DNA of 48,240 nt from Betaproteobacteria bacterium (GTDB lineage Bacteria > Pseudomonadota > Gammaproteobacteria > Burkholderiales > Burkholderiaceae_E). Shown one piece after another: positions 1-48,240 of the stretch (position 1 is its first letter; each line of letters opens with the position of its first letter). The DNA is taken from contig VGHA01000015.1 in assembly GCA_016868375.1 (NCBI GenBank), positions 1 through 48,240 on the forward strand. Reading direction: 5' to 3'. The notes beneath the pieces were generated by a model. The model was not told the DNA's origin. It ran no database searches and worked only from the letters and a program-made list of their open reading frames with translations. Position numbers and translations under genes: made by a program.

Positions 1-483
<483 letters not shown>

Positions 484-649
484 GATCTTGTTTGCCTCTT
501 TCGAGGCGGCTCAAACGGAATTGACTTTCATTGGTGTGAACCAATGATTGATTCCGTGTGAGCATTTGATTTTCTCGAGACGCTTGTCCAGGTCGCCCTG
601 GGTTCGCGTATCGGCGTTTCACTCAAACGCCCACACTTATCGGCTGTTG

Positions 650-663
650 GTTTTTAAAGACCA
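650..663 (-). promoter_or_regulatory. Putative boxA antitermination site in the rrn leader
   Basis: On the minus strand the leader between promoter and 16S reads GTGGTCTTTAAAAACC. This resembles the boxA core TGCTCTTTAACA that loads NusB/S10 for antitermination of rRNA transcription. It sits about 170 bases before the 16S 5' end and about 90 bases after the promoter, as expected for this element. The match is partial, so the call is tentative. Confidence 0.45.
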
Positions 664-752
664 CGTGTTTCGAACTGTTTGCTTTTCGCACTTGCCTTTG
701 CAAGCCTGCTTTTAAAGCACCCTTTCGGATTCGCGATCAGCAAAGAGGCGGA

Positions 753-781
753 ATTATGAGGGGCTTTTTTAACCCTGTCAA
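753..781 (-). promoter_or_regulatory. rRNA operon promoter
   Basis: On the minus strand there is a perfect -35 hexamer TTGACA (776-781), a 17-base spacer and a -10 CATAAT (753-758). It is followed by a GC-rich discriminator, TCCGCCTC, typical of stringently controlled rRNA promoters. The position about 270 bases upstream of the 16S 5' end fits an rrn operon. I see no convincing gene between here and 970; the stretch 782-970 holds no further element I can support. Confidence 0.75.
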
Positions 782-970
782 ATCGAAGTGTTTCTTGGGT
801 CGATCTGACGTCTTGCTTCTTCAACGATTTTTCTCTTCGCTGTTGTTCGCCGGTCGCCCGAAGGCGTATGAGCTAAAAACGGTGAAGAACCAGAGATTAT
901 GACGACACTTTTTGATTGGCGCAAATCGGGGGGCGAACGCGCAGCGACAGGCACGCGCGCCCTCGTGCGC

Positions 971-1747
971 TCAACGATGCTTGAAAGCCGGTTTGCGCTT
1001 GTCGAGAAATGCAGCCATTCCTTCTTTCTGGTCCTCAGTTGCGAACATGGCGTGGAACATCCGCCGCTCGAATAGAAGGCCTTCTGTCAGAGGCGATTCA
1101 AACGCACGATTAACCGATTCTTTGACCAGCATCACCGAAGGTAACGAATAGGCTGCGATAACCGCTGCGGCATCAAGCGCCTCGGCAAGCAACCGTTCTG
1201 CCGGCACCACTCGGGACACGAGGCCTGACCGCTCTGCCTCGGCGGCATCCATCATCCTCCCCGTCAGGCACAGATCCATCGCTTTGGCTTTTGAGATTGC
1301 ACGGGGTAGGCGCTGCGTGCCGCCCGCGCCCGGAATGACTCCGAGCTTGATTTCGGGCTGGCCGAAGCGCGCAGTATCGGCTGCGATAACGATGTCGCAC
1401 ATCATTGCCAACTCACAGCCCCCGCCCAAGGCGAAGCCAGCCACCGCTGCGATCACAGGCTTTCGTATCCGGCGCAGGGTTTCCCAGTTGCGGGTGATGA
1501 AGTCCTGTCCATGCGCTTGGCTGAATGTCATCTTTGCCATGGCGCTGATATCGGCACCCGCTGCGAATGCTTTTTCGCTGCCGGTGATGACGATGGCGCC
1601 AATGTCCGAGTTGGCATCAAAGGCCAGCATGGCCGACCCAAGTTCATCGATGAGTGCATCGTTCAAGGCATTCAGCGCCTTGGGGCGGTTCAATGTGATG
1701 AGGCCAACACGTTCGCGGGTCTCGAAGAGAATGTTCTCGTAGTTCAT
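971..1747 (-). CDS. paaF: Enoyl-CoA hydratase, PaaF-like (phenylacetate catabolism)
   Basis: Crotonase-family protein of 258 residues, the usual length. The oxyanion-hole segment near residues 60-70 ([10 protein letters not shown]) is present. Both catalytic glutamates of true hydratases are in place: one in [11 protein letters not shown] and one in [13 protein letters not shown]. The start has a good ribosome site, AGGAG nine bases before ATG. It is transcribed divergently from paaG across a 161-base gap. In the phenylacetyl-CoA route this family hydrates 2,3-dehydroadipyl-CoA. That assignment is an inference from the neighbours, because short-chain enoyl-CoA hydratases of fatty acid oxidation look very similar. 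Confidence 0.75.
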
Positions 1748-1908
1748 GGACGATTTCTCCTGATTGATATCGATGCGTCTGCACCGATTGTGCCAGCAGC
1801 GAAGGGGCGCAGCGTCGCCGATATTGGTGCTCGATGACTCATACGCGTCGGTAGTATCCTCTGACAGCCAGCGGAGTCAGCCGCGCGCCCTTAACGACCG
1901 GAGTTCCC

Positions 1909-2697
1909 ATGTCCGACCCCAACGTGCTTTTATCCGTTCAAGCGGGTGTCGCCCGCATTACTCTCAACCGCCCGGACAAGCTGAACAGCTTCACCCGAGC
2001 CATGCATTACGACCTGCGCGAGGCCATCACGATCATCGCGAACGACCCAGGCGTGCGTGCGGTCGTGCTAACCGGCAGCGGACGCGGTTTTTGCGCGGGG
2101 CAGGATCTTGCAGATCTGTCGTTCGAGCCCGGCAACATGACCGACCTGGGCGCGCTGGTCGATGAACTGTTCAACCCGCTGGTACGCAGCCTTCAGGCAA
2201 TGCGAAAGCCCGTGATCGCCCGTGTGCAGGGCATTGCCGCAGGCGCCGGCGCGAACCTCGCGCTTGCCTGCGACCTCGTCATCGCCGCGCGTTCGGCGAG
2301 CTTTCTGCAGGCCTTCGTCAATATCGGCCTGCTACCCGACTCTGGGGGTACGCATCTCCTGCCTCATCGTGTCGGCGTGGCGCGCGCAATGGGCCTGGCA
2401 ATGCTCGGTGAAAAGCTTCCAGCGGCTCAGGCCGAGGCCTGGGGTCTGATCTGGAAATGCGTCGACGATGATCAACTCGATACCGAGGTCGATCGGCTGG
2501 CTGCGCGACTTGCGAGCATGCCTACCAAGGCGATCGCCGCAGCCAAGCAGGCTATCCGTGCCTCGCTCACCCAGACGCTGGATGCATCGCTTGATCTCGA
2601 GCGCGATCTGCAGGCCGATCTTTCAGCAAGCCACGACTATCTCGAAGGCGTTCAGGCCTTCCTGCAGAAGCGGCCGCCGCGCTTTGAAGGCCGTTGA
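1909..2697 (+). CDS. paaG: 1,2-epoxyphenylacetyl-CoA isomerase PaaG
   Basis: Crotonase-family isomerase of 262 residues. It converts the ring-1,2-epoxide of phenylacetyl-CoA to the seven-membered oxepin-CoA. The motif IGLLPDSGGTHLLP carries the aspartate that replaces the second hydratase glutamate, which is characteristic of PaaG and separates it from the neighbouring hydratase. The oxyanion-hole region FCAGQDLADL is also typical. Ribosome site GGAG lies five bases before ATG. It is the first gene of a tight operon with paaI (3 bases later) and paaK. The paaABCDE epoxidase genes are not in this window. Confidence 0.9.
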   Translation: MSDPNVLLSVQAGVARITLNRPDKLNSFTRAMHYDLREAITIIANDPGVRAVVLTGSGRGFCAGQDLADLSFEPGNMTDLGALVDELFNPLVRSLQAMRKPVIARVQGIAAGAGANLALACDLVIAARSASFLQAFVNIGLLPDSGGTHLLPHRVGVARAMGLAMLGEKLPAAQAEAWGLIWKCVDDDQLDTEVDRLAARLASMPTKAIAAAKQAIRASLTQTLDASLDLERDLQADLSASHDYLEGVQAFLQKRPPRFEGR

Positions 2698-2700
2698 GCC

Positions 2701-3156
2701 ATGCCGATGACGCCAGCATCGATGACCCGGCTTGAGCTCGCGCAACAATCGGCCCGCATCATGTGGGACGAAGACAATGCCACCCGCCACGTCGGCATGA
2801 AGCTGCTTGATGTGACGCCTGGCCATGCCCGGCTCAGCCTCACCGTGCGAGAGGAATTCACCAATGGTCACGGCATGTGCCACGGCGGCTACATCTTCAT
2901 GCTGGCCGACTCGGCGTTCGCGTTTGCATGCAACAGCCATAACCAGCGTGCGGTCGCAGCCAGCGCAGCAATCGAATTCATCGCAGCCGCACAGCGCGGT
3001 GACGTGCTCACGGCTGAGTGCTCGGAACAGAGCCGAGGCGGGCGCAGCGGCTTGTACGATACCCGCGTCACTGACCAGAACGGACGACTGATTGCGCTGT
3101 TCAGGGGTCGCTCAGCCACCATCCGCGGTCGTTTCATCGAGGAGGAGCCGTCATGA
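2701..3156 (+). CDS. paaI: Hydroxyphenylacetyl-CoA thioesterase PaaI
   Basis: Hot-dog fold thioesterase of 151 residues. The signature NGHGMCHGGYIFMLADSAFA contains the conserved HGG and the aspartate general base of PaaI enzymes. PaaI hydrolyses aberrant or dead-end CoA esters and so rescues CoA during phenylacetate breakdown. The gene begins three bases after paaG, and its stop overlaps the paaK start in an ATGA arrangement, so translation is probably coupled. A second ATG two codons downstream (MPM) could also serve as the start. Confidence 0.9.
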   Translation: MPMTPASMTRLELAQQSARIMWDEDNATRHVGMKLLDVTPGHARLSLTVREEFTNGHGMCHGGYIFMLADSAFAFACNSHNQRAVAASAAIEFIAAAQRGDVLTAECSEQSRGGRSGLYDTRVTDQNGRLIALFRGRSATIRGRFIEEEPS

Positions 3157-4481
3157 CGACACACGCCAACGCCAGTCTGTCAGCGGGGGGCTTGCCGCTT
3201 GAACCGATCGAGCGCGCAAGCACGGACGCGCTGCGTACGCTGCAACTGCAACGGCTACGCGCGCAACTGACTCTTGCCTGGGAGCGGGTGCCGCACTACC
3301 GGTCCAAGTTCGAGGCTGCCGGCGTTCATCCGGGCGATCTGCGCACCTTGGGCGATCTCGCGCGCTTTCCGTTCACCACCAAGGACGACCTGCGCAGCAA
3401 CTACCCGTTTGGAATGTTTGCGGTAGCGCGAGATCAGGTGGTGCGACTCCACGCATCGAGCGGCACGACCGGCAAGCCGACGGTGGTTGGCTACACCGCA
3501 GCGGATATCGACACGTGGGCGCAGCTGGTTGCGCGCTCAATCCGAGCAGGCGGGGCGCGTCGCGGCGATATGGTCCATGTCAGCTACGGCTACGGACTTT
3601 TCACGGGCGGACTGGGCGCCCACTACGGTGCGGAGAAACTTGGTTTGACGGTAGTGCCTTTTGGAGGCGGGCAAACCGAAAGACAGGTTCAACTGATCCG
3701 CGACTTTGCGCCCTCGATCATCATGGTCACGCCAAGCTATATGCTGGCGATCGCCGATGAGTTTGAGCGACAGGGGCTGAAATCAGAAAGCTGCAGCCTT
3801 CGGATCGGCATCTTCGGCGCAGAGCCCTGGACCAATGAAATGCGCGCCGAAATCGAGCGGCGGGTCGGAATCGATGCCGTGGACATTTACGGCCTGTCGG
3901 AGGTCATGGGCCCCGGTGTCGCCAGTGAGTGCATTGAAACCAAGGATGGGCCAACCATCTGGGAAGATCATTTCTATCCGGAAATCATCGACCCGGACAC
4001 CGGCGCGCTGTTGCCTGACGGCGAGTTCGGCGAACTGGTGTTCACCTCGCTCACCAAGGAAGCGCTTCCCATCATTCGCTACCGGACGCGCGATCTGACG
4101 CGGCTGCTGCCAGGAACAGCCCGCACGATGCGGCGCATGCAGAAAATCACGGGTCGTTCAGACGACATGATGATTGTGCGAGGCGTGAATGTGTTTCCTT
4201 CGCAGATCGAGGAAATGATTCTTCAGCGCGCCGAACTGGCACCGCACTATGTCTGCGAGCTTGGCAAAGACGGGCCGCTCGACACACTGACCGTTCGGGT
4301 TGAAACCAAGCCTGGCCTGACAGCAGATGACGCGGCTGCTACCCAGGCTGCTCGCGCCCTGCAGCAGGCGGTCAAGACCTTCATCGGCGTGACCGCCGAT
4401 GTCCGTATCGAACCGCCGGGCACTATCGAGCGCTCTGTGGGCAAGGCCAAGCGCGTCGTTGATAAACGTCCCAAACCCTGA
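3153..4481 (+). CDS. paaK: Phenylacetate-CoA ligase PaaK
   Basis: AMP-forming ligase of 442 residues that activates phenylacetate to phenylacetyl-CoA, the entry step of the pathway. The phosphate-binding loop SSGTTGKPT is at residues 102-110. The adenylation motif with YGLSEVMGPG and the hinge-region motif GRSDDMMIVRGVNVFPSQIE follow in the usual order, and length matches the family. The four-base overlap with paaI places it in the same transcript. The next gene begins nine bases after its stop. Confidence 0.93.
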   Translation: MTTHANASLSAGGLPLEPIERASTDALRTLQLQRLRAQLTLAWERVPHYRSKFEAAGVHPGDLRTLGDLARFPFTTKDDLRSNYPFGMFAVARDQVVRLHASSGTTGKPTVVGYTAADIDTWAQLVARSIRAGGARRGDMVHVSYGYGLFTGGLGAHYGAEKLGLTVVPFGGGQTERQVQLIRDFAPSIIMVTPSYMLAIADEFERQGLKSESCSLRIGIFGAEPWTNEMRAEIERRVGIDAVDIYGLSEVMGPGVASECIETKDGPTIWEDHFYPEIIDPDTGALLPDGEFGELVFTSLTKEALPIIRYRTRDLTRLLPGTARTMRRMQKITGRSDDMMIVRGVNVFPSQIEEMILQRAELAPHYVCELGKDGPLDTLTVRVETKPGLTADDAAATQAARALQQAVKTFIGVTADVRIEPPGTIERSVGKAKRVVDKRPKP

Positions 4482-4489
4482 GGTCTGCC

Positions 4490-5488
4490 ATGAGCTTTCG
4501 CGCCTTATTTCTCGAGAAGAGCGATGCGGGTTTCAGCGCGTCGGTACGTGAACTCTCTGACACCGACCTCGCCGCGCATGCGTCCGAGGGCAACGTCACA
4601 GTTCGAATCGCATGGTCCACCGTCAACTATAAGGACGGCCTTGCCATCACGAACCGCTCTCCAGTGGTCCGTAAATGGCCCATGGTGCCAGGTATCGATG
4701 GCGCGGGAGTCGTCGAAAGCAGCGACGACCCCCGATTCGCCCCGGGTAGCGCGGTCATACTTAATGGATGGGGCGTTGGAGAGACGCACTGGGGCTGCCT
4801 CGGCGGCAAGGCCCGGCTGAAAGCTGACTGGCTGATCGCGCTGCCCGACGGGCTGTCTGCCCGTCAGTCAATGGCAATCGGCACGGCAGGGTACACCGCG
4901 ATGCTGGCGGCCCTTGCGATTGAGCGTGGCGGCGTACGTCCCGATGATGGCGAAATCCTTGTCACGGGTGCCGCGGGCGGGGTGGGCAGTGTCGCCATCG
5001 CGATTCTCGCGGGATGGGGGTATCGGGTGGTGGCGTCCACAGGTCGCCCCGAAGAGGCCGGTTACCTTACCGGTCTGGGTGCGGCCGAGATCATCGACCG
5101 AGCAAGCTTGTCCGCGGCTGGCAAGCCGCTTCAAAAGGAGCGCTGGGCAGGCGTGGTCGACGCGGTCGGCTCCCATACGCTTGCCAATGCCTGTGCCCAG
5201 ACACGGTCACGTGGCGTCGTGGCGGCCTGCGGCCTTGCCCAGGGCATGGATTTTCCAGCCACCGTGGCGCCTTTCATCCTGCGCGGTGTCACGCTCGCAG
5301 GCATTGATTCGGTGATGTGTCCGCGCGCGCTGCGGGAAACCGCCTGGCAGCGTCTTGCAACTGATCTCGATCGCTCAAAGCTCGATGCCATGACGCGTGA
5401 GATCGCCCTGGCGGATGCGCTGCCGGCGGCAGCCGCCGTGTTGGCGGGCCAGATTCGCGGACGACTGGTGGTTGATGTCACACGCTGA
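4490..5488 (+). CDS. acuI: Acrylyl-CoA reductase-like oxidoreductase (AcuI/YhdH family)
   Basis: Zinc-free medium-chain dehydrogenase/reductase of 332 residues. The N-terminal GroES-like segment contains STVNYKDGLAIT, a hallmark of YhdH/AcuI. The nucleotide-binding loop VTGAAGGVGSVA lies near residues 158-169. Family members reduce acrylyl-CoA to propionyl-CoA with NADPH and detoxify reactive enoyl-CoAs. Start: GAGG lies six bases before ATG, nine bases after paaK. Cotranscription with paaGIK may indicate a role in clearing acrylyl-type intermediates, but that link is inference. Confidence 0.82.
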   Translation: MSFRALFLEKSDAGFSASVRELSDTDLAAHASEGNVTVRIAWSTVNYKDGLAITNRSPVVRKWPMVPGIDGAGVVESSDDPRFAPGSAVILNGWGVGETHWGCLGGKARLKADWLIALPDGLSARQSMAIGTAGYTAMLAALAIERGGVRPDDGEILVTGAAGGVGSVAIAILAGWGYRVVASTGRPEEAGYLTGLGAAEIIDRASLSAAGKPLQKERWAGVVDAVGSHTLANACAQTRSRGVVAACGLAQGMDFPATVAPFILRGVTLAGIDSVMCPRALRETAWQRLATDLDRSKLDAMTREIALADALPAAAAVLAGQIRGRLVVDVTR

Positions 5489-6131
5489 TCTGATGCAACC
5501 GGTTGGGCTGCTGCTTGCTGGCGGTCGCGGCAGCCGCTTTGATTCCAGCGGTCATCTCGACAAACTGCTGGCGCGCGTGCAGGGCGAGCCCGTGTGCCTT
5601 CGCGCAGCGCAGACATTGAAGCAGGTGTGCCCGACCAGCTTCGCGGTGCTGCCGCCCGACAAGCCAGCGCTGCTGCACCTGCTGGCGCAATCCGGCTGCG
5701 AGCCTCTCGTGAGCGACGCCACGCGCCTTGGAATGGGCCATTCGATCGCGGTGGGCGCCGCGCGCATCCTTGAGAAGTGTGGCCCACGACCAGTCGTGCT
5801 GGCGCTTGCCGACATGCCTCATGTCCAACCCGGAACGATTCGAGCGCTGATCGCCCAGCTCGGAAAAGACACGCTGTCGGTCGTCGCGCCCACGTTTGGG
5901 CAACGCAGAGGCCATCCGGTCGTGTTTGGCGCAGGGCACCTTCCCTCGCTCGCGCAACTTGCGGGTGACCGCGGCGCGTTTGCCCTTCTTCAGCACTATC
6001 CGCCACGACTTCTTGAAGTCAGCGATCCTGGCGTTCTGCAGGACATCGACACCCAGGACGACCTGACCGCCTTTGCGACTGACGACACCATGGATCGCAG
6101 GCGCGACACTCCCGAACGTCATCAACCCTGA
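5475..6131 (+). CDS. MobA-like NTP transferase domain protein
   Basis: Nucleotidyltransferase of about 218 residues. The N-terminal motif LLAGGRGSRF is the NTP-binding signature of the MobA/MocA family. ALADMPHVQPGTI is the metal-binding aspartate region, and RRGHPVVF is the conserved GHP element of MocA/CoxI-associated enzymes. Such proteins transfer CMP or GMP to molybdopterin. The ATG at 5475 overlaps the end of acuI by 14 bases; an ATG six codons later is a possible alternative. No molybdoenzyme gene is nearby, so the substrate is unassigned. Confidence 0.75.
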   Translation: MSHADLMQPVGLLLAGGRGSRFDSSGHLDKLLARVQGEPVCLRAAQTLKQVCPTSFAVLPPDKPALLHLLAQSGCEPLVSDATRLGMGHSIAVGAARILEKCGPRPVVLALADMPHVQPGTIRALIAQLGKDTLSVVAPTFGQRRGHPVVFGAGHLPSLAQLAGDRGAFALLQHYPPRLLEVSDPGVLQDIDTQDDLTAFATDDTMDRRRDTPERHQP

Positions 6132-6151
6132 CCCCAGACAGGACCCACGCG

Positions 6152-7987
6152 ATGGCCCGACGCGTTCGCACCACCGGCGCACCCGCGCACCTTTATCGGA
6201 TCTGCCCGATCGATCCGCACGCGCATTTGTTTGAGGTTGAGCTCACCATCTCCGAGCCCGACCCCAACGGGCAACGGCTCACGCTACCAGCCTGGATTCC
6301 GGGCAGTTACATGATTCGCGAGTTCGCCCGCCATGTGGTTTCAATCGAGGCGCGTGCAGGCGCGCGTACCGTTGCGCTGACAAAGGTTGACAAGCACACC
6401 TGGCAGGCGCGACGGTGTGCCGGCCCGCTTACGCTGATCTATCGGGTCTACGCATGGGATCTTTCCGTACGGGGAGCGCACCTGGATTCCACGCATGCAT
6501 TTTTCAACGGCACGAGCGTGTTTCTGGCGGTGGCAGGTCAGGAGGATCGTGCCTGCGAGGTTGAACTGCAGCCACCGCCATCGTCGATTGCCACAGAGTG
6601 GAAAGTTGCGACCACACTGCCTCGGGCCGGCGCCGCCGCCTACGGCTTCGGGCGGTACCGGGCCGCGGACTACGACGAACTGATTGATCACCCGGTGGAG
6701 ATGGGCCGCTTTGCGCTTGCCAGTTTCAAAGCGGCCGGCGCGCAACATGATGTTGCGATCACCGGCCAGCATGACGCCGACATGGCGCGGTTCACGACAG
6801 ACCTTGCGCGGGTATGCGCGCTGCAAGCCAAGCTGTTCGAGCCCCGGGGTGGCCGCGCGCCCTTCGACCGATACCTGTTTCAGCTGATGGCAGTCGGTGA
6901 TGGCTATGGCGGTCTTGAGCATCGCGCCAGCACCGCCCTGATCGCTCGGCGGACCGACTTGCCGTGGTCCGGAATGTCCGGCGTACCTGAAGGGTACCGG
7001 CGCCTGCTGGGTCTTTGCAGTCACGAGTACTTTCACGCCTGGCATGTCAAGCGAATCAAGCCCGAAGGCTTTGTTCACCACGATCTGCGCTCAGAGAGTT
7101 ACACGCGCTTGCTGTGGCTCTTCGAGGGCTTCACCTCGTACTACGACGACCTGATGCTTCGTCGCGCCGGCGTACTGCCGGTGGGTGATTATCTGGAGGC
7201 ACTCGCCGGCACCATTGCAAACGTGATGCGCTCGCCAGGTCGACGGCTGCAAAGCGTCGCTGAATCAAGCTTCGATGCATGGACCAAGTACTACCGGCAG
7301 GACGAAAACTCGCCCAATGCCATCGTCAGCTACTACACAAAAGGCGCTCTGGTCGCGCTCGCGCTCGACCTGTCGATCCGAACCGAGTCGGGCGGACGGG
7401 CCTCGCTCGATGATCTGATACGACTGCTTTGGCAGCGCTTTGGCAAACATTTTTACGGGGCCGATGGGCGAATCGCCACCGACGCCAGGGGCGTCGCAGA
7501 AAGCGAGCTGCCGGCGCTGATCGCCGAGGCGACCGGGCTCGATCTGTCGGCACAACTTCGTCAGTGGGTCGATGGCACAGCTGACCTGCCGCTCGCGCGT
7601 CTGCTTGAGAAGGCAGGGGTATCGCTCACCCTGCGCCGCGCTGACCATGCCGGGGCGGCACTGGGTTTGCGGGTCAGCGAGTCGGGTGCGCGGCTTCGAA
7701 TTACGACGGTGTATACCGATAGCCCTGCCCAGCGCGCGGGGCTGTCAGCCGGAGACGAGCTGGTTGCGGTCAGCGGACTGCGCGCCGATGTCGCCACCCT
7801 GAAAGCTGCGATCGCACGCCGCCGCCGCGGCGCGCGACTTGAGCTTCATGCATTCCGGCGCGATGAGCTGATGCGCGTTCAAGTCGAAATTGGCGAAGCG
7901 GCCAGCAGCGAAGCAAAGCTGGTGCTGGCGCCCTCTGCACGATCGTCGGCCGTGAAACTGCGTACCGCCTGGTTGGGCGCGCTCTGA
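6152..7987 (+). CDS. M61-family glycyl aminopeptidase with PDZ domain
   Basis: Zinc metallopeptidase of 611 residues. The HEYFH zinc motif is at residues 291-295, with the third ligand probably the glutamate in WLFEGFTSYY near 325. GGLEH (253-257) stands where related enzymes carry the substrate-binding GxMEN-like element. A C-terminal PDZ domain spans about 505-560 (DSPAQRAGLSAGDELVAVSG). The family removes N-terminal glycine or alanine from peptides. No signal peptide is seen, so it is probably cytosolic. AGGA lies eight bases before ATG. The gene converges on trpC with 29 bases between the stops. Confidence 0.9.
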   Translation: MARRVRTTGAPAHLYRICPIDPHAHLFEVELTISEPDPNGQRLTLPAWIPGSYMIREFARHVVSIEARAGARTVALTKVDKHTWQARRCAGPLTLIYRVYAWDLSVRGAHLDSTHAFFNGTSVFLAVAGQEDRACEVELQPPPSSIATEWKVATTLPRAGAAAYGFGRYRAADYDELIDHPVEMGRFALASFKAAGAQHDVAITGQHDADMARFTTDLARVCALQAKLFEPRGGRAPFDRYLFQLMAVGDGYGGLEHRASTALIARRTDLPWSGMSGVPEGYRRLLGLCSHEYFHAWHVKRIKPEGFVHHDLRSESYTRLLWLFEGFTSYYDDLMLRRAGVLPVGDYLEALAGTIANVMRSPGRRLQSVAESSFDAWTKYYRQDENSPNAIVSYYTKGALVALALDLSIRTESGGRASLDDLIRLLWQRFGKHFYGADGRIATDARGVAESELPALIAEATGLDLSAQLRQWVDGTADLPLARLLEKAGVSLTLRRADHAGAALGLRVSESGARLRITTVYTDSPAQRAGLSAGDELVAVSGLRADVATLKAAIARRRRGARLELHAFRRDELMRVQVEIGEAASSEAKLVLAPSARSSAVKLRTAWLGAL

Positions 7988-8016
7988 CGACACCCGTTTT
8001 CTGGGCGGGACAGAAT

Positions 8017-8823
8017 TCAGCCAAACAGCCGCGCAAGCGCCGCGCCGGGATCCGGCGCACGCATGAAGGCCTCTCCCACCAGAAACGCGCCCACACCCGC
8101 CTCACGCATCCGTGTGACATCAGCGGGACCCAGGATGCCGCTCTCAGTGACCACCAGCCGGTCTTGCGGCATCTGATCCAGCAGGCCGATCGTGGTGTCC
8201 AGAGACACTTCGAATGTGCGCAGATTTCGGTTGTTGATTCCGATAAGCGGCGTGCGCAGGGTGAGCGCGCGCGCAAGCTCCGCTGCGTCATGCACCTCAA
8301 CGAGCACATCCATGCCCAGTTGCTGCGCACACGCCTCGAGCTCATGCAGTTGAGCGTCCGACAAGGCAGCGGCGATCAGCAGAATGCAGTCAGCGCCCCA
8401 GGTTCTAGCCTCAATCACCTGCCAGGCATCGACCACGAAATCCTTCCGCAGCACGGGCAGCGAACAGGCTGCGCGCGCCTCGCGCAGATGAGCGGCCGCC
8501 CCCTGAAAAAACTGCTCATCGGTCAGCACCGACAGGCACGCCGCACCACCACGCTGGTAGCTGGCGGCGATCGAAGCGGGTTCAAACGGGTCACGAAGCA
8601 AGCCCTTGCTTGGGCTTGCGCGCTTGACTTCAGCAATGACCGCAGGGCGACCGGCATTCACCGTGTCGCGCAGCGCCCGGGCAAAGCCCCGCGGCGCTAA
8701 CGGATGACCGAGCGTGAGCGTGTCATTCGCCTCGGCCTGAAGATGGGCCATGGAACGCGCAGCTTGCGCGCGCGCCACCTCGTCGGTTTTTACCGCGAGA
8801 ATTCGCTGCAGGATATCGCTCAT
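8017..8823 (-). CDS. trpC: Indole-3-glycerol phosphate synthase TrpC
   Basis: TIM-barrel enzyme of 268 residues that closes the indole ring of carboxyphenylaminodeoxyribulose phosphate during tryptophan synthesis. The signature [13 protein letters not shown] contains the catalytic lysine. [24 protein letters not shown] and VTESGI follow in the family order. It lies 38 bases downstream of trpD on the same strand and is very probably cotranscribed with it. The gene is monofunctional, with no fused TrpF. Confidence 0.96.
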
Positions 8824-8861
8824 GGTGAATCCCTGTTAAGCCTGCGCCGTTCGCCAGGCAC

Positions 8862-9893
8862 TCAGCCGGCGAGCCGGCGGGTGGTCTGAACCCATTGATC
8901 AAGCTTGGCCCGCGCAGCGCCGCTTGCGATGGTTTGGCGAGCCAGTGCAATACCGTCTCCGATTGTGGGTGCCAGATCAGCGGCGTAGAGCGCGGCACCG
9001 GAATTGAGGGTGACGATTTCACGCGGCGTGCCCGGAATGTTGTTGAGCGCTTCAAGCACCATGTCCCGAGACTCGAGTGCGTCAGCCACCTTCAGGCCGC
9101 GATTACTCACCATCGACAAGCCGTAGTCTTCGGGGTGGATGTCATATTCGCGCACCTGGCCATTTCGCAGCTCGCCGACCATCGTGGCGGCACCCAGCGA
9201 TATTTCATCCATACCATCCTGGCCATACACCACCAGCGCATGGCGCGCGCCGAGCTTCTCCATGACGCGAACCTGAATTCCCACCAGATCGGGATGAAAC
9301 ACGCCCATCAAAATGTTGGGCGCATCAGCGGGATTGGTGAGCGGGCCCAGGATGTTGAAGATGGTTCGCACGCCCAGTTCGCGACGCACCGGAACGACGT
9401 TTTTCATCGCTGGATGGTGATTGGGCGCAAACATGAAGCCCAAATTGGTTTCGCGGATGCATTGCGCGACCTGCTCGGGGCTCAGCATGATATTCGCCCC
9501 AAGCGCCTCGAGCACATCGGCGCTGCCCGATTTCGACGATACGCCGCGGTTGCCGTGCTTGGCGACCGTTGCCCCAGCGGCAGCGGCAACAAATGACGAC
9601 GCTGTCGAAATGTTGAAGGTATGGGATGAATCGCCGCCTGTTCCCACGACATCGACGAAATGAGGGCCCCCATCGACCACCACCTTGTTGGCGAATTCAC
9701 GCATCACCTGCGCAGCCGCGGTGATTTCGCCAATGGTTTCCTTCTTGACGCGCAGGCCCATCAAAATGGCCGCAGCGATCACATGCGACATCTCGCCTCG
9801 CATGATCATTCGCATCAGGGCCAGCATTTCGTCGTGGAAAATTTCGCGATGCTCGATGGTGCGCTGAAGCGCTTCCTGAGGTGTGATCGGCAT
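8862..9893 (-). CDS. trpD: Anthranilate phosphoribosyltransferase TrpD
   Basis: Enzyme of 343 residues joining anthranilate to phosphoribosyl pyrophosphate. The PRPP-binding motif [15 protein letters not shown] and the glycine/serine segment [15 protein letters not shown] are intact. Two ATGs are possible, encoding M-I-M. I chose the second because GGAG lies nine bases before it but only three before the first. trpE and trpG, which precede trpD in many relatives, are absent. Instead a putative tryptophan leader peptide with alternative hairpins lies immediately upstream. Confidence 0.95.
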
Positions 9894-9932
9894 GATCATC
9901 GACTCCGAATTCGAAAAAGGGGTAAGACATTC

Positions 9933-9981
9933 AGCGCCAGGAACGAATCTGGCGCTTGAGGCAGACGGGATGGCGCCAGAT
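9933..9981 (-). promoter_or_regulatory. Mutually exclusive hairpins between trp leader peptide and trpD
   Basis: Two perfect stems share one strand. On the transcript, ATCTGGCGC (9973-9981) can pair with GCGCCAGAT (9947-9955). Alternatively AGCGCCAG (9949-9956) can pair with CTGGCGCT (9933-9940) across an eight-base loop. The tryptophan codons of the upstream leader also lie in CTGGCGC repeats that could pair with the same GCGCCAG segment. This is the logic of trp attenuation. The downstream T-tract (TTACCCCTTTTT) is separated from the second stem by several bases, so simple intrinsic termination is not assured. Confidence 0.55.
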
Positions 9982-10001
9982 CGCGGGCGCGCGCGGGGGT
10001 G

Positions 10002-10085
10002 TCAGGCGGCAGGCTTGCGCCAGCGCCAGCGAAACGCGGAGACGAGCAGGACGCTCGAGACGGCAGGGGTAGGCAGGACACGCAT
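10002..10085 (-). CDS. Putative Trp-rich leader peptide (trpL-like), probably leaderless
   Basis: A 27-codon reading frame precedes trpD. It encodes a peptide ending in FRWRWRKPAA, with tryptophan codons at 10026-10028 and 10020-10022 (codons 20 and 22), then TGA. No Shine-Dalgarno sequence is visible. The ATG is only six bases after a -10-like TACAAT, so the transcript may begin at the AUG itself. Leaderless trp leader transcripts are known in Sinorhizobium meliloti. Its position, Trp codons and downstream alternative stems all point to attenuation of trpDC, but expression is unproven. Confidence 0.55.
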   Translation of the reverse strand: MRVLPTPAVSSVLLVSAFRWRWRKPAA

Positions 10086-10091
10086 CTTGCT

Positions 10092-10097
10092 ATTGTA
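10092..10097 (-). promoter_or_regulatory. Putative -10 element for trp leader-trpDC
   Basis: TACAAT on the minus strand, six bases before the leader-peptide ATG. No good -35 hexamer is found at 16-18 bases upstream (the sequence there is CGGTAG-like), so the promoter would be weak or activator-dependent. It lies between the end of the nitrile hydratase-like operon (stop at 10115) and trpD, which gives trpDC its own transcription start. Confidence 0.4.
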
Positions 10098-10114
10098 GCG
10101 CGTCCGCCAAGGCG

Positions 10115-10786
10115 CTACCGGCCGGGGGTCACCAGCCCGGTTCCGATCATCGAATCGCGGCTGATGATCTCAGCGAGCGCATCTTCGCCAAGATGGTCGG
10201 TTCCAGAGGGGCGCTCAGGAATGACCAGATAGCGGAGGTCGGCAGTGCTGTCGACCACCCGAATTTCGGTGTCGGCAGGAAGCGATACGCCGAATTCCTC
10301 AAGCACCACGCGGGGTTCCCGCACCACCCGCGCGCGGTATTCACGGCTCTTATACCAGGCAGGCGGGATGCCCAGGATCATTCTCGGGTAACACGAGCAC
10401 AGCGTGCACACGACAACATGGTGCACCCCGCTCCCGTTCTCGAGCACCTGGAGCGCTGGCGTGTTGGCGACATCGATGCCGAGCTGGGTGATGGCGGGCT
10501 TGGGATCGGAAAGCAGTTTCTCGCGGAATACAGGGTCGGTCCAGGCCTTGGCCACGATTCGGGAACCCATGGCGGGCGTGCGCGATTCCTGTTTTTCAAT
10601 CTGGCGCTGGACATCGGCAGCGCTGAAAACCCCGGCCTCGATCAGCAGCTCGCGCAGGGCCTGCTCGAGCAGGTGGAACTCGGTGACGGTGTCGTGGTCT
10701 TCGACGGGCGCATGCGGATGCGAGTGATCATCGTGGTCATGGTCATGATCATCATGATCGTGGTCATGGTCGTGCGCGGCAGTCAT
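10115..10786 (-). CDS. Nitrile hydratase alpha / thiocyanate hydrolase gamma-like subunit, His-rich N-terminus
   Basis: Protein of 223 residues with the metal-binding motif VCTLCSC (Cys127, Cys130, Cys132). The threonine in CTLCSC marks the cobalt type. The following PPAWYKSREYRARVVREPR is a nitrile hydratase alpha signature. Residues 5-25 are an unusual His/Asp stretch with ten histidines, plausibly a metal-loading tail. It is the last gene of a seven-gene operon and overlaps the preceding subunit by four bases. With the beta part split in two, the arrangement matches thiocyanate hydrolase (scnB-scnA-scnC order) or toyocamycin nitrile hydratase, so the substrate is open. Confidence 0.85.
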   Translation of the reverse strand: MTAAHDHDHDHDDHDHDHDDHSHPHAPVEDHDTVTEFHLLEQALRELLIEAGVFSAADVQRQIEKQESRTPAMGSRIVAKAWTDPVFREKLLSDPKPAITQLGIDVANTPALQVLENGSGVHHVVVCTLCSCYPRMILGIPPAWYKSREYRARVVREPRVVLEEFGVSLPADTEIRVVDSTADLRYLVIPERPSGTDHLGEDALAEIISRDSMIGTGLVTPGR

Positions 10787-11082
10787 TGACGATCTCCCAT
10801 GGCTGCGTCATCTGCGGGCGCCAGCCAGTGTTCATAAAGGTCTGCTTCCAGGGTGTCGCGGGGGAATGGGTAGTCGTCCCAGAGATCTGCCTGACGGAAG
10901 CGAACGCGATAAAGCCTTCGAAGTGGCAACCCCGGCTTGTGATATGCGAGGGTTTCGGGGTTCCGCCAAGCGCCCGCCTCGCTGACGACCTCGCCGACTT
11001 TTCCCTTGAGGTAGACCGGGGTGCGGCAATGGCCGAAGATGGCGTGATCCAGCACCCGAACCAGCATTCCATCGGTAAACAT
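10783..11082 (-). CDS. Nitrile hydratase beta C-terminal-domain-like subunit (thiocyanate hydrolase alpha-like)
   Basis: A 99-residue protein equal to the C-terminal SH3-like barrel of nitrile hydratase beta. Typical features are F-x-D-G-M-x-V near the N-terminus, the GHCRTPVYLKGKVGEVV segment, the Y-H-K-P-G-L-P-x-R-x-L-Y-R-V-R-F strand and the final L-x-x-D-L-Y-E-H-W-L. In standard nitrile hydratase this is the second half of one ~220-residue chain; here it is a separate gene. It starts two bases after the preceding subunit and overlaps the alpha-type gene by four bases, implying coupled translation and complex assembly. Confidence 0.85.
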   Translation of the reverse strand: MFTDGMLVRVLDHAIFGHCRTPVYLKGKVGEVVSEAGAWRNPETLAYHKPGLPLRRLYRVRFRQADLWDDYPFPRDTLEADLYEHWLAPADDAAMGDRQ

Positions 11083-11084
11083 GA

Positions 11085-11435
11085 TTACTGCCCCTCGGCT
11101 GCGCGGCGCTCGCGGATGACCTGCAGTCGCGCCTCGATCTGCGCATCGGTGAGAACCGACTGCTCAACCAGCAACTGGCGGATCGCCTTGAGCCACCGGT
11201 CGTAGTAGGGCAGATTTTCATAATCGAGCTTCGAATAGTTCTCGACCGCGCGACGAAGCGCATCGACCTTGAATGCAGCGCATCCAGGGTGCGTGAGCAG
11301 CATCAGCATGGCATCCACCCGCATCTCGAACAGGGTGCGGGGATGCTCGTGCCGATCGATCAGGCCCAGCTCGAGCCCGCCCAGATCATGCTGGCGACGG
11401 GAAGCTTCTCCGGTGATGGGGTCCTGTGAAGTCAT
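11085..11435 (-). CDS. Nitrile hydratase beta N-terminal-domain-like subunit (thiocyanate hydrolase beta-like)
   Basis: A 116-residue protein corresponding to the N-terminal helical half of nitrile hydratase beta. It carries HDLGGLELG near the N-terminus, then FEMRVDAML, LRRAVENY and YYDRWLKAIRQLLVEQSVLT, which parallels the beta-subunit YYEHWL...LLVEKGVLT region. Nitrile hydratase activator proteins (P14K type) share this fold, so an accessory role is an alternative. The separate C-terminal half next door favours a structural subunit. Its ATG overlaps the stop of the ABC ATPase by four bases. Confidence 0.78.
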   Translation of the reverse strand: MTSQDPITGEASRRQHDLGGLELGLIDRHEHPRTLFEMRVDAMLMLLTHPGCAAFKVDALRRAVENYSKLDYENLPYYDRWLKAIRQLLVEQSVLTDAQIEARLQVIRERRAAEGQ

Positions 11436-12535
11436 GCGACGTTCTCCTGAAAGATCAGACAGTGCTCATCCGGCAGCCGTACCGCCACCGTGTCGCCACG
11501 GCCCATGGTCAGCCCGTCAGCAGGCAGATCAGCGCTGAGCGTGATCGGTGACGATCCCGGGCCAGGCGGCTGAGCGTGAAGGAGCACCTCGGCAAGCGCG
11601 CCACGATAAATCAGATCGCCGACCTTTGCAGAAAATTCGCCGCGCGCCGTATCAGGTTCGGCGGAGCGCACCTGCACATGCTCGGGACGGATCGCAAGCT
11701 GCGCGGCATCGCCGGGAGCCGGCGCGCGAGCGGGATCTGCAGGTTGGGCGTACAGTCGGGTACCGAGCGGCGTATCGATACCTGCGCGCCAGCCCTGGCT
11801 GCCGATTCTGGCGGCGACAAAGTTCGCGCGTCCAAGAAAGGCCATGACATCAGCCCGCGGCGGTCTGCGATACAGCGCTGCTGGCGTATCGATTGCCGCA
11901 ATCTGGCCCGCGAACATCACCGCCACCCGGTTCGATAGCGACAGCGCCTCTTCCTGGTCGTGGGTCACGATCAGGGTGGTAATGCCAAGCTCGCGCTGCA
12001 GACGCTTGAGCTCAACCTGCATGCCGTCACGCAGCTTGCGGTCCAGCGCGCCGAGCGGCTCATCGAGCAGCAGCACATCCGGTTGAATGACGATCGCCCG
12101 GGCAAGTGCCACCCGCTGGCGCTGCCCGCCCGACAGCTGCGTGGGCAGTCGCGACTCGAAGCCTGCCAGTTCGACTCGCGCCAGGGCCTCGGAGACCGCC
12201 ACAGCGATCTCGGCGCGAGGACGGCTGCGCATTCGCAGGCCATAGCCCACATTCTCGGCAACGGTCATGTGCGGAAACAGCGCGTAGTCCTGAAACACCA
12301 GCCCGACCTTGCGCCGATAGGGCGGCAGCGCGTCCACTGCCCGCCCATCAAAACGCACCTGCCCGCGGTCCGCGTGCACGAACCCCGCTACCGCGCGCAA
12401 GGTGGTGGTCTTGCCGCATCCAGAGGGCCCCAACAGCGCGACACACTCGCCGTCAGCGAGTTCAAGCGATACGCCGTTCAGCACCGGATTGCTGCCCAGC
12501 TTGAGATGGAGATCATCGATCTGAACGCTTGCCAC
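11432..12535 (-). CDS. ABC transporter ATP-binding protein, PotA-like
   Basis: ATPase of 367 residues. Walker A is GPSGCGKTTT, the ABC signature LSGGQRQRVALARA and Walker B VLLLDEPLGALD, followed by a TOBE-type C-terminal domain with IRPEHV. I place the start at GTG 12535, because AAGGAGG sits ideally five bases before it and the protein then begins at the first conserved strand. The longer upstream frame runs back into the permease gene and is not protein-like. It energises the PotABCD-type importer encoded just upstream and is translationally coupled to the enzyme subunits downstream. Confidence 0.92.
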   Translation of the reverse strand: MASVQIDDLHLKLGSNPVLNGVSLELADGECVALLGPSGCGKTTTLRAVAGFVHADRGQVRFDGRAVDALPPYRRKVGLVFQDYALFPHMTVAENVGYGLRMRSRPRAEIAVAVSEALARVELAGFESRLPTQLSGGQRQRVALARAIVIQPDVLLLDEPLGALDRKLRDGMQVELKRLQRELGITTLIVTHDQEEALSLSNRVAVMFAGQIAAIDTPAALYRRPPRADVMAFLGRANFVAARIGSQGWRAGIDTPLGTRLYAQPADPARAPAPGDAAQLAIRPEHVQVRSAEPDTARGEFSAKVGDLIYRGALAEVLLHAQPPGPGSSPITLSADLPADGLTMGRGDTVAVRLPDEHCLIFQENVA

Positions 12536-13358
12536 CCGGGCCTCCTTCTGATGCCACTGACAGAGAGATGATCGACCAGCGGCGTTCGGCCCAGACGATG
12601 ATGAGGCTGAGCAAAATCGTGTAAAGCGTAGAAAACGCGGCGGGCGTCGGATCAAAGTTCTGGCTGATGTAGTTGAACACTTCGATTGGCAGAACAGTGA
12701 GCGCGCCCCGGACCAGAAATATGCTGATGGGATAGTTGTCAAAGCTGATCAGGAATGCGAACAGAAAGCCGCTGATGAGGCCGGGCTTCATCTGTGGCAG
12801 GGTTACTGTGAAAAAGGCGATAAGCGGACGAGCACCGAGACTCGCCGCAGCCTCTTCCAGAGACGGGTTGGACAGCGCAAGCGAGGCAACCAGCGTGCGC
12901 ACTGGATACGCAATCACCAGCACCAGGTGCCCAATCAACAGGCTGTACCAGGTAAACGAAATGCCCAGCCAGATGAAGAACTGAATCAGCGCGATGCCCA
13001 GAGCAACGATGGGCACGGCAACCGGTGAGGTAATGAATGCGCCGACAAGCGCCTTGCCCGGAAGCGGCAGGCGAACCAGACACAGTGCAATACCCACCGC
13101 AAGGAGCGTGGCGATCACACCTGCACATGAGGCAATCAACAGGCTGTACAGCACGGCCGCGCCCACCCGGTGAATTTCGCCGATATGCGCATACCAGCGC
13201 AGCGACCATCCCGATGGCGGGAACTCGATCAACTCACCCGCCCCAAAGCTCACCACCGTGGTGAACAACACCGGAAACAGCAGGAACAGCATTGCGACCC
13301 AACCAGCGATCGCGATCCCCCGATCGAGCGGATTTGCGATGGCGTCAGACCTGCGCAC
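12513..13358 (-). CDS. ABC transporter permease, PotC-like
   Basis: Integral membrane protein of about 281 residues with six predicted helices and the EAA loop LEEAAASLGARPLIAFFTVTLP that contacts the ATPase. It resembles PotC/YdcV permeases of spermidine/putrescine-type importers. The start is set at GTG 13358, preceded by AAGGT with a five-base gap; a TTG at 13376 is less likely. The gene overlaps the other permease by 14 bases and the ATPase by 23 bases, so the operon is very compact. Confidence 0.88.
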   Translation of the reverse strand: MRRSDAIANPLDRGIAIAGWVAMLFLLFPVLFTTVVSFGAGELIEFPPSGWSLRWYAHIGEIHRVGAAVLYSLLIASCAGVIATLLAVGIALCLVRLPLPGKALVGAFITSPVAVPIVALGIALIQFFIWLGISFTWYSLLIGHLVLVIAYPVRTLVASLALSNPSLEEAAASLGARPLIAFFTVTLPQMKPGLISGFLFAFLISFDNYPISIFLVRGALTVLPIEVFNYISQNFDPTPAAFSTLYTILLSLIIVWAERRWSIISLSVASEGGPGGKRSDR

Positions 13359-14229
13359 GGAACACCTTGCGAACAATCAGCGTGAAGGCCACAACGATTA
13401 CAAACGTGATCACCACCAGCGCAATCACGATGGCCGATCCGAATGGAAAGGCAAGCTGCACCAGGAACTGCTCGGCAGCCACCTGAGAAATCATCGCAGT
13501 GGCTGGCGACCCCAGCATGAGCGGCGTCACAAACGCGCTCATGCTGAGCGCAAAGGTAAGCACCACGCCGCCGAACACGCCTGGCATCGAGAGCGGCCAG
13601 ATCACATCCCGGATCACCCGCCACGGCGTTGCGCCCAGGCTTGCAGCGGAGTCGGACAGCGATGGCGGGATCCGTAGCAGCGCCGCGAAGATCGGCAGCG
13701 TCATGAACGGGATCGCGTAGTGAACCAGCGCAACGATGGTGGCACCCTCGCTGTAGACCATGCGAAGCGGCGCTTTCAGCACACCCAGCGCAATCAGCAA
13801 TTGATTGACAGGTCCAGCGTCAGCGAGCGTCACCAGCCAACCGTAGTTACGCACGATGAGGCTGGACGCGAGCGATACAAATAGCGCAATGAGGAATGCC
13901 GTGCGGATGGTGCGTCCGGCTCGAACCAGGTAGAGCGCAAGCGGAAACGAGATCAGAAGCGTCCAGAGCGTGACCCAGCCGGAGATTCTCAGCGTGCGCG
14001 CCAGCGCGCGACGAACCCGACCGCTTGAGGCCAGGCGCTCATAGTGCTCAAAGCTGATGCCAAGCCCGCCCGCTGTGCCCGAGGCAGGCAGCAGGCTTTC
14101 CGCCAGCATTCGAATGAACGGGATCGCGTAAAACGCGATCAGCAATACCGCGGCCGGCCCGAGCAGGCAGGCAATTGCCAGCCGCTGTCCGGGACGCTGC
14201 CGCGGCATTGCGACAGCTTCGGTAACCAC
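13345..14229 (-). CDS. ABC transporter permease, PotB-like
   Basis: Integral membrane protein of 294 residues, PotB/YdcU type, with an N-terminal helix (IACLLGPAAVLLIAFYAIPF), a periplasmic segment, five more helices and the coupling loop SDSAASLGATPWRVIRDVIWP. Annotated from GTG 14229; an ATG at 14208 (MPRQRPG) is about equally likely, since neither has a clear ribosome site. It follows the solute-binding protein gene by 14 bases. Confidence 0.88.
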   Translation of the reverse strand: MVTEAVAMPRQRPGQRLAIACLLGPAAVLLIAFYAIPFIRMLAESLLPASGTAGGLGISFEHYERLASSGRVRRALARTLRISGWVTLWTLLISFPLALYLVRAGRTIRTAFLIALFVSLASSLIVRNYGWLVTLADAGPVNQLLIALGVLKAPLRMVYSEGATIVALVHYAIPFMTLPIFAALLRIPPSLSDSAASLGATPWRVIRDVIWPLSMPGVFGGVVLTFALSMSAFVTPLMLGSPATAMISQVAAEQFLVQLAFPFGSAIVIALVVITFVIVVAFTLIVRKVFRAQV

Positions 14230-14243
14230 GCGCCAGGCGCTCG

Positions 14244-15299
14244 TCAGCCGAACACGTTATTCCACATCTCGGTGAGCTTGGCGCGGTTCTTGGACAGGAA
14301 CTTCCAGTCGGCGTAGAGGATGTTGTCACCAGGCCCAAGGAGTTCGCGCGTGCGCTCGGAGGGATTGACCTCGCGATGCGCTGAGCGCGCGCGCAGGACG
14401 CTGTCGATTTTCGATTGGAACTCTTTCGACAGGCTCATGTTGACGTACACCTCGGCGAGTTCGATGTTCTTCGCCTTGGCCGGCATATTCAGGCCCACCA
14501 CCTCGCCATGCAGCCCTTCGCGCAGGGTGGTCGCAGGCGCAATCGGTGCGCCTTTGTCGAGTACCGGGTTGATGAAGATGCCGTAGAACGGCACCAGAGG
14601 CACCTGCCCCGACTGCAGCATCTGAATGGCCTGAGGTGCTCCGGTGTAGGCAACCGCACCCGCGTCCTTCAGCTTGGCCAGGTGCCGCATGCCCGCGTCA
14701 AGATCGTACTGGGCATCTTTCATGGGCTTGCCGGTTGCAATCTGGGTAGCCGTGGTCACCATCCGAACGCCACTGTTCCAGGTGATGGGCGGAATGGCGA
14801 TACGACGCGCATTCGATGCATCCCACATTTCGGCCCATGCGGCTGGACGAGTCTTCTGCGCATTGGTGTTGTAGTAAAGCGTGTGCACCGCATCGATGAC
14901 GCCGGCCGAGAAGTCTTCGGCGAGGCGAAACGCCGGGCGCAGCATTGCCATGTTGGCGATGTTCTTCGAATTGTGCGCACGCAGCAGCCCCTCTTCGGCA
15001 GCGAGGAACACGCCGGCCTCGGAGAACTGCATGAGGTCGGGCGGATTGTCGCGCTGTGTCTTCAACATGGCGAGCATGTTGGCGGTAACGGATTGCTGCA
15101 CATTGACCTTGGCGCCGGTGGCCTTCTCGAAGGCGGGGTGCAGTTCATCAATCCAGAGCTTGGCGAGCAATCCCTGGTTCAACACGACGTTGAGTTGACC
15201 CGATGCCTTGGCCGGGCTCGCCACCCAGGGTGCCGCGAGGCCCACTGCTGCGGACCGCAACACAGCGCGGCGCGATGAGGATGGATTCATATTCAACAT
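14244..15299 (-). CDS. Periplasmic solute-binding protein, PotD-like, with twin-arginine-type signal
   Basis: Extracellular solute-binding protein family 1, about 351 residues. The N-terminus has SSRRAVLRSAAVGLAAPW followed by an alanine-rich cleavage region, which reads as a Tat-type signal. The body (NVVLNQGLLAKLWIDELHPAFEKATG and later SGQVPLVPFYG) is like polyamine, iron or thiosulfate-type binding proteins; no ligand can be named. ATG 15299 has GGAG three bases upstream; ATG 15290 has it 12 upstream, so the exact start is uncertain. It is the first gene of the seven-gene importer/nitrile hydratase-like operon. Confidence 0.88.
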   Translation of the reverse strand: MLNMNPSSSRRAVLRSAAVGLAAPWVASPAKASGQLNVVLNQGLLAKLWIDELHPAFEKATGAKVNVQQSVTANMLAMLKTQRDNPPDLMQFSEAGVFLAAEEGLLRAHNSKNIANMAMLRPAFRLAEDFSAGVIDAVHTLYYNTNAQKTRPAAWAEMWDASNARRIAIPPITWNSGVRMVTTATQIATGKPMKDAQYDLDAGMRHLAKLKDAGAVAYTGAPQAIQMLQSGQVPLVPFYGIFINPVLDKGAPIAPATTLREGLHGEVVGLNMPAKAKNIELAEVYVNMSLSKEFQSKIDSVLRARSAHREVNPSERTRELLGPGDNILYADWKFLSKNRAKLTEMWNNVFG

Positions 15300-15375
15300 A
15301 GTCTCCGGTAAGAATTTGGATTTCAGATACGATCGACGGCGGAATTCTTGCTGTGCCTGACCTTGGGAGTCAATG

Positions 15376-15805
15376 ATGACCGCCATTGCATCACGGATGC
15401 TTGCACCAATCGGTGGCCTGCTGATAGGCCTCGCCGCTTCATTGGCACCCGTTGCGGCGCTTGCATGATCTGTGGATCGCGGTCAGCCTGTTGGCTGGCG
15501 GCGCGTGGCTGTGGTGGCGCCGCGCCCGGCCATTCACCGTAAACATTGCCGCAATCGCGATCGTGGCGGCTGCCGGCTCGATACATGGACAGATCGCCGC
15601 CGAGTCGATCGAGACGGCCAGCACAACGATTCTGTCGGCCTATTGGACTGGCATCCTGATGACCCAGGCTGCCCTGGGCGGCGCGGTGCTAATTGGCCTG
15701 CGGGCACTCAGTGCAGCGCGGCAACCCATCGCCGACCGGCTGCGCCTCGCAGGAGCCGCCGTATCGGCCGGCACAGCCGTGGTCGTACTGCTGGGTGCAG
15801 CGTAG
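15376..15805 (+). CDS. Small hypothetical membrane protein, possibly frameshifted
   Basis: Two short frames abut. The first starts at ATG 15376 and encodes 30 residues like a signal or membrane segment (APIGGLLIGLAASLAPVAAL), ending at TGA 15466. The second is open in the next frame to 15805 and encodes three further hydrophobic segments: LWIAVSLLAGGAWLWW, an Ala/Ile-rich one, and a C-terminal Val/Leu one. The second frame has only a TTG (15452) for a start. Together they read like one small membrane protein interrupted by a one-base frameshift near 15455-15466. I do not recognise the family. It is divergent from the importer operon. Confidence 0.35.
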
Positions 15806-15820
15806 GGCCTGCCAGGCTGG

Positions 15821-16705
15821 TCAGGCACGCACTCGCGCTCGGGCCTCGACCGCCACCTCGCCAACGTTATTGGTTGACCACAACGCGAACTCACCGTCTG
15901 CGTTGGGCTCATCGGCGTGAAGCGCAAACGGCGTGATGTCGAATGTCGGGCGTTTGGCGCGGAAATCGAACCGCTCGATGGTGGCCCCTGGCGCCACCGT
16001 TGTCTCGATAAATCCGAGCAGCAGGCTGGCAATCAAAGGCCCATGCACCACCAACCCCGGGTAGCCTTCAACCGATTGGGCGTACTCACGATCGTAGTGA
16101 ATGCGATGCCCGTTGAACGTGGCTGCCGAGAAGCGAAACAGCATCACCGGATCAGGCGTCACCGTCTGGTGAAATTTGCCGGTTTTCTCTGCGCTGACGG
16201 AACCTGCCAGGGCACGCTCGGCCAGACGCGCAAGCGCGCTCACCTCGTCCGGGCCTGCGTCTCCGCGGTACACCAGATCCTGGTCTTCCTCGGCAATCAA
16301 CCGGCCGCGCGCCTCCAAACGGTGGGACAGCGTCACAAAAACCATCGTGCCGCTGCGCCCCGACTTTTCTTCGGCCGAGCGGATCGTGCTGGACCGGGTG
16401 ACCTGATCGCCCACCTGAAAGCGCTCATGCCAGACCAGCCGACTACCCGCCCACATCCGGCGCGGCTGAGTGGTGGGCGGTAGAAAGTCGCCAGTGCGAG
16501 CAGGATGGCCATCGCGGCCGAGCGCCGACTGCGCAGCGATTGGCGCAAACAGCATCCAGTGCCACCCCGCGGGAAGACGCTGTCCGCTCTGCGCGTTCAA
16601 CTGCTCGGGCCGCTCGAAGGTAGCAGCCAACCAGCGCACCACCCGCGCATCGAGCGTTTCGACCTCGGCGCGCGAACGGCCGATGTAGGACGAGAAATCG
16701 GCCAT
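15821..16705 (-). CDS. MaoC-like hydratase, mesaconyl-CoA (C4) / 3-methylfumaryl-CoA hydratase type
   Basis: Protein of 294 residues with a double hot-dog architecture. The N-terminal half is FAS1-like (WHWMLFAPIAAQSALGRDGHP). The C-terminal MaoC-like half carries RFSAATFNGHRIHYDREYA, containing the hydratase N-x-x-R/H-x-H-Y-D pattern, and HGPLIASLLL. This family includes the Chloroflexus mesaconyl-C4-CoA hydratase. I start it at ATG 16705, eight bases after the upstream gene; the longer frame overlaps that gene and is not protein-like. Last gene of the acyl-CoA operon; the natural substrate is unknown. Confidence 0.8.
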   Translation of the reverse strand: MADFSSYIGRSRAEVETLDARVVRWLAATFERPEQLNAQSGQRLPAGWHWMLFAPIAAQSALGRDGHPARTGDFLPPTTQPRRMWAGSRLVWHERFQVGDQVTRSSTIRSAEEKSGRSGTMVFVTLSHRLEARGRLIAEEDQDLVYRGDAGPDEVSALARLAERALAGSVSAEKTGKFHQTVTPDPVMLFRFSAATFNGHRIHYDREYAQSVEGYPGLVVHGPLIASLLLGFIETTVAPGATIERFDFRAKRPTFDITPFALHADEPNADGEFALWSTNNVGEVAVEARARVRA

Positions 16706-16713
16706 CAGCGAGA

Positions 16714-17877
16714 TCAGTACGAACGCGGCATGCCAAGCACATGCTCGGCAAGGTAAGAAAGAATCATGTTGGTGGAGATGGGCGCAACCTGGTACAGACG
16801 CGTTTCGCGGAACTTCCGCTCGACGTCGTACTCGGCCGCGAAACCAAAACCACCATGCGTCTGCAGGCACGCGTTGGCGGCTTCCCACGAGGCGTCCGCG
16901 GCCAGAAGCTTCGACATATTGGACTCGGCGCCGCAGGGCTCGCCTGAGTCGAACAGTTCCGCCGCGCGATAACGCATCAGGCTTGCAGCCTCGACGCTGG
17001 CATAGGACTTGGCGATCGGGAACTGCACCCCCTGGTTCTTGCCAATCGGGCGTTCAAATACGATTCGCTCGCTGGCATAGCGGCTGGCTTTCTCAACAAA
17101 CCAGTAGCCATCGCCAATACACTCTGCAGCAATCAGGATCCGCTCGGCGTTCAGCCCGTCCAGAATGTACTTGAGGCCCTTGCCTTCTTCACCGATCCGG
17201 TTTTCAACCGGAATTTCCAGGTTGTCGATGAAGAGCTCGTTGGTTTCATGGTTGACCATATTGCGGATCGGGCGCAATTCAATGCCCTTGCCAATGGCTT
17301 GGCGCAGATCGACCAGGAATACCGACAGTCCCTCGGAGCGCTTCTTGACTTCCGCAAGCGGCGTGGTGCGCGCGAGCAGCAGCAGATAGTCAGAGTGCTG
17401 AACCCGTGAGGTCCAGACTTTCTGGCCGTTGACCACGTAGCGGTCACCCTTCAACTCGGCGAAGGTCTTGAGGCGGGTGGTGTCGGACCCGGTGGTGGGC
17501 TCGGTAACCGCCATGGACTGCATGCGAAGCTTGCCCGAAGCAATGGCCGGGAGGATGCGCTTTTTCTGCTCTTCAGACCCGTGCCGCAGTACGCAGCCCA
17601 TGACATACATCTGCCCATGACACGCGCCCGAGTTGCCGCCGGCGCGATTGATCTCTTCCATGATCACTGACGCTTCAGTCAGCGACAGGCCCGAGCCGCC
17701 GTATTCCTCGGGGATCAGCGCGCCCATCCAACCTGCGTCTGTCAACGCGGTCACGAACGCCTCAGGAAACGCCCGGGCCTCGTCGACCTCCTGCCAGTAC
17801 CGGGAATCAAATTGTTGGACGACGGCGCGAACGCCGTCACGGATGCTCTGATGGGGATCGTTGGCTCGGCTGACCAT
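16714..17877 (-). CDS. Acyl-CoA dehydrogenase
   Basis: FAD-dependent dehydrogenase of 387 residues. Typical segments are IPEEYGGSGLSLTEASVIMEE, MQSMAVTEPTTGSDTTRL (substrate and FAD contact), and near the C-terminus LQTHGGFGFAAEYDVERKFRE. GAGG lies about seven bases before ATG. It lies between the deacetylase-like gene and the MaoC hydratase, forming dehydrogenation then hydration steps of an acyl-CoA route. The chain length or branching of the substrate cannot be read from sequence. Confidence 0.92.
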   Translation of the reverse strand: MVSRANDPHQSIRDGVRAVVQQFDSRYWQEVDEARAFPEAFVTALTDAGWMGALIPEEYGGSGLSLTEASVIMEEINRAGGNSGACHGQMYVMGCVLRHGSEEQKKRILPAIASGKLRMQSMAVTEPTTGSDTTRLKTFAELKGDRYVVNGQKVWTSRVQHSDYLLLLARTTPLAEVKKRSEGLSVFLVDLRQAIGKGIELRPIRNMVNHETNELFIDNLEIPVENRIGEEGKGLKYILDGLNAERILIAAECIGDGYWFVEKASRYASERIVFERPIGKNQGVQFPIAKSYASVEAASLMRYRAAELFDSGEPCGAESNMSKLLAADASWEAANACLQTHGGFGFAAEYDVERKFRETRLYQVAPISTNMILSYLAEHVLGMPRSY

Positions 17878-17904
17878 GTGAGGGACCTCTGAAAGAAACT
17901 GTGT

Positions 17905-18783
17905 TCAGGCTTGGGGTGGCGGGCACTCGCCGACAAACCAATCGGCGATCTGCCCACCCGTCATGAAGGTGACACCGTCGGTGCGCATCAGCAGATCAAG
18001 CATCCGCTCAAAATAAACGAAACGATGCGGCGGTCCGACCAGATGGGGGTGCAAGCCCAGGGCCAGCACCCGCGGCTGGCGCTGGCTTTCGCTTACGAAC
18101 AGCTCGAGCGTGCGCTCGAGCCGCAGCAGAAACTCGGGCGACGAATGCTTTTCCACCGCGTAAATGATGGAGTCATTCAACTCGAGGTTATAGGGCATCG
18201 ACATCAGCGGGCCGCGCGCCGTATGCATCCAGCTGGGCAGGTCGTCGATCACCCAATCAAAGGTGTATTCGATGCCGGCGTCCTTCAGCAACTCGGGCGT
18301 GTCGTGGGTTTGACGCAAGCCCGGGCTCAACCAGCCGCGCGGGCGTTTGCCTGTGAGGGATGCGATCTTGGCAAGCGAGGCCTCGATCACTTCGGCTTCG
18401 CCGCCAACATGGTTCAGCGCCTTCTGATGCATGCCGTGACCAACGAATTCCCAGCCGGCGTCATGCATCGCCTGCGCTGCGCGCGGATACGCATCGATCA
18501 CGCCCGCGTTGAAGCTGGTGGAGGCCGGCAGCCCACGCTCGACGATGGCGTTGATGATTCGGGGCAGGCCTGCCCGCATGCCGTAATCAGCCCAGCCGAA
18601 GTTGGGAATATCCGGGACGGTTTCCTTACCGTGCGGCGGCGTGAGAATCGTGCGCGGCATGGGCTGATCGAACTGCCAATGCTCAACATTGACCACCAGA
18701 TGCACCAGAATCCGGCCGCCTGGCGGGGGGGCGATCGGCGGACGATCGCTGGTAAATGCATAGGGAACGCGGGGATTGGCCAT
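17905..18783 (-). CDS. Polysaccharide deacetylase-family hydrolase (PuuE/allantoinase-like)
   Basis: NodB-homology protein of 292 residues. It shows FGWADYGMRAGLPRII, STSFNAGVIDAYP, the metal-site segment WEFVGHGMHQK and a C-terminal LGLHPHLVGPPHR. These features match the PuuE/allantoinase branch of the polysaccharide deacetylases, which cleave cyclic amides rather than sugars. The gene starts six bases after the CoA-transferase stop and belongs to its operon. Its presence suggests the pathway starts with an amide- or imide-like compound, an inference only. Confidence 0.82.
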   Translation of the reverse strand: MANPRVPYAFTSDRPPIAPPPGGRILVHLVVNVEHWQFDQPMPRTILTPPHGKETVPDIPNFGWADYGMRAGLPRIINAIVERGLPASTSFNAGVIDAYPRAAQAMHDAGWEFVGHGMHQKALNHVGGEAEVIEASLAKIASLTGKRPRGWLSPGLRQTHDTPELLKDAGIEYTFDWVIDDLPSWMHTARGPLMSMPYNLELNDSIIYAVEKHSSPEFLLRLERTLELFVSESQRQPRVLALGLHPHLVGPPHRFVYFERMLDLLMRTDGVTFMTGGQIADWFVGECPPPQA

Positions 18784-18788
18784 GGCGC

Positions 18789-19997
18789 TTACACCACGCC
18801 CTGTTCGCGCAACGCGGCGATGCCCGCCTCGTCGTAGCCAACACCCTTCAAAATTTCATCGGTGTGCTCGCCCCAACCCGGCGCGGTGCGAACGACGTCG
18901 GCGGGTGTGCGCGACAGCGCGACGGGCTGGGTGAGGAAGTGGCGCATCGGACCCTGGGCGCTCTCAACTGACTTGACCACGCCCAGGTGTTTGATCTGCA
19001 CGTCATCGAACATTTGCGGAATCGTATAAACCGGACCGGCAGGTACGCCTGCTTCATTGAGCGCATCCACCCAGTACGCCACCGGACGGGTACGAAAGAT
19101 TTCGTTGATGATCGCGTCGCAGCGTTCGCGGTTTTTCACGCGCAGCTTTTCGGTGGAAAGCTCGGGGTCATTGATCCACTCAGGCTTGCCAAGCAGGTTA
19201 CACAGCCGGATCCAGCTGCCATTGCCCGAGGCGCCAAGATTGAAGTGACCGTCGGAGGCCTCGAACAGCCCCATTGGCGCGCTGGTGGGATGCGAATTGC
19301 CCACCTGCACCGGCACGTCGTTATCGTTGAGATAGCGCGCTGCCTGGAAGTCCATCATGGCAATCATGCTGTGCAGCAGTGAGGCGTGAACCCACTGACC
19401 CTGCCCGGACTGCTGACGTTCAAGCAGCGCCACCATGATTCCGATTGACGCATACAGCCCGGTGCTGGAGTCGGCCACCGCCAGACCTGCACGCACGGGA
19501 CCCTGCCCCGGAAAACCGGTGACGGACATGATGCCGCCCATGCCCTGGGCGATCTGATCAAAGCCTGGGCGCTCGGCATACGGGCCGTCCTGGCCGAAAC
19601 CTGAAATGCTCGCGAGGATGATGCGGGGATTGATTTTCTTCAGGCTTTCGTAATCCAACCCCAGCCGCGCCTTGACATCAGGCCGCCAGTTTTCCACCAC
19701 CACGTCGGCCTGTTTGATCAGCCGCTCGAGCAGCTGCATGGCGCCGGGCTTCTTCATGTTGAGCGTAAGCGACCGCTTGTTGCGGTTGAGGTTTTGGAAG
19801 TCGCCGCCCATCCGGTCTGCGGCAAACATGCCCTCGTTGGGGTCAACGCCTTTGGGCGGCTCAATTCGAATGACGTCCGCGCCAAAGTCAGCCAGCATTC
19901 GGACGCAGGTGGGGCCGGCTCGGACCCGCGAAAAATCAAGCACCCGGACACCCCGGAGCGCACCGCTTGCGTGAATGGGCTGGCCGATTGTGTTCAT
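18789..19997 (-). CDS. CaiB/BaiF family (class III) CoA-transferase
   Basis: Protein of 402 residues. The N-terminal GVRVLDFSRVRAGPTCVRMLADFGADVIRIE is the class III signature. The catalytic aspartate is in AGLAVADSSTG. Later segments include GQGQWVHASLLHSM. Start: ATG 19997 has AGGAG five bases upstream; the longer frame reaches into the promoter region and is rejected. First gene of the leftward acyl-CoA operon. It probably activates the acid substrate by moving CoA from succinyl-CoA or a similar donor. Confidence 0.92.
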   Translation of the reverse strand: MNTIGQPIHASGALRGVRVLDFSRVRAGPTCVRMLADFGADVIRIEPPKGVDPNEGMFAADRMGGDFQNLNRNKRSLTLNMKKPGAMQLLERLIKQADVVVENWRPDVKARLGLDYESLKKINPRIILASISGFGQDGPYAERPGFDQIAQGMGGIMSVTGFPGQGPVRAGLAVADSSTGLYASIGIMVALLERQQSGQGQWVHASLLHSMIAMMDFQAARYLNDNDVPVQVGNSHPTSAPMGLFEASDGHFNLGASGNGSWIRLCNLLGKPEWINDPELSTEKLRVKNRERCDAIINEIFRTRPVAYWVDALNEAGVPAGPVYTIPQMFDDVQIKHLGVVKSVESAQGPMRHFLTQPVALSRTPADVVRTAPGWGEHTDEILKGVGYDEAGIAALREQGVV

Positions 19998-20098
19998 GTT
20001 TTCTCCTGGAGACGCCATCTGAAACGGGCTGATCACCCGAACCTGAACCCCTGCGGGTCGCCCCGGCAGCGCACTGCTCAAATATCAAAAGCCCGCTT

Positions 20099-20128
20099 TT
20101 GTATACCGATGGAACTTTAGCGTATAAC
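20099..20128 (+). promoter_or_regulatory. Promoter/operator candidate for the GntR gene and the divergent CoA-transferase operon
   Basis: A -35-like TTGTAT (20099-20104), an 18-base spacer and a -10-like TATAAC (20123-20128) point toward the GntR gene. The palindrome GTATAC (20101-20106) and a related GTATAA (20122-20127) look like half-sites of the GTATAC-type operators used by FCD-class GntR regulators. On the other strand the same bases can serve the CoA-transferase operon. Binding is inferred, not shown. Confidence 0.4.
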
Positions 20129-20188
20129 CTACCCGAGATTCGAATTCCCCTCATTGAACGTTCCAGGATCTTTTTTCGGACCCCTCCA

Positions 20189-20848
20189 TTGAAGGCGAGT
20201 GACACGATCCGACAGGCCATCGAGCGGGCCGTACAGACCGGAGAACTGCAGCCAGGCGACCCGGTCGATGAGGCTGCGCTGGCCGCCGCCCATTCGGTAT
20301 CGCGGACGCCGGTGCGCGAAGCAATCCTGCAGCTGCAGGCGCAGGGGCTGCTTGCCACCACCCCGCGGGGTGGTGCAGCGGTTGCGAAGGTGGACATCCA
20401 GCGCCTGTTCGCGATCTGGGAGGTGCTGGCCGAGCTGGAAAGCCTGTGCGCGCAGCTCGCCTGCGAGCGAATGACCGATGACGAACGTGAGCAGCTTGCC
20501 CTGCTGCACCGCAGGGCTGCCGCGGTGGTCAAAAAAGGCGACCGCGAAGGATGGCAGGAGGCCAACCAGTCATTTCATGATTGCCTGTACCGGGGTGCGC
20601 GCAATCCGTATCTGCGCGAAGAGATCCTTCGCGCACGTACTCTCACCGGTGCGTATCGCAAGCACGCGTTTGGCGCTCTGGGCGACCTGGGGTCGTCGTA
20701 TGCGCAGCACGGGGCGCTGCTCGCGGCCATCACGCAGCGCAATGTCGACGATGTCCGTTATCTGATGCGGCTGCACATGACACCCGGCCAGGGCATCCGC
20801 AGCGTCAATGACGTGCTGGTGAACCTGCCTCGCGAGCTGTTGGTGTGA
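20189..20848 (+). CDS. GntR-family transcriptional regulator (FCD class)
   Basis: Winged-helix regulator of about 220 residues. The N-terminal HTH is ASDTIRQAIERAVQTGELQPG through SVSRTPVREAILQLQAQGLL, followed by an FCD ligand domain with FHDCLYRGARNPYL. I use TTG 20189 as start, because the region just before it contains promoter-like sequence and the protein then begins at the family's first helix; the true start is uncertain. Divergent from the CoA-transferase operon, which it most likely controls. Its 3' end overlaps the convergent gph gene by 44 bases. Confidence 0.85.
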   Translation: MKASDTIRQAIERAVQTGELQPGDPVDEAALAAAHSVSRTPVREAILQLQAQGLLATTPRGGAAVAKVDIQRLFAIWEVLAELESLCAQLACERMTDDEREQLALLHRRAAAVVKKGDREGWQEANQSFHDCLYRGARNPYLREEILRARTLTGAYRKHAFGALGDLGSSYAQHGALLAAITQRNVDDVRYLMRLHMTPGQGIRSVNDVLVNLPRELLV

Positions 20849-21536
20849 TCACATCGATTAACGACGCTGCGTGTTCGAGCGACTCGATTACCGCATCGGC
20901 ATCAAGTTCGGCGATGCTGCGGCCTTCGTTGTAGCCATAGGGCAGCACAAACACCGGCATCCCCGCAGCGCGCGCGGCCAGCGCGTCGTTGATTGAATCG
21001 CCAATCATGGCGGCCTGTTGGGGCGCAATACCAAACCCTTCGCAGGCGTGCAGAAGCTGCGCGGGGTCGGGTTTCTTGCGCGGCAGCGAGTCACCGCCAA
21101 TGATCAGATCGAACGAAGACGAGAGCCCGGTCCGCTCAAGCAGTGGCAGCGTGAAGGCCATCGGTTTGTTGGTAACGCAGGCAAGCCCCAGACCACCCGC
21201 TTTCATGGCTGCCAGCCCCTCGCGTACCCCGGGGTAGAGGCGGGCGCTTACCCCATTTTCGCGCGCATAGTGATGCCTGAATATCGACACCGCGGCAGTG
21301 AGCTGCTCGGGCGCCACCGCACCATCCAGGGTGCCGGTGAGCGCGCGCTGAACCAGTGATTCCGCCCCTTTGCCGACAAAGCTGCGCATCTGTTCCACGG
21401 GCCGGGCTGGAAGGCCGAGTTCAACCAGCATCGCATTGGCCGCGGCAGCCAGATCGTCAATCGTGTCGAGGAGCGTTCCGTCGAGATCGATGAGCACCGC
21501 TCGAGCCGCCCAACGGCGCGACGCCGGTGCCGTCAT
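20805..21536 (-). CDS. gph: Phosphoglycolate phosphatase (HAD family)
   Basis: HAD-superfamily hydrolase of 243 residues with nucleophile motif [11 protein letters not shown], motif II in CVTNKP, lysine motif in RKKPDPAQL and the acidic motif [15 protein letters not shown]. It removes phosphate from 2-phosphoglycolate formed by repair of oxidised DNA ends or oxygenase activity. It overlaps rpe by four bases on the same strand, the conserved rpe-gph pairing of proteobacteria. Confidence 0.93.
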
Positions 21537-22237
21537 CCCGGTAACCCCGCGCTGGCCAGCGCTTCGCGTAGCCGACCCATGACGCCCCGATAACCCCGAT
21601 CGGGGTCGGGGGCTCCAAACACTGCGGACCCTGCGACAAAGGTATCGGCCCCCGCTTCGGCCACGCGGGCAATGTTGTCGACCTTGATGCCGCCATCCAC
21701 CTCAAGCCAGATTGGATTGCCGCCCGCTGCGACATGCGCGTCGATGCGGGCACGAACTGACCTGAGTTTGGCGAGCGTGGCTTCAATGAAACTCTGCCCA
21801 CCGTATCCCGGATTCACAGACATCAGGAGCACGAGGTCGAGCCGATCCATGACGTGGTCGAGGTGGTGTAGCGGCGTGGCGGGGTTGAGTACCAGACCTG
21901 CCTTGCAGCCGTTATCGCGGATCAGTTGCAGCGTCCGATCAACATGATCCGAGGCTTCGGGGTGGAAGGTGATCAGCGATGCACCCGCTTTTGCAAAATC
22001 GATCGCCAGCCGGTCGACGGGCCGCACCATCAGGTGGACGTCGATGGGAAGTTTGACATGCGGGCGAATCGCCTCGCAGACCATCGGACCGATCGTAAGG
22101 TTAGGGACGTAATGGTTGTCCATCACATCGAAGTGGATCAGGTCGGCGCCAGCCGCCTCGACTGCGCGCACCTCCTCGCCCAGTCGGGCGAAGTCGGCTG
22201 ACAGAATGCTGGGAGCGATACGAAATGAACGGGTCAT
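21533..22237 (-). CDS. rpe: Ribulose-phosphate 3-epimerase
   Basis: TIM-barrel epimerase of 234 residues interconverting ribulose 5-phosphate and xylulose 5-phosphate. [15 protein letters not shown], the metal-binding [23 protein letters not shown] and the C-terminal [11 protein letters not shown] with AGSAVFG phosphate loop are all present. ATGA overlap with gph downstream. It diverges from apaG. Confidence 0.97.
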
Positions 22238-22310
22238 CTAGAAGGCCTTGCGAAGCGCTTACGGCGAGTCCAATACAATAGGAATAGGAGTTTACGCAAG
22301 GTTGGCCACC

Positions 22311-22691
22311 GTGAGCGAAGACCGCTATCAGTTCAGCATCCATGTGCAGGTGCGTTATCTGCCTGATCAGTCCGATCCGTCGGCCTCGCAATACGCTTTT
22401 GCCTACACCGTCACCATCACCAATACAGGCAAGGTTGCGGCGCAACTGATCAGTCGGCATTGGGTCATCCGCGACGAGCGCGATGAGGTCATTGAAGTCA
22501 AAGGGCTGGGTGTGGTGGGGCATCAGCCGTTTCTTCAGCCTGGCGAAAAATTTGAATACACCAGCGGCAGCCGCATTGCGACGCCGGTGGGGTCGATGCG
22601 TGGAAGTTATTTTTTTGTGGCCGAGGACGGTGCTCGGTTCGATCAGCCCATCGTGGAGTTCACGCTTGCCGTGCCGCGTACGCTGCACTGA
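22311..22691 (+). CDS. apaG: ApaG protein
   Basis: Protein of 126 residues, near the 125 of E. coli ApaG. The fibronectin-III-like core appears as YAFAYTVTITNTG, SRHWVIRD, VKGLGVVGHQP and a C-terminal GSMRGSYFFVAEDG. The start is GTG 22311 (V-S-E-D-R-Y-Q-F), because that matches family length; the frame remains open upstream but is not protein-like. The biochemical role is unsettled, with links to cobalt/magnesium resistance and diadenosine tetraphosphate. Confidence 0.93.
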   Translation: MSEDRYQFSIHVQVRYLPDQSDPSASQYAFAYTVTITNTGKVAAQLISRHWVIRDERDEVIEVKGLGVVGHQPFLQPGEKFEYTSGSRIATPVGSMRGSYFFVAEDGARFDQPIVEFTLAVPRTLH

Positions 22692-22699
22692 CGCGTGCG

Positions 22700-22798
22700 T
22701 TATTTCTTTCCCCGCATCGTCCACCAGATCAGCAGCAGCACCAGCGCCAGAATGCCGCCGGCCTCGGCGAGGAGAATCCAGGTTCCGTCCATCGTCAT
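22700..22798 (-). CDS. Small membrane protein, 32 residues, hypothetical
   Basis: On the minus strand, between apaG and mltA, a frame from ATG 22798 to TAA 22700 encodes M-T-M-D-G-T-W then a single hydrophobic helix (ILLAEAGGILALVLLLIWW) and a basic tail T-M-R-G-K-K. This is the typical build of a bacterial single-helix miniprotein with a positive-inside C-terminus. No strong ribosome site is visible and a second ATG lies two codons in, so the call rests on composition. It overlaps no clear gene unless mltA starts further upstream than I place it. Confidence 0.4.
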   Translation of the reverse strand: MTMDGTWILLAEAGGILALVLLLIWWTMRGKK

Positions 22799-22832
22799 CA
22801 ATCAGGGGTTATTTCGGCGAGCGCAGTGTAGC

Positions 22833-23933
22833 TTGAGCCACTTCGCTGCTGCCCTGATCGCCGGGGCGGTTATCGTCATTTCCCCGATCGCCTACGCGGA
22901 ATCGACACCGGTTGGCCCGCAACCCATTGCGGTTCGTCAGCTGCCAGGCTGGACCCAGGATCGGCTTGACGGCCTGCGACAGGCGCTCGCGCGACAGTGC
23001 GCCTTGCGAGCGCCGCCCGCCCCGTGGCCGGTACTGTGCCGCGAAATGCCGCCCGCCCATGAACTGCGCGGCTGGATTGAGCGACGCTTTGTTGCCTGGC
23101 CGATCGCCGATGACAAGGGTCGCCGCGATGGCCTGATCACTGGTTACCACGAGCCTCTGCTAACCGGCAGCCTTCAGCGGGAAAACGACCGGCAGACGCC
23201 CCTCTATGCGCCGCCACCCGAGGTCGCATCGATTGCGCAGAGCGCGGCCAACCCGCGCGGCCGCGTGCAGCGCTGGCACACCCGCGCCGAGATTGACTCG
23301 GGCACGATCGAGGGGCTAGAGGCGATTGCCTACATCGACGACCCTGTCGAAGCGTTTTTTCTGCATGTACAGGGGTCTGCGCGAGTGCGCTTGCGGGACG
23401 GAAGCTGGCTTCGGGTCGGATACGCCGGCCACAATGGCCACACGTATCGCGCGATTGGGCGGGTGCTGATCGAGCGCGGCGCGCTCAGCCGCGAGGAAGC
23501 CACTGCGCCTGGCATCAAGGCGTGGCTGCGCGCCAATCCGTCGCTCGCCACCGAGGTCATGAACAGCAATCCGCGCTATGTATTTTTCAGGCGGCTCGAT
23601 ACCGCGGCGGCTGACGGTCCGGTCGGGTCGCTCGGCGTACCGCTCACAGCCGGCCGCTCCATCGCAACCGATCGCACTCGCATTCCTCAGGGCGCGCTCA
23701 TGTATCTGGATGGCATCGATCCCCTGAGCCGCAAACCGCTTCGGATTGCGGTGGTGAGTCAGGACACGGGTGGCGCCATCCTGGGCAATGTGCGCGCCGA
23801 CGTGTTCTGGGGGGCGGGCGATGAGGCGGAGCGGCGCGCCGGCCTGATGCGCGAGCAGGGACGGCTGTGGTTGCTGTGGCCCGCCGACGCCGAGCCGCCG
23901 GCTGTCATCTCGCGAGCGCAGTCCGCTCAATAA
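22833..23933 (+). CDS. mltA: Membrane-bound lytic murein transglycosylase A (MltA)
   Basis: Protein of about 366 residues beginning with a hydrophobic export segment (FAAALIAGAVIVISPIAYA). The MltA domain follows (GLITGYHEPLLTGSLQR; VEAFFLHVQGSARVRL; VGYAGHNGHTYRAIGRVL), then the C-terminal 3D domain with VVSQDTGGAILGNVRADVFWG, which holds the catalytic aspartate. It cleaves peptidoglycan to give 1,6-anhydromuropeptides. The start is unclear: TTG 22833 gives a normal signal peptide, while ATG 22752 gives a long unusual N-terminus. No lipobox cysteine is evident at the expected place. Confidence 0.9.
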   Translation: MSHFAAALIAGAVIVISPIAYAESTPVGPQPIAVRQLPGWTQDRLDGLRQALARQCALRAPPAPWPVLCREMPPAHELRGWIERRFVAWPIADDKGRRDGLITGYHEPLLTGSLQRENDRQTPLYAPPPEVASIAQSAANPRGRVQRWHTRAEIDSGTIEGLEAIAYIDDPVEAFFLHVQGSARVRLRDGSWLRVGYAGHNGHTYRAIGRVLIERGALSREEATAPGIKAWLRANPSLATEVMNSNPRYVFFRRLDTAAADGPVGSLGVPLTAGRSIATDRTRIPQGALMYLDGIDPLSRKPLRIAVVSQDTGGAILGNVRADVFWGAGDEAERRAGLMREQGRLWLLWPADAEPPAVISRAQSAQ

Positions 23934-23946
23934 CGCAGGCGATGGC

Positions 23947-24696
23947 TTAGCGCCGTGACGCCTCAGCCAGCATGCGGTCAAATGAATCGGGCGGGGCGTA
24001 TCCCTGCAGCCGGCGACCATTGGCAAAAAACACCACGGGCGTACCTGTGATGCCCAACCGACGCGCAAGCTCTGCCACCTTGGCAATTGAGGTTGCACAC
24101 CGGCCGTCATTGGCTGGTACCCGGTTGTTAAGCATCAGTTCATTCCAGGCGCGAACCGGGTCGGGCGCACACAGCGCCCGCGCGGCTTTCGACTCGGAAT
24201 CGGGCGCAAGAAACGCCATCGGGAAGGTGTAGAGCGTTACATCATCGAGCCTGAGCAGATCGGCTCGCAGCTTCTTGCAATATCCGCAGTTGGGGTCTTC
24301 AAACACCGCCAGCACGCGCCGACCTGCACCGATTTTCTGCGTGACCGCCAGATCGAGCGGCAGTTCACGAAAATCAATCGTAAGCAGTTCCTCGACCCGC
24401 TCACGGGTGAGGTTGCGCTGCGACTTCATGTCGATCAGATCGCCTGAATAAAACAGGTACTGCCCACGCTCATCGACATAAAGCAGTTCGTTCTGAATTC
24501 GAACCTCGAAAATGCCCGAAAGCGGTGTTCGGCGTACCTCGTCGACCTTCAGGCGTCCCCCGGAGAACCCCTCAACTGCGCTTCGAATTCGCTGCAGGGT
24601 CTCGGCACTTTGCGCGATGGCGGGGACTGGCTGAATCAGTACCGCCGCGACCAGCGCGCACAGTGCCATCAGACGAAGAAACAGTCGGTATGTCAT
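23947..24696 (-). CDS. dsbC: Thiol:disulfide isomerase DsbC
   Basis: Periplasmic protein of 249 residues with a signal peptide (FLRLMALCALVAAVLIQPVPAIA). An N-terminal dimerisation domain is followed by a thioredoxin-like domain with active site CGYC (Cys137, Cys140) in FEDPNCGYCKKL. A second cysteine pair (ALCAPDP and DGRCATS) and cis-proline motif GTPVVFF are also present. It reshuffles wrong disulfides in the periplasm. It converges on mltA with a 13-base gap and follows the UbiH-family gene by 17 bases. Confidence 0.93.
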   Translation of the reverse strand: MTYRLFLRLMALCALVAAVLIQPVPAIAQSAETLQRIRSAVEGFSGGRLKVDEVRRTPLSGIFEVRIQNELLYVDERGQYLFYSGDLIDMKSQRNLTRERVEELLTIDFRELPLDLAVTQKIGAGRRVLAVFEDPNCGYCKKLRADLLRLDDVTLYTFPMAFLAPDSESKAARALCAPDPVRAWNELMLNNRVPANDGRCATSIAKVAELARRLGITGTPVVFFANGRRLQGYAPPDSFDRMLAEASRR

Positions 24697-24713
24697 CGGG
24701 AGATTCCTTTGAG

Positions 24714-25955
24714 TCAGAGGCCGCTTGCGCGTTCAGTGAGACGGCGACGCAGAATGGGCGACGACGCCACAAATCGCCACCCGAGGTCGCGGGCAAGCAT
24801 CAGCGGGTGCGCGAGCGGCCCCAGCGCCGCGATCCGTCGCGAGTCAAACAGACGCTGCAGGCCATCGGTCACGCAACGCATCACCAGCACGGGTTCGGCC
24901 CGGCTTCGTTCGTACTGGCGCAAGACTGAGCGCAGTCCGGGATCGGGCGCAGACGCCAGCGCATCGCGCAGAGACGAGACATCGCCGAAGCCAAGATTCA
25001 TGCCTTGGCCCGCAAGCGGATGAACGACATGCGCGGCATCGCCAATCAGAGCTAGTCTTGACCCGATTACTGAGCGGACGCGCCCCAGCCGAAGCGGGCT
25101 TACCGCCGTACCCGATAGCGGCGCGACCGCGCCGAGCGCGCGGCCCGACAGCGCGCCCACCCGCTCGGCGAGGGCTTGGGCAGGCAGCGCACACAATTCA
25201 TCGGCGAGGGCCTGCGGCGCAGACCAGACCATGCTGACGCGACCGCGGTAGCCAGGGAGATCGGGCGAACTCTGCGGCGGCAAGGGCAGTAGCGCGAGAA
25301 TGCCGTGCTCACCGAACCATTGATGCGCGGTGTCACGATGCGGCTTCTCGGTAAGAAAGCTTCCGACGATGGCGTGCTGATCGTAGTCGCTGAAATCGGC
25401 CTCAATGCCTGCGAGCGAGCGTACCGTTGACTGCGCGCCGTCCGCCGCCACCACCAGCCTGGCCTGGATCTCTCGCCCATCCGCAAGACGGAGGGTCGCA
25501 TCGGCATCGTCGCTGCCCGCAAACCCCGACACCTCAGCTTCAATCAGCCGAACCGAGGAAAACCGCAGGGCCTGATCGAGCACGCGCGCCAGTTCGCCAC
25601 TTTCGACAATGGACGCGAGCGACTCCAACGCCGCTTCGTACGCGTCAAACTCAAGCATGCGGGCGGTGTCTGCAGTGGACGGCAACACCTGCATGCGTTG
25701 TACGGGATTGGTTCGGGCAGGGCTCAATGCCTGCCAGACGCCCAGCGAACGGAGCAGCGCGATCGACGGGGTTGAGATCGCAAATACCCGGGTATCCAGG
25801 CCCGGCGCAGGCTGCGCGGCGATGCTTTGCGCGGGTCCCACCAACGCAACGCTTCGTCCCAGCCGGGCAAGAGCGAGCGCCGCGGTCGCGCCGACCGGAC
25901 CGCGTCCGACCACGAGGATATCAACCGACAGCTTGACGGACGCGGGATGGGTCAT
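24714..25955 (-). CDS. FAD-dependent hydroxylase, UbiH/VisC/COQ6 family
   Basis: Flavoprotein monooxygenase of 413 residues. The dinucleotide-binding motif VGRGPVGATAALALARLG is at the N-terminus, and the second FAD motif LIGDAAHVVHPLAGQGMNLGFGDV near residue 300. The family hydroxylates the ubiquinone ring. Which position (UbiH, UbiF or UbiI type) cannot be told here. ATG 25955 is preferred over a start nine codons upstream because it sits close to the conserved strand. Confidence 0.87.
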   Translation of the reverse strand: MTHPASVKLSVDILVVGRGPVGATAALALARLGRSVALVGPAQSIAAQPAPGLDTRVFAISTPSIALLRSLGVWQALSPARTNPVQRMQVLPSTADTARMLEFDAYEAALESLASIVESGELARVLDQALRFSSVRLIEAEVSGFAGSDDADATLRLADGREIQARLVVAADGAQSTVRSLAGIEADFSDYDQHAIVGSFLTEKPHRDTAHQWFGEHGILALLPLPPQSSPDLPGYRGRVSMVWSAPQALADELCALPAQALAERVGALSGRALGAVAPLSGTAVSPLRLGRVRSVIGSRLALIGDAAHVVHPLAGQGMNLGFGDVSSLRDALASAPDPGLRSVLRQYERSRAEPVLVMRCVTDGLQRLFDSRRIAALGPLAHPLMLARDLGWRFVASSPILRRRLTERASGL

Positions 25956-26106
25956 CCGGTGATTATAGGGACTCGGAAACACCCCCGCTCGGTAGCCGAT
26001 GGTCGGCTTGAGAGAAAGCCACGGGATGCCGCCGCTTACGAGGCAAGGATCGAGTCTGCTATAGTTATGAGTCTTGTCCGCCCGACATTCGTCGCGGCGT
26101 TGATAC

Positions 26107-26182
<76 letters not shown>

Positions 26183-26187
26183 TTCAG

Positions 26188-26220
26188 CGCCCAACCCTCC
26201 TCGGTTGGGCGTTTTCATTT
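26188..26220 (+). terminator. Intrinsic terminator of tRNA-Phe
   Basis: A perfect nine-base-pair stem (CGCCCAACC, 26188-26196, with GGTTGGGCG, 26203-26211) around a six-base loop, followed by TTTTCATTT. It starts six bases after the tRNA. Confidence 0.92.
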
Positions 26221-26340
26221 GCGCGAGGCCCGCACCACGCGGGGCTTTCCGCAATTCTGCGTGTGTGACGACTCCGCGCGCGGGCCTTCGAAGGTGGGCA
26301 GTTCGACACTCCTTCGCTCCCTGTTCTCTGCCCGTACTTT

Positions 26341-26415
26341 CGAACCGCTCTATTTTGCACACGCAGAACGCCTGCAAAATCAGGGGCTTATACGTGTGTG
26401 ATTTGGAGCGGTTCG
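26341..26415. repeat. Nested perfect inverted repeats downstream of tRNA-Phe
   Basis: An outer 10-base inverted repeat, CGAACCGCTC (26341-26350) and GAGCGGTTCG (26406-26415), encloses an inner 8-base one, ATTTTGCA (26352-26359) and TGCAAAAT (26373-26380). The 26221-26477 gap has no gene I can support. The structure could be an operator, a small structured RNA or a recombination remnant. Confidence 0.5.
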
Positions 26416-26477
26416 CCAGGTCGATTGCTGGGGCGGAGGATTAGGAAAACCAAGGGCGGCGGGGGTGAGGGGGAAAG

Positions 26478-28472
26478 ATGTCGAGTCGCTACGCCCGGTA
26501 TATTTCAGGCATGACTAGTCACTCCTACTACGGAGCGGACACTGAGGCGTTCCTTGCCGCGGATGAGAACGCGGTGCTCGGGCTACTGGCGGCGCGCCAT
26601 GGCTTTGCGCTGGAGCACGAACAGAAATACGCATGGCAAAAGCAAATTCGCTTATTGCGCCGATATCTGCCCCGTGCAATGCCGGGTCGGTTGTATTTTG
26701 AGTTTTCGATCCCACGAATGGGGAAGCGGGCCGACGTCGTTTTCGTTGCAGGCGGCGTGATTTTCGTGATTGAGTTCAAATTAGGGGCAAGTCGATATGA
26801 CCGTCATGCGATCGACCAGGTTCATGACTACGCGCTTGACCTGAAGAACTTTCACCACGGGAGTCACCATAGGCCCGTGGTGACGATTCTGACCGCGACT
26901 GAGGTATCCGCTCCGGCTGTCATTTCAGTTGATTGGACGTCGGATCACGTCGCCGAGCCGATATGCGTATCACCCGCAGATTTATCTGGCGCCCAAGAGA
27001 TCGCGATGTCGCACCACTCCGGTGCGGCGATTGATCCCGTGGCTTGGTCGCGCTCTGGTTATCAACCGACCCCTACCATCGTCGAGGCTGCGCTGGCTCT
27101 CTACCGGCAGCATGACGTGTCAGAGATCACGCGGTCAGAGGCAGGCGCAGATAATTTGAGTCTGACCGCATCGCGGGTCGAACAGATCATTGAGGACGCC
27201 AAGTCAAAGGGGCGGAAAGCGATCTGCTTCATTACCGGTGTTCCAGGAGCGGGAAAGACGCTCGCCGGCTTGAACATCGCCACCTCGCGCGCAGAACGGC
27301 ATTCGGATGAGCATGCAGTCTTTCTCTCTGGGAATGGTCCACTCGTCGACGTTTTAAGGGAGGCGCTCGCCAGGGATAAGTCGGAGCGAGAACAGATTCC
27401 GCGAACTAAAGCCCTTCGCGAAGTCTCAACCTTCGTGCAGAACATCCACCATTTCCGAGATGAGGCCCTCGACAGCGACAAGCCGCCGGTCGAGAAGGTT
27501 GTGGTGTTCGACGAGGCGCAACGGGCATGGAACCGCGAGATGACCAGTAAGTTCATGCAGCAAAAGCGTGGCCGACCGACATTTGATATGTCCGAGCCCG
27601 CCTTTTTGCTGAGCGTGATGGATCGATATCCTGACTGGTGTGTTGTTATCTGCCTTGTCGGAGGTGGCCAAGAGATCAATACGGGCGAGGCTGGGTTGGC
27701 GGAATGGTTGACGGTGCTTCGCGACCGCCACCCCGACTGGGATCTGCACGTCTCCAGCCGCTTAGATGATCGAGACTACATTTGGGATGCCAAACTCGCT
27801 GAAGACTTATCGCGTAACGTGACGTCTTCGGATACAGCGCTGCACTTGGGCGTTTCGATTAGATCGTTCCGAGCTGAGGCTGTTTCCGAGTTCGTTGGGT
27901 ACCTAGTGAGTAATGAGCCGGAGAAAGCCCGCATCGTCTACGACCGCGTCGCAACGAAGTACCCGCTATTCTTGACTCGTGATTTAGAGAAGGCGCGATT
28001 GTGGTTACGTCAGAAATCGCGCGGTAGTGAACGCTATGGCCTAACCGCGTCGTCGGGCGCGAGTCGGCTGCGTACGGACGGAGTTTGGGTTAGGGCGAAG
28101 GTTGATGCGCCGCTTTGGTTCTTGAATGACCGAGCAGATGTTCGCTCGTCTTACTACCTTGAAGAGACTGCGACCGAGTTCGACATTCAGGGGCTCGAAC
28201 TCGATTGGACTTGTGTGTGTTGGGATGCCGACTTTCGTCGCGATCAGAGACAGTGGCAGTGCTTCAGCTTTAGAGGTACGAGATGGCAGCATGTAAATTC
28301 GGCAGATCGACAGATTTTTATTAAGAACGCCTACCGAGTGCGCCTGACGAGAGCGCGGCAAGGGATGGCTATCTATGTCCCGAAAGGTGAAATTTCGGAT
28401 CCAACTCGTCGACCCGAGGTCTACGACGGTATCTACGAGTACCTGTTGAGTTGCGGCATTCCGTGCGGTTGA
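26478..28472 (+). CDS. PD-(D/E)XK-like nuclease domain fused to DUF2075-type (Schlafen-like) helicase
   Basis: Protein of 664 residues. Residues 70-125 look like a PD-(D/E)XK nuclease core: FEFSIP (74-79), RAD (84-86) and IEFK (98-101), followed by a DQ helix. A P-loop, TGVPGAGKT, is at 253-261 and Walker B, VVVFDEAQRAW, at 341-351, as in DUF2075 ATPases. Near the C-terminus NAYRVRLTRARQGM is a superfamily 1 motif VI. ATG 26478 has GAGG seven bases upstream; ATG 26511 is an alternative. Base composition is less GC-skewed than the flanking core genes. Probable DNA/RNA-acting defence or mobile-element gene; no described system is recognised with confidence. Confidence 0.78.
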   Translation: MSSRYARYISGMTSHSYYGADTEAFLAADENAVLGLLAARHGFALEHEQKYAWQKQIRLLRRYLPRAMPGRLYFEFSIPRMGKRADVVFVAGGVIFVIEFKLGASRYDRHAIDQVHDYALDLKNFHHGSHHRPVVTILTATEVSAPAVISVDWTSDHVAEPICVSPADLSGAQEIAMSHHSGAAIDPVAWSRSGYQPTPTIVEAALALYRQHDVSEITRSEAGADNLSLTASRVEQIIEDAKSKGRKAICFITGVPGAGKTLAGLNIATSRAERHSDEHAVFLSGNGPLVDVLREALARDKSEREQIPRTKALREVSTFVQNIHHFRDEALDSDKPPVEKVVVFDEAQRAWNREMTSKFMQQKRGRPTFDMSEPAFLLSVMDRYPDWCVVICLVGGGQEINTGEAGLAEWLTVLRDRHPDWDLHVSSRLDDRDYIWDAKLAEDLSRNVTSSDTALHLGVSIRSFRAEAVSEFVGYLVSNEPEKARIVYDRVATKYPLFLTRDLEKARLWLRQKSRGSERYGLTASSGASRLRTDGVWVRAKVDAPLWFLNDRADVRSSYYLEETATEFDIQGLELDWTCVCWDADFRRDQRQWQCFSFRGTRWQHVNSADRQIFIKNAYRVRLTRARQGMAIYVPKGEISDPTRRPEVYDGIYEYLLSCGIPCG

Positions 28473-28550
28473 AGAGCCGGTCGCCCGCGAGATATTTGCG
28501 TACCTAGGCTCGAGAGCCATTGCGCGAGAACAAGCGTTGGATACGGTCGC

Positions 28551-30275
28551 TCAGGGCATACGCCGGTGCCACTCCGGAACCCCTTGGTCGATTCGTAGCC
28601 GCATCCGCTGCACAACGAGCGCGTCGAACGCTTCTTCAATTTGGAAGTTGCCGGTCGCGATAGCCGGTAGTCCTGCGGCCACCTCCGCCCTAAACCGCTC
28701 GCGAGTTGAGGCATCTGACTGCTCGTATCCGATTTGCCACCAATCGAGAATCCTTTCTCGCGCCTGATGCAGCATGGCCTCGCCGGGTAGACGATCTCTC
28801 TTCTCCTGCTGATTGACGCGGCGGTTCGCCGGGAGCAGGTTCCATAAGTGGTCACACGGCCACACGCTCCACGGAAGGCAGTGGTCGATATCTAACTGCG
28901 GCTCGGTGAGCCGTTGCCCACTCCAAACGCAGTGAAGCGGCTGTCGGCTCATCGCCTGGATCGCTCGCCCCCGAACTTCAGAAACATTTCGGACCGGGTC
29001 GATCCAGGCCATCGCACGAGCAATATCGGGTTCTCTGAGGCTTCGTCCCTGGCTATAGGCATATCGATGCATCAGTCGCGCCCACTCTGCCGTGATCGCT
29101 GGCTCGACCCAGGCATCGAATCGCTGCAGCGTGCGCCACAGGTGAAGCGGCACTAGAAGCTCACCGAACGACAGCAGGTACGTTTCATCCAATGCGAACG
29201 AGTCTGGTGAAAGTCTAATAACCGGTTGCGAGACACGAAATACCGGGCCCCCGCCTGGATAGGTCAGATAGCGCATCGGCATTTTGACGATCGTTTCGCA
29301 AGCATCACGAAGCGCAGCATGTAGCGCGCGCGCCCGCTGATCGTTGAACCGTGCACCGATTCGGAGATCGAGCGGCGAGAGGTCGATAATCTTTCGGTAC
29401 CCGTCGCGAATAAAGCCGAGCCCGGCATCGCCACGATTTTTGGGGGCCTGAGGCAGATTGGCAGCAATAAGAGGTTTGTAGAGCCGAAGCCAAAAGAGCC
29501 CGACCAATCCAAGCGGGACTGCCACTTCATCGTGCTCGGTCAATCGGCCATAGCCAGGCGCACCATCAGCGATTCGGCTGATCGAACGAAGTAACCCAAG
29601 CTTGTAGGTCGACGATTTGTCATCGTTGAGAATTACCTGCCGCAAAAGCGGTAGTGCTCCTGTACCGTCATCAGGCAAACGTACCGCTATCTGTACCCAA
29701 TACACTTCTGAGCGATTCTGCTTGTCAGCGGAGCTCACTCGACGTGCGATGAATGCGCCGTGCTCACGCGCGAGTCGCTCGACTTCAGCTTCGGTTACCG
29801 AATGCATCCCGGGGCGATCTTCACCAGCCGGCCCTGTGCGCAAACTGATCGCGAGGAGTCCGCCAGGCTTGAGCAGCGTGATCAGTTTTCTAAAGGCGCG
29901 CGGGCGGACTTGATCCGGTAGGTGCATCCAGACCGCAGACAAAAGAATGAAGTCGAATGACAGCCCCAATCGAAGCACTTGCCTGAGGTCCGGCATTGCA
30001 TCGTCAATCCAGCGCACTGCGGAAGCAGCGTGGGTTTGGATAGCGGATTCGCGCATCGCTCGAGCCGGCTCAACAGCGATCACCTCCAGTCCCCGTGAGG
30101 CGAGCCAGGCTGCATCTCTGCCAGAGCCCGCGCCGATATCAAGTGCTGTGGCACCTACGCCGGGTAGCAAATCGATGAGCCAGCCATGAACGCTTTCCGC
30201 TCGCAATTGCTCGTAGGTCTTCACTAGCGCGGGCGCGTTGGTGTTGTACCAGGCAATGGTGTCGACGGAGGTCAT
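28551..30275 (-). CDS. SAM methyltransferase - HNH endonuclease fusion protein
   Basis: Protein of 574 residues. The N-terminal class I methyltransferase domain shows motif I ALDIGAGSGRDAAWL (residues 44-58), motif II in VIAVEP and a post-motif LLKPGGLLAISLRTG. A middle region (about 220-430) is unfamiliar. The C-terminal HNH nuclease has an IDH core (463-465), then HLWNLLPANRRVNQQEK with Asn479 and downstream polar residues; CVWSGQ supplies one zinc-type cysteine. The methyltransferase resembles UbiE/small-molecule types more than DNA methylases. It converges on the nuclease-helicase gene with 78 bases between stops. Likely mobile defence gene; function unknown. Confidence 0.75.
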   Translation of the reverse strand: MTSVDTIAWYNTNAPALVKTYEQLRAESVHGWLIDLLPGVGATALDIGAGSGRDAAWLASRGLEVIAVEPARAMRESAIQTHAASAVRWIDDAMPDLRQVLRLGLSFDFILLSAVWMHLPDQVRPRAFRKLITLLKPGGLLAISLRTGPAGEDRPGMHSVTEAEVERLAREHGAFIARRVSSADKQNRSEVYWVQIAVRLPDDGTGALPLLRQVILNDDKSSTYKLGLLRSISRIADGAPGYGRLTEHDEVAVPLGLVGLFWLRLYKPLIAANLPQAPKNRGDAGLGFIRDGYRKIIDLSPLDLRIGARFNDQRARALHAALRDACETIVKMPMRYLTYPGGGPVFRVSQPVIRLSPDSFALDETYLLSFGELLVPLHLWRTLQRFDAWVEPAITAEWARLMHRYAYSQGRSLREPDIARAMAWIDPVRNVSEVRGRAIQAMSRQPLHCVWSGQRLTEPQLDIDHCLPWSVWPCDHLWNLLPANRRVNQQEKRDRLPGEAMLHQARERILDWWQIGYEQSDASTRERFRAEVAAGLPAIATGNFQIEEAFDALVVQRMRLRIDQGVPEWHRRMP

Positions 30276-30435
30276 CTGGGCGGGGCTGCCGGCAGGGTGT
30301 GTGGTGGCGTAAGGTGAGTGAAACCTTAATCGTTCCCACAGTGACCATCAAGCTGAGACTGGGCTACCTGCTACCTGTTCTATTCTCGCCCGCCATGGAT
30401 ATCGATTACGGAGGTTCTTGCTATCGCTATCGCGA

Positions 30436-31023
30436 TCATGTGGTCTGGCACAGGGAACTGGGCGCAGCGTTCGCGCATGACATCGAGTATGCCCCCTCCC
30501 TTCGGTTTGACTTTACCAGCGCCCGATAGGCAAAGAGCGCCCCCTCGTACTCCGGGTCTCCCTTGTAGCGCGCCTTCACCTTGAAGAGATCGTTGGGCTT
30601 TCCGCTCGATAGACCCGCGCGCCGCATCACGCGATTGCCCTCGACGGGCACACCCCGGAACGACCACAGTGCCTTGAAGATCGCGGCCTGACCGTCTGTG
30701 CAGCGAATCGGTCCGTATTCCCAGTCGGGAAGCGTGACCCAGCGGAGGTCTGCCGAGAACGGACCGTTGACGGGCGCCGACGCATCCTTGGGCGAGGGCT
30801 CTTGCGCAGTGGAACCGGACAATCGCCCAATCAGCGAAATCCGGCCGCCGTAGAACATGAACCGCTTCTCGAGCGCTAACCATTCGATCCCGGGCGAAAA
30901 GGGCGCGCCCCGCGTTGCGGGCGATTGCGGCGCAATGACGCGGATGCCTGCGCCAGCGACCCGGACGCGATCGAAGATCGCCGGCTCTGCCCACAAGCGT
31001 GAGAGACCTCGAGCGGCCAGCAC
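30436..31023 (-). CDS. Hypothetical protein, possible C-terminal winged helix
   Basis: A 195-codon frame starting at GTG 31023, because a stop lies two codons upstream. The C-terminal half (DWEYGPIRCTDGQAAIFKAL, then RVMRRAGLSSGKPNDLFK) has the pattern of a winged-helix DNA-binding domain seen in accessory-region proteins: a Q-A-A-I-x-x-L helix, then an A-G-x-x-S recognition helix and a D-L-F-K segment. The N-terminal half is not recognised. It lies upstream of, and on the same strand as, the methyltransferase-HNH gene (160-base gap) and could regulate it. Confidence 0.5.
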   Translation of the reverse strand: MLAARGLSRLWAEPAIFDRVRVAGAGIRVIAPQSPATRGAPFSPGIEWLALEKRFMFYGGRISLIGRLSGSTAQEPSPKDASAPVNGPFSADLRWVTLPDWEYGPIRCTDGQAAIFKALWSFRGVPVEGNRVMRRAGLSSGKPNDLFKVKARYKGDPEYEGALFAYRALVKSNRREGAYSMSCANAAPSSLCQTT

Positions 31024-31165
31024 CGGCTAACGCCGGGAATCCCCCAGATTTCGGCGCACGCTGCTGCGACAGCCTATTGCTTCGTAGGTGGTGGTGAACG
31101 CATCCGAATTTTTCCATTGGTATGAGCAAGAAAAGCCATAGTCTGAAGGGAACTCGGGCGACCAA

Positions 31166-31196
31166 TTGATCTAAAAGTACTGTGCTTGTATATACT
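31166..31196 (+). promoter_or_regulatory. Promoter/operator of the CopG-type toxin-antitoxin operon
   Basis: TTGATC (31166-31171) and TATACT (31191-31196) are separated by 19 bases and lie 30 bases before the antitoxin ATG. The -10 falls in TGTATATACT, a near-perfect palindrome suitable for binding a ribbon-helix-helix dimer, which suggests autoregulation. Confidence 0.5.
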
Positions 31197-31226
31197 AAAT
31201 TCATATCAAAGGTTCCGGAGTCAGAA

Positions 31227-31520
31227 ATGCCGAAAGAGGCCGTGTTTACGATGAAGCTTGAGCCCGAGCTTCGAGAGGCCTTCATGGCCGAGGCCGAGGC
31301 GAGCGACCGTCCGGCTTCGCAGGTGGTGCGTGAACTCATGCGTGAATTCGTCGCTCGCCAGCGGCATGCGCGCGAGTACGAGGCTTTCCTGCGCAGCAAG
31401 ATCGATACGGCCCGTGCGCAGATCGCGGCCGGTCAGCACGCCAGCAGTACTGAAGTCGAGGCGCGTTTTGCTGCCCGGCGGACCAGACTGCGCGGTAAAG
31501 CGCGTGGCACTGATGCATGA
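31227..31520 (+). CDS. CopG-like ribbon-helix-helix antitoxin
   Basis: Protein of 97 residues. The N-terminal FTMKLEPELREAFMAEAEAS and PASQVVRELMREFVARQ form a ribbon-helix-helix DNA-binding fold. The remainder is charged and helical, as expected for a toxin-wrapping tail. GGAG lies six bases before ATG 31227. Its stop overlaps the following toxin start by four bases. The antitoxin looks complete, although its partner is truncated. Confidence 0.85.
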   Translation: MPKEAVFTMKLEPELREAFMAEAEASDRPASQVVRELMREFVARQRHAREYEAFLRSKIDTARAQIAAGQHASSTEVEARFAARRTRLRGKARGTDA

Positions 31521-31665
31521 GGGTCCTGTGGACCTTGTCGGCCGAGCAAGACCGTGCCGACATTATCGACTTCATCGCCGAAAACAATCCGCTCGCGGCT
31601 GTTCGTATGGACGAGCTGTTCGCAGCCGCTGTTGAACGGTTAGCCAATCACCCTCTGCTGGGGCC
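31517..31665 (+). pseudogene. Truncated ParE/RelE-family toxin
   Basis: The frame begins with a normal ParE start (VLWTLSAEQDRADIIDFIAE, then ...VERLANHPLLG) but loses homology after about 50 residues. The conserved second half (the R-E-L/Y-R-x-x-Y-x strands) is missing. From about 31665 the DNA continues in another frame as the end of a different toxin, TumE. The upstream frame stays open to 31750 but reads as nonsense there. The remaining protein is unlikely to be active. Confidence 0.75.
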
Positions 31666-31676
31666 TTTCACAGCCG

Positions 31677-31874
31677 ATGGATGGCTCGCTGCATCGGTTC
31701 AAGTACCGGCTTGCCTATGTGGTTCGAGGCGAGTGCGTCTTGCGCTATGACAACGAGTCGGGTAAGGGCGATCACCACCACTCTGGCAGGACTGAAAAGC
31801 CCTACGCTTTTGAGTCGGTTGATCAATTGCTGGACGACTTCCTGAGGGATGTCGCCCGATGGAAGGAGAAGTAG
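31677..31874 (+). pseudogene. N-terminally truncated TumE-family (DUF6516) toxin
   Basis: The frame from ATG 31677 encodes 65 residues that match the second part of TumE proteins: HRFKYRLAYVVRGECVLRYD, then NESGKGDHHH and a C-terminal FESVDQLLDDFLRDV. About 25-35 N-terminal residues of the family are absent. The break coincides with the end of the ParE fragment, so a recombination or deletion event fused two toxin-antitoxin loci. The chance ATG could still give a short protein; activity is doubtful. Confidence 0.75.
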
Positions 31875-31875
31875 G

Positions 31876-32220
31876 ATGGGCGCTGTCACGATTACGGTCA
31901 CTTCGAATCAATCCTTCAGGGACCGAGTCAAATCCGCCCTCGCAGGCAAGCGGCAAGATGAGCAAATTTCGTTCGAGTCCTTTGACCTGCTATGGAAAGT
32001 GCTCGCCCCCAACCGTATGGCGCTGGTCAAGTCGCTGACGGGGGCGGGGCCGGTGAGCTTGCGCGAAGCGGCGAGGCGTGTGGGCCGCGATGTCCGTGCC
32101 GTTCACTCCGATGTGCACATGCTGCTAGACGCTGGGGTGCTGCGCAAAGATGAACTTGGTCGAATTGAATTTCCTTATACCGCCGTACATGTCGACTTCA
32201 TGCTGAAGACAGTGGCATAG
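31876..32220 (+). CDS. TumA-like HTH antitoxin
   Basis: Protein of 114 residues with a winged HTH: NRMALVKSLTGAGPVSLREA, then VGRDVRAVHSDVHMLLDAG. This is the HTH family found as partner of TumE toxins. AAGGAG lies seven bases before ATG, and the gene begins one base after the tumE fragment stop. It appears intact, so the antitoxin has outlived its toxin. Confidence 0.82.
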   Translation: MGAVTITVTSNQSFRDRVKSALAGKRQDEQISFESFDLLWKVLAPNRMALVKSLTGAGPVSLREAARRVGRDVRAVHSDVHMLLDAGVLRKDELGRIEFPYTAVHVDFMLKTVA

Positions 32221-32764
32221 CTGAGGCGAAAGCCTGGTAATGACCGCAGTAGCGCTGGGAGGCTCTCCCTCGCGCCGAAATCAATACTGCTCGAGAACAG
32301 ATCGTAGCCGTTGATGCGCTGGACATGCCGACGCCGAACCACGTTTCCCCGCGCGCTGAGTGCGTCGATGACTCTTACGCGCATGGCCGAACCGAGCGAT
32401 GAGCGGAAATGCGAGTACAAATTTTTGTTGCCTCGCACCCCCCAACAGATCCCAATAACGCTTTCGTGTTCCGCAATACTCCGAGAGCTGCGTTAGCCTT
32501 AGCCTCAAACTTCACCACCACCGATCTGGCAAGCGTCAGCGAGCAAAATCGATTGGTCACGGCGATTGCCCTTGGCCACCAGCACATTTCCGCGCGAATC
32601 CGCGCAAATGGCAGGAAGCTGCAAAAAGTCAGTTGGTCGGCTTTCCTTGCCTACCCAGTCCGATGCGGCAAACCGCACAGGACCGTCAGGTCGAAATTCA
32701 AGGATTTACGCGTGTGCCTCTCGGTATGTCTTGCCGAGGCCGGGCGTGCGCGCCGCGCGTTGAC
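32221..32764. other. Intergenic stretch with probable gene remnants, no intact gene
   Basis: No complete gene can be supported in this 540-base gap. On the minus strand 32505-32705 a start-less frame reads like protein (RFAASDWVGKESRP, later SRGNVLVAKGNRRDQ) and ends at TGA 32505-32507, but a stop lies just upstream. A second protein-like stretch is on the minus strand near 32220-32400 (GYDLFSSSIDFG). They may be pieces of one decayed gene of unknown family. Confidence 0.3.
32568..32581 (+). repeat. 14-bp copy of the tRNA-Phe 3' end (att-like)
   Basis: GCCCTTGGCCACCA is identical to 26169-26182, the last 14 bases of the tRNA-Phe gene, in direct orientation. Allowing a two-base gap, the preceding CGATT also matches. 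Such partial tRNA copies mark the far end of integrated islands. The match could also be coincidence within a decayed minus-strand gene (codons for L-V-A-K-G-N). Confidence 0.4.
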
Positions 32765-32793
32765 GATAACTGCCACTTAGTGGCATAGTTGTC
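32760..32793 (+). promoter_or_regulatory. Promoter and inverted-repeat operator of RelE/HTH module
   Basis: TTGACG (32760-32765) and CATAGT (32784-32789) are separated by 18 bases. The same region is an imperfect palindrome: GATAACTGCCACT and, after a short centre, AGTGGCATAGTTGTC, which differ by two inserted bases and one mismatch. It lies just before the toxin ATG, as expected for autoregulation by the downstream HTH antitoxin. Confidence 0.5.
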
Positions 32794-32797
32794 GTTG

Positions 32798-33169
32798 ATG
32801 CGCAGAGTCTTCAAAACCCGCCACTTCCAGCGCTGGATGCGCAAAACGGAACTGACCGACGCAGCGTTGTGTCGGACCGTCCAAGAGATGGTTGCCGGGT
32901 TGGTGGATGCGGACCTGGGCGGTGGGTTGGTGAAGAAGCGGGTCGGGCTCGCTGGCCGCGGGAAGAGCGGGGGAGTACGAACCCTGGTCGCCACCAACAG
33001 GGGCAGTCGCTGGTTCTTCTTGTTTGGATTCGAGAAGAGCGAGCGCGGCAACGTCAGCGATGGGGAGCTTGAAGCACTGCGTGCGATCGCCGCTGACCTT
33101 CTTGTTCGCACCAGCCTGCAATTGGATGAAGCCATCGCCGATGGCGCACTACAGGAAATTTGCCAATGA
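32798..33169 (+). CDS. RelE-family toxin (PF06296 type)
   Basis: Protein of 123 residues. VFKTRHFQRWMRK at the N-terminus, GGGLVKKRVGLAGRGKSGG and RWFFLFGFEKSERGNVS are characteristic of the RelE-like toxins paired with a downstream HTH antitoxin. ATG 32798 is chosen; a TTG three codons earlier is unlikely. In this class the toxin gene comes first. It overlaps the antitoxin gene by four bases and looks complete. Confidence 0.88.
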   Translation: MRRVFKTRHFQRWMRKTELTDAALCRTVQEMVAGLVDADLGGGLVKKRVGLAGRGKSGGVRTLVATNRGSRWFFLFGFEKSERGNVSDGELEALRAIAADLLVRTSLQLDEAIADGALQEICQ

Positions 33170-33489
33170 CCACGAAGATCAAGAGTGGGAGCCGGGTCCT
33201 TGAAGCTGTTCATGAAACGGCTGCAGATCTGCACCGCCTGGGTTTCATCGACAAGCGCAAAATGAATCAATACGACGCCCTGTGCGTTGCGCCGGTGCAC
33301 GACTACGATGCCGCGAAGGTCAAGGCATTGCGAGAAAAGTTGCGCGTGAGCCAGGCTGTTTTGGCATCGGTACTCAACACCAGTTTGTCCACCGTCCGCA
33401 AGTGGGAAGTCGGTGACAAGCGCCCCAGCGGTCCTTCACAAAAACTCCTCGACATCATCGCCCGCAAGGGGCTGGAAGCTGTACTCTGA
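33166..33489 (+). CDS. XRE-family HTH antitoxin (NadS-like)
   Basis: Protein of 107 residues. The C-terminal HTH is VKALREKLRVSQAVLASVLN then TSLSTVRKWEVGDKRPSG, the pattern of NadS/HigA-type antitoxins. ATG 33166 overlaps the toxin stop (ATGA). It should neutralise the RelE-type toxin upstream and repress the shared promoter. The 172 bases after it, up to yhaV, hold nothing I can identify. Confidence 0.88.
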   Translation: MTTKIKSGSRVLEAVHETAADLHRLGFIDKRKMNQYDALCVAPVHDYDAAKVKALREKLRVSQAVLASVLNTSLSTVRKWEVGDKRPSGPSQKLLDIIARKGLEAVL

Positions 33490-33661
33490 CTCAGAGCTTG
33501 GGACGGGTTGGTGGCGGGCTGAAGTCAACAGAAGCGCGGGGTTGTGCGACGCAGTTGCAATCTTGGCGGGTGTTGCCATTGGTTGATGCGGGTTCGTGAG
33601 TATTCTTGCGGACTTAGCATCAAGTCTGTCCTGGCTTTGGGGTCCACTTCAGTGAAAGACC

Positions 33662-34168
33662 TTAATCGCCAAGCGTGCTGAATACGCGCTGCAACCGATG
33701 CCCCTCAAGTTCGGCTTGGCTCAGCAGCTGATTCCAGTCGTCAGGCGGATGGCCGCCCTCGAGCATTTTGCGAAAGACACGGTAAGCATCATCGCCGCTT
33801 TCGTAAGCACACTTTGTGTCGTCATCATTGACCCATGCGCAGACGATCATCTTGGCCGCAACGTGGTACCGAAAAAACAGCCGGTACTGCTTAAAAAACT
33901 TGGCGCGAAACCAGTATTTCCGATCATCGCCCAGGGTGCCACCCTGTCGGTATTCAGAGCGGGTGGGGTCCTGAGGGATGACATCAAAGGCTAGGCGGGC
34001 AATGGCGGCCAGTCGCTTGGTGGCGTTCTTTTTGCTGTAGCCAGTCGGATCTTTTTTCCTGAGTGCCTCGACTTGCTCCACCAGGGCTTCGACTTGCGTC
34101 ATGAACAGCGGGTGCGCAAACACCGTCCAGCCGTGGATAGCCAGAGGAGCAGCCTTGGCGGCCTTCAT
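33662..34168 (-). CDS. yhaV: YhaV-family RelE-fold ribonuclease toxin
   Basis: Protein of 168 residues with the YhaV hallmarks: AIHGWTVFAHPLFMTQVEAL at the N-terminus, then LFFRYHVAAKMIVCAWVNDD and YRVFRKMLEGGHPPDDW. YhaV cleaves mRNA and is inactivated by PrlF. The gene follows prlF with a four-base ATGA overlap, the standard order. It appears complete. Confidence 0.92.
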   Translation of the reverse strand: MKAAKAAPLAIHGWTVFAHPLFMTQVEALVEQVEALRKKDPTGYSKKNATKRLAAIARLAFDVIPQDPTRSEYRQGGTLGDDRKYWFRAKFFKQYRLFFRYHVAAKMIVCAWVNDDDTKCAYESGDDAYRVFRKMLEGGHPPDDWNQLLSQAELEGHRLQRVFSTLGD

Positions 34169-34494
34169 TCATCGTCTGCCGGCAAGGGCGCATCCAGATC
34201 CACTTCCACCTCACCGACCAACGACTGAACGCGCTGGACAAAAGGGCTGCTCACCGATTGCAGGCGCTCAGGATGGATGGCGATGTCGCGCGCCAGGAAG
34301 CCCAGGAACTGGCCCAGCACCGGATCGTCGACCTCTGCATCACTGGCGCGTGTCAGCACCACTTCGCCACTGGGGCGGATGACGTACTGGATCTTGTCGC
34401 GCTTACGCAGGCGCAGAGCACGGCGAACCGTCGCCGGCACGGTGGTCTGGTAACGGTCGGTCAGCGTGGATTCGGCTTCGAGGGTGGCGGGCAT
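34165..34494 (-). CDS. prlF: PrlF-family AbrB/SpoVT antitoxin
   Basis: Protein of 109 residues. The swapped-hairpin DNA-binding domain is TLTDRYQTTVPATVRRALRL with DKIQYVIRPSGEVVLTRA, and the C-terminal tail LGQFLGFLARDIAIHPERLQ is typical of PrlF. ATG 34494 matches family length; the longer frame extends into the divergent promoter and is rejected. Ribosome site is weak (AAAGAG). Confidence 0.9.
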   Translation of the reverse strand: MPATLEAESTLTDRYQTTVPATVRRALRLRKRDKIQYVIRPSGEVVLTRASDAEVDDPVLGQFLGFLARDIAIHPERLQSVSSPFVQRVQSLVGEVEVDLDAPLPADDE

Positions 34495-34530
34495 GGCGTA
34501 CTCTTTTTGGAGGTGTCTGATACATTCAAG

Positions 34531-34569
34531 GTAATGCATTTGCCTTGTCACTGTCAATGCGATTGCATT
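34531..34569. promoter_or_regulatory. Shared divergent control region of prlF-yhaV and parD
   Basis: Two related palindromes: AATGCATT (34533-34540) and AATGC-GATT-GCATT (34556-34569). On the minus strand a perfect -35 TTGACA (34552-34557) faces prlF, though no good -10 follows at the normal spacing. Both antitoxins are DNA-binding, so either may use these sites. Confidence 0.4.
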
Positions 34570-34606
34570 GTCACAGCATGCCAATGACGTCGATTCGGAG
34601 ATAAGC

Positions 34607-34888
34607 ATGCTCACACGCAACGTTGTGCTCACAGATCACCAAGCCTCCTTGGTGGAGCAGTTGGTCACCAGCGGTCGCTACCAAAACGCGAGTGAAGTGC
34701 TGCGCGAAGGGCTTCGCTTGGTGGAACAACGCGAGGCGGAGGACGCCTATCGGCTTGAAGCGCTTCGTGCGGCTGTGCAGCTTGGGGCTGCAGACATCGC
34801 AGCAGGACGGTTCAAATCCTTTGACTCCAAAGCGTTGCTTCGTGCCCATCTCCGGTCCGTTGCGAACAAGGCAGCTGCAGCTGCATGA
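34607..34888 (+). CDS. parD: ParD-family ribbon-helix-helix antitoxin
   Basis: Protein of 93 residues beginning MLTRNVVLTDHQASLVEQLV, then SGRYQNASEVLREGLRLVEQ, the classic ParD N-terminus and hinge. The C-terminal part is alanine-rich. GGAG lies six bases before ATG 34607. It overlaps the start of a damaged parE by four bases and appears complete itself. Confidence 0.9.
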   Translation: MLTRNVVLTDHQASLVEQLVTSGRYQNASEVLREGLRLVEQREAEDAYRLEALRAAVQLGAADIAAGRFKSFDSKALLRAHLRSVANKAAAAA

Positions 34889-35049
34889 GCGTAGTCTGGA
34901 AAGTCCGCCTGGCTGCGCAGGCGGAGTTGGATTTTTCCGAAATCATCACTTGGTACGACATCGGGCCCGGCATCAGCACCTTGCACGTGGCTCGCCAGGG
35001 CATAAGTGGGCGTCACTTTGTGGTGTTCAGTGGGGCCAAAGATCAATAG
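34885..35049 (+). pseudogene. parE: ParE toxin with internal deletion and lost C-terminus
   Basis: A 54-codon frame starting in an ATGA overlap with parD. It begins as ParE (VVWKVRLAAQAELDFSEIIT-W) but then jumps directly to DIGPGISTLHVARQGISGRH, a segment that normally comes some 40 residues later. It ends soon after, without the family's final L-L-H-x-S-M-D region. The deletion kept the reading frame. Such a shortened product is unlikely to be toxic. Confidence 0.8.
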
Positions 35050-35110
35050 ATGGCTAAGTTGATGCCTACGGAATTCAAGGCCCTGACGAACCGCAGCAAC
35101 ACCTGGCCAA

Positions 35111-38100
35111 CTACCCAGGGGTCGCTTTGGAGTGATCCGAAGCGCGCTTAACGCGGCCCTTGGCGCCAGGTGCGGCAACCATCGCTTCGGCGATTCGAAA
35201 TGCGTCAGCCGGTCCCGGAAACGGCAGCGACAATGTCCTGCAGCCCTGATCGATCCAGTCGATCGCAAACAGCGACGTTACCCGTTGCCAGCCGTCGCCT
35301 ACGCGCAGCAGCAGCGTCGGATTGGGCAGATAGTGCCCGTGTTGGGTTCTCACCCAGAGTTTCCTGGCTGGCGCGTACGTGCTCTTGACCTCAGCCCTGG
35401 CAAGCACATGGTTCACATAGCTTGTCTTGCGGCGCGCCTCGGACCATAGCCATGCCGGCAGCTGCTCGAGAACCGCGAGGAATTGCGCGGCAAAGAACCC
35501 CTGGAGGTAGCGCAGTGAACCATCATCACGCATATGGCAACGGGACCACTGAGTTTTCAGGCCTGCCAGCATCAGGCTCAGGATCCAGTACTCGGCCTGA
35601 CGCCGCTCGAGTCGGACCAGCCGTTCGTCGATCTGTACGTCGATTGTGGCCGGTGCGAGGGTATCGAACAGCGCGGCGATACCGTCACGCGCGAACGGTG
35701 TTTCGCGCATGGCGCGCGCGAGCAACTGATCCCAGGCGGTCTGGCCAAATTCATCGCGCTTCTGCGGATCGGCGCCCTTGGCGAGCAGGGCTTCGACCAG
35801 CGCAGCATTACCGGCCTGCGCGGCAAGCATCAGTGGCGTCGCGCCCTGGGGGGTCGCATGATCCGGTCCATGCACATCGCACTGCCTTAGCAGGTCCTTG
35901 AAATGACGCGCCTGATAGGGCTGCAGGACACGGCGCTGGTTCGCATCGAGCACCTGTCGGACCAGCCTTCCCGTAACGATGTACGGATTGCGGTGCGATA
36001 GCCCGGATCGGTCTTCGTCCTGCCAATCGATCGGAGGGCAAAAATCGCCTTCCACCATCAGCGTGCGCGCGGCTGCGAACTGTGCGCCGGCAAGACGTGT
36101 GAGCCATTCCTGCTGACCATGCCAGATCGCGTAGTCGAAAAGGGTCTGCCGCGGCTTGGTGCTGGGGTCGCGCGCATCGAGCGCCCGTGCGAGCAGGCCC
36201 TCGATCATCGAGCGACTCCAGGGCGTCCACGGAACCGGTTTGTGCTGCAGCAACTGGTCGCGGATTGCCTGGGCCTGTTCAGCCTTTCCCTGGAGTTCGA
36301 GCTTTCTTGCCTCCTGCGCCCACTCTTCGCGACTCGACTGGGTGACCGCTTGCGTGGAGAGTGTGGTCTGCTCAAGCCCGAGCAGTGTCAGGAGCGGATG
36401 CTCGGTATCGCGTTCGATCAGCGTCAATGACTCCACCGCGCGAGTCATCGCGACATAGAGCGCATTCACGTAGAACTTGTAGATCTCCAGCGACTTGTCG
36501 GACTTGTCGCGGGCTCGTCGAAACTGAAGTTCACCGGACTCCAGATCGGACTGTGAGACACCCTCGCAAACCTCCTGGTAGGCGCTGCGCTCGCCCGAAA
36601 TCAGCGCGAAAAGAATGACGTTCGGATACTCGAGCCCCTTGGCCTCGTGCACAGAAAAGAGCAGCGGCGTCCGAAATATTTTTCGCGCCTCCGCTTTGTC
36701 CTCGTCGCGAAGTACGATGACCGCATGGCGGGCGGAGCGCTGCGTCGCCGCATCAAGCTTTTCAAGCGTTGCGGCGCGCCCATCGACGAGGCGAACGTCA
36801 CCGGCCTCGGTGGCAGTGCTGCGCACCAGGAAACTGCTCTCGCGATCGACCGACCCGAAGCGCGCCTGCTTGATCTTCAGCAGGCAATTGGCGAGCGCCG
36901 TGACCGCCTGGGTATTACGAAAGTTCGCCTGCAGAAGGTGCAGCGGCTGGCGCTGGGCCAGCTCGCCTGCCAGGCCCTGCCAAAACATTGTCTTGAGGGC
37001 AGCCCAACTGAAGAAATTGGGATGAACAATCTGGTGACTGTCGCCGCATAGAATGAATTGGCCGGGCTTCTTCAACAGTGCCAGGATCAGCGCGAGCTGA
37101 ACCGGCGTCATATCCTGTACCTCGTCCACAACGACGAAATCGTAGACCGGACCCTGCACCTCGGCGATCTGGCGACGCCAGGCATGAGCGATGAGGTTGC
37201 TGTCGTGAAGACCCGCCTCTTCCAACCAGGCAACATAGCGCTGGAACAGGTGATGTGCCGTCTCTCGCTGGTTTGGCGCCAGCAGGCTCTGACGACTGCC
37301 CAGTAACTGGTACGCCTCAAGCGACAGCGGGCCGTCCGGCTGTGCGCCGATGACGCCGCGGAATTCTTCGAAGAGGGCCTGAGCATCGATTTCGCCCAGT
37401 TGCCGTACGGTTTGTCGATGACGATCGAACCAGGACGAAAAGGCTTTTAGCGATACCTCCTGTCCTTTCGGCACGCGCAGGGTCTGCAGCAACTCGCCAT
37501 AGCTCAGAAATTCGATTTCATGGGCGGTACTCTCGAAACCATGCGAACCGTAAAGCGACCTCGCGCTCTGCGCAAGATAGGCTGAGTGCGTCACGTAGAG
37601 GACCTGACCCTCAGTTTCGCGCAATCGCGCCACCGTGACAGCTGTTTTTCCTGAGCCTGCCGACCCAATCAATACCAGGGGTGCGGGATGGTGGACGGCC
37701 CGATCCTGGTCGTCGTCAAACACGATCGGCTTATCGAGCAGCTCAAATTGAGTTCGCTCGCGTCCAGCCCATCGGAGCGAAGTCGCGTCGGAGGCAACGG
37801 TGGCCGGCCCAGCCAGTGCCGCTGCGGCGCTCTCGACCAAAGAAAAATCAACCTGCGCGCCACGAAGAAACCGCGACCGCTCGTAGGCGTGGTTCTCAAT
37901 GATTTCTAGCGCCAGGCAAACTGTTTCGTCTGGTCCGCCGGCGATCGGCACCCGGGCAAACCGGAGCAGCAGGCGGTTCGCGTAGTCAAGTTTCGCCCGA
38001 TAGTAGCCCCCGCTGTTCAGCTTCTTGACGTCCGCCGAGCGAAAATCGTCGGCCTCGATTGCGGCCTTGATCTTGCCGAAGGCATTTCGAAGGCGACCGG

Positions 38101-38131
38101 GATTCAGGCCCTTGTACTGGAGAACTCGCAT
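35111..38131 (-). CDS. RelE-like domain / UvrD-type helicase / ankyrin fusion protein
   Basis: Protein of 1006 residues. Residues 1-95 resemble a RelE/YafQ-fold toxin domain (GGYYRAKLDYANRLLLRF; EIIENHAYERSRFL). A superfamily 1 helicase follows: Walker A GSAGSGKT (156-163), motif II DEVQD (336-340), ANFRN (402-406), VHEAKGLEY (494-502) and YVAMTRA (559-565). An ankyrin repeat (GATPLMLAAQAGNAALVEAL, about 762-790) and a long unfamiliar C-terminus complete it. It stands alone on the minus strand among toxin-antitoxin genes. A role in defence or DNA repair of a mobile region is inferred; I know no named system with this build. Confidence 0.82.
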   Translation of the reverse strand: MRVLQYKGLNPGRLRNAFGKIKAAIEADDFRSADVKKLNSGGYYRAKLDYANRLLLRFARVPIAGGPDETVCLALEIIENHAYERSRFLRGAQVDFSLVESAAAALAGPATVASDATSLRWAGRERTQFELLDKPIVFDDDQDRAVHHPAPLVLIGSAGSGKTAVTVARLRETEGQVLYVTHSAYLAQSARSLYGSHGFESTAHEIEFLSYGELLQTLRVPKGQEVSLKAFSSWFDRHRQTVRQLGEIDAQALFEEFRGVIGAQPDGPLSLEAYQLLGSRQSLLAPNQRETAHHLFQRYVAWLEEAGLHDSNLIAHAWRRQIAEVQGPVYDFVVVDEVQDMTPVQLALILALLKKPGQFILCGDSHQIVHPNFFSWAALKTMFWQGLAGELAQRQPLHLLQANFRNTQAVTALANCLLKIKQARFGSVDRESSFLVRSTATEAGDVRLVDGRAATLEKLDAATQRSARHAVIVLRDEDKAEARKIFRTPLLFSVHEAKGLEYPNVILFALISGERSAYQEVCEGVSQSDLESGELQFRRARDKSDKSLEIYKFYVNALYVAMTRAVESLTLIERDTEHPLLTLLGLEQTTLSTQAVTQSSREEWAQEARKLELQGKAEQAQAIRDQLLQHKPVPWTPWSRSMIEGLLARALDARDPSTKPRQTLFDYAIWHGQQEWLTRLAGAQFAAARTLMVEGDFCPPIDWQDEDRSGLSHRNPYIVTGRLVRQVLDANQRRVLQPYQARHFKDLLRQCDVHGPDHATPQGATPLMLAAQAGNAALVEALLAKGADPQKRDEFGQTAWDQLLARAMRETPFARDGIAALFDTLAPATIDVQIDERLVRLERRQAEYWILSLMLAGLKTQWSRCHMRDDGSLRYLQGFFAAQFLAVLEQLPAWLWSEARRKTSYVNHVLARAEVKSTYAPARKLWVRTQHGHYLPNPTLLLRVGDGWQRVTSLFAIDWIDQGCRTLSLPFPGPADAFRIAEAMVAAPGAKGRVKRASDHSKATPG

Positions 38132-38191
38132 GCTGGCTCGGCTGGACGGTGGGCATCAGTTTGGCGACTTGCCGTTGCCAGGACAATCCCC

Positions 38192-39127
38192 TTACGTTTC
38201 CGACCACCCGGCATACCAGGCCTTGAACAGCGCCAACTGCTGCGCCGCATAGCGCTTCTGACTGGCCGACAGCTCATCGGTGGGATTGAGGTTCAACGCG
38301 TATTCCGGATTACCCTCAAGCACCATCAGATGCTTGTAGTACAGCACCAGATCAACGCCCTCGTCGAACGACGACAGGACACCCAGAGCCTGATCGAGTT
38401 CGCGGGCGCGGACGCGCGCGCTCGCGTCGCCCGCTGCGGCAGCCCGACATAAGGATTCAAGCTGCAGCACCTCACGTGGCAGGACGTTGCCGATTCCCGT
38501 GATTGCACCGACCGCGCCGCAATTGACATAGCCATGGAAGACCTGGGTGTCGACCCCGACCAGGAGCGACACGCCCGAGTCGTGTCCAACGATATGTTCA
38601 GCGGCATACCGGAGCGATGCTGCGCCGCCGAACTCCTTGAATCCCGCCAGATTCGGATACTTGCGACGCAGTGCGAAGAACAGATCGGCGCGGGTTTCGT
38701 AGCCGTAATACGGGCTGTTGTAGATGACGGCGGGCAGTACGCTCGCCGCGCTCAGCACACCTTCAAAATGCGCCCGCTGGGCTGCAACCTAACCGCCGCG
38801 CGACAGCACGCGCGGAATGACCATCAGCCCACCCGCGCCGCAACGCTCTGCGTGCGCTGTAATGGCCGCGGCGCGCGCAGGATTCTGCGCGCCTGTTCCA
38901 ACCACCACCAGCACACCCGCCCGCACCAGCCGCTCTACGCCCTCCATCCGCTGCTCGTCAGTGAGAAGCGGCCAGTCACCCATGGAGCCGCAGTAGACCA
39001 CCGCATTCATGCCGACCCCCACGAGTTCTTTTGCCTTGCGTACCAAAGCATCGAAATCGGGTTGTCGGTCGGGACCGCAAGGGGTCATCAATGCAGGGAT
39101 CACGCCGGAGAAAATGGGGGCAGCCAT
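38192..39127 (-). pseudogene. DapA-family aldolase/lyase gene with in-frame amber stop
   Basis: A 311-codon dihydrodipicolinate synthase-family gene, broken by TAG at codon 113 (38789-38791). Both halves are in the same frame and join without loss: IPRVLSRGG, stop, VAAQRAHFEG. Relatives appear to carry a serine at this point, so TCG to TAG is the likely change. The downstream half retains the Schiff-base lysine (GFKEFGG) and YNSPYYG tyrosine region. The family covers keto-acid lyases and hydroxyproline-pathway deaminases. The start has AAGG seven bases before ATG. Suppression or sequencing error are alternatives to a true pseudogene. Confidence 0.85.
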
Positions 39128-39138
39128 GGTTAAACCTT

Positions 39139-39690
39139 GAAGACGTAAGAGCGAAGCTCGAGGCTGAGGGGCTGGTGCGGATGGTTCCGCACAAGGGCGC
39201 GGTGGTCACCGAACTGTCGAGCGATGAGGTCAACGATGTGTTCGACCTTCGCGTCCTGCTGGAGACACGGCTGTTTCGCGACTCCATCCGGCGTCTCGAC
39301 GCAGCCGATTTCGAGGCCATCGACGCGAACCAGGCAAACTTTGAGACGGCGATCCGCGAACGCGATCCGGCGCGATGGGGCGTGTTGAACCAGCAGCTGC
39401 ACGCTGCGCTTTATGCGCGGGCGGCGCTTCCTCAGACCAGCGCAGTCGTTGCGAGCCTATTGCAGAAAACCGACCGGTATACCCGGGTGCAGCTGTCGTC
39501 CGACACGGCAAGAAGGCGCGCGCGCCGCGAGCATGGCCGATTGATTGCCCTTGCGCGTGAAGGCGCAGTCGACGAGGCTTGCGAGTGCCTGCGAGAACAC
39601 ATCGAGTCGGTACGAAACGATTTGTTGCGCATGCTGGACTCGCGGACGCGCGGTCCTTTCGGCGCGAAGGCACGAGCCGCACGCCGCTAG
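39139..39690 (+). pseudogene. GntR-family (FCD) regulator lacking its DNA-binding domain
   Basis: From codon GAA 39139 the frame reads as the end of a GntR winged helix (KLEAEGLVRMVPHKGAVVTE) and a full FCD ligand domain (EVNDVFDLRVLLETRLF; VLNQQLHAALYARAALPQTS). The first ~45 residues with the helix-turn-helix are gone. The break lies only 11 bases from the start of the divergent DapA-family gene, so a deletion has probably removed the shared promoter and the HTH. Upstream the frame runs through the dapA gene and is not GntR-like. Confidence 0.8.
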
Positions 39691-39885
39691 TCTTCGCGGA
39701 AGCTGGCAGTGCCGATGCAGACTGCCGGGCGGTGCCTGGCGCGGGTGACGACATGTCGGCACGCCCTGGATGTTGTTGCTGCAGGCATGGATTGCAGATG
39801 ATCGACAAGGTATTTCGGCAATCCAAAAACCGAAAAAATAACATAAGCCATTGTTTTTGAATCTGAAAATTGCTATCCGTTGCAG

Positions 39886-41112
39886 ATGTTCACTTATCGG
39901 TTTGCAGATAATGTGTCAGACTTCCCGAGTTCTTTTGGAGAACTCCCGGACATGGCCGCTTTTCATCACCACGACCTCTGCCTGTTGAACCCGGCGTTTG
40001 ACTCTCCGCTGGTCGATGTGGTGACCGAGCTGGAGCATCTGCGTCGCCTGCAACTGGGCGGCAGTACCCCCGCCCCGGTCTTCTTCCAGCTCAAGCACAT
40101 CTTCCACATGCTGGAGAGCTTAGGTTCGGCCCGCATCGAGGGTAACCACACCACGCTGGCCGACTTTGTGGAGAGCCGGCTGGAGGCCCAGCCCGCCAAG
40201 CTGAGCGATCAACTTCGCGAGATGGCCAACATCGAAGAGGCCATGAGCTTCATCGAAGAGCACTTCGCGCCGGGTCAGGATGTCACCGAGCACTTCATCC
40301 GTGAACTGTATGCATTGACGGTGCGGGGGCTCGAGCGCGAGGGCGACGACAACCCGGGTGCATACCGGCAAGGACCGGTCAAGATTTCGCAGTCCGAGCA
40401 CTTGCCGCCCGAGTCAGTGACCGTACCGCAGTACATGGGGGAATTGGTTCAGTTCATCAATCACCCGCACCCGGCCAAGTACGACCTCATCAAAGTGGCC
40501 TTGGCCCACCACCGGTTCGCATGGGTGCACCCGTTCAGTAACGGCAATGGCCGCTGCGTGCGCCTGCTGACCTACACCCTGCTCATCAAGTACGGATTCA
40601 ACGTGAAGGCTGGTGGTCGGGTACTCATCCCTGCCGCCATTTTCTGCAATGACCGCGACCAGTACTACGCCATGCTCGGCACGGCAGACACCGGGACGAT
40701 GGCGGGGCGCGAGGCATGGTGCGTGTACGTGCTCAGTGGCATGCTGGATGAACTGCGCAAGGTGGACCGCCTGACGGATACGAACTACCTCATCGATCGC
40801 ATCTTGACGCCCGCGCTGCACCACGCCCGCGAGCGTGAGCTTGTCACCCAGATGGAGGAGCGGGTCTTGCTGGCGACAGCAAAGCTTGGCGTAGCCAAGG
40901 CCAGCGACCTGAAAGCTGCAATGCCTGAACTGAACGAGCGTCAGCGAACGTACCAGGTCGGCAAGCTGGTCGAGCGCGGCCTGCTCGCCCCCATCCGCAA
41001 GGGAGCCAGGCAATACACGGTCGGCTTTGCCAACAATTTCTTGATTCGTGGCGTCATCCGCGCGCTCTCCAACGAGGGCTTCATTCCAGACACGCTGAAC
41101 CGACCGCGATAA
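39886..41112 (+). CDS. Class II Fic protein (AMP transferase)
   Basis: Protein of 408 residues. The catalytic motif HPFSNGNGR is at 215-223, with all residues needed for AMP transfer. The autoinhibitory helix S-A-R-I-E-G (81-86) lies N-terminal to it, which defines class II. An N-terminal Fic_N-type segment and a C-terminal winged-helix-like domain ([21 protein letters not shown]) complete it. ATG 39886 is preferred to a TTG two codons earlier. The 195 bases before it contain no gene I can support. Target unknown. Confidence 0.92.
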
Positions 41113-41250
41113 ACAGAACACGCGGGGAGAGGAGAACAACTGGGTAACGCGAGCATTAGCTCGATTCGACGCTTAAGGATCATGGCGGTATCCCAGAAGA
41201 GCTTCGCTTTCTGCTCGTCGGACCCTTCGAAAGCGGCGGGTTCAATCGCA

Positions 41251-41595
41251 TCAGCAGTTGATGCAGTTGGCGCCAGAGGGCGCAGGCATGGTCCCGCACA
41301 CCACTGCTTGACAGCAGTGCGCAGACAGATATCCGAGCAGTGCGTTCATGGTGTCGATGCTTGGCCGATAGATCAGGTGTCGCCCATCGCGCTCCTGCGT
41401 AAGAAGCCCCGCGTGAAGCAGTTCTTTGACATGAAACGAGATCGTTGACGGCGGTATGCCCAGCGCACTCGACAGCGAGCCCGGCGTCATGCCGGTGGGT
41501 CCCATTCCCACTACCGCGCGGTAAATCCGCAGACGCCCTGCCTGCGCCAGCGCGGCAAGCGCCCGAACCGCGTCGCTTTCATGCATCTCACTCAT
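41251..41595 (-). CDS. arsR: ArsR-family arsenite-responsive repressor
   Basis: Winged-helix repressor of 114 residues with the ArsR HTH (MTPGSLSSALGIPPSTISFH, then VKELLHAGLL). Cysteines 94, 95 and 100 near the C-terminus resemble the Cys95/Cys96/Cys102 site of Acidithiobacillus ferrooxidans ArsR, so As(III) sensing is likely. C111 and C114 form an extra CxxC. AGGAG lies five bases before ATG. It is downstream of gapdh-arsJ on the same strand. Confidence 0.92.
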   Translation of the reverse strand: MSEMHESDAVRALAALAQAGRLRIYRAVVGMGPTGMTPGSLSSALGIPPSTISFHVKELLHAGLLTQERDGRHLIYRPSIDTMNALLGYLSAHCCQAVVCGTMPAPSGANCINC

Positions 41596-41633
41596 GCTGT
41601 CTCCTGCCGGTGTTGTCGATTGAGCGAACCAGG

Positions 41634-42857
41634 TCAGCGCGTCGCGGACTCATCAGGCCGGGTGGGGAGCGCAAGCGTCACCGCCCAGCAGATCGCCAGC
41701 AGCGCAGCAGACCCCGCCAGCGCCCACGATAGCCCGCCCCACTGGTACAAAAGACCCGACATCAGCGTTCCAAAGAAGCGTCCCATTGCGTTGGCTGCGT
41801 AATAAAACCCGACATCCTCGGCCGCCTTTTCCGAACCCGCATAGGCAAGCACGAGATAGGACTGGACCGATGAGTTGATGGCAAACGCGAAGCCGAACAC
41901 CGCCAGGCCCGCCACCACCACCCACTCCAGGTGGGGAGCCTTCCCGAGCACAAGCGCCAACAACCCGAGCGGAACGACTGCGAGCACCGCAGACCAGAGC
42001 CGGGCAGCGGGAACTTCAGAACTCAACCCGTCGTCGCTACGACGGACCAGCGCGGGCGCAATCGCCTGCACCGCACCGTACCCAATTGTCCAGAGTGCGA
42101 GAAAGCCGCCCACCATGCTGAACGTCCATCCAGCCGAGTAAAGAAACACGGGCACACCGACCACAAACCAGACGTCGCGCGCGCCGAAGAGCGCAATGCG
42201 CGCCGCGGCAAGCAAATTGATGCCGCGATTCTTGGCAAACAGCTCCTTCGCCGATTTCGATGCCTTGCTCTGCCCCATCAAGCGGGGCACAAACAGCAGC
42301 ACGCCAAGCAGAACCAGCAGAAGCAGGCCCGCCATGGCCCAGAGTGACCGCTGAAAGCCCAGCGTCTGCAGCAATAGCCCGCCCAGGAAAAAGCCCACGC
42401 CTTTCATGGCGTTCTTGCTGCCGGTGAAAAACGCCACCCACTTGAACAGCCGCCCTGAGGCCTCGCCCGCGGTCAGCTTGATTGCCGATTTGCTCGCGGT
42501 TTTCGTGAGGTCCTTGGCGACGCCGCAGATGCCCTGAGCCACGACCACCCAGGCCACCGACATGGCGACGGTCCAGTCGGGAGAGAGCGCCGAGAGCAGA
42601 CCAAAGCCGCAAATCTGGGTGGCGAGACCCACCGCGAGCATCCGTGCAATGCCAAACCGGGTGGCAAGCCACCCACCCACCAGATTGGCCACCACACCCA
42701 TGGCCTCGTACAGCAGAAACAGAAAGGCCAGCGTGAAGGGTGAGTAGCCGAGCCGATAAAAATGCAACAGCACCAGCATCCGCAGCGCGCCATCGCTGAG
42801 CGTGAATCCCCAGTAGGCGGCCGTGACGATGGCGTAGTTGCGGGTGCCTGCGTTCAT
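41634..42857 (-). CDS. arsJ: ArsJ organoarsenical efflux permease
   Basis: Major facilitator-type membrane protein of 407 residues beginning NAGTRNYAIVTAAYWGFTLS, a signature of ArsJ. Other marks are VAKDLTKTASKSAIK and KWVAFFTGSKNAMKGVGFF. ArsJ exports 1-arseno-3-phosphoglycerate made by the linked glyceraldehyde-3-phosphate dehydrogenase, giving arsenate resistance. ATG 42857 has GAGG five bases upstream and lies seven bases after the gapdh stop; a TTG upstream is rejected. Confidence 0.94.
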   Translation of the reverse strand: MNAGTRNYAIVTAAYWGFTLSDGALRMLVLLHFYRLGYSPFTLAFLFLLYEAMGVVANLVGGWLATRFGIARMLAVGLATQICGFGLLSALSPDWTVAMSVAWVVVAQGICGVAKDLTKTASKSAIKLTAGEASGRLFKWVAFFTGSKNAMKGVGFFLGGLLLQTLGFQRSLWAMAGLLLLVLLGVLLFVPRLMGQSKASKSAKELFAKNRGINLLAAARIALFGARDVWFVVGVPVFLYSAGWTFSMVGGFLALWTIGYGAVQAIAPALVRRSDDGLSSEVPAARLWSAVLAVVPLGLLALVLGKAPHLEWVVVAGLAVFGFAFAINSSVQSYLVLAYAGSEKAAEDVGFYYAANAMGRFFGTLMSGLLYQWGGLSWALAGSAALLAICWAVTLALPTRPDESATR

Positions 42858-42864
42858 GAAGGCC

Positions 42865-43908
42865 TCATAGACCTGCGCGCTCAAGCTGGCAGGCCAGATC
42901 GACCATGCGGCAGGCGTAACCCATCTCGTTGTCGTACCAGGCGTATACCTTCAGAAGCGTGCTGTCTGTGACCATGGTTGAGAGCGCGTCGACGACCGCG
43001 CTTCGCGTGTCACCGGCGTAATCAGCGCTCACCAGTGGGCGCTCCTCATAGCCAAGAATGCCCGCGAGCGTGCCTCGCGCCGCCTCGGCAAACAGCGCAT
43101 TGACCTCGGCAGACGAGGTCTCACGTTTGATTTCGAACACGCAGTCGGTCAGTGACGCGTTGAGCACAGGTGCCCTTACCGCATGGCCGTTGAGCTTGCC
43201 CTTCAGCTCAGGGTAGATCAGCGCGATCGCGGTGGCGCTGCCCGTCGTGGTGGGCGCAAGGCTCAGCATGGCACTGCGCGCGCGACGCAGGTCTTAGTGC
43301 GGCGCATCCACCACCACATTGGTGTTGGTGGGGTCATGGATGGTGATGATCTGGCCGTGACGGATCCCAAGCTGCTCATGCACCACCTTGACGACAGGCG
43401 CCAGACAGTTGGTGGTGCAGGAGGCTGCGGTCACGATGCGATGACGGCGCCTGTCGTACAGATGGTCATTGACGCCCACGACGATGTTGAGCACGTCGTC
43501 CACCTTGACCGGCGCGGCCACTATGACCCGGCGGGCACCGCGATCGAGATGGCCTTGCAGGGTCTCGGGCGTCAAAAACCTGCCCGTGCACTCCAGCACC
43601 AGATCAACGCCCAGATCACCCCAGGGAATATCGGCTGCCGCAGCGTGCGCCGAAAACCCCAGCCGGCGATCCCCCACCCTCACCACCGCGTCGCCCTCGG
43701 CCGCAATCGACTCCCGCCAGCGCCCCTGCACGCTGTCGAATTCCAGCAGATGCGCAGTGGCAGCGGCGCCGCCCTTCAGCTCATTCAAATGCACCACCTC
43801 AAGCCGGTTGCCTGCGCGCGGATCGTCCCCGGGACGCTCAGCGGCACCAAACGCTGCGCGCAGGGCAAGGCGTCCGATGCGCCCCATGCCATTGATGCCA
43901 ACTCTCAT
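42865..43908 (-). pseudogene. ArsJ-linked glyceraldehyde-3-phosphate dehydrogenase with in-frame stop
   Basis: A 347-codon GAPDH gene starting [16 protein letters not shown]. The catalytic cysteine motif [13 protein letters not shown] is present. Codon 205 is TAA (43294-43296), directly after VVVDAPH, where relatives have lysine. The frame then continues normally ([20 protein letters not shown] to [15 protein letters not shown]). AAA to TAA is the simplest explanation. GGAG lies eight bases before ATG 43908. As written, the arsenic pathway would lack its enzyme, unless another GAPDH substitutes or the stop is an error. Confidence 0.88.
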
Positions 43909-43993
43909 CGCTGGTTCTCCGTCAACCCATCCAACCGTCATTCCACAATCATCGAAAGATCAGATGACAGAACAATGACGGCGGAACCTTGGC

Positions 43994-45262
43994 TCAGGCT
44001 CCAGCAAACCTCGATACGCGATACGGCTGCGGGTCAATCCGGGGCGTGCGACCGGCAATCAGATCGCCAATCAATTCGGCGCTTGCCGGCGCTGCCGCCA
44101 GGCCGACGTGGCCGTGCCCAAACGCGCACACCACCTGACCCGATGGGTGACATGCGCCGAGCACTGGCAGTCCGTCTGGCGTAGAAGGTCGATGGCCCAG
44201 CCACCGGGGTATCGCATCGCTCGATTGCGGAAAACCAAGCGCGGGAAATAAGCGTCTGGCATGACGAAGCAACACCTCTGCGCGACGCCAGTCGGGGGCA
44301 GCACTGCGACTCGCCAGCTCGACCTGACCCGAGATGCGAAGACCCTGCTCGGTCTGGGTAACCGCCATTTTTCCGTCGGATGGCATGAGGGGCGTGCGCA
44401 TGGACAGGCCCTCGGCGGGCAGAACAATGTGATAGCCGCGCTCGCTTTCAAGCGGTATGGCACAGCCCGCCTGCCGCGCGAGCGAAGCGGCATCGATGCC
44501 GGCACTGATCACCGCAAACTCGGCAGGAACGGCCTCGCCCGCGCCCACCCGAACCGCACGCAGCCGGCCCTGCTCAATCACCAGCCCGGTTACCGAGCCG
44601 CTTACCCACCGTGCACCCCGCGAACGGGCAAGCGACACCAGCGCCGCCACATACGCGCCGGGATTGCGGCAATGCGCGCCCGCTGGCACTTCGATACCGA
44701 AGGTATACGACGGCGCAAGTGCCGGCGTGTGGCTGCGCAGGTCATCGGCATCGAGCTCGCGCCAGATGACCCGCTGGGCCTGCCTTAACCGCCAGGCAAT
44801 CGCTTCGGCCTCGAAGTGCGCACGCGACGGATAGGCGTAGGTGAGGCCGCTGCGAACCACCAGGTGCGCAACGCCCGCCGCCTGGGCGAGTGCCTGGTGA
44901 CGCGCAGGCGCATCGCCGAGCAAGGCTGCGAGCGCGCGCGCGGTTCGCTCAACCGCCTCAATGCGCCATCCGGCAGCCAGGAACCTGAGCAGCCAGGGCG
45001 CAAGCCGCGGCAGCGCCGACGCCCGGATGACCAGCGGCCCGTCGCGCTCGAGCAGGGTGCGAGGAATATTGCGCCAGAGGCCGGGTAGCGACATGGGCAC
45101 AACCGATGCCGTGCTGAGCCATGCCCCGTTTCCGAAACTGGCCGACTGCGCACCGCCGGGCTCGCCAGGCTCAACGAGGGTAACATCGTGCCCGTCGGAG
45201 AGCAGCGTAAGCGCGCAACAGGCGCCGACCACGCCCGCGCCGATAATGACAACCTGACTCAT
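43994..45262 (-). CDS. D-amino acid dehydrogenase-like FAD oxidoreductase (DadA family)
   Basis: Flavoprotein of 422 residues. The N-terminal FAD motif VVIIGAGVVGACCALTLLSDGHDVTLVE is followed by FGNGAWLSTASVVPM. C-terminally WLGHRPSTPDGLPVLG and CAFGHGHVGLAAAPASAELI match DadA-type enzymes. These oxidise D-amino acids or related imino acids. The gene stands alone between the arsenic module and the divergent glutathione S-transferase gene. Substrate is not determinable. Confidence 0.88.
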   Translation of the reverse strand: MSQVVIIGAGVVGACCALTLLSDGHDVTLVEPGEPGGAQSASFGNGAWLSTASVVPMSLPGLWRNIPRTLLERDGPLVIRASALPRLAPWLLRFLAAGWRIEAVERTARALAALLGDAPARHQALAQAAGVAHLVVRSGLTYAYPSRAHFEAEAIAWRLRQAQRVIWRELDADDLRSHTPALAPSYTFGIEVPAGAHCRNPGAYVAALVSLARSRGARWVSGSVTGLVIEQGRLRAVRVGAGEAVPAEFAVISAGIDAASLARQAGCAIPLESERGYHIVLPAEGLSMRTPLMPSDGKMAVTQTEQGLRISGQVELASRSAAPDWRRAEVLLRHARRLFPALGFPQSSDAIPRWLGHRPSTPDGLPVLGACHPSGQVVCAFGHGHVGLAAAPASAELIGDLIAGRTPRIDPQPYRVSRFAGA

Positions 45263-45280
45263 TACCAGCGATTATCCGCC

Positions 45281-45922
45281 ATGAAGATCACGCTTGCTTT
45301 TGCACCAGGCGCCTGCGCCATTGCCCCTTACATCCTGCTCAAGGAAGCGGGCGCTGCCTTTGACACGCTAGACCTGAACATGGCTGCGGGCGAGCACCAC
45401 CAGCCGCAATACCTGAAGATCAACCCCAAGGGCAAGGTGCCGGCGCTGATCGTCGACGGCACAGTGATCACCGAGAACGTGGCAATCCAGTGCTGGATCG
45501 ACCGTCAGTTCCCGCAGGCGGGTCTGATGCCATCCGATCCGATGCAGTACATCCATGCGCTGTCAGTCATGGGCTGGTGCGGGTCGGGCATTCATCCCAA
45601 GCTTACGCAACAGGCGCGCCCCGAACGCTATTGCGATGCGCCGGACGCGGCTGCGCGGGTCAAGGAACTCGGTCATCTTGGCATGATCGAACAGTTCGAA
45701 CTTGCCGAGCAGATGCTGGCTGGCAAGACCTGGTTCTTCGGCGAGCGCTTTGGCTGCGCTGATGCTTATTTCTACTGGACATTTCGCCGTGGCGGCGCAT
45801 TTGGCGCCGACCTGTCGCGCTTTGCGAATTGCACCGCGCATCGCGCGCGCGTCGAGGCTCGCCCCAGTGTGAAGGCACTTCTCGCCTACGAAGATGCCGT
45901 GAAGGCAAGGCTCTCGCGATAA
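45281..45922 (+). CDS. Glutathione S-transferase family protein
   Basis: Protein of 213 residues starting MKITLAFAPGACAIAPYILL, the beta-class bacterial GST N-terminus with C-x-x-A-P. The thioredoxin-like half continues NPKGKVPALIVDG with the cis-proline and TENVAIQCWID (glutathione-binding). The C-terminal helical domain contains WFFGERFGCADAYFYW, the N-capping box region. ATG 45281 begins 18 bases after the divergent dehydrogenase start. Confidence 0.93.
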   Translation: MKITLAFAPGACAIAPYILLKEAGAAFDTLDLNMAAGEHHQPQYLKINPKGKVPALIVDGTVITENVAIQCWIDRQFPQAGLMPSDPMQYIHALSVMGWCGSGIHPKLTQQARPERYCDAPDAAARVKELGHLGMIEQFELAEQMLAGKTWFFGERFGCADAYFYWTFRRGGAFGADLSRFANCTAHRARVEARPSVKALLAYEDAVKARLSR

Positions 45923-45945
45923 ACGCTGATGGCCCGGCCGCTGCG

Positions 45946-46929
45946 CTAGAACACCGCGTGCTCGCGCCGGTCGGGCGGTGCAATGCGGCCTGAAATGATC
46001 GCCTGAAAAAACTGGCCCAGCGTGTCGGTGCCGGTTGAAGGGGTGGCCTGTTCATCGTACTGCCCCGTGTCCGGGTCAAGCACCAGCATGGACTCGGTCG
46101 CGTAATAGCGGCCGATTCGGGCAAGCTCAGCCTTGTCACGCAGTCGTGGCGCAATGCGGCCTGCGATGCGAAGGCCCGCCACGATCGCATCGAGCAGCCC
46201 CACAGGCACCGACCTGAATCGCGGTGGCTGGCCAAGCTTCTCAAACAGCATCTCGCCCTGCTGGCGCGGCGTAAGCGCGGGCCCGGGCCCGCCGATCGGC
46301 AATATCCTGTCATGCATGGCCGGATCGTGAAGGCAGCGCACCATGTACTGCGCAAGATCCGCATCGCTGATGGGCTTACAGCGGGTCAGCGCACCGTCGC
46401 CGAATATCAGATAGGGCTTGCCTGCTCGAACGCGATCAACCTGCCCTGATAACGACTTGAAAAATGCGGTCGGTCGGACAATGCTGTAGCGCAATCCCGA
46501 GGCCATCAACTCGCGCTCGAAAGCGAGCTTCGCCTGCTGAAACGCAAGCAACGGCCGCTGCACGCAGATCGCCGACAACTGAATGATGTGCCCAATTCCA
46601 GCCTCGCGGGCAATTGGCAATGCCTGGCTATGCGCCCGGTGGTCGATTGCCCAGGCATCGGCGGGCGCGCCGGTTCGAGAAGCAAGACACGAGATGAGCG
46701 CATCAAACCGCTCGCCCCGCAGGCCATGCTCCCGGAGGCTGGCCGCGTCAGTGGCAAGACCCTCGCGCAACTGCGCGCCAATCAGCGGGCTGGGAGTGCT
46801 GGCAGCGCGCGCGGCGTGCCCCGGACGCACCAGGCACACGACCTCATCGCCCTGATGAACCAGCGCCCGCACCACCGCCTGGCCAATCGTGCCCGTGGCA
46901 CCCAGCACAAACACACGCCTTGCCGTCAT
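45946..46929 (-). CDS. Divinyl chlorophyllide 8-vinyl reductase-like protein (BciA/DVR family)
   Basis: NAD(P)-binding short-chain-type protein of 327 residues. The nucleotide motif FVLGATGTIGQAVV is at the N-terminus. The rest follows plant and green-bacterial DVR closely: SCLASRTG, LSAICVQRPLLAFQQAKL, YSIVRPTAFFKSLSGQV, CKPISDADLA, LPIGGPGPALTP and RYYATESMLVLDPDTGQYD. In phototrophs this enzyme reduces the C8 vinyl group of chlorophyllide. No other pigment gene is in the window, so either a photosynthesis cluster lies elsewhere or the protein acts on another tetrapyrrole or substrate. Confidence 0.85.
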   Translation of the reverse strand: MTARRVFVLGATGTIGQAVVRALVHQGDEVVCLVRPGHAARAASTPSPLIGAQLREGLATDAASLREHGLRGERFDALISCLASRTGAPADAWAIDHRAHSQALPIAREAGIGHIIQLSAICVQRPLLAFQQAKLAFERELMASGLRYSIVRPTAFFKSLSGQVDRVRAGKPYLIFGDGALTRCKPISDADLAQYMVRCLHDPAMHDRILPIGGPGPALTPRQQGEMLFEKLGQPPRFRSVPVGLLDAIVAGLRIAGRIAPRLRDKAELARIGRYYATESMLVLDPDTGQYDEQATPSTGTDTLGQFFQAIISGRIAPPDRREHAVF

Positions 46930-47006
46930 GCCTGATATTGTGCGCTGCTGTCAGCACGGCGCCAGCCTGCGATCGGCACTTTCCAAAACCCTGTTGTCCA
47001 GCTGCC

Positions 47007-48240
47007 TTGAACTCCGACCGCTTGAAGCCTGGTTTTCTCGCCCTCCACGGCAACCGCGTTGAGCTGCTGTTCGACACGGTGGCCGAGCTGATTGGGCGCT
47101 ATCGCCTTGCGCCGCTCGAGCCAGAGGTGTTCCTGGTCCAGAGCAATGGCACGGGCGAGTGGCTGAAGATGGCGCTTGCACAGCGCAGCGGCATCTGCGC
47201 AGCGGTCAATTTACAGCTGCCGGGCCAGTTTCAGTGGGCGCTCTACCGGCGCGTGCTGGGGCCTGGCGAGGTTCCCGAACGCTCACCTCTGGACGACGCG
47301 ACGCTGGTCTGGCGGTTGCTGCGACTCCTCACCGACCTGCACGCCGACCCGGACCACGCCCAGGTATTTGCGCCACTCGCCAGCTATTTGTCCGGGGGTG
47401 ATCCTGAGCGGTGCTACCAGCTCGCCAGGCAGATTGCAGACCTATACGACCAGTACCAGGTTCACCGACCTGACTGGCTTGAAAACTGGGCTGACGGCCG
47501 CGCTACGCTGGGCGATGCATCGGGCGTGCAAAGGCCTTTTCCTGCCTCGCAGGATTGGCAGGCAAGCCTCTGGCAACGCGTTCTGGCAACGCTTGAACCG
47601 GAAGAGCACGCGCTGATCCGCCCGCATGTGCATGAGCGCGTGATCGACACGCTGCTGAAATCGCGAGCCGATGACCCGCTGGTGGCGAGGCTGCCGCAGC
47701 GAGTCACCGTGTTCGGGCTCTCCCACCTTGCCTACCCGACACTACGCCTTCTGGGGGCGCTGTCCCGACACAGTCAGGTGGTGTTCGCCGTTCCAAATCC
47801 GTGTCGACATTACTGGGCCGACATCATCGAGGGCCACAAGCTGCTGCGCGCCGCGCGGCGCAGACATCCGAACCGTGCGGGTCTGGACCTGTCGGCACAA
47901 GCGCTCGAACAGCTGCATCGCTACGCCCACCCCCTGCTCGCAGCCTGGGGGCGGCAATCGCGAGATTTCATTCGGCTGCTCGATGAATTTGATGATGCCG
48001 GGCAGGCGCAGGCACGCTTCAACCTGGCGCGAATCGACCTGTTCGACGAGGCTGAGCCCGCTGACGGAACGCTGCTCCAGCAGGTGCAGCGCCACATCCG
48101 GGAGCTGCTGCCAATCGACAGCCATCCAAAGCAGGCCCCACTGGCCGATGACCGATCCATCGTGTTCCACATCGCGCACAGCCCGGTGCGGGAACTCGAG
48201 GTCCTGCACGATCAGCTGCTCGATCTGCTCGCCACCCCGA
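47007..48240 (+). CDS. recC: RecC, exodeoxyribonuclease V gamma subunit (5' part)
   Basis: A frame of 411 codons that runs off the right edge. It aligns with E. coli RecC from the start: FLVQSNGTGEWLKMALAQRS, LPGQFQWALYRRVL, DLYDQYQVHRPDWLENW, FAVPNPCRHYWADII, HPLLAAWGRQSRDFIRLLDE and VFHIAHSPVRELEVLHDQLL. RecC recognises Chi and holds the RecBCD complex together. The start is taken as TTG 47007, because no ATG or GTG precedes the homologous region in frame; TTG 47022 is an alternative. Divergent from the DVR-like gene. Confidence 0.92.
   Translation, partial: MNSDRLKPGFLALHGNRVELLFDTVAELIGRYRLAPLEPEVFLVQSNGTGEWLKMALAQRSGICAAVNLQLPGQFQWALYRRVLGPGEVPERSPLDDATLVWRLLRLLTDLHADPDHAQVFAPLASYLSGGDPERCYQLARQIADLYDQYQVHRPDWLENWADGRATLGDASGVQRPFPASQDWQASLWQRVLATLEPEEHALIRPHVHERVIDTLLKSRADDPLVARLPQRVTVFGLSHLAYPTLRLLGALSRHSQVVFAVPNPCRHYWADIIEGHKLLRAARRRHPNRAGLDLSAQALEQLHRYAHPLLAAWGRQSRDFIRLLDEFDDAGQAQARFNLARIDLFDEAEPADGTLLQQVQRHIRELLPIDSHPKQAPLADDRSIVFHIAHSPVRELEVLHDQLLDLLATP

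Follow-up and report, generated by a model that had tools for sequence, protein, structure and literature searches.

A predicted leaderless trp leader before trpDC in a betaproteobacterium apparently lacking trpE and trpG

The trpDC locus

The window (the whole stretch of DNA that was analysed, 48,240 nucleotides of contig VGHA01000015.1 from a Betaproteobacteria bacterium) carries trpD and trpC on its minus strand. A short frame with Trp codons lies before trpD. A nitrile hydratase alpha-like gene is found directly upstream of this leader, as it also is in two other genomes of the genus, G004 and G001 (PF02979 over cut-off in both). The genus is represented by five genomes, G000 to G004, with G000 being the genome of the window. 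The features of the locus are as follows.

8017..8823, minus strand: trpC, indole-3-glycerol phosphate synthase (NF001373, 404 bits, cut-off 317)
8862..9899, minus strand: trpD, anthranilate phosphoribosyltransferase (TIGR01245, 404 bits, cut-off 199)
9891..9907, minus strand: trpD ribosome site in the sequence, CGGAGTC with GGAG, and two in-frame ATG (9899 and 9893)
10002..10085, minus strand: leader frame MRVLPTPAVSSVLLVSAFRWRWRKPAA in the sequence, 27 codons plus stop; equal length in G004 and G001
10002..10016, minus strand: K-P-A-A-stop after the Trp codons, present in 11 of 11 leaders
10020..10028, minus strand: Trp-Arg-Trp, codons 20-22 (TGG CGC TGG), in the sequence and in relatives
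10092..10097, minus strand: -10 box TACAAT in the sequence; comparable box in 11 of 11 leaders
10115..10786, minus strand: nitrile hydratase alpha-like gene (PF02979 over cut-off), directly upstream of the leader

Leader frame and -10 box

The leader ATG is located at 10085-10083 and the stop at 10004-10002; GCGCTACAATAGCAAGATG is the opening of the frame, and Trp is encoded at codons 20 and 22. The frame is of the trpL type: it is short, lies upstream of trp genes and has no fewer than two Trp codons towards its end. The -10 box (10097-10092) is followed by AGCAAG and then by the ATG, a spacing of six bases. Shine-Dalgarno-like sequences (GGAG, GAGG or AGGA) were sought before the ATG and are absent. 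The earlier note had described this frame, this box and the missing Shine-Dalgarno site from the sequence of the window, and all three are confirmed on the minus strand.

A consensus scan of positions 9700-10400 returned neither a sigma-70 promoter nor a terminator. The sequence is poor in the place expected for a -35 box, and that place overlaps the final part of the nitrile hydratase gene, the stop of which is 29 nt before the leader ATG. Because of this overlap, a longer transcript that is not leaderless may also be formed by read-through. No Rfam family (release 15) reaches its gathering score at the leader, and 15 loci of relatives gave only rRNA matches. The reading of the frame as a leaderless trp leader of trpDC is nevertheless well supported by comparison. 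Leaderless initiation is proposed chiefly because a -10-like box lies 5-7 nt before the start in all 11 leaders described below.

Leaders in relatives

A search for TrpD gave a match in 39 of 41 genomes; G003, which belongs to the same genus and is 90% complete, had none. G004 (MCVHPYSVGQSVLLASAHCWRWRKPAA) and G001 (MRVRPSFVGQSPLLSSARCWRWRKPAA) contain 27-codon frames before trpD, again with TACAAT six bases before the ATG. Pairwise, the peptides of G000, G004 and G001 show 7 to 10 differences in 27 residues, none of them from residue 20 onwards, and the ending W-R-W-R-K-P-A-A plus stop is identical in the three. G002 has an intact trpG, and a leader ending in W-H-W-R-K-P-A-A is located 138 nt before it; this leader has several in-frame ATGs, and the start was taken as the one six bases after a TACAAT box.

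An exact 27-base pattern for W-x-W-R-K-P-A-A-stop was used as a search key. With the window's genome counted, it is found in 8 of 74 genomes of the family (none with the reversed pattern as control) and in 3 of 399 sampled genomes of the order (control 1). The leader of G081 was located by reading upstream of trpG and adds to the pattern matches. In total there are 11 leaders in four genera and three families, eight before trpG and three before trpD; seven of the trpG leaders fall in three other genera. They share the ending W-R/H-W-R-K/Q-P-A-A-stop, in which K is changed to Q once and synonymous changes occur in G081 and G454. For six of the 11 the ending itself served as the search key, which makes its invariance there a matter of construction; the -10 spacing is not biased in this way. 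A hexamer matching TATAAT in at least five of six positions is present 5-7 nt before the start in all 11 leaders (the start is GTG in G173). A -10 box at this distance, together with the lack of a Shine-Dalgarno site, is what would be expected of a leaderless trpL of the Sinorhizobium meliloti type. In the sequences around the leaders, leaders included, such a box precedes 16 of 6289 ATG or GTG triplets.

The 12 genomes of genus g15 vary: five have the leader, six have trpG without it, and one has no trpG over cut-off. Because half of them keep trpG without a leader, the leader is, on this comparison, dispensable. A description of this class of 11 leaders was not found in the open-access literature that was searched, from which the main comparative papers on trp attenuators seem to be absent. 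Comparative work on trp attenuators by Vitreschak, and by Merino and Yanofsky, may list related leaders.

Other trp leaders of the order

A frame with W-P-W-R, such as MFLNKKRSLSSIDRGAWPWRRWSR in Burkholderia and relatives, is present in 45 of 80 distinct trpE upstream regions compared in Burkholderiales. These are likewise Trp leader frames of the same order, but the peptide is a different one and none of the 45 has a box matching TATAAT at five of six positions 5-7 nt before its start. The Burkholderia leader L013 also has a normal terminator, a hairpin with TTTTTT. Judged by these regions, Trp leaders before trp genes are normal in Burkholderiales, and it is the close -10 box which distinguishes the present type. 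A weaker box, TACACT or TAAACT, is found 6-7 nt before the ATG in four of the 45 (L048, L050, L054 and L076, in Comamonadaceae, Rhodoferax and Curvibacter records), and these trp leaders may be leaderless or nearly leaderless too. Frames such as MKSLQPSPLLWSPLTAALRWWR precede trpG in four loci of Pandoraea, and there TACAAT stands ten bases ahead of the ATG.

Loss of trpE and trpG

In G002, trpE stands directly before a gene whose counterpart in the window (85% identity over 405 residues) is CoA-transferase-like, and trpG stands between the leader and trpD. The window has no trpG at this place, and at the expected trpE site it has a GntR-like gene.

18789-20081, minus strand: CoA-transferase-like gene (match below NCBIfam cut-off)
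20082..20804, strand not applicable: expected trpE site between gph and the CoA-transferase-like gene, by comparison with G002; GntR-like gene instead
20099-20848, plus strand: GntR-like regulator gene (match below NCBIfam cut-off)
20805-21536, minus strand: gph, flank of the missing trpE
21533-22237, minus strand: rpe, flank of the missing trpE

Remnants of trpE and trpG were sought in the window by tblastn and none was found (best E 0.65 and 0.29, respectively). Whole-genome searches gave no TrpE-type match in G000, G001, G003 and G004, no chorismate-binding domain of the TrpE/PabB type (PF00425) and no TrpG over cut-off, although weaker amidotransferase matches are present. G001 is only 78% and G003 only 90% complete, and absences from these two alone are weak. 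The rest of the pathway is represented: trpF, trpB and trpA are present in G000, and TrpB is over cut-off in G000, G002, G003 and G004 (not in the 78% complete G001). Misassembly or an incomplete genome is an unlikely cause of the missing trpE, as the window holds the flanking genes together and trpE is missing from four of the genus's five genomes.

The trpCD genes and three genes beyond trpC are common to the window, G002 and G004. Because the neighbours are shared with G002, where both genes stand, the comparison indicates that trpE and trpG were lost in place from the same locus, while the leader, trpD and trpC stayed. The earlier note had considered it unusual that the leader controls trpDC and not trpE. 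The arrangement itself is borne out; it is explained by this loss, and elsewhere the leader precedes trpGDC. The genus would thereby offer a natural case in which a Trp-sensing leader has outlived the enzyme that it classically guards, and control of the first step cannot be its purpose there.

Two further observations concern these genes. A TATAGT box lies inside 7 of the 11 gph ends found in 30 trpE loci of relatives; it is absent from the window (20805-20900, minus strand), where trpE is missing. No PabB was found in G000, G001, G003 and G004 either, so their p-aminobenzoate for folate would also need another source.

Source of anthranilate

The pathway that remains probably salvages anthranilate, either taken up or made from kynurenine. 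Kynureninase is over cut-off in G000, G001, G003 and G004 and was not found in G002, the genome with TrpE (loci L212-L217). The kynU gene is on another contig than trpDC; in G000, G001 and G003 it is beside a LysR-like gene and not in a kynABU cluster. Tryptophan 2,3-dioxygenase was found in G000 and G003 but not in G001, G002 or G004. Kynurenine salvage was not adopted as a firm explanation: the genomes number only five, and of the four that carry kynureninase, two possess tryptophan 2,3-dioxygenase as well.

Passages of PMC3937554 describe a Trp pathway that lacks anthranilate synthase and is fed by kynurenine in Chlamydia caviae and relatives; in C. felis they report a potential trpL frame with tandem Trp codons, situated in the gap that precedes the first biosynthetic gene still present. 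C. caviae, C. felis and C. pecorum resemble the present genus in having kept trpDCFBA, lost anthranilate synthase and possessing kynureninase. They differ in that kynU belongs to the trp operon in these Chlamydia and is outside it here, and in that G000 and G003 carry tryptophan 2,3-dioxygenase, so that breakdown of their own Trp to kynurenine, which salvage of the C. caviae type would lack, is expected in these two. A further difference is that the present leader type also precedes intact trpG in relatives.

Proposed attenuation of trpDC

We consider it fairly probable that the locus combines a leaderless trp leader with an attenuator that responds to Trp through the ribosome, and that it descends from a trpL-trpG-trpD-trpC unit. 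Trp-dependent attenuation of trpDC itself is likely. RNA polymerase would start at or next to the leader AUG, and a 70S ribosome would initiate on this AUG. When charged tRNA-Trp is low, the ribosome would stall at the W-R-W codons and transcription into trpDC would be favoured; when Trp is sufficient, it would reach the stop codon and transcription would end early. The frame, the -10 spacing, the Trp codons, the kept ending, the location ahead of trpD and the lack of trpE and trpG at their expected places can be read from the sequences and their comparison. What we infer is where the 5' end lies, that the ribosome stalls, which sign the response has and by what mode transcription stops.

The leaderless reading has a precedent because the trpL transcript of S. 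meliloti begins with the ATG. The earlier note had given this as known, and passages of PMC7298713 state it. According to the same passages, only trpE(G) of the three trp operons of S. meliloti is attenuated, and the trpDC mRNA is destabilised in trans by rnTrpL. The S. meliloti trpL-trpE(G) attenuator (rnTrpL, peTrpL) is thus described there as a leaderless trp leader frame like the present one; here, the leader stands before trpDC, has 27 codons instead of 14, has no clear terminator and belongs to a betaproteobacterium. Another likeness is with trpGDC of Pseudomonas, where the leader is also before trpGDC and separate from trpE. Passages of PMC8297930 report premature 3' ends at trpGDC of P. 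aeruginosa, beside a potential uORF that begins with GTG, and cite Olekhnovich and Gussin 2001, the title of which is on attenuation of Pseudomonas trpGDC. In the present locus trpG is gone, and those passages of PMC8297930 make no mention of leaderless initiation.

Competing stems after the leader

The RNA between the leader stop and trpD contains the following elements.

9982..10001, minus strand: C-rich block CACCCCCGCGCGCGCCCGCG after the leader stop, by alignment
9973..9981, minus strand: arm 2 of the putative antiterminator, ATCTGGCGC, in the sequence
9947..9956, minus strand: shared arm 3, AGCGCCAGAT, which pairs with arm 2 (9 bp) or arm 4 (8 bp)
9933..9940, minus strand: arm 4, CTGGCGCT, which forms the 3' half of the putative terminator hairpin; G004 and G001 have a hairpin in the same position
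9914..9918, minus strand: run of five T, 14 nt past the 8-bp stem and hence not a normal U-tract

One possible mode of attenuation, which we hold only tentatively, is a switch of the E. coli type, in which a 9-bp 2:3 antiterminator competes with an 8-bp 3:4 intrinsic terminator. The 2:3 stem (ATCTGGCGC, 9981-9973, with GCGCCAGAT, 9955-9947) and the 3:4 stem (AGCGCCAG, 9956-9949, with CTGGCGCT, 9940-9933) are both perfect, and GCGCCAG is common to them. Dinucleotide shuffles of the 189-nt leader gave a 9/8 switch in 0 of 2000 cases and any 8/8 switch in 1 of 2000, which places the pair beyond chance in the window. The 3:4 hairpin is found at the same place in G004 and G001, where it is followed by ACUUUCAUU/GCUUUCAUU; in G001 it has 11-12 bp including G-U pairs (-22.4 kcal/mol). 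One pair in arms 2, 3 and 4 changes jointly, being U-A-U in the window and A-U-A in G001.

Other evidence speaks against this switch. At the co-varying position G004 has U-C-A, which is unpaired, and a perfect switch of at least 6 bp was sought in G004 without success. Because the 2:3 stem shrinks from 9 bp in the window to 6 bp in G001 and about 5 bp in G004, the switch exactly as first drawn is, by this comparison, not conserved. The stem arms of the window are absent from the aligned trpG leaders of other genera. Arm 2 begins 20 nt after the leader stop, which is beyond the reach of a ribosome on the stop codon. There is also no U-run: CUUUCAUU follows the 3:4 hairpin in G004 and G001, and in the window a gap of 10 nt separates the 8-bp stem from CCCCTTTTT, with the T-run not directly after the stem.

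Equilibrium folds do not display a switch either, and being equilibrium folds they neither prove nor exclude a kinetic one. In the RNA of the window the 2:3 stem is at 0.83-0.97 and the 3:4 stem at no more than 0.11 in all four ribosome states. The 3:4 stem of G001 is at 0.83 in all four states once it is fully out, and the 2:3 stem is transient, reaching up to 0.86 before 3:4 is completed. In G004, 2:3 is at 0.39 or less and 3:4 takes values of 0.99, 0.03, 0.95 and 0.34, which is not the order expected for attenuation.

The claim of an attenuator in the earlier note thus stands in part. The leaderless Trp leader before trpDC holds, as do the two perfect competing stems sharing GCGCCAG in the window, and the 3:4 hairpin recurs in both congeners with the trpD arrangement. 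The note had named relatives without the Trp codons or stems as grounds for refutation: these two congeners keep the Trp codons and neither keeps the 9-bp 2:3 stem. A terminator with a U-run was not found.

Two other lines of structural support were dropped. As a whole, the leader folds with an ordinary energy (z -0.94), and a hairpin of the Trp and K-P-A-A codons as a selected RNA structure was rejected, as 149 to 370 of 1000 synonymous variants (15-37%) fold equally well. The synonymous changes in the kept ending of G454 and G081 would fit a constraint on the peptide equally well.

How transcription might stop

A hairpin scan found no U-run terminator in any of the 11 leaders. The best T counts in the 8 nt after a hairpin are 4 in G000, 5 in G004, 5 in G001 and 4 in G173, compared with 7 in the control L013; among the hairpins listed for the other seven leaders, none has at least four T in the following 8 nt. 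Most likely, transcription in this genus is stopped either at the 3:4 hairpin, as a weak intrinsic terminator, or by Rho at the C-rich region, and we rate the two about equal. For the former, CUUUCAUU after the 3:4 hairpin in G004 and G001 could serve as a weak terminator.

Termination by Rho under control of the leader peptide is a serious rival to the switch, because a hairpin with a U-run is missing in the other genera and the RNA after the stop is C-rich. It is a possibility no firmer than the switch itself. The C-rich, G-poor RNA past the stop would be the loading region for Rho, and access to it would be set by the position of the ribosome. Leader peptides combined with Rho termination are known. 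The core GCGCGCCCGCG of the C-rich block recurs by alignment in G004, G001, G018, G074, G075 and G078. For 8 of 11 genomes, the maximal excess of C over G in the 70 nt past the leader ranks among the highest 5% of segments of that length (0.026 in the window), against a background that mixes coding and non-coding DNA. However, this excess is ordinary in G001 (0.20), G454 (0.32) and G173 (0.71), and it is not obvious how a ribosome stalled on the Trp codons would block the Rho site.

A wider proposal, which we regard as speculative and somewhat unlikely in its full form, is that the leaderless W-R-W-R-K-P-A-A-stop class controls trpGDC in several genera of Burkholderiales by means other than an intrinsic terminator, Rho being one example, and that in this genus it was kept after both anthranilate synthase subunits had been lost, to sense Trp for a pathway supplied with anthranilate from kynurenine or the environment.

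It is quite improbable that the leader is a decaying relic which has regulated nothing useful since the loss of trpE and trpG. The pathway is indeed cut at its first step, the -35 region of the window is poor and G003 has no match to TrpD; against this, the frame length, -10 box, Trp codons, ending and stop are intact in three species despite the divergence of their peptides. The least probable reading is translational control, in which the structure of the leader would mask the ribosome site of trpD, or translation of trpD would be coupled to the leader: the site region GAATTCGGAGTCGA (GGATTC... in G001) is unusually well kept in G000, G004 and G001, and the missing U-run would suit such control, but no conserved partner is visible by eye, the leader and trpD frames are 102-108 nt apart in the window, G004 and G001, and sequestration of the site by CTCCG of the window leader was rejected, this motif being absent from the frames of G004 and G001.

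Under the preferred reading of a Trp-responsive attenuator, the 11 predicted leaderless trp leaders, with their near-invariant peptide ending and no U-run terminator, form a defined comparative set. With this set it can be tested by what means attenuation through the ribosome ends transcription in GC-rich bacteria where no intrinsic terminator is obvious, and whether it is the peptide or the RNA of the kept ending that acts.

Other features of the window

Nitrile hydratase-like genes occupy 10115-11435 on the minus strand and adjoin an ABC transporter-like cluster. The N-terminus of the alpha gene product is very His-rich, and the beta gene is seemingly split into two short frames. The alpha product scores 243.9 bits against TIGR01323, just below the cut-off of 249.85, and also scores, below cut-off, against thiocyanate hydrolase gamma. 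Other genes were named by eye and not by family search; we take them to be YhdH-like, NTP-transferase-like, M61-like, LysR-like, ABC transporter, permease and binding-protein genes. The contig begins inside a 16S rRNA gene (window positions 1-483, minus strand), and the contigs that carry these genes in G002 and G004 (L154 and L156; positions 1-134) likewise begin inside a 16S rRNA gene.
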